Below, in pieces: positions 1 through 20,681 of a DNA stretch of 20,681 nt. Location of the stretch: positions 1 through 20,681 of IMG/VR virus record IMGVR_UViG_3300034103_001773; one strand, written 5' to 3'. Made by a program: the position numbers and the translations under genes. Source of the stretch: a virus. Below the pieces are notes generated by a model. The model was not told the DNA's origin and did no database searches. It saw only the letters and a program-made list of their open reading frames with translations. How positions within the stretch are numbered: the first letter of the stretch is position 1; the number at the start of each line of letters is the position of its first letter.

Positions 1-879
1 GCTGGTTCACTCATGTACGGAAACAACATCATCACTGGTGCTGTGATTCCTTCGTCCAATGCAATTGGACTGCACTTTTATCCAATCTGGGAAGCTGCTT
101 CCCTAGATGAGTGGCTTTACAACGGTGGTCCTTTCCAACTGGTTGTGTTCCACTTCCTTATCGGTATCTACGCTTATATGGGTCGTGAATGGGAACTCTC
201 TTATCGTCTGGGGATGCGTCCTTGGATCTGTGTTGCTTACTCCGCTCCTGTTGCTGCTGCTTCTGCGGTTTTCCTTGTTTATCCTTTCGGTCAAGGTTCC
301 TTCTCTGATGCAATGCCTCTTGGAATCTCAGGCACGTTTAACTACATGCTCGTCTTCCAAGCAGAACACAATATCCTTATGCATCCGTTCCATATGCTTG
401 GGGTTGCTGGGGTATTTGGTGGCTCTCTCTTTAGTGCTATGCACGGAAGTCTGGTTACGTCTTCCCTTGTCCGCGAGACGACAGAGCAAGAGTCTCAGAA
501 CTATGGTTACAAGTTCGGACAAGAAGAAGAGACCTACAACATCGTTGCCGCCCACGGATACTTTGGACGACTGATCTTCCAATATGCATCGTTCAATAAC
601 TCCCGTTCGCTGCACTTCTTCCTTGCTGCATGGCCTGTAGTTGGTATCTGGTTCACTGCTCTTGGTGTTAGCACCATGGCGTTCAACCTGAACGGTTTCA
701 ACTTCAATCAGTCTGTGATTGATAGTCAGGGTCGTGTACTCAACACTTGGGCTGACGTTCTAAACCGCGCTGGACTTGGGATGGAAGTGATGCACGAAAG
801 GAACGCACACAATTTCCCTCTGGACTTGGCTGCTGCTGAAAGCACTCCCGTTGCTCTTACTGCACCTGCAATCGGTTGA
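1..879 (+). CDS. psbA: Photosystem II D1 protein, 5' end outside the window
   Basis: D1 is the photosystem II reaction-centre subunit that carries TyrZ and most ligands of the Mn4CaO5 cluster; phage copies replace photodamaged host D1 during infection. The frame is open from base 1, and the first four codons (AGSL) correspond to D1 residues 68-71, so about 67 residues are missing upstream and the full protein would be 359 aa. Mapping onto D1 numbering, I see TyrZ Y161, D170, E189, H190, the P680 ligand H198, Fe ligands H215 and H272, the QB-site S264, and H332, E333, H337, D342 and A344. All functional residues are intact. A 15-residue tail follows A344, where the CtpA protease cuts. Position 130 is Glu. 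No intron or endonuclease interrupts the gene. Arginine codons are mostly CGN, unlike many genes downstream. Confidence 0.98.
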
Positions 880-902
880 TATAAAATAACAATCAAATCT
901 TT

Positions 903-924
903 GGGGTCTTCTGACCCCTTTTTT
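903..924 (+). terminator. Intrinsic terminator after psbA
   Basis: A 6-bp GC-rich stem (GGGGTC 903-908 with GACCCC 913-918) and a TTCT loop are followed directly by six T (919-924). It lies 23 nt after the psbA stop and just before the psbD ribosome-binding site, so it can separate psbA from psbD transcripts or act as an attenuating hairpin. Confidence 0.85.
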
Positions 925-928
925 AATC

Positions 929-935
929 AGGAGGT
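929..935 (+). promoter_or_regulatory. Strong ribosome-binding site of psbD
   Basis: AGGAGGT lies 3 nt before the ATG at 939. It is the closest match to a full Shine-Dalgarno sequence that I found in front of any gene here, and it fixes the psbD start. Confidence 0.8.
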
Positions 936-938
936 ATA

Positions 939-2000
939 ATGGTTTCATCTACACTTTCACAACCAATTTCACGGAGGGGATGGTTTGATGTCCTTGATGA
1001 CTGGCTTAAACGAGATCGCTTTGTATTTGTGGGTTGGTCTGGACTCCTTCTTTTTCCCACTGCTTATCTTGCCCTTGGTGGTTGGCTTACTGGCACGACG
1101 TTTGTTACAAGCTGGTACACCCACGGGTTGGCGTCTAGTTACCTTGAGGGCGCTAATTTCCTTACAGCAGCTGTGTCAACGCCTGCAGATTCTATGGGTC
1201 ATTCTCTTCTTCTACTTTGGGGTCCTGAGTCTCAGGGGGATTTCGTCAGGTGGTGCCAACTTGGGGGACTCTGGCCTTTTGTGGCGCTCCATGGATCTTT
1301 CGCTTTGATTGGATTTATGCTTCGCCAGTTTGAGATTGCTCGTCTGGTCGGCATCCGCCCTTATAATGCTATTGCATTTTCTGGTCCTATTGCAGTATTT
1401 GTTTCTGTATTCTTGATGTATCCACTGGGACAATCCAGTTGGTTCTTTGCACCTTCATTTGGTGTTGCTGCAATCTTCAGGTTCCTTCTGTTCCTACAAG
1501 GTTTCCACAACTGGACCCTCAACCCCTTCCATATGATGGGAGTTGCTGGTATACTAGGAGGAGCACTGCTCTGTGCGATTCATGGAGCAACAGTAGAAAA
1601 TACACTATTTGAAGATGGCGATCAGGCAAACACTTTCAAAGCATTTGAACCTACACAGGAAGAAGAAACGTATTCAATGGTTACTGCAAACCGATTCTGG
1701 TCACAGATATTTGGTATTGCTTTTAGTAACAAGCGTTGGCTTCATTTCTTCATGTTATTTGTTCCTGTCATGGGTCTGTGGACTTCCAGCATCGGTATCA
1801 TTGGTCTTGCCCTTAATCTACGTGCTTATGATTTTGTAAGTCAGGAGATTCGTGCCGCTGAGGATCCTGAGTTTGAAACCTTCTACACCAAGAACATTCT
1901 CCTGAATGAAGGTCTTCGTGCTTGGATGGCTCCAGTAGATCAACCTCACGAGAATTTTGTGTTCCCTGAAGAAGTCTTGCCAAGAGGTAATGCTTTGTGA
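939..2000 (+). CDS. psbD: Photosystem II D2 protein
   Basis: D2 is the partner of D1 in the photosystem II reaction centre and binds half of P680, the QA quinone and the non-haem iron. The 353-aa protein is full length (the family is usually 352-353 aa). Numbered one above standard D2, I see TyrD Y161, its partner H190, the chlorophyll ligand H198 and iron ligands H215 and H269. The C-terminus ends in the typical PRGNAL. Five hydrophobic helices are present. The start is fixed by the AGGAGGT site. The gene sits directly after psbA and ends in its own terminator, so the pair forms a photosystem II module, probably acquired from a cyanobacterial host. No truncation or frameshift is visible. Confidence 0.98.
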
Positions 2001-2006
2001 TACAGT

Positions 2007-2028
2007 GGGAGGGTGACCTCCCTTTTTT
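2007..2028 (+). terminator. Intrinsic terminator after psbD
   Basis: Stem GGGAGG (2007-2012) with CCTCCC (2017-2022), GTGA loop, then six T (2023-2028). It begins 6 nt after the psbD stop and closes the photosynthesis module. Confidence 0.85.
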
Positions 2029-2029
2029 A

Positions 2030-2134
2030 ATGATCAGTTCAGAAACACCTTATAAGTTGGCAGAAATAATTCGCGATACTTGGCCTCAACTTTATAGACC
2101 TCCTAAACCACCAAAGAAGAAAAAGAATGTATGA
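2030..2134 (+). CDS. Possible 34-aa small protein
   Basis: An ATG directly after the psbD terminator opens a 34-codon frame (MISSETPYKLAEI...). The product has an aromatic/proline middle and a basic end rich in Pro and Lys (PPKPPKKKKNV). The stop overlaps the start of the next gene by 8 nt, as do real neighbours in this region. Against it, there is no well-spaced ribosome-binding site; the only purine run is in the terminator stem about 17 nt away. I do not recognise the product. It could be a genuine phage micro-protein or a chance frame. Confidence 0.4.
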   Translation: MISSETPYKLAEIIRDTWPQLYRPPKPPKKKKNV

Positions 2135-2411
2135 TTATTGGGTAGTAACAGATAAAACCACAGGTAGAGTAATTGCTCACTGTGGAGAGGAACTTGATGC
2201 ACTTATGTTGATTAGTTTTAATCCAGATAAAAGAACCTATAGAAAACAAAAATTTATCATGGACCAAGTAATCACCGTAACATCAACAACAGATAAACAA
2301 CTTCCTGGTCAACAAGGTTTACCTGCAGCAAAAGAAGAACTACCTCCAATAGAACTTCAACAACAAGTATGGTTACCTGAAGGAAAAGGAATTCCAGTTA
2401 ACGCTAAATAA
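2127..2411 (+). CDS. Hypothetical protein, 94 aa
   Basis: I do not recognise a characterised family. The first 50 residues look folded (YDYWVVTDKTTGRVIAHCGE at the N-terminus, then LDALMLISFNPDKRTYRKQ). Residues from about 55 are Gln- and Pro-rich and look flexible. No signal peptide or membrane segment is visible. It is the first well-supported gene after the psbD terminator and is followed 20 nt later by glutaredoxin. A GCTAAATA stretch overlapping its stop (2403-2410) is one base short of a T4-type late promoter, but A-rich stop contexts produce such sequences easily. Confidence 0.7.
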   Translation: MYDYWVVTDKTTGRVIAHCGEELDALMLISFNPDKRTYRKQKFIMDQVITVTSTTDKQLPGQQGLPAAKEELPPIELQQQVWLPEGKGIPVNAK

Positions 2412-2431
2412 CTTTCAGTTTTATAAAAATT

Positions 2432-2668
2432 ATGAAGTTTACAGTTTATTCAAAAGACGGTTGCCCATATTGCACAAAAGTTCAACAAGTGTTAGAGTTG
2501 ACGCAACTACAGCATGTAGTTTATAAACTTGGGGTAGATTTTACTAGAGAAGAATTCTATGCAGAATTTGGACAAGGATCTACTTTTCCACAAGTTATTG
2601 TTGATGAAAAACACATTGGCGGATGTACTGATACCGTTCAATATCTGAAGGAGCAAAATCTAGTTTAA
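2432..2668 (+). CDS. Glutaredoxin
   Basis: A small dithiol glutaredoxin of 78 aa that would reduce disulfides with glutathione in the host cytoplasm. In T4-like phages such proteins are thought to supply electrons to ribonucleotide reductase. The active site CPYC is at residues 11-14, preceded by the beta strand FTVYSKDG. The cis-proline loop TFPQV is at 51-55 (Pro53), and the GG turn before the last helix is at 63-64. All hallmark features are present and the length is normal for a single-domain enzyme. No strong ribosome-binding site is visible. Its stop shares one base with the next start (TAATG), which suggests translational coupling. Confidence 0.95.
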   Translation: MKFTVYSKDGCPYCTKVQQVLELTQLQHVVYKLGVDFTREEFYAEFGQGSTFPQVIVDEKHIGGCTDTVQYLKEQNLV

Positions 2669-3027
2669 TGGATACTAACTTTCACGAAGTCTATGGTGAT
2701 GTTGAGAAAGCTATTGATTATGCTTTTAGGGGACAATTTGTTTTAAAATTCTATGATTATTTAAAAATTCGTGGAACAAAGCGCCATGAAGTTGAAGAGT
2801 TTATTGGAAGTTCAACTGCAAACGAAATCAGTAGTCTTGTAATGGATCTAGATGATTATCTTGAAGGTGGTTCTGATGAAATTCACAAACAACTTCGTGA
2901 AGGATATGGTTATCTACCAAAACCTGAAGCAAGAAAAATTAGAAATTATTTGTATAGCATCTTAGAAGATGCCTGGAAGTATAGTCATGACAAACGACCA
3001 GGAAGAAGGAAAAAGCAAACTAAATAA
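2668..3027 (+). CDS. Hypothetical protein, 119 aa
   Basis: An unrecognised soluble protein that appears mostly helical. The N-terminal half carries alternating acidic and aromatic residues (EVYGDVEKAIDYAFRGQF), the middle is acidic (MDLDDYLEGGSDEI), and the tail is strongly basic (KRPGRRKKQTK). No metal-binding or membrane motif is seen. It starts by TAATG overlap with glutaredoxin and its 3' end overlaps the next gene by 41 nt, so it belongs to the same transcript. Function cannot be assigned from sequence. Confidence 0.75.
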   Translation: MDTNFHEVYGDVEKAIDYAFRGQFVLKFYDYLKIRGTKRHEVEEFIGSSTANEISSLVMDLDDYLEGGSDEIHKQLREGYGYLPKPEARKIRNYLYSILEDAWKYSHDKRPGRRKKQTK

Positions 3028-3193
3028 ATCAGAACCCCAAATCAATAGGGGCGTTGAGTTATTACTTAGGAATAGGAGGAAGAGATCACCAGAACCAAAA
3101 ACTTTTCAAGTGAAGTTTGGTAAGATGATCTCTCTTTTCCGTAGAGAGTTTCATTTCTTTATAGAATTTCATTTTGATGTTAGGAAAAAATAA
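2987..3193 (+). CDS. Hypothetical basic protein, 68 aa
   Basis: Unrecognised small protein. I prefer the ATG at 2987 (MTNDQEE...) over the in-frame ATG 18 nt upstream, because it trims the overlap and gives a hydrophilic N-terminus. The middle is rich in Arg and Lys (residues about 25-35, LLLRNRRKRSPEPK). The end is a striking aromatic stretch of alternating Phe, His and Arg (about 47-66, SLFRREFHFFIEFHFDVR), probably an amphipathic strand or helix. The protein would be strongly positively charged and could bind nucleic acid or membrane; this is inference only. It overlaps the previous gene by 41 nt. Confidence 0.6.
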   Translation: MTNDQEEGKSKLNKSEPQINRGVELLLRNRRKRSPEPKTFQVKFGKMISLFRREFHFFIEFHFDVRKK

Positions 3194-3211
3194 ACTCTCT
3201 GGAGAAAACAA

Positions 3212-3442
3212 ATGGAAACAGCATATGTAGTAACATTCACTGTAATGTTTACCTTGCTATTTTTTATGGTAGGAAGTATAATAGGTTGGCTAACCTATAG
3301 GCATTTATTGGAATCAAGACCTCCCTACTTACATCCAGAGTTTTTTGATGAAAATGGGCAGGTGATACCTGACGAAATAGTATCTGTACGATTTGAGAAC
3401 GATTACGATTATGACTACGACGAAGACGAGGAAGACGACTGA
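3212..3442 (+). CDS. Small membrane protein with acidic tail, 76 aa
   Basis: Residues about 6-28 form one hydrophobic segment (VVTFTVMFTLLFFMVGSIIG) followed by YRH, predicting a single-pass inner-membrane protein with the C-terminus in the cytoplasm by the positive-inside rule. The soluble part holds PPYLHPEFFDENGQVIPDE. The last 16 residues are almost all Asp, Glu and Tyr (NDYDYDYDEDEEDD). A GGAGA site about 7 nt before the ATG supports the start. The acidic tail is encoded by the same bases as the start of the next gene in another frame (overlap 3411-3442), which constrains both. No known function. Confidence 0.75.
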   Translation: METAYVVTFTVMFTLLFFMVGSIIGWLTYRHLLESRPPYLHPEFFDENGQVIPDEIVSVRFENDYDYDYDEDEEDD

Positions 3443-3977
3443 AACTCCAATAGACGTTCTTCCAACAAATCCATTTATTTTTGAAATTTTAGAATTAGCA
3501 TCTAAGCAAAGATCAAATTCTAAAAAAGTTGAAGTTCTAAAGACATATGAAAACGATGCTCTCAAAGCAGTTTTTATTTGGAACTTTGATGAAACTGTAA
3601 TTTCCCTTCTTCCAGAAGGTGATGTTCCTTATGGTGATTTGAAAGATCAAAATGTTTACTCTGGAACTCTTTCAGAAAACCTTAAAAAAGAATCTCAGGG
3701 TGGCGAATCTGCTACTGGACAAGACTTAGATGGAAGAGGACGCACTTCTCTTCGCAGAGAATATCAAAATCTTTACCATTATGTAAAAGGTGGAAACAAT
3801 AGTCTTAGTTCTATTCGCAGGGAGATGATGTTTATTAATCTTTTGCAAGGACTTCATCCTAAAGAAGCAGAGGTTATTGTTCTAACAAAAGATAAAAAAC
3901 TTTCATCTAAATATAAAATTAGTTTTGAAAATGTAAAAGAAGCATATTCAGACATTCGTTGGGGTGGTCGTTCATGA
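3411..3977 (+). CDS. Conserved phage protein, possibly DUF6433 type, 188 aa
   Basis: The protein starts with a low-complexity Thr/Lys N-terminus and then has a segment that looks conserved (NPFIFEILELASKQRSN..., AVFIWNFDETVISLLPEGDV). Its overall plan and C-terminal helices (LLQGLHPKEAEVIVL) resemble a T4-like phage family that I recall as DUF6433; I cannot verify this without a search, and its function is unknown to me. I chose the ATG at 3411 (MTTTKTRK) because the longer frame would overlap the upstream gene further and adds only six residues. It overlaps the upstream gene by 32 nt and its stop overlaps the next start as ATGA. Confidence 0.65.
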   Translation: MTTTKTRKTTETPIDVLPTNPFIFEILELASKQRSNSKKVEVLKTYENDALKAVFIWNFDETVISLLPEGDVPYGDLKDQNVYSGTLSENLKKESQGGESATGQDLDGRGRTSLRREYQNLYHYVKGGNNSLSSIRREMMFINLLQGLHPKEAEVIVLTKDKKLSSKYKISFENVKEAYSDIRWGGRS

Positions 3978-4324
3978 GCACTACTCGTGATTTTGTAGGA
4001 AACAGGCAGGAGAATACTATGTCTAAGAAAAAAATAGAACAAAGTACTAATAGCCCTGCCTCTTATGGGTGCGATATTCTTCTTCAAAAGACAACACTTG
4101 CTCAGGCAAAAGATTCATCTTTTCCTTCTGATGCATACTTAATATGGTATTCTGATGAAGACGAAGAGTGTATTGATCTTGTAAGAGGAAGTAGAGTTCG
4201 TATTTTTGACATGTATTACGACAAATATGGTCCTGGTGCAATTCAAAAAATTGATTTTGGATATGGTAGAACTAACCCTAAAATTTGGGGATACAAACAA
4301 CCTGAGAAAAAGAAAAAAAGATGA
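3974..4324 (+). CDS. Hypothetical protein, 116 aa (or 101 aa from a second start)
   Basis: Unrecognised soluble protein. Two starts compete. The ATG at 3974 overlaps the previous stop (ATGA), while the ATG at 4019 (MSKKKIEQ) is preceded by AGGAG with ideal 6-nt spacing, which could be the main initiation site. The body contains an acidic strand-like region (AYLIWYSDEDEECIDLVRGS) followed by an aromatic stretch (FDMYYDKYGPGAIQKIDFGY) and ends in a lysine run. The mix suggests a small beta-rich fold, but I can name no family. The next gene begins by ATGA overlap at 4321. Confidence 0.7.
   Translation: MSTTRDFVGNRQENTMSKKKIEQSTNSPASYGCDILLQKTTLAQAKDSSFPSDAYLIWYSDEDEECIDLVRGSRVRIFDMYYDKYGPGAIQKIDFGYGRTNPKIWGYKQPEKKKKR
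4008..4012 (+). promoter_or_regulatory. Ribosome-binding site supporting an internal start at 4019
   Basis: AGGAG lies 6 nt before the in-frame ATG at 4019, whereas the upstream ATG at 3974 has none. It suggests that a 101-aa form is made, alone or along with the 116-aa form. Confidence 0.45.
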
Positions 4325-4521
4325 GTGAAGGTTTTAGTGAAGAAAATATTGAAGTTGCGATTAATAAAAACGAAATTCAAAAACTTCTAAAAAAATATAA
4401 AAAAATAAAAAAATACCAAAAATCATCTCTGTTTGCTATCAAAACAATGGACGGCACAGAAGAGATTATAAGTTCATTGATTAGCGAAGCAAAAGAGAAT
4501 GGGGAAACATTATCTACTTAA
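4321..4521 (+). CDS. Hypothetical lysine-rich protein, 66 aa
   Basis: A small, mostly helical and strongly charged protein. Residues about 15-35 are dominated by Lys with Ile, Leu and Tyr (LLKKYKKIKKYQKSS), and the ends are acidic. It starts by ATGA overlap with the upstream gene and overlaps the start of speD by 23 nt, so it lies within the same overlapping chain. Nothing in it identifies a function. Confidence 0.6.
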   Translation: MSEGFSEENIEVAINKNEIQKLLKKYKKIKKYQKSSLFAIKTMDGTEEIISSLISEAKENGETLST

Positions 4522-4825
4522 TTTGTATGGATGCTCATTTGTCCTTTTGGACGATGAGCGTTGTCTTATAGATCTACTAGAAAATGCTGCAATAGCAAGT
4601 GGTGCTACTGTGGTTCAAACTATCTCAAAAAAGTTTGAACCACAAGGAGTTACTGTGCTTTGTTTGTTGTCTGAAAGTCATATCAGTATTCATACTTGGC
4701 CGGAGGAAGGTAAAGCAGCAGTAGATGTTTATACCTGTGGTGATTGTAATCCTAAGATAGGATGTGATATGATCATCCATCAACTCTATGCTAAAGATCA
4801 TACATTAAGCTATATTGAGCGATAA
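4499..4825 (+). CDS. speD: S-adenosylmethionine decarboxylase proenzyme
   Basis: SpeD decarboxylates S-adenosylmethionine to supply aminopropyl groups for spermidine synthesis. It is a known auxiliary gene of cyanomyoviruses. The 108-aa protein matches the short bacterial class. The proenzyme cleaves itself between Glu59 and Ser60 in the motif ESHISIHTWPE, turning Ser60 into the pyruvoyl cofactor. The proton-relay His65 and the catalytic Cys80 (YTCGDC) are in place. The N-terminus overlaps the preceding small gene by 23 nt. No truncation is visible, so the enzyme should be active. Confidence 0.95.
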   Translation: MGKHYLLNLYGCSFVLLDDERCLIDLLENAAIASGATVVQTISKKFEPQGVTVLCLLSESHISIHTWPEEGKAAVDVYTCGDCNPKIGCDMIIHQLYAKDHTLSYIER

Positions 4826-4833
4826 AATAAATA
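4826..4833 (+). promoter_or_regulatory. Possible late promoter
   Basis: AATAAATA, one base from the T4 late-promoter consensus TATAAATA, lies 20 nt before the ATG at 4854 and directly after the speD stop. The position is good, but the region is A-rich, so a chance match is possible. Confidence 0.4.
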
Positions 4834-4853
4834 CACTATATCTGGAGAAGTAT

Positions 4854-5171
4854 ATGCTCTCTACTCAATACCGCCTTCGCCTTGAAGCAATCTGTGAGAG
4901 AATTGTGATGGGCGAATCTGTAGAGTTAAGTGAAATGATCTGGGCAGAAAAACTTGCCAAAGCAAATCGTTCTGCTGCGACTATTTTAAGACAAGCAAGA
5001 AGACGTGCTGCTAATCCTAATATGCAGGAAGGTGGTCTTGATGATTTTATGAATCAACTAGATCTTGGAGATCCAGATCCTTCAAATCATAGAACAGGAT
5101 TCAATAGCGTAGACGATATAATTGATTTCTTTTCTGGTGATAAACCAGATGATTGGAGACAGAGAGATTAA
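4854..5171 (+). CDS. Hypothetical protein, 105 aa
   Basis: I chose the ATG at 4854 because GGAG lies 6 nt upstream and a late-promoter-like AATAAATA precedes it; the longer frame would need a TTG codon inside speD. The N-terminal 60 residues look helical and basic (LSTQYRLRLEAICERI, MIWAEKLAKANRSAATILRQ, ARRRAA). The C-terminal part is acidic with a short conserved-looking end (DDIIDFFSGDKPDDWR). It resembles small conserved cyanophage proteins of unknown function, but I can name no family. It is the last gene before the regulatory region at 5173. Confidence 0.75.
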   Translation: MLSTQYRLRLEAICERIVMGESVELSEMIWAEKLAKANRSAATILRQARRRAANPNMQEGGLDDFMNQLDLGDPDPSNHRTGFNSVDDIIDFFSGDKPDDWRQRD

Positions 5172-5172
5172 A

Positions 5173-5190
5173 TTGTAACAAAAGTTACAA
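5173..5190 (+). promoter_or_regulatory. NtcA-type palindrome
   Basis: TTGTAACAAAAGTTACAA is a perfect 7-bp inverted repeat with a 4-nt centre. It contains GTA (5175-5177), eight bases, then TAC (5186-5188), the consensus of NtcA, the nitrogen-control activator of cyanobacteria. Its centre lies about 50 bp before the predicted transcription start, and 31 nt separate TAC from the -10 box; the classical NtcA spacing is about 22 nt. It could instead be a weak AT-rich terminator for the upstream gene, since a run of five T follows at 5194-5198. Confidence 0.5.
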
Positions 5191-5196
5191 AAGTTT

Positions 5197-5225
5197 TTGC
5201 ATAACTATACTAACAGGTCTATAAT
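5197..5225 (+). promoter_or_regulatory. Sigma70-type promoter of the riboswitch unit
   Basis: TTGCAT (5197-5202) and a perfect TATAAT (5220-5225) are separated by exactly 17 nt. Initiation is expected near 5231-5233, which places the first transcribed base at the 5' edge of the aptamer's first helix. This fit supports both the promoter and the RNA element. Confidence 0.8.
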
Positions 5226-5232
5226 GACCTTA

Positions 5233-5330
5233 CGTTCATCTGTATTATCAGACGGAAGTAAGCCGACGCGGAACGGATCGTTCATTCGCTATTCGCAAAT
5301 AGCGAACGCAAACGCCGACTGAAGGAACGC
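5233..5330 (+). promoter_or_regulatory. Glutamine riboswitch aptamer, downstream-peptide/glnA type
   Basis: The leader carries the conserved core of the cyanobacterial glutamine-binding RNAs as I recall it. CGTTC (5233-5237) pairs with GAACG (5325-5329) to form P1. TCTG (5239-5242) pairs with CAGA (5249-5252) as P2. The hallmark stretch GACGGAAGTA (5251-5260) follows, and the 3' core GAAGGAACGC is at 5321-5330. The third arm is enlarged and holds two hairpins: GAACG/CGTTC (5271-5283) and a 9-bp stem with a CGCA loop (5285-5306). It precedes two very short genes, as the name 'downstream-peptide' implies. Assignment rests on motif memory, not on a covariance search. Confidence 0.8.
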
Positions 5331-5361
5331 TCTTTAACCTAAAAAACTAAGGAGAACCCTA

Positions 5362-5499
5362 ATGTCTAAAGTAGTTTATCGCGGAGTTGAATACGATACG
5401 CAAAAGCGTTTAGAGTATCAACAGCAGATGATGCAACAACCCCAACAATACAACGAAACCTATCGTGGTGTTAAGTTTGTAAAGGAGGGACACAAGTGA
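5362..5499 (+). CDS. DUF4278-like mini-protein under the riboswitch, 45 aa
   Basis: This frame was found by reading the leader. The ATG at 5362 has AAGGAG 7 nt upstream. The product has two copies of an aromatic motif, YRGVEY (residues 6-11) and YRGVKF (34-39), separated by a Gln-rich linker. The YRG-x-Y motif is characteristic of DUF4278, a family of short cyanobacterial and cyanophage proteins of unknown function. It is the first gene after the glutamine aptamer and its stop overlaps the next start (TGATG). By position it is the direct target of nitrogen-responsive control. What it binds is unknown. Confidence 0.8.
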   Translation: MSKVVYRGVEYDTQKRLEYQQQMMQQPQQYNETYRGVKFVKEGHK

Positions 5500-5597
5500 T
5501 GAAAAAACTCAATGCGCTTCAACTCATTAAAGAGCAGAAGCAAAAGGAAGAGAGGCGTAAACAAGCATCTCTTGCTACTCTAGTAGCAGCAAAATGA
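5499..5597 (+). CDS. Basic 32-aa peptide, second gene of the riboswitch unit
   Basis: The start shares a base with the preceding stop (TGATG) and AGGAGG lies at 5483-5488. The peptide reads as one highly charged helix (LNALQLIKEQKQKEERRKQA, then a small Ala/Leu tail). It is too short for an enzyme and has no membrane segment. Its size, charge and control resemble the small regulator peptides of nitrogen metabolism in cyanobacteria, such as the glutamine synthetase inactivating factors, but I see no specific sequence match. The intrinsic terminator begins 3 nt after its stop. Confidence 0.7.
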   Translation: MKKLNALQLIKEQKQKEERRKQASLATLVAAK

Positions 5598-5600
5598 TTC

Positions 5601-5630
5601 AGAGGGGGACTTGACTCCCCCTCTTTTTTT
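5601..5630 (+). terminator. Strong intrinsic terminator closing the riboswitch unit
   Basis: A perfect 9-bp stem (AGAGGGGGA 5601-5609 with TCCCCCTCT 5616-5624), loop CTTGAC, and a seven-T run (5624-5630). It is the strongest terminator in the window. The -35 box of the next promoter is embedded in its loop. Confidence 0.92.
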
Positions 5631-5639
5631 GTGTATAAT
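5611..5639 (+). promoter_or_regulatory. Sigma70-type promoter embedded in the terminator
   Basis: TTGACT (5611-5616) and TATAAT (5634-5639) are separated by exactly 17 nt, a near-consensus promoter. The -35 box occupies the loop and one base of the terminator stem. Transcription would start near 5646 and serve the 59-aa gene, thyX and probably the genes beyond. Confidence 0.8.
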
Positions 5640-5663
5640 TACCTTTGTCAGGGTTAATAAAAC

Positions 5664-5843
5664 ATGGATAGAGAAAAGCTTAAGCTAATTGTCAGAAACC
5701 TTGAATCTCTGGTAGAATGTTTGAAGTCAGAGATCTATTCTGATGTAGATTCGTACAAAACAAGTTACGAAGAAATAGCACCTTACATTACCGATTACGA
5801 CGAAGTATTTTATGATGGAGACGATGATGGATACCCAGACTGA
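5664..5843 (+). CDS. Hypothetical acidic protein, 59 aa
   Basis: A frame of 59 codons starts 25 nt after the promoter -10 box. The N-terminal third is a predicted helix (DREKLKLIVRNLESLVECLK). The rest is acidic and rich in tyrosine, ending YDGDDDGYPD. Its last 17 nt overlap the start of thyX, so both share one transcript. AGGG at 5650-5653 is a weak, slightly distant ribosome-binding site. I do not recognise the family. Its regular composition and promoter position favour a real gene. Confidence 0.65.
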   Translation: MDREKLKLIVRNLESLVECLKSEIYSDVDSYKTSYEEIAPYITDYDEVFYDGDDDGYPD

Positions 5844-6543
5844 ATTTGAGTTTATGAAACCAGAAGTAAAACTCATTAGCGTTACTCCTGATGCAGAGAA
5901 GCATATGGCATACTGTGCAAGGGTAAGTAATCCTGCTAATCAAGAGAATGAAAAGTTCTCTGGACTGCTCAAGTATTGTATTCAACATCAACACTGGAGC
6001 ATCTTTGAACAAGCAAGTATGACAGTAGAGATCAATACAACTCGTGGTATTGCGGCTCAAATTCTCCGACATAGAAGTTTTACATATCAAGAATTTTCAC
6101 AACGATATGCAGACACAAATCTGCTGAATAAAACTATTCCTCTTCCCGAACTACGTAGGCAGGATACAAAGAATCGCCAGAACTCCATTGACGATATTCC
6201 TGATTATTTGAAACTGACTTTAACAGAAGATATTCGCGTTCATTTTGAGCATGGTCTACGCCTCTACAACCGCCTTCTGGAGAAAGGAGTGGCAAAGGAG
6301 TGCGCAAGGTTTGTACTGCCCTTAGCGACGCCCACACGCCTCTATATGACCGGTTCTGTAAGGTCATGGATCCATTACATTGATTTGCGTTCTTCTCATG
6401 GCACACAGAAGGAACACATGGAGATTGCAGAACTAGTACGATGCATTTTTACTTGTCAGTTTCCTGCAGTATCTGAAGCACTTGGTTGGACTCGTGAAGG
6501 ATGCTCTGAGTGTAATGATGCACCTTCTATTACTATTGAATAA
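5827..6543 (+). CDS. thyX: Flavin-dependent thymidylate synthase
   Basis: ThyX makes dTMP from dUMP with methylenetetrahydrofolate and NADPH through FAD, supplying thymine for phage DNA replication. The defining ThyX signature RHR-x7-S is present (RHRSFTYQEFS, residues 81-91), followed by QRYA. The C-terminal region carries the arginine-containing substrate motif (GSVRSWIHYIDLRS). The 238-aa length is normal. Several in-frame ATGs lie at 5812, 5815, 5824 and 5827; I chose 5827 because GGAG (5817-5820) is 6 nt upstream. It follows the promoter embedded in the terminator and overlaps the 59-aa gene. Confidence 0.95.
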   Translation: MDTQTEFEFMKPEVKLISVTPDAEKHMAYCARVSNPANQENEKFSGLLKYCIQHQHWSIFEQASMTVEINTTRGIAAQILRHRSFTYQEFSQRYADTNLLNKTIPLPELRRQDTKNRQNSIDDIPDYLKLTLTEDIRVHFEHGLRLYNRLLEKGVAKECARFVLPLATPTRLYMTGSVRSWIHYIDLRSSHGTQKEHMEIAELVRCIFTCQFPAVSEALGWTREGCSECNDAPSITIE

Positions 6544-6546
6544 ATA
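6539..6546 (+). promoter_or_regulatory. Possible late promoter
   Basis: AATAAATA overlaps the thyX stop, 22 nt before the ATG at 6569. It matches seven of eight bases of the T4 late consensus. Position is plausible; the stop-codon context makes chance occurrence possible. Confidence 0.4.
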
Positions 6547-6568
6547 TTCCTATATTTTTATGTAACAT

Positions 6569-6817
6569 ATGGCAACATATCCTGTTATTAACAAACAAAC
6601 TGGTGAACAAAAAGAAGTGACAATGAGTGTTCACGATTGGTCCCAGTGGAAAGAAAATAATCCTGATTGGGATAGAGATTGGTCTGATCCTGCTACTTGT
6701 CCTTCATCAGGAGATCTAGGAGAAGTCTATGACCGACTGAAAAAGTCACATCCTGGATGGAACGATGTTCTTCACAAAGCATCAAAAGTTCCAGGATCTA
6801 ATGTAAAACCACTCTGA
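6569..6817 (+). CDS. Hypothetical Trp-rich protein, 82 aa
   Basis: A short soluble protein with six tryptophans and a repeated W-x-D/N pattern (HDWSQWKENNPDWDRDWSDP). It starts like FmdB-type zinc-ribbon proteins (MATYPVINKQTGEQKEV), but the Cys pairs that would bind zinc are absent; only one Cys (TCPSSG) is present. The C-terminus (SHPGWNDVLHKASKVPGS) looks conserved in style with FmdB-like tails. I regard it as a conserved cyanophage protein of unknown function. It lies just upstream of phoH. Confidence 0.7.
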   Translation: MATYPVINKQTGEQKEVTMSVHDWSQWKENNPDWDRDWSDPATCPSSGDLGEVYDRLKKSHPGWNDVLHKASKVPGSNVKPL

Positions 6818-6824
6818 CATAATT

Positions 6825-7583
6825 ATGCCAACGAAAAAAAGAAATTCTCCTCAAAATCCTGTTCCATTTGGAATGAGTAATAGGCAGATGAAACGTAAGA
6901 AGCCAATCAATCTTGATATCATGAAGGCGATTGAACCTTTAACTGATAATCAAGAAGAATTTTTTAGATCATATAAACTAGATCAAAACATTGTTGCTTA
7001 TGGTTGTGCGGGCACTGGTAAAACTTTTATTGCGCTGTACAACGCACTTAGAGATGTGCTTGATGAAAGATCGCCATATGAAAAGATCTATATTGTTCGT
7101 TCTCTAGTAGCAACAAGAGAAATTGGATTTCTTCCCGGAGACCATGAAGATAAGTCTTCACTTTATCAGATTCCTTATAAGAACATGGTGAAGTATATGT
7201 TTGAAATGCCTGATGATTCTGCATTTGAAATGCTATATGGAAACCTCAAAACTCAAGGAACGATTAGTTTTTGGAGTACTTCTTTTATTCGCGGAACTAC
7301 TCTGGACAATGCAATCATTATTGTAGATGAATTCCAGAACTTAAATTTCCACGAACTTGATTCAATCATCACTCGTGTTGGTGAGAATAGTAAGATCATG
7401 TTCTGTGGTGATGCCACTCAATCAGATTTGATTAAATCAAATGAAAAGAATGGGATTGTTGACTTCATGAAAATTCTACGTATTATGCCTTCATTTGATA
7501 TTGTAGAATTTGGTGCAGAAGATATTGTTCGTTCTGGACTAGTTAAAGAATATATTCTTGCAAAAATGGAATTAAACGTATGA
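6825..7583 (+). CDS. phoH: PhoH-like P-loop ATPase
   Basis: PhoH-like proteins are P-loop ATPases related to the helicase superfamily 1 core; they are very common in marine phages and their job is unresolved. Here Walker A is GCAGTGKT at residues 60-67 and Walker B is IIIVDE at 164-169, followed by FQNL. A sensor-like GDATQSD segment follows further on. The 252-aa length is typical of phage PhoH. The N-terminal 35 residues are basic and probably flexible. It overlaps the nuclease gene by 4 nt (ATGA), so the pair is probably co-translated. It is often linked to phosphate stress, but I see no Pho box here. Confidence 0.95.
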   Translation: MPTKKRNSPQNPVPFGMSNRQMKRKKPINLDIMKAIEPLTDNQEEFFRSYKLDQNIVAYGCAGTGKTFIALYNALRDVLDERSPYEKIYIVRSLVATREIGFLPGDHEDKSSLYQIPYKNMVKYMFEMPDDSAFEMLYGNLKTQGTISFWSTSFIRGTTLDNAIIIVDEFQNLNFHELDSIITRVGENSKIMFCGDATQSDLIKSNEKNGIVDFMKILRIMPSFDIVEFGAEDIVRSGLVKEYILAKMELNV

Positions 7584-8260
7584 GTTTTATTCATCATAAT
7601 TATCTCGGTGATATTGAACTAGAATGTAAAACTACAGAAAGCATCCGTCTCTATAACCTACCTAATGGAGATTGGGTGCCTTCTATTACATCAGTAACTT
7701 CTTTTTATAATCGTCAAATCTTTGTAAAGTGGCGTGAACGTGTTGGACTTGAAGAAGCAAATCGTATTACTAAAAGGGCAACTACAAGAGGAACTGACTT
7801 CCACCAAGTCTGCCAAGACTATATGGAAAATAAAGAACTAAACTGGGATGATTATCAACCTCTGACAAAGTTTATGTTCTACCATCTCAAACCAGAACTT
7901 GATAAGATAAATAATATTCATGCAATTGAACGTACACTCTACTCTCAGTATCTTGGATTAGCGGGCAGAGTAGATTGTATTGCAGAATACGAAGGTGAAC
8001 TTGCAGTCATTGACTTTAAGACATCAGAAAAAATCAAACCAGAAGAATGGATTGAGAATTACTTTGTCCAAGAAATGTTTTATGCTGCTGCATATTATGA
8101 GATGACTGGCAAAGTCGTTAAAAAGTTAATTACTTTAATGGTAACTCCTGGTGGGGAAGTGAAAGTATTTGACAAAAGAAACAAAGACGACTATATTAAG
8201 TTATTAGTCCGATACATTAAAGAATTTGTACATCACAATACTAGGCAAGATGGAGAATGA
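7580..8260 (+). CDS. RecB/Cas4-like PD-(D/E)XK exonuclease
   Basis: A nuclease of 226 aa with the motifs of the RecB/MGME1-like family: His75 in GTDFHQ, Glu117 (AIERTL), Asp132 in GRVDCI, the Asp145-x-Lys147 pair in VIDFKTS and a later Gln164 (FVQEMFYAAAYY). These are the expected metal-binding and catalytic residues. It probably processes DNA ends during recombination or replication; its neighbours phoH, gp33, gp59 and gp32 support a role in DNA metabolism. Cysteines for an iron-sulfur cluster, as in Cas4, are not arranged here. It overlaps phoH by 4 nt and gp33 by 11 nt. Confidence 0.88.
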   Translation: MSFIHHNYLGDIELECKTTESIRLYNLPNGDWVPSITSVTSFYNRQIFVKWRERVGLEEANRITKRATTRGTDFHQVCQDYMENKELNWDDYQPLTKFMFYHLKPELDKINNIHAIERTLYSQYLGLAGRVDCIAEYEGELAVIDFKTSEKIKPEEWIENYFVQEMFYAAAYYEMTGKVVKKLITLMVTPGGEVKVFDKRNKDDYIKLLVRYIKEFVHHNTRQDGE

Positions 8261-8507
8261 ATTAGAAAAAGTTCTAGAAAGCAAATTCTTTTGTCCTTCA
8301 AGGTTTGCTCAAGAAATTGAAAAATTAGTTCAGGTCAATGTTGACATGAGTTACATTGACGCTATTGTTCATTTCTGTGAACAAAATAACATTGACGTAG
8401 AATCTGTTCCTAAACTTATTTCAAAACCTCTGAAAGAGAAGATTAAGTATGAAGCAATGGAACTTAATTTTCTCAAGAAAACTTCCCGCGCAAAATTAGT
8501 TTTTTGA
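8250..8507 (+). CDS. 33: Late-promoter transcription accessory protein gp33
   Basis: In T4, gp33 bridges RNA polymerase, the late sigma factor gp55 and the sliding clamp gp45, so that late transcription depends on replication. The 85-aa protein aligns by eye with the C-terminal part of T4 gp33: an IEKLV helix, then MSYIDAIVHFCEQNNID (T4 has MSYLEATTAFLEENSIP), then LKEKIKYEAMELNFL. It is shorter than the 112-aa T4 protein because the N-terminus is reduced. I chose the ATG at 8250. A factor of this type implies that the late-promoter-like sequences in the window are used. Confidence 0.85.
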   Translation: MENELEKVLESKFFCPSRFAQEIEKLVQVNVDMSYIDAIVHFCEQNNIDVESVPKLISKPLKEKIKYEAMELNFLKKTSRAKLVF

Positions 8508-9104
8508 ATGATGCCGTTTGATGCTTATCGTGAATACCTTGCTCTAAAGAATCACTTTACAAAAGATTCTTATGATTACTTTAAATATAATAAAAAAGTA
8601 AGAGCATCTGTCCAGTCTTTTTATAAAAGAAAAGATCGCTTTTGGTTTGAAAAGTTTGCAAGAAATAAAACTGATCAAGAGGTTGTAGACTTTTTTGTTG
8701 CTAACTTTGTTTCTTCTAGCAATCCAGAAACTATTTGGATCGGGGAAATGATGAAAGAGGGTGAAGATAGATATCAACAATGGCAAAAGAAAGTCCAATC
8801 ACTGTCCTATATCTTCAAAGAAGAAAGTCAATCTTTATTTGAAGAAAACAAATTTGAAGATGTGTTCAAGTGTTCAAAGGGACATCCACCCTTACTTAAA
8901 AAGTTCCTGAGCGGGAAAATTAGTCTGGAAACCATGGTGATCTACGACAAAATATTCCTGTACGGGAATACTTTTGATAGGAAACTGAAGGATCCAGTGT
9001 GGGAAACCGTCAGTCGTAAAATTAAAAAGTATAATCCGTTTCTAAATATTGATGTACTGCGTTATCGCAAAATTTTGAAGGAAGTTATTTTGGGAGACAA
9101 ATGA
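8508..9104 (+). CDS. 59: Loader of replicative helicase, gp59
   Basis: gp59 loads the gp41 helicase onto gp32-coated single-stranded DNA at forks and recombination intermediates. The 198-aa protein matches T4 gp59 (217 aa) in overall plan: YREYLALKNHF at the N-terminus, YKRKDRFWFEKFA (T4 YQKRRDKYFFQKLS), a WIGEM segment (T4 WIGDI), the central LLKKFLSGKISLETMVIYDK (T4 LLQSNIISFETFILLDS) and a basic C-terminus. Either of two adjacent ATGs (8508, 8511) could start it. It abuts the gp33 stop with no gap and overlaps the next gene by 4 nt. Its substrate partner gp32 is encoded two genes downstream. Confidence 0.88.
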   Translation: MMPFDAYREYLALKNHFTKDSYDYFKYNKKVRASVQSFYKRKDRFWFEKFARNKTDQEVVDFFVANFVSSSNPETIWIGEMMKEGEDRYQQWQKKVQSLSYIFKEESQSLFEENKFEDVFKCSKGHPPLLKKFLSGKISLETMVIYDKIFLYGNTFDRKLKDPVWETVSRKIKKYNPFLNIDVLRYRKILKEVILGDK

Positions 9105-9445
9105 GTTTTTTTGATTCCGAATTTGTTCGTTCAGAGATGGCAGAAATTTCTGAACTTCAAGAAGAAATTTATGGAAGTGTTTTTAAGTTTCCTTCAATGA
9201 CGAAGGAAGATAAAATTCGTCACGTAGATCTTCTTGAAAAACTATTGAGCAAGCAACAGGTTTTGTATACTCGTATGAGTTTATCTGATGATCCTGAAGC
9301 AAGAGAGATGAAAGAAAAAATTTCAGACTCTGCTAGAATGATGGGACTTCCTGCTGGTGTTGACATGAATGTTATTTTTTCTAACATGACCAAAATGCTT
9401 GAGGTGATGAAGCAGCAGATTGACAAAACAGGTTCCGACCTGTAG
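9101..9445 (+). CDS. DUF1825 protein
   Basis: A 114-aa protein beginning MSFFDSEFVRSEMAEISELQ, with the continuous helical pattern of DUF1825, a family found in cyanobacteria and cyanophages. Further hallmarks are FKFPSMTKEDKIRHVDLLEK, VLYTRMSLSDDPEA and MMGLPAGVDMN. Its role is unknown. It appears to be an all-helical protein without catalytic residues and may form oligomers. It overlaps gp59 by 4 nt, and its stop codon lies inside the -10 box of the gp32 promoter. Confidence 0.88.
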   Translation: MSFFDSEFVRSEMAEISELQEEIYGSVFKFPSMTKEDKIRHVDLLEKLLSKQQVLYTRMSLSDDPEAREMKEKISDSARMMGLPAGVDMNVIFSNMTKMLEVMKQQIDKTGSDL

Positions 9446-9448
9446 AAT
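9420..9448 (+). promoter_or_regulatory. Sigma70-type promoter of gene 32
   Basis: TTGACA (perfect, 9420-9425) and TAGAAT (one mismatch, 9443-9448) are separated by exactly 17 nt. Transcription would start near 9455, giving a leader of about 40 nt before gp32. The promoter overlaps the end of the DUF1825 gene. Confidence 0.75.
9428..9443 (+). repeat. Inverted repeat inside the gp32 promoter spacer
   Basis: ACAGGT and ACCTGT form a perfect 6-bp inverted repeat around TCCG. It fills almost all of the -35/-10 spacer and overlaps the first base of the -10 box, a typical place for an operator. In read-through RNA it would form a small hairpin. No T run follows, so it is not an intrinsic terminator. 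Confidence 0.6.
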
Positions 9449-9493
9449 AACAAGGTACACACAAGCCAAATCCTACAAATCCGAGGTAATCTA

Positions 9494-10444
9494 ATGTCTT
9501 TTTCTGACCTTAAAAAACAATCTTCTCTTGGTTCACTGACTTCCAAACTGGTAAAGGAAGTAGAGAAGATGAGTACAACTTCTGGCGGCGCAGATGAGCG
9601 TCTCTGGAAACCCGAAATGGATAAGACTGGTAATGGTTTCGCAGTCATCCGTTTTCTTCCTGCTCCTGAGGGCGAAGAACTTCCTTGGGCAAAAATGTAT
9701 TCTCATGCCTTCCAAGGACCTGGTGGTTGGTACATTGAAAACTCTCTGACTACCATTGGTCAGAAAGATCCACTGGGCGAACACAATCGTGAACTCTGGA
9801 ACAGTGGTTCTGAAGCAAACAAAGAAACTGTTCGTAAGCAGAAGCGTAAACTTTCTTATTACAGCAACATCTACGTTGTAAAAGATCCTACAAATCCTCA
9901 TAACGAAGGTAAGGTATTCCTCTTTAAGTATGGTAAGAAGATCTTTGACAAGATCATGGAAGCAATGCAACCTGAGTTTGAAGATGAGACTCCTATCAAT
10001 CCTTTTGACTTCTGGCAAGGTGCAAACTTCAAACTGAAGATTGTGAAGAAGGATGGTTATTGGAACTATGATAAGTCTGAGTTTGGTCCTGTAGAACCTC
10101 TACTGGATGATGACGATGCTCTTGAAACAATCTGGAAGAAAGAGTATTCTCTTGCAGCAGTAACTGCTCCTGATCAATTCAAGTCTTATGAAGAACTTGA
10201 GCGTCGTATGAATATGGTTCTTGGTCTTAAGAACTCTTCTCCTGCTCGTTCTCGCGCAGTGGTTGAGCAAGAAGATGAACTGGAAGAGTTTCAACAAACT
10301 CCCACAGTCCAAGATCGTGTTGTAGAGGAACTGGAGCAGTCTTATGCTCGCTCCAAGTCTCCTTCACTTCCTGTAGTTACAAAGGAAGTTGATGAAGATG
10401 AAGATGATGCTCTTGCATATTTCCAGCGTCTTGCTGAAGATTGA
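9494..10444 (+). CDS. 32: Single-stranded DNA-binding protein gp32
   Basis: gp32 coats single-stranded DNA cooperatively in replication, recombination and repair. The 316-aa protein keeps the T4 plan: a basic N-terminal B domain (DLKKQSSLGSLTSKLVK), an OB-fold core (AVIRFLPAPEGEELPWAKMYSHAFQGPGGWYIEN to NPFDFWQGANFKLKIVKKDG), and an acidic C-terminal tail (EVDEDEDDALAYFQRLAED) that recruits partners such as gp59. The zinc-binding cysteines of T4 gp32 are absent; the matching region reads ENSLTTIGQKDPLGEH. The ATG follows CGAGGTAAT. Arginine codons are largely CGT, as in highly expressed genes. The A-rich leader before the ATG would suit translational autoregulation as in T4. Confidence 0.93.
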   Translation: MSFSDLKKQSSLGSLTSKLVKEVEKMSTTSGGADERLWKPEMDKTGNGFAVIRFLPAPEGEELPWAKMYSHAFQGPGGWYIENSLTTIGQKDPLGEHNRELWNSGSEANKETVRKQKRKLSYYSNIYVVKDPTNPHNEGKVFLFKYGKKIFDKIMEAMQPEFEDETPINPFDFWQGANFKLKIVKKDGYWNYDKSEFGPVEPLLDDDDALETIWKKEYSLAAVTAPDQFKSYEELERRMNMVLGLKNSSPARSRAVVEQEDELEEFQQTPTVQDRVVEELEQSYARSKSPSLPVVTKEVDEDEDDALAYFQRLAED

Positions 10445-11113
10445 TCAAGAATAAAGTCTAATATTCTCTGCTCTCTTAAGGGTTTCACTCACATACTGGG
10501 TGGAACCCTCTTTATATGGCATGATTTCATCCATATCATTTAATACTACATTTATGTAATCTGCCTTTAGAACAAAAATATTTCTCTTGGCATCTTCAAT
10601 TTTGCTTTCATAATCATAGTTTGTGACTGGAACTGCAATATTTGTCTTTGTAACATAAGACTCTAGATTAGAATCATAATATTCAACACTATAATTAGAA
10701 TCTACAATTAATCCTGCAGGGACAATTGTTACTCCCGAACTGTCTATAATTCTTGTGGTTTCATAATGATGTGTTTCAAAAATTATTTCATCAGAACCAT
10801 ACTTATTGATAAGAAAATTTTGAAAAGAATCTTGAGTTAATGGCCACTCAGTTTGAACGTTCAAAATATTATTTGAAAGAAGAATCAACCAGTCTAATGT
10901 TTCATCACCATAAACTTCATACGCAACATTATCTGGACGATCATCTCCAATAATTTGATACTTGGTGAAGAATGTTAGATCTCCAAAAATATCATCACGA
11001 AGTTTTCCTTTCTTGAAAAGATTTTTGACAGTTCTGTATTCTGATATATTCTTAGTGTCAGCAGTTCTACTGACGTATTCAAAGTTTGGAACTTGGCGAA
11101 AGTATGTTGGCAT
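10445..11113 (-). CDS. 53: Baseplate wedge subunit gp53
   Basis: gp53 joins adjacent baseplate wedges of the tail. The 222-aa protein resembles T4 gp53 (196 aa): an N-terminal ANKYR-like segment (YRTVKNLFKKGKLRDDIF), then the wedge motif around AYEVYGDETLDWLILLSNN (T4 ANAIYGNPQLYWVLLMCND), followed by a strand-rich part and a C-terminal helix (AKRNIFVLKADYINVVLNDM, T4 KLRQIKIIAKSDINSFMNDL). It is the last gene of the minus-strand cassette, 1 nt after gp48. Its stop abuts the gp32 stop with no spacing. No terminator is visible between the convergent genes. Confidence 0.88.
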   Translation of the reverse strand: MPTYFRQVPNFEYVSRTADTKNISEYRTVKNLFKKGKLRDDIFGDLTFFTKYQIIGDDRPDNVAYEVYGDETLDWLILLSNNILNVQTEWPLTQDSFQNFLINKYGSDEIIFETHHYETTRIIDSSGVTIVPAGLIVDSNYSVEYYDSNLESYVTKTNIAVPVTNYDYESKIEDAKRNIFVLKADYINVVLNDMDEIMPYKEGSTQYVSETLKRAENIRLYS

Positions 11114-11114
11114 T

Positions 11115-12644
11115 TTAGTAACCTATTTCGTCGTTTGCTAGTGGTCTTCCTGCTGTAGTCGATGTTTTTCCAGACGCTCCGCCATAATCATCTTCATAAA
11201 CTGGTTCAAGTTCACTGAATCTAAGAGATAATTGGTATGATGTCATTGTTTTTCTTTCGTCATTATATGTCATGTATGTTCCATCTGGAGTATAATCAAC
11301 ATCACAACTTATTAGAGCACATCTTTTAATTCTATTAATTGAAGGATGTTCTGAAAACTTTTCGCCATCCCAATGTTGATATCTGATTGCAAAGATATTG
11401 GGAGATTGGAGAAAAACGTTTGATGGTGTTGCCTTAACAGACATTCCTTGTTTGAAAAATCGAATAATTTTTCTAACTTGTTCTGCTTCTTTTGGATCTC
11501 TTGGAGACATTCTAAAAGTGAATGCAAAGGGACGTAAAGAAGGTCCGTTAAATAGCAACTCTAGGTTTGGATTTAGTATTGCTCCTGTTGCTCTTGATAA
11601 TAAATTCTGTGTTCCTACTGCTTCTTGTGCAAAATAAGTTTTAAATGCGTCTTGATATAAACCTTTTGTTGTTACTTCTCTAGCTATGACCCCCATAATA
11701 CGCGATACATTATCTCCTAGTTGGACCGCATCATCACTTCCAATTATTTTCATAGAAGCAGCTGCCCCATATGCTTGAATAGCATTTAATGTTCCTCCAC
11801 TCCAATCAACACTATTATTGTCACTAATTGATGGTTGAATTGGTAAAGTTACAGACCCCTTTATCTCCTCCAAATTGCGTCTATCTATTGACTTTACATT
11901 AGATTCAAAAGAGTTTGGATTTATTGTGCTACCAGTCAATCTTTTCATGGTGAAAGTTATTCTATCTTGCTTATTACTTTCTAATTCTTGTGGATAAAAT
12001 AGCGGAGGGCCATAATCCATTCTCACATTTTCGGATGGAATTGAAATATTAATTGGTTGTGCGCTTTCTACTGCATCTCTTGCAGCAATAGTTTGGGTAT
12101 CTCTTGCAACAATCTCTGGATCTGGTTGTTGGGGAGAAGGTGGTGCAACCGCATTTGCTTGCTTTACAGATACTACTTGTGCAAGTCCTGGTTGAGTATT
12201 TGCTGCAAGGTTTATAAGGTTGTTTTGCACTGCTTCATAAAACCTACCACCACTTGTAGTTAATGACTGTTGTGCGGTTGCTCCTAAAACTTCATCTCCC
12301 ACATTTTTTCCTGGAGGAATTTTCCCGAGATCTGCATCTTCTTGTGAGTAATTTCTAAAATTATAAGTTTTTCCATTATCTGTAGTAGATCCAGCCCTAA
12401 CCCATCCACCTGGATTAAAATTATCTATAGAGTCGGCAGTTCCTGGAGTCCATGTTTTTCCGTCAGAAGTTCTTGCTGCAGGCTTAGGTGCATAATATAA
12501 ATCAGTTCTTGCTGTTCCTTCTATAGGTTTTCCATTATTATCTACTTTATATCCAGTAATTGTTCTAAAGTAAAAATTTTGATTACTTCCAGGCAATTTT
12601 TGTGCAAATTGCTCACCGTAGATATATTTTATCTTATCAGCCAT
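11115..12644 (-). CDS. 48: Baseplate tail-tube cap gp48
   Basis: gp48 sits on the hub and, with gp54, starts polymerisation of the tail tube. The C-terminal 200 residues resemble T4 gp48: LLFNGPSLRPFAFTFRMSPR (T4 KVFTWDLTPRS), a helix of paired acidic and basic residues, FKQGM, then INRIKRCALISCDVDYTPDG (T4 IQSIRFDKTPNG) and a final strand SYQLSLRFSELEPVYEDDY. At 509 aa it is much longer than T4 gp48 (364 aa). The extra N-terminal 200 residues are Gly/Thr/Asn-rich (GKTWTPGTADSIDNFNPGGW) and look like an added surface domain. It lies directly before gp53. Confidence 0.8.
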   Translation of the reverse strand: MADKIKYIYGEQFAQKLPGSNQNFYFRTITGYKVDNNGKPIEGTARTDLYYAPKPAARTSDGKTWTPGTADSIDNFNPGGWVRAGSTTDNGKTYNFRNYSQEDADLGKIPPGKNVGDEVLGATAQQSLTTSGGRFYEAVQNNLINLAANTQPGLAQVVSVKQANAVAPPSPQQPDPEIVARDTQTIAARDAVESAQPINISIPSENVRMDYGPPLFYPQELESNKQDRITFTMKRLTGSTINPNSFESNVKSIDRRNLEEIKGSVTLPIQPSISDNNSVDWSGGTLNAIQAYGAAASMKIIGSDDAVQLGDNVSRIMGVIAREVTTKGLYQDAFKTYFAQEAVGTQNLLSRATGAILNPNLELLFNGPSLRPFAFTFRMSPRDPKEAEQVRKIIRFFKQGMSVKATPSNVFLQSPNIFAIRYQHWDGEKFSEHPSINRIKRCALISCDVDYTPDGTYMTYNDERKTMTSYQLSLRFSELEPVYEDDYGGASGKTSTTAGRPLANDEIGY

Positions 12645-12706
12645 CAGAACTCTTCCCCAAATACAAGAGGATTAATCATCTCAATTTTTTGTAGAGTATG
12701 AGACAT
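12644..12706 (-). CDS. Possible 20-aa leader peptide before gp48
   Basis: A 20-codon frame (MSHTLQKIEMINPLVFGEEF) ends in TGA overlapping the gp48 ATG (TGATG), a layout typical of translational coupling. The GGGGAAGAG sequence at its end would double as the gp48 ribosome-binding site. Its own start has no ribosome-binding site. It may be a real coupling peptide, an old remnant, or chance. Confidence 0.25.
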   Translation of the reverse strand: MSHTLQKIEMINPLVFGEEF

Positions 12707-12719
12707 TTATTGATACTTT

Positions 12720-13277
12720 TTATCTATTTATTCTAAACTTGGCATAATTTATTCTCTTCATATAATCAATCTCATCGTCGTATACCGTATGAAGTTGTCC
12801 AGCGACTTCATTCCAAGTGTAATTTCTTACACATTGTGTTATGTCAACATTCTCCCAATGAAAATTAAGTCCTCTAAATCCCCAAGGAAAAACCCCAAGT
12901 GTTGCAATTAAAGGATGTTGATCGTATTTTATATTTGGAGTCTTAGCATTGTAGATAAATGTATAATATTTTCCAACATCTGGTATAAATTCAAGGTCTT
13001 TAAAGATAGTAATTATCTCCAACATAATTTCTTCTGGATCATCTACGTTTCTGATTCTATTTTGTAAAATAGAAATACGTGACCTTGGTCGTGCTTTTTG
13101 ATAATCAGTATCATTCTCAATTAATTCTACCAATCTTTCTTTTGAAAGAGATTGATAATTACCAATAGATCCTTTTCCAGAGGCAGTCTGATAATATACT
13201 GTATATTTTGCCGCAATCTGAGCTAGTTCATTTTTTGAATACTCTGTTAATGGTTTCTCGTATCCAGTTAACGCCAT
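12720..13277 (-). CDS. Hypothetical tail or head protein, 185 aa
   Basis: Not assigned to a T4 gene. The N-terminal part looks like a helical SAP-like domain (TEYSKNELAQIAAKYTVYYQ, YQSLSKERLVELIEND). The C-terminal half contains an aromatic, strand-rich region that looks well conserved (GKYYTFIYNAKTPNIKYDQH, then PWGFRGLNFHW). Proteins with this latter pattern occur in large phages near virion genes. In T4, gene 4 neighbours gene 2 (DNA-end protector), so a head-completion role is conceivable, but I have no sequence evidence for it. It starts by TAATG overlap with the gp4 stop. Confidence 0.75.
   Translation of the reverse strand: MALTGYEKPLTEYSKNELAQIAAKYTVYYQTASGKGSIGNYQSLSKERLVELIENDTDYQKARPRSRISILQNRIRNVDDPEEIMLEIITIFKDLEFIPDVGKYYTFIYNAKTPNIKYDQHPLIATLGVFPWGFRGLNFHWENVDITQCVRNYTWNEVAGQLHTVYDDEIDYMKRINYAKFRINR
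12725..12732 (-). promoter_or_regulatory. Possible late promoter of gp48
   Basis: On the minus strand AATAAATA lies about 80 nt upstream of the gp48 ATG, at the very end of the preceding gene. A second, poorer copy (AATAAATG) precedes the 20-aa frame. Seven of eight bases match the T4 late consensus. Confidence 0.4.
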
Positions 13278-13720
13278 TATCTGATACCTAGTTCGTCTTC
13301 TGTAATTACTTTGAACTCTATCATTCTATCTTTACAAAACTCATCTGCTGCTTTCCACTTTGCTTGGTTAACCGCATAAGTTTTTGCTTCGTAAAGAAAA
13401 GATTTAGTCACTCTTGATTTTTGTTTTGGTGGAACAGTTTGTTTCTTTGGTTTTACTTCAATAATATAAGTTTTGATTTCGCCAGTTTGTTCTTTAACTT
13501 TAATAATAAAATCAGGAAAGTATCTATGAACACGATTATCTACAGGAGAAACATAAGGAATCCAAAATTCTTCGCTTCCCCAAGAAATTATATTTTCATT
13601 TAAGTCGCACCATCTACAGAAACGTCTTTCCCAACTACTTCTACAAATGATATTATTTGCATCACCTTTATATTTTTTAGGATATTCTGGTTTGTATTTG
13701 CTTTTAATACTTTCTGCCAT
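13277..13720 (-). CDS. 4: Head completion protein gp4 (gp50/gp4 family)
   Basis: gp4 acts at the end of DNA packaging, before tails join the head. The 147-aa protein opens with KYKGDANNIICRSSWERRFC and has HRYFPDFIIKV, both typical of the family. It shows a TnsA-like PD-(D/E)XK nuclease core: Glu31 in SSWERRF, Asp70 in RYFPDF, and Glu88-x-Lys90 in IIEVKPKK. This suggests a nuclease fold, perhaps trimming or handling DNA ends. I chose the ATG at 13720 with AAGGA just upstream; the longer frame would need a TTG. It is the first gene of the minus-strand cassette, 31 nt behind a perfect late promoter. Confidence 0.9.
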   Translation of the reverse strand: MAESIKSKYKPEYPKKYKGDANNIICRSSWERRFCRWCDLNENIISWGSEEFWIPYVSPVDNRVHRYFPDFIIKVKEQTGEIKTYIIEVKPKKQTVPPKQKSRVTKSFLYEAKTYAVNQAKWKAADEFCKDRMIEFKVITEDELGIR

Positions 13721-13750
13721 TATCCTTACTACATAATATATCAATAGAAG

Positions 13751-13759
13751 TATTTATAG
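13751..13759 (-). promoter_or_regulatory. Late promoter of the gp4-gp53 cassette
   Basis: On the minus strand CTATAAATA, a full match to the T4 late-promoter consensus TATAAATA, ends 30 nt upstream of the gp4 ATG. It is the clearest late promoter in the window and fits the structural genes that follow. It lies in the short divergent gap between gp4 and the tube-protein gene. Confidence 0.8.
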
Positions 13760-13763
13760 ATAG

Positions 13764-14546
13764 ATGCCTGCACCCAGTCCATCTAAGAAGGTATTAACAG
13801 ATTTAAAAGCGTCTATTTTAAATCCTGCTTTAACATCTCATTTTCAATGTTGGTTTAATCCACCTGACTTAGTTCAGCAGTGGATTTCCCAAAAGGCAAA
13901 TGCTGGGCTTGGAATTGCATATGGAAGCAATTCGGAATTTTTTTCCTTATCATGTTCTGAAGCATCACTTCCCGGATCATCTTTAGCAACACATGAAATT
14001 AATAATGATTATAGTGGTGTAACAGAGAGACATGTTTATAGAAGACAGTATGATGATAGAGCATCCTTTACTTTTTATGTTGATCATGACTATAATATAA
14101 TTTATTTCTTTGAAAACTGGATCTCTTATATTGTAAATGAACAATTTGCCGATGCTAATGGAATACCTGGAATTGAAAATCTAAATCATTTTTATAGAGT
14201 TAATTTTCCAAAGCAATATCAAACAACAATATATCTTAAAAAGTTTGAAAGAGATTATGCTGGAAGAATACTTCAATATAGATTTTTAAATGCATATCCA
14301 ATCAGCATTGATTCAATGCCAGTTTCCTATGATTCTTCTCAATTATTAAAGTGTACCGTGTCATTTAACTATTCAAGATATATCGTTGGTGGTGGAGAAA
14401 ATATTGTTCCACCTAGAGAATCTCTTACTTTAAATCGTCCAAATGGAGACCAGATAAATGTAAATGGACTTGATCCAAATAGACCTTTACAAGCTCAACT
14501 TGCTGAACAAGGTTTATTAACTGGAGGAACTATTCAGCAACAATAA
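13764..14546 (+). CDS. 54: Tail-tube-fold baseplate protein, gp54-like
   Basis: The 260-aa protein shows the pattern of tail-tube-type folds. CSEASLPGSSL matches the tube 'ALPG' loop, and strands follow (ASFTFYVDHDYNIIYFFENW). Next come a helix, then TTIYLKKFERDYAGRILQYR and AYPISIDSMPVSYDSSQLLK, and finally the strand CTVSFNYSRYIV. This order (tube strand, FENW helix, DxxG-R, NAYP-I, final strand) is shared by T4 gp54 and gp19. In a baseplate cassette next to gp48 and gp26, the tube initiator gp54 is the best fit. The C-terminal 50 residues are Pro/Asn/Gln-rich and flexible. No ribosome-binding site is obvious. Confidence 0.65.
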   Translation: MPAPSPSKKVLTDLKASILNPALTSHFQCWFNPPDLVQQWISQKANAGLGIAYGSNSEFFSLSCSEASLPGSSLATHEINNDYSGVTERHVYRRQYDDRASFTFYVDHDYNIIYFFENWISYIVNEQFADANGIPGIENLNHFYRVNFPKQYQTTIYLKKFERDYAGRILQYRFLNAYPISIDSMPVSYDSSQLLKCTVSFNYSRYIVGGGENIVPPRESLTLNRPNGDQINVNGLDPNRPLQAQLAEQGLLTGGTIQQQ

Positions 14547-14549
14547 ATA
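14542..14549 (+). promoter_or_regulatory. Possible late promoter of gp26
   Basis: AATAAATA overlaps the stop of the gp54-like gene, 27 nt before the gp26 ATG. Seven of eight bases match the T4 late consensus. Confidence 0.5.
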
Positions 14550-14576
14550 ATCACACTGAAACATCTATAGGATATT

Positions 14577-15296
14577 ATGCCTTTACCAAAGATCTCTACA
14601 CCAACATATGAGTTGGAACTACCTTCTACTGGACAAACAATTCAATATAGACCATTTTTAGTTAAAGAAGAAAAATTATTAGTACTAGCATTAGAAAGTG
14701 AGAATACAAAAGAGATTACAACTGCAATTAAGAACGTAATCAAATCCTGTATTCATACTAAAGGAATTAAGGTAGAAACTCTGCCAACATTTGATATTGA
14801 ATATCTTTTCCTAAACATCAGAGGTAAATCTGTTGGAGAAGAGATTGAAGTCAATATTATTTGTCCTGATGATGGTGAGACTTATGTTCCTGTCAAAATT
14901 AGTATCGATGATATCAAAGTAGAAAAGAAAGAGGATCACTCTAATAAAATTCAAGTTGATAAATCAATTGTGATGGAAATGAAGTATCCATCTCTAGATC
15001 AATTCATCAAGAGCAACTTTGATTTTAGTTCTGATGGTGCAATGGATCAATCTTTTGATCTGGTGGCAGCGTGTATTGATAAGATCTATAATGAGGAAGA
15101 AGTTTGGGCAGCGGCAGACTGTACTAAGAAAGAACTAATAGAATTTCTTGAGCAGATGAACTCAACTCAATTCAAAGAGATTGAAAAGTTCTTTGAGTCA
15201 ATGCCAAAACTTTCTCATGAAGTTAAAGTTACAAATCCAAAAACTGAAGTTGAGAGCACTGTTGTGCTGGAGGGACTCTCAAGTTTTTTCGCATAG
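14577..15296 (+). CDS. 26: Baseplate hub protein gp26, probable frameshift donor
   Basis: The 239-aa protein matches the gp26 (T4 baseplate hub/assembly) family by plan: an N-terminal strand pair (PTYELELPSTGQTIQYRPFL), the helix VKEEKLLVLALESENTKEI, the segment IEYLFLNIRGKSVGEEIE, a metal-ribbon-like CPDDGETY and the DQFI helix in the middle. T4 gp26 is 208 aa. It is needed to assemble the baseplate hub. The last codons, agt ttt ttc gca tag, contain a slippery heptamer, and a stem-loop follows 6 nt later; the -1 frame is open for another 61 codons. It begins after AGGA and a late promoter. Confidence 0.85.
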   Translation: MPLPKISTPTYELELPSTGQTIQYRPFLVKEEKLLVLALESENTKEITTAIKNVIKSCIHTKGIKVETLPTFDIEYLFLNIRGKSVGEEIEVNIICPDDGETYVPVKISIDDIKVEKKEDHSNKIQVDKSIVMEMKYPSLDQFIKSNFDFSSDGAMDQSFDLVAACIDKIYNEEEVWAAADCTKKELIEFLEQMNSTQFKEIEKFFESMPKLSHEVKVTNPKTEVESTVVLEGLSSFFA

Positions 15297-15324
15297 CTCT
15301 AGTCCACATGGACTTGGAGAGTTA
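15284..15324 (+). promoter_or_regulatory. Predicted -1 programmed ribosomal frameshift signal
   Basis: T TTT TTC at 15284-15290 lies in the gp26 frame as X XXY YYZ, the form required for simultaneous -1 slippage. After a 6-nt spacer (15291-15296, which contains the gp26 stop TAG) comes a stem-loop: CTCT (15297-15300) with AGAG (15318-15321), and AGTCC (15301-15305) with GGACT (15310-15314), an ACAT loop and a 3-nt bulge. Three further pairs can extend its base. Shifting leads to codon CGC at 15290 and on to the stop at 15473. Confidence 0.75.
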
Positions 15325-15475
15325 CTTCAAGCTTAATTTTTCCTTGATGCAGTACCATAAATATTCATTAACGGAGATTGAAAACATGATGCCTTGGGAA
15401 CGAGACATCTATGTTGAATTATTAAGAGCTCATTTAGAAGAAGAAAAACTTAAGCAGCAGCAAAATGGGTCCTGA
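15308..15475 (+). CDS. Short tail-assembly reading frame, likely the -1 extension of gp26
   Basis: A 55-codon frame (from ATG 15308) with a conserved-looking core, FSLMQYHKYSLTEIENMMPW followed by ERDIYVELL and a Glu/Lys/Gln tail. It is in the -1 frame relative to gp26 and remains open back through the slippery site. The ATG at 15308 has no ribosome-binding site and lies inside the predicted stem-loop, which favours production as a gp26 fusion of 299 aa. An internal start at 15386, with GGAG 9 nt before, could also make a 29-aa form. T4 has gene 51 in this position, but that protein is far longer and I see no clear similarity. Confidence 0.7.
   Translation: MDLESYFKLNFSLMQYHKYSLTEIENMMPWERDIYVELLRAHLEEEKLKQQQNGS
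15356..15363 (+). promoter_or_regulatory. Possible late promoter of the tape-measure pair
   Basis: CATAAATA lies within the short -1 frame, about 100 nt before the ATG at 15465. Seven of eight bases match the T4 late consensus. Confidence 0.4.
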
Positions 15476-17492
15476 CGAGTTAGATGATCTACTGGCAAGC
15501 ATAAGAGCGGAGGGTAAAAGAGAATCCGCTCTTGCTTTGTATGAGGGTAAGGGTGAAGAGGATTTAGTTGATGAAAATATAGATGAAAGAATATTAAAAC
15601 TTCTTGGATTGGATGATGTATTTGATATTGATTATGGAACTTATATTTCTCTTTTAAAAGAAAGACTTGCTGCGTCTAGAAGTTTTGGTAAAAAACTTTC
15701 TACAGAAGAAGACGAACTACTTGTTGAAGAATTTAGAAAAGTTAAAGGAAAAGTTGGTAGATTTAAAATAAGAAGAAAGAAAATTACTGCAGAAAATATT
15801 GGTGTAACTGGTCCTGTCAAAGTTTCTACCGAAAGATTTTATCTAACATCAAAAGCAATAATACCTCAACCATCAACTTCTGTTGGAGAATCTTCTGAAG
15901 ATATAAAGGATATTAGCAAAGCACTTGACGAATTACTAAAGAGCATTACAGAACAAAATAAGCAAGAGAAGAAAAAGGCAGAAGAGAGTAGAAAGTCTGA
16001 CGAACAAAGAAGAAGAACTAAAAGAGAGGTAGAATTAGAAAAACCATTAAAAAAAGCACTTGGATTAGTTAAAACTTTAGTAGCGCCATTCCAAAGTATT
16101 CTTGATAGAATCATGAGATTCATTCAGTTTACTTTGATTGGATTTTTAGTTGATAAAGTTTTAAAGTGGTTTGCTGATCCTGCAAATGAAAAGAAAGTAA
16201 AAATTCTTGGTAGATTCTTAAAGGATTGGTGGCCTGCATTAGCATTTGCTGCTGGATTATTTCTGACTCCTCTTGGTGCATTTGTTCGCGGAACTCTTAA
16301 AATGCTGAGGACTTTTGTTCCTCAAATGGTTAGATTTATGGCAGCTAATCCATTAATTTTTGGTACAGTTGCTGCTGGAGCTGGAGCATATGCTGCTGTC
16401 CAAATGAATGAAAAGTTCAGAGCACAGCAAAAGAAAACTGATAAATCTATTGTAACACCTCAGCAAACTGCTAGAACAGGAAAAACTCCTCTTCCCGCAC
16501 AACTGCAACAAGAACAAGTTCTTCAAAGAGGACTTGGTGGAATGTTTAGTGGTGGTGGTAGAGTAAGAAGAAAATCATTCTTTGGTGGTGGGGCAGTTGA
16601 TAAAATTGTAAATGTAAAAGATATTGCTTTTACAGAGGGAGGTGGTATTGATGATGACAGTGGTGTAAGAATTACTGGTGCAGGTCCTGATACTCAGTTG
16701 ATTGCTGCACAACCCGGTGAAGTTATGATGTCTAAAAAAGCAGTTGATAAACATGGTGCTAATTTTTTCCTTAAATTAAATAAGGATGCTGGTGGAACAA
16801 ATATTCCCAGAATGGTGAATAATATTCAACTTGCTCAAGGTGGCGGACTTATTGGTGCCTTGGGTAGACTAGGATTGCCTGGAACTGGAACTGTCATGGC
16901 ACCTAGAGGAATGGAACTTGGATATCAAAATAAATTTTTGGGATTAAATGTTGGAGGTGTTAGAAACTTACCATTAAATCAAACTTATTCTCCTGCAGCA
17001 GCTCAAAGATATAATACATCTCCAAGTGCTCCTAGTACTCTAAGTAGATTTGAAAGTGGGCCTCTCTTTGGTAGACATGTGAGTGTTCCTAAAACAGGAA
17101 CATCTACTCCTACTTCAGGGTTTAAACCCAAACCTTCATCTGGAATGAATTTGAATTTGAAACAAAATGTTCAAACTATACAAGGTGCTACGAAAAGGCA
17201 AATAGAAATAATGCGTCAATATGGGCATGAACCTGATGGACATGACACTTTCTTTAGAAGGCATCCTGCAGTTATGGGTCCACAGTCAAGAGCAATGCCT
17301 ATAGGAACTCCAACAATTGTTTCTAGAACTCAAACAATTGTTTTACCGCCACAAACAATACCAGGCAAAAAACCAAGTGTTCCTGTTAAAACTGGAACAC
17401 AAATACCAGATGTTTCAGTTGTTGCCAGAATTCCTCATAGAGAAATGGTAATTCGGTCTCTTGGAATTGGTGATTTGATGGGGGTAGGATGA
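15465..17492 (+). CDS. Tape-measure-like tail protein, 675 aa
   Basis: A large virion-type protein overlapping the short upstream frame by 11 nt. Residues 1-140 are charged and helical. Residues 145-195 form a strongly charged coiled coil (Glu/Lys/Arg). Residues 207-236 hold a hydrophobic motif (ILDRIMRFIQFTLIGFLVDK) that recurs in the next protein. Two further hydrophobic stretches lie near 255-275 and 293-313. A Gly-rich region leads to LIAAQPGEVMMSKKAVDKHG at 412-431, a pattern I know from phage tape measures. The C-terminus is low-complexity Pro/Thr/Ser. I infer a tail tape-measure or hub-associated protein; T4 gp29 is the positional candidate, but I cannot align it. Confidence 0.65.
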   Translation: MGPDELDDLLASIRAEGKRESALALYEGKGEEDLVDENIDERILKLLGLDDVFDIDYGTYISLLKERLAASRSFGKKLSTEEDELLVEEFRKVKGKVGRFKIRRKKITAENIGVTGPVKVSTERFYLTSKAIIPQPSTSVGESSEDIKDISKALDELLKSITEQNKQEKKKAEESRKSDEQRRRTKREVELEKPLKKALGLVKTLVAPFQSILDRIMRFIQFTLIGFLVDKVLKWFADPANEKKVKILGRFLKDWWPALAFAAGLFLTPLGAFVRGTLKMLRTFVPQMVRFMAANPLIFGTVAAGAGAYAAVQMNEKFRAQQKKTDKSIVTPQQTARTGKTPLPAQLQQEQVLQRGLGGMFSGGGRVRRKSFFGGGAVDKIVNVKDIAFTEGGGIDDDSGVRITGAGPDTQLIAAQPGEVMMSKKAVDKHGANFFLKLNKDAGGTNIPRMVNNIQLAQGGGLIGALGRLGLPGTGTVMAPRGMELGYQNKFLGLNVGGVRNLPLNQTYSPAAAQRYNTSPSAPSTLSRFESGPLFGRHVSVPKTGTSTPTSGFKPKPSSGMNLNLKQNVQTIQGATKRQIEIMRQYGHEPDGHDTFFRRHPAVMGPQSRAMPIGTPTIVSRTQTIVLPPQTIPGKKPSVPVKTGTQIPDVSVVARIPHREMVIRSLGIGDLMGVG

Positions 17493-17493
17493 T

Positions 17494-20364
17494 ATGGCAG
17501 TCATAGATTCTAAAAAATTATTACCCTCGGGCAAATCTGGGGGTTCCATCGTAGATACACAAAAACCATTTTTGGTTCCTGTAAGTAATATTCTTTATAA
17601 GAAAGATGTAAATATATCTCAAAAACTTTTAAAACCTGCAGATAGAGAAACTCAAGGATCTGGTGGCAGTCTTTTAGTCATTAAAAAGAAAGTTTTAAAG
17701 ATTCAAGATGTAATTGGTAACACTTATTTAATTCAACAAAGTGAAAATACACGAAAAAGAAAAGAAAAAGAAAGACAGAAAGCAGAGGACAGAGAGAAAA
17801 AGTTAGAAACTAAACCGGGCAGAAAGGTAGATTTTAATAGTCTACCAAAATTATCTTTACCTGGTGGAAGCATTCTTGATACAATTAAAAGATTTATTGC
17901 TTTTACTTTTGCAGGATTTTTATTTGATAAGTATAACAAATATCTTCCCAAGTTATTGGAGTTTGGAAAATATATTGAACCAGTCACTAAGTTTATTGAT
18001 ATATTTGCAAAAAATGCAATAGATGGCGTTATTAAATTTATTGATTTGGGATATCAAACTTATGATAATGTTCGTAAGAAAATTGATGATATTGGTGGAA
18101 AAGATGCAGCAAAACAATTTGATAAATTTTCTGGAGAATTAAACAAATTATTGAATGGTGCCATTATGGCATCCATGTTAATTGCTAGCACTGCACCTAG
18201 ATCTCCTAGAGGTGCTGCAGGTGGTATTGGTGCAGGTGCTTCAAGGTCTTTAGGTATGGGGGCGGTTCCAAAACCAATTAGTGGATTTGGTGCTGGAACT
18301 GGAATGACTCCCGGTAGATATAGAGCACCCGGACAAGCATCTTCAAGAGGATTCGGATTAGAGCAAGCAAGGAAAGGTTTAACATTTGAACAGTCAGTTG
18401 CAGCAAGAAAGGCTGCTCAAACAACAGCAACTCAAGGTGCTAAAGGTGCAGCAAGATTGAGCATCGCAAGAGTTCCAATTATTGGTGCTCTAATTGGTTT
18501 TATCGTTGATACTGTCGTCTTTCGTGAGAAACCATCTAGAGCAGCAGCAGGTGCGGTTGGAAGTGCTGTTGGACAAGGTATTGGACTTGCGCTTGCTGGA
18601 GGAACAACTTTTGGTCTTGGTGCTGGTGTTGGATTATTTGTTGGTGGATTCTTGGGAGACATAGTTGGCAAATCTTTATATGATGCTTTTACAGGATATC
18701 AACCACAACCAACTCCAGCAAAAGCACAAGGTGGGCAAGTTAGATCTGGACAATCTAGGGTTACACCTACAAGAAAAATTAAAACTCAACGTACATCAAC
18801 ACGTAAAACTTTTACTCCTACAAAAGTTCAACCCGGAAGAGACATTGGTGGAAAATTGAGAGTTGAAAGTTTATATGGTAAAGATGAACCAGGAAAAAGA
18901 AGCGCATTAAGAGCTCTTGTAAAAAGTTCTACAGACTTGAAGAAGATGAGATCTTTGAATGGTGTTGCTGGTGGTATGCTTGGTGCTGGTGTTGACATGG
19001 CACTTGGACAAAAACCAGATAGAAAACTTGCAAACTCTCTTGGTAATATGTTTGGTAGCGTTGTTGAAGCAGCAATAAATACAGAACTTAATTCTTCTTT
19101 TAATGATATTTCAAAATCAATTGCTATGGCAAATGGTGGAGTAGTTCCTTCCAGAGAGATTGGAAGTGGTATTAATATTGGTGAAAGAATTGGTAGATAT
19201 ATATCTAATGCTTTTTCAATCGCGCTCGAAAGTTCTGCCTCTAGAGTTCTGCAAAATTTAAATCAGGAATTGAATTTAGAAGGAGCGCCTCCTGGCGGAA
19301 CAACAGGACCTACCGGACCTGAGGGTAATGTTCCTGGAGCAAAACTTCGCTCAGGGTCTAATGCTCAGATAGAGGCAGATCTTTTAGAATATTTTACTGC
19401 AATCTATGGTAAAAATGCTGCTATCGGCATTGTTGCTAATATAAGAAGAGAGAGTGGATATAGAACTGCTACTCCAGATAATCCAAGATTTGAAGGTATG
19501 GTTCAATGGAGCCGAGATGATAGATGGCCTAAATTTGTAAAGTGGGCACAAAGTAAGGGACTGGATCCTTATAATAGAAATGCCCAAGCACAATATATTG
19601 CTATTGACATTAATAATCACGGAATTGCTGGAGAACTAAAAGCAGCTTCAAGTCCAGAGGAAGCAGCAAGCATTTTTTATAATAGATTTGAGAGGGGAGC
19701 ACACAGTAAACCAGTTAAAGGTAATAATTATACTCCAGATAATCCGCATGAAAATTTAAATAAGCAATTTATTTCTGATATAACTGGAAGAAACCCCAAC
19801 ATTGGTAGTCGAGCTTCGCAAGTAGTAGTATATCCCGCTCTTTCCATGACAGGATATAAACCACCAACACCTGGACTTTTTAATGCAATTCAATATATAA
19901 CAGGAGATTCAACTCAGGGTGCAAATTATGATCCAGTTGGACATGGTGGACTAAAATATCATGAGCATATTGCTTTTAAAACAGAAGCGGATAAAGAAAG
20001 AGCAAAAGCAGCATTAAGAGCGGCAGGATTTGTGATTGGCAGTGAATATAGACCTGGAGATCGTGGATATCATGGAGCAAATCTTGCAATTGATGTTCCT
20101 TTTTATGGACAAAAACGTAAATATAGCGATAATACATCAGGTGAACGAAAATTCAGTGCAGATGTAAGAAGAGTATTGGGAATAGGAAATGTAGCACCTG
20201 TTCAACCAAGACAAAATCTACAATTACAATCCTCATTATCACCAACACCATCATCTACTAGTAATTTGATTGCATCTATTCAACAAAATCCCTCATATAG
20301 TCAAGGTGGAAATACAATTGTCCATGATGTTAACAATATAGTAATGCCAGTTGTGATAGGTTAA
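17494..20364 (+). CDS. Tape-measure-like protein with tail lysozyme and peptidase-like domains, 956 aa
   Basis: The N-terminal part mirrors the previous protein: a Lys/Glu coiled coil near 87-106 and a hydrophobic motif at 127-146 (LDTIKRFIAFTFAGFLFDKY). Gly/Ala-rich hydrophobic segments follow at about 325-395 and mid-protein repeats to 600. Residues 620-770 match the phage tail lysozyme fold, with Glu653 in NIRRESGY, a GMVQW motif and a later Q-Y-I-A helix. Residues about 800-885 contain H823-E-H825 and a His860-x6-Asp867 pattern (GYHGANLAIDV), reminiscent of M15-type metallopeptidases. It probably opens the cell wall as the tail crosses it. The start follows TAGGATG. Confidence 0.75.
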   Translation: MAVIDSKKLLPSGKSGGSIVDTQKPFLVPVSNILYKKDVNISQKLLKPADRETQGSGGSLLVIKKKVLKIQDVIGNTYLIQQSENTRKRKEKERQKAEDREKKLETKPGRKVDFNSLPKLSLPGGSILDTIKRFIAFTFAGFLFDKYNKYLPKLLEFGKYIEPVTKFIDIFAKNAIDGVIKFIDLGYQTYDNVRKKIDDIGGKDAAKQFDKFSGELNKLLNGAIMASMLIASTAPRSPRGAAGGIGAGASRSLGMGAVPKPISGFGAGTGMTPGRYRAPGQASSRGFGLEQARKGLTFEQSVAARKAAQTTATQGAKGAARLSIARVPIIGALIGFIVDTVVFREKPSRAAAGAVGSAVGQGIGLALAGGTTFGLGAGVGLFVGGFLGDIVGKSLYDAFTGYQPQPTPAKAQGGQVRSGQSRVTPTRKIKTQRTSTRKTFTPTKVQPGRDIGGKLRVESLYGKDEPGKRSALRALVKSSTDLKKMRSLNGVAGGMLGAGVDMALGQKPDRKLANSLGNMFGSVVEAAINTELNSSFNDISKSIAMANGGVVPSREIGSGINIGERIGRYISNAFSIALESSASRVLQNLNQELNLEGAPPGGTTGPTGPEGNVPGAKLRSGSNAQIEADLLEYFTAIYGKNAAIGIVANIRRESGYRTATPDNPRFEGMVQWSRDDRWPKFVKWAQSKGLDPYNRNAQAQYIAIDINNHGIAGELKAASSPEEAASIFYNRFERGAHSKPVKGNNYTPDNPHENLNKQFISDITGRNPNIGSRASQVVVYPALSMTGYKPPTPGLFNAIQYITGDSTQGANYDPVGHGGLKYHEHIAFKTEADKERAKAALRAAGFVIGSEYRPGDRGYHGANLAIDVPFYGQKRKYSDNTSGERKFSADVRRVLGIGNVAPVQPRQNLQLQSSLSPTPSSTSNLIASIQQNPSYSQGGNTIVHDVNNIVMPVVIG

Positions 20365-20381
20365 ATAGTAATAAAAGATAA

Positions 20382-20681
20382 ATGGCAGGTTCAAAAGAGT
20401 CACTACAGTTTAATAGATTTGAAATCATTGCTAATGAAGATGGAAAATCTGTGGATCTCCGTTCGGGAACTCCTAGAATTGAGTATCGTGAAAGTGTTTT
20501 TGTTCCTTACGTGACAATTACTGCTGCGATTGTTGACACTGGAAATGCAGCATCAGCAGAATCTCAAAAGGAAGCATATGGAACTATAAGCGTATTGAAT
20601 TCAATTAAATGTCAGGGAACAGAAAAGATACTATTTAATATTGAAGATGGACGTGGTAATAAAATTAAATTAGATAAACCA
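20382..20681 (+). CDS. Baseplate hub protein, gp27-like, 3' end outside the window
   Basis: The frame opens at ATG 20382 and runs 100 codons to the window edge. The visible part is strand-rich and reads FNRFEIIANEDGKSVDLRSG, then ESVFVPYVTITAAIVDTGN, then SIKCQGTEKILFNIEDGRG. This strand order, with a hub-type 'small change' loop (VDTG), resembles the first domain of baseplate hub proteins such as gp27, and the position after the tape-measure genes agrees. The evidence is partial; it may be another hub or spike protein. No strong ribosome-binding site is seen. Confidence 0.55.
   Translation, partial: MAGSKESLQFNRFEIIANEDGKSVDLRSGTPRIEYRESVFVPYVTITAAIVDTGNAASAESQKEAYGTISVLNSIKCQGTEKILFNIEDGRGNKIKLDKP

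Follow-up and report, generated by a model that had tools for sequence, protein, structure and literature searches.

The 3' end of the gp26 gene in IMG/VR record IMGVR_UViG_3300034103_001773 raises the question of whether this gene encodes one protein or two. An initial annotation, made from the sequence alone, had proposed that a -1 frameshift fuses gp26 to a short downstream frame. The window analyzed here is the whole stretch of 20,681 nucleotides, positions 1 to 20,681 of the record. Our analysis makes it very probable that this is a tail assembly chaperone gene with a -1 programmed ribosomal frameshift, which gives short and long forms as in the G/GT system of phage lambda.

The short form, gp26 (239 aa, TAC-N-like), is encoded at positions 14577..15296 on the + strand, to which all features of the site belong. 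Its reading frame ends with AGT (15282), TTT, TTC, GCA and the stop codon TAG (15294-15296), and the slippery heptamer T TTT TTC (15284..15290) is thereby placed in the register needed for tandem -1 slippage. The -1 frame (15290..15475) is open from the heptamer to a TGA at 15473-15475 and would add a gp51-like, TAC-C-like extension to the C-terminus of gp26, giving a fusion of 299 aa with the junction ...SSFF|RIALVHMDLESYF.... A spacer of 6 nt (15291-15296) separates the heptamer from a predicted RNA hairpin of 9 bp with one bulge at 15297..15319, which has a folding energy of -11.0 kcal/mol and a z-score of -2.3 with respect to dinucleotide shuffles. The heptamer, spacer and stem-loop are located where the initial annotation had put them, and translation confirmed its open frame up to 15473 and the sizes of both products. 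It had further stated that the downstream frame lacks a ribosome-binding site and that the ATG of this frame (15308..15310) is buried in the stem. No Shine-Dalgarno sequence was found upstream of this ATG, in agreement with the former, but only its G is paired in the stem whereas A and U are located in the loop. The codon corresponds to the annotated gp51 start of relatives and is probably not the main start.

By itself the heptamer is weak evidence, because in-frame XXXYYYZ strings are frequent in this AT-rich window, with 27 of them in the listed genes. Conservation was analyzed in a close set of 80 IMG/VR loci, chosen by gp26 protein similarity (72-97% identity), and in a wider set, for which these loci were supplemented by two large and two small further scans and by named phage records. 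The latter was reduced to 206 distinct gp26 3' ends, three of them truncated, leaving 203 complete ones. TTTTTTC was kept in all 80 close loci, selected as these were on protein similarity, and the preceding codon was AGT, TCT, GGT or GAT, always with a final T. T TTT TTC/T was present in 200 of the 203 complete 3' ends (TTTTTTC in 189, TTTTTTT in 11), counts that do not represent independent events because the sequences share ancestry. For comparison, the Phe codons in the rest of gp26 are TTT in 69% and TTC in 31% of cases. The signal occurs in Prochlorococcus phage P-SSM2 and the Synechococcus phages S-RIM8 and S-CREM2, and also in Stenotrophomonas phage Yut3, Delftia phage PhiW-14, Aeromonas phage Ah1 and the Vibrio phages PVA23 and Bakedbeans. 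Conserved to this extent the heptamer is far beyond chance, and it is the conservation, not the string, that carries the argument.

Among the 203 complete ends, Rhizobium phage RHph_I1_18 harbors T TTT TTA and is one of three exceptions. A Stenotrophomonas phage contig (L106, about 3744), whose gp26 is 99% identical to that of Yut3, has a run of five T, not six, at the slippery site. This alters the frame at the 3' end of the chaperone gene and reflects either a base error or a mutant. Vibrio phage K369 (L089) has A CTT TTC and thus no classical heptamer, yet its -1 frame is still open; it uses either an unusual slip site or reinitiation at a TAATG overlap.

The initial annotation had suggested aligning gp26 3' ends of other cyanophages for conservation of both heptamer and stem. 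The heptamer is conserved as described. Across the wider family the exact stem is not, but a hairpin has been retained at about the same distance. As a null model for the folding energies, sequences were resampled such that the protein of the -1 frame was held constant. Between 5 and 44 nt past the heptamer the mean energy was -8.1 kcal/mol compared to -4.2 kcal/mol for the null, and it was lower than the null in 89% of 179 sequences, while windows beginning at least 38 nt past the heptamer showed little or no folding excess over this codon-preserving model. In 42 close relatives 88.8% of the core stem positions were paired with 18 double changes, the covariation score was not reached in any of 500 shuffles, and it dropped when the stem was slid by one column. 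RNAalifold predicted no consensus pairs for the alignment of these 42 sequences. As a family-wide structure the exact stem of the window was rejected, since pairing in the same register was near independence over 168 sequences. Conservation therefore concerns the presence of a hairpin rather than its sequence, as the energy test is positive while the exact register shifts across the family. At the level of sequence comparison these data demonstrate selection on RNA structure 3' of the heptamer.

A further element, missed by the initial annotation, is located upstream. The window carries a Shine-Dalgarno-like GGAGGG at 15269..15274, ending 9 nt before the heptamer, and a GAGGG or GAAGG run ends 9-10 nt upstream of the heptamer in 161 of 179 relatives. 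At this site the Glu codon is GAG in 73% of cases versus 32% in the rest of gp26, and the Gly codon is GGG in 21% versus 7% elsewhere. The Shine-Dalgarno duplex energy is just slightly above the synonymous null, so that the case for this element is built on codon choice and spacing. By analogy with dnaX, the run is probably a second frameshift stimulator.

The -1 frame was also analyzed for its coding capacity. It is open across the relatives, while the remaining two frames contain about 3.6 stops per sequence, and its product is conserved (NF-A/S-LMQYHKYSLTEIENMMPWERDIYV). The dN/dS ratio is about 0.15, with a median dN of 0.23 and a dS of 1.5, values that refer to the minority of pairs that are unsaturated. 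Judged by this ratio, the -1 frame is under purifying selection. Those outcomes named by the initial annotation as refuting it that are amenable to computation did not occur: heptamer and open -1 frame are both conserved, and a start codon of the downstream frame is not. Both parts of the fusion match the profiles of the T4 gp26/gp51 family (PF12322, phrog_150 and phrog_634) over their full length. In profile searches gp26 matched PF12322 (T4_baseplate) with an E-value of 1.8e-76 and phrog_150 with 1.9e-81, and the -1 frame matched phrog_634, "baseplate hub assembly catalyst", with 1.6e-28, as well as the C-terminal end of phrog_150.

The relationship to T4 is colinear. Residues 1-201 of T4 gp51 correspond to PF12322 (E 3.9e-52) and are followed by a C-terminal tail, which matches the -1 frame (E 4.8e-6; hhalign probability 92%). 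A profile of 178 fusions aligns with T4 gp51 through the junction, whereas T4 gp26 consists of the short domain only and aligns with the short form. No slippery site was found at the 3' end of T4 gp26. This indicates that T4 encodes the short and the long product as two genes. Both T4 proteins appear in the literature as hub assembly chaperones; gp51 is not a component of the particle, although assembly depends on it (PMC3004832).

No sequence relatives of gp26 were found in the PDB. An AlphaFold2 model of gp26 (pLDDT 87.6) was compared with PDB folds, and its N-domain matched 3fgx (Z 8.0), 2ob9 (Z 7.9) and 3klu (YqbN, Z 7.2), followed by a next match at 4.9; Z-scores near 8 are suggestive only and lie in a range for which the search tool advises caution. 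The predicted N-domain may thus resemble the HK97 tail assembly chaperone 2ob9, with which it is aligned over 84 residues at 8% identity, whereas gp26 has an additional C-terminal half. The lambda-like G/GT scheme put forward by the initial annotation gains from this fold match and from the continuous homologue T4 gp51. The PDB fold search with a model of T4 gp51 returned no chaperone match and nothing useful. Structural relatives of gp26/gp51 in BFVD extend to Campylobacter, Bacillus (SP-15), Leptospira and Ackermannviridae phages, and one in Citrobacter phage Moon is named "Tape measure chaperone".

Upstream of gp26, at 13764..14546 on the + strand, profile matches to PF23849 and phrog_45 identify a tail-tube-like protein. 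Directly downstream follows an ORF of 675 aa (15465..17492, + strand) and then one of 956 aa, both of which show only weak matches to tape-measure profiles. With the tube-like gene the order would be lambda-like, namely tube, G, T and a candidate tape measure, the last on weak profile matches. Candidates for the tape measure are the 675-aa protein, which may also be a hub protein, and the 956-aa protein. The latter (17494-20364) is long and partly hydrophobic, contains a phage tail lysozyme domain (PF18013, residues 638-738) and distantly matches the PDB entry "Morphogenesis protein 1".

Elsewhere in the window, a psbD-like gene (13-879) adjoins a psbA-like gene (939-2000) in the region 13-2000; these photosystem II core genes were identified by eye from the translations, and the pair is typical of T4-like cyanophages. 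Host-like or T4-core genes further along encode S-adenosylmethionine decarboxylase (4499-4825, PF02675), ThyX (5812-6543, PF02511), PhoH (6825-7583, PF02562) and a gp32-like single-strand binding protein (9494-10444, PF08804). The region 5172-5663, about 490 bases, contains no ORF reaching 50 aa in either direction, and neither tRNAs nor Rfam elements were found there or anywhere else in the window.

From these observations we infer the following course of translation. Most ribosomes would stop at TAG 15294 and release the 239-aa gp26. A fraction would be held at T TTT TTC by the downstream hairpin, a pause to which base pairing between 16S rRNA and the GAGGG run 9-10 nt upstream would probably contribute. 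The two Phe tRNAs would then slip back by one base, and translation would continue to 15473 and yield the 299-aa gp26-gp51 fusion. Slippage at some efficiency would thus set a ratio of the two forms. By analogy with lambda gpG/gpGT, the short form would be made in excess and coat the tape measure protein, while the rare long form would recruit tail-tube or hub proteins. The role as tape-measure chaperones that the initial annotation had suggested for gp26 and its partner is consistent with this model, and these binding partners are likewise presumed.

The main alternative is that gp51 is a separate gene, translated by termination and reinitiation at the ATG just past the gp26 stop, with no fusion being made. 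This would agree with the databases, as in the public cyanophage records inspected gp26 and gp51 are annotated as two separate genes. In many relatives an ATG occurs only a few codons away from the stop, and in several distant ones it overlaps the gp26 stop (TAATG or TGATG), which would permit reinitiation. However, the annotated gp51 start differs among phages, and in the S-RIM8 record only the 45-aa remainder is annotated for gp51. Of 179 relatives, 59 lack a Met among the 10 initial codons of the -1 frame, which indicates that a separate start is not conserved, and the ATG of the window lacks a Shine-Dalgarno sequence. Reinitiation would also assign no role to the hairpin or to the heptamer and its codon choice, and T4 gp51 is a continuous fusion. 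We therefore consider it very unlikely. A broader scheme combines both processes: the cyanophages would use a full dnaX-like cassette of Shine-Dalgarno-like run and hairpin in their cyanobacterial hosts, reinitiation at the loop ATG would supply some free gp51, so that three tuned products arise from one locus, and an ancestral frameshifted gene would later have given rise, by splitting, to the separate genes 26 and 51 of the T4 group. Taken as a whole it is improbable, if less so than reinitiation alone.

Slippage of RNA polymerase on the six-T run, giving mRNAs with altered numbers of U that encode the fusion, appears even less probable than reinitiation. The homopolymer is present and extends to seven T in 11 relatives, but six U are short for efficient polymerase slippage, and the C conserved after the run (189 of 203) keeps it short. 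The hairpin and the codon register fit tandem tRNA slippage instead, and K369 has kept the frame without the run. Finally, in-frame heptamers are common in the window and one of them might be functionless, or a sequencing indel might have produced the arrangement. This is refuted by conservation, as the stop, the heptamer and the open -1 frame recur in about 200 distinct sequences, and we assign it a negligible probability.

A -1 programmed frameshift thus remains the favored reading, by which a single gene encodes tail assembly chaperones of two lengths. This matters for correct annotation: since gp51 is, on the present evidence, the tail end of a frameshifted chaperone, cyanophage annotations should present the two as one joined gene. 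T4 is explained as well, its hub-assembly chaperones gp26 and gp51 being the presumed two-gene version of one frameshifted gene. This fits an older statement in a 2016 review (PMC5009743), according to which T4 is the exception to a G-T frameshift otherwise widely conserved among long-tailed phages; the review also covers the conserved tail-gene frameshift of lambda gpG/gpGT described by Xu, Hendrix & Duda 2004.

The initial annotation knew of no description of such a frameshift for gp26 of T4-like cyanophages, which does not hold in view of the literature. Tail assembly chaperone genes, their short/long pairs and poly-T frameshift signals in T4-like phages are credited to Vladimirov et al. 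2022 by both the PRFect (PMC10885494) and the Adele (PMC12846349) papers. The PRFect paper refers to Vladimirov, Gautam & Davidson 2022 (Virology 566:9-15) for T4-like phages that carry, in place of frameshifting, one short chaperone gene and one long fused one. As far as these citations convey it, the arrangement is not new and was already reported for T4-like phages by Vladimirov et al. 2022. Our analysis adds anatomy to it, namely the GAGGG element, the conserved hairpin and the absent start codons. The abstract of the earlier study is said to state that frameshifting is conserved in several T4-like groups and that T4 uses genes 26 and 51. According to what is cited from it, the closest parallel is genes 26 and 51 of T4-like phages, which share the PF12322/phrog_150 family, the short/long pair and, in relatives, the poly-T slippery site; T4 has two separate genes, whereas the present phage has one gene and a -1 shift. 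Compared to lambda gpG/gpGT, where the heptamer is G GGA AAG, the present phage uses a different heptamer and has a hairpin and a Shine-Dalgarno-like element. The layout corresponds to that of the Escherichia coli dnaX cassette, in which the heptamer A AAA AAG is preceded at about 10 nt by a Shine-Dalgarno-like element and followed at about 6 nt by a hairpin, but the dnaX frameshift product is truncated, whereas that of the present phage would be extended.
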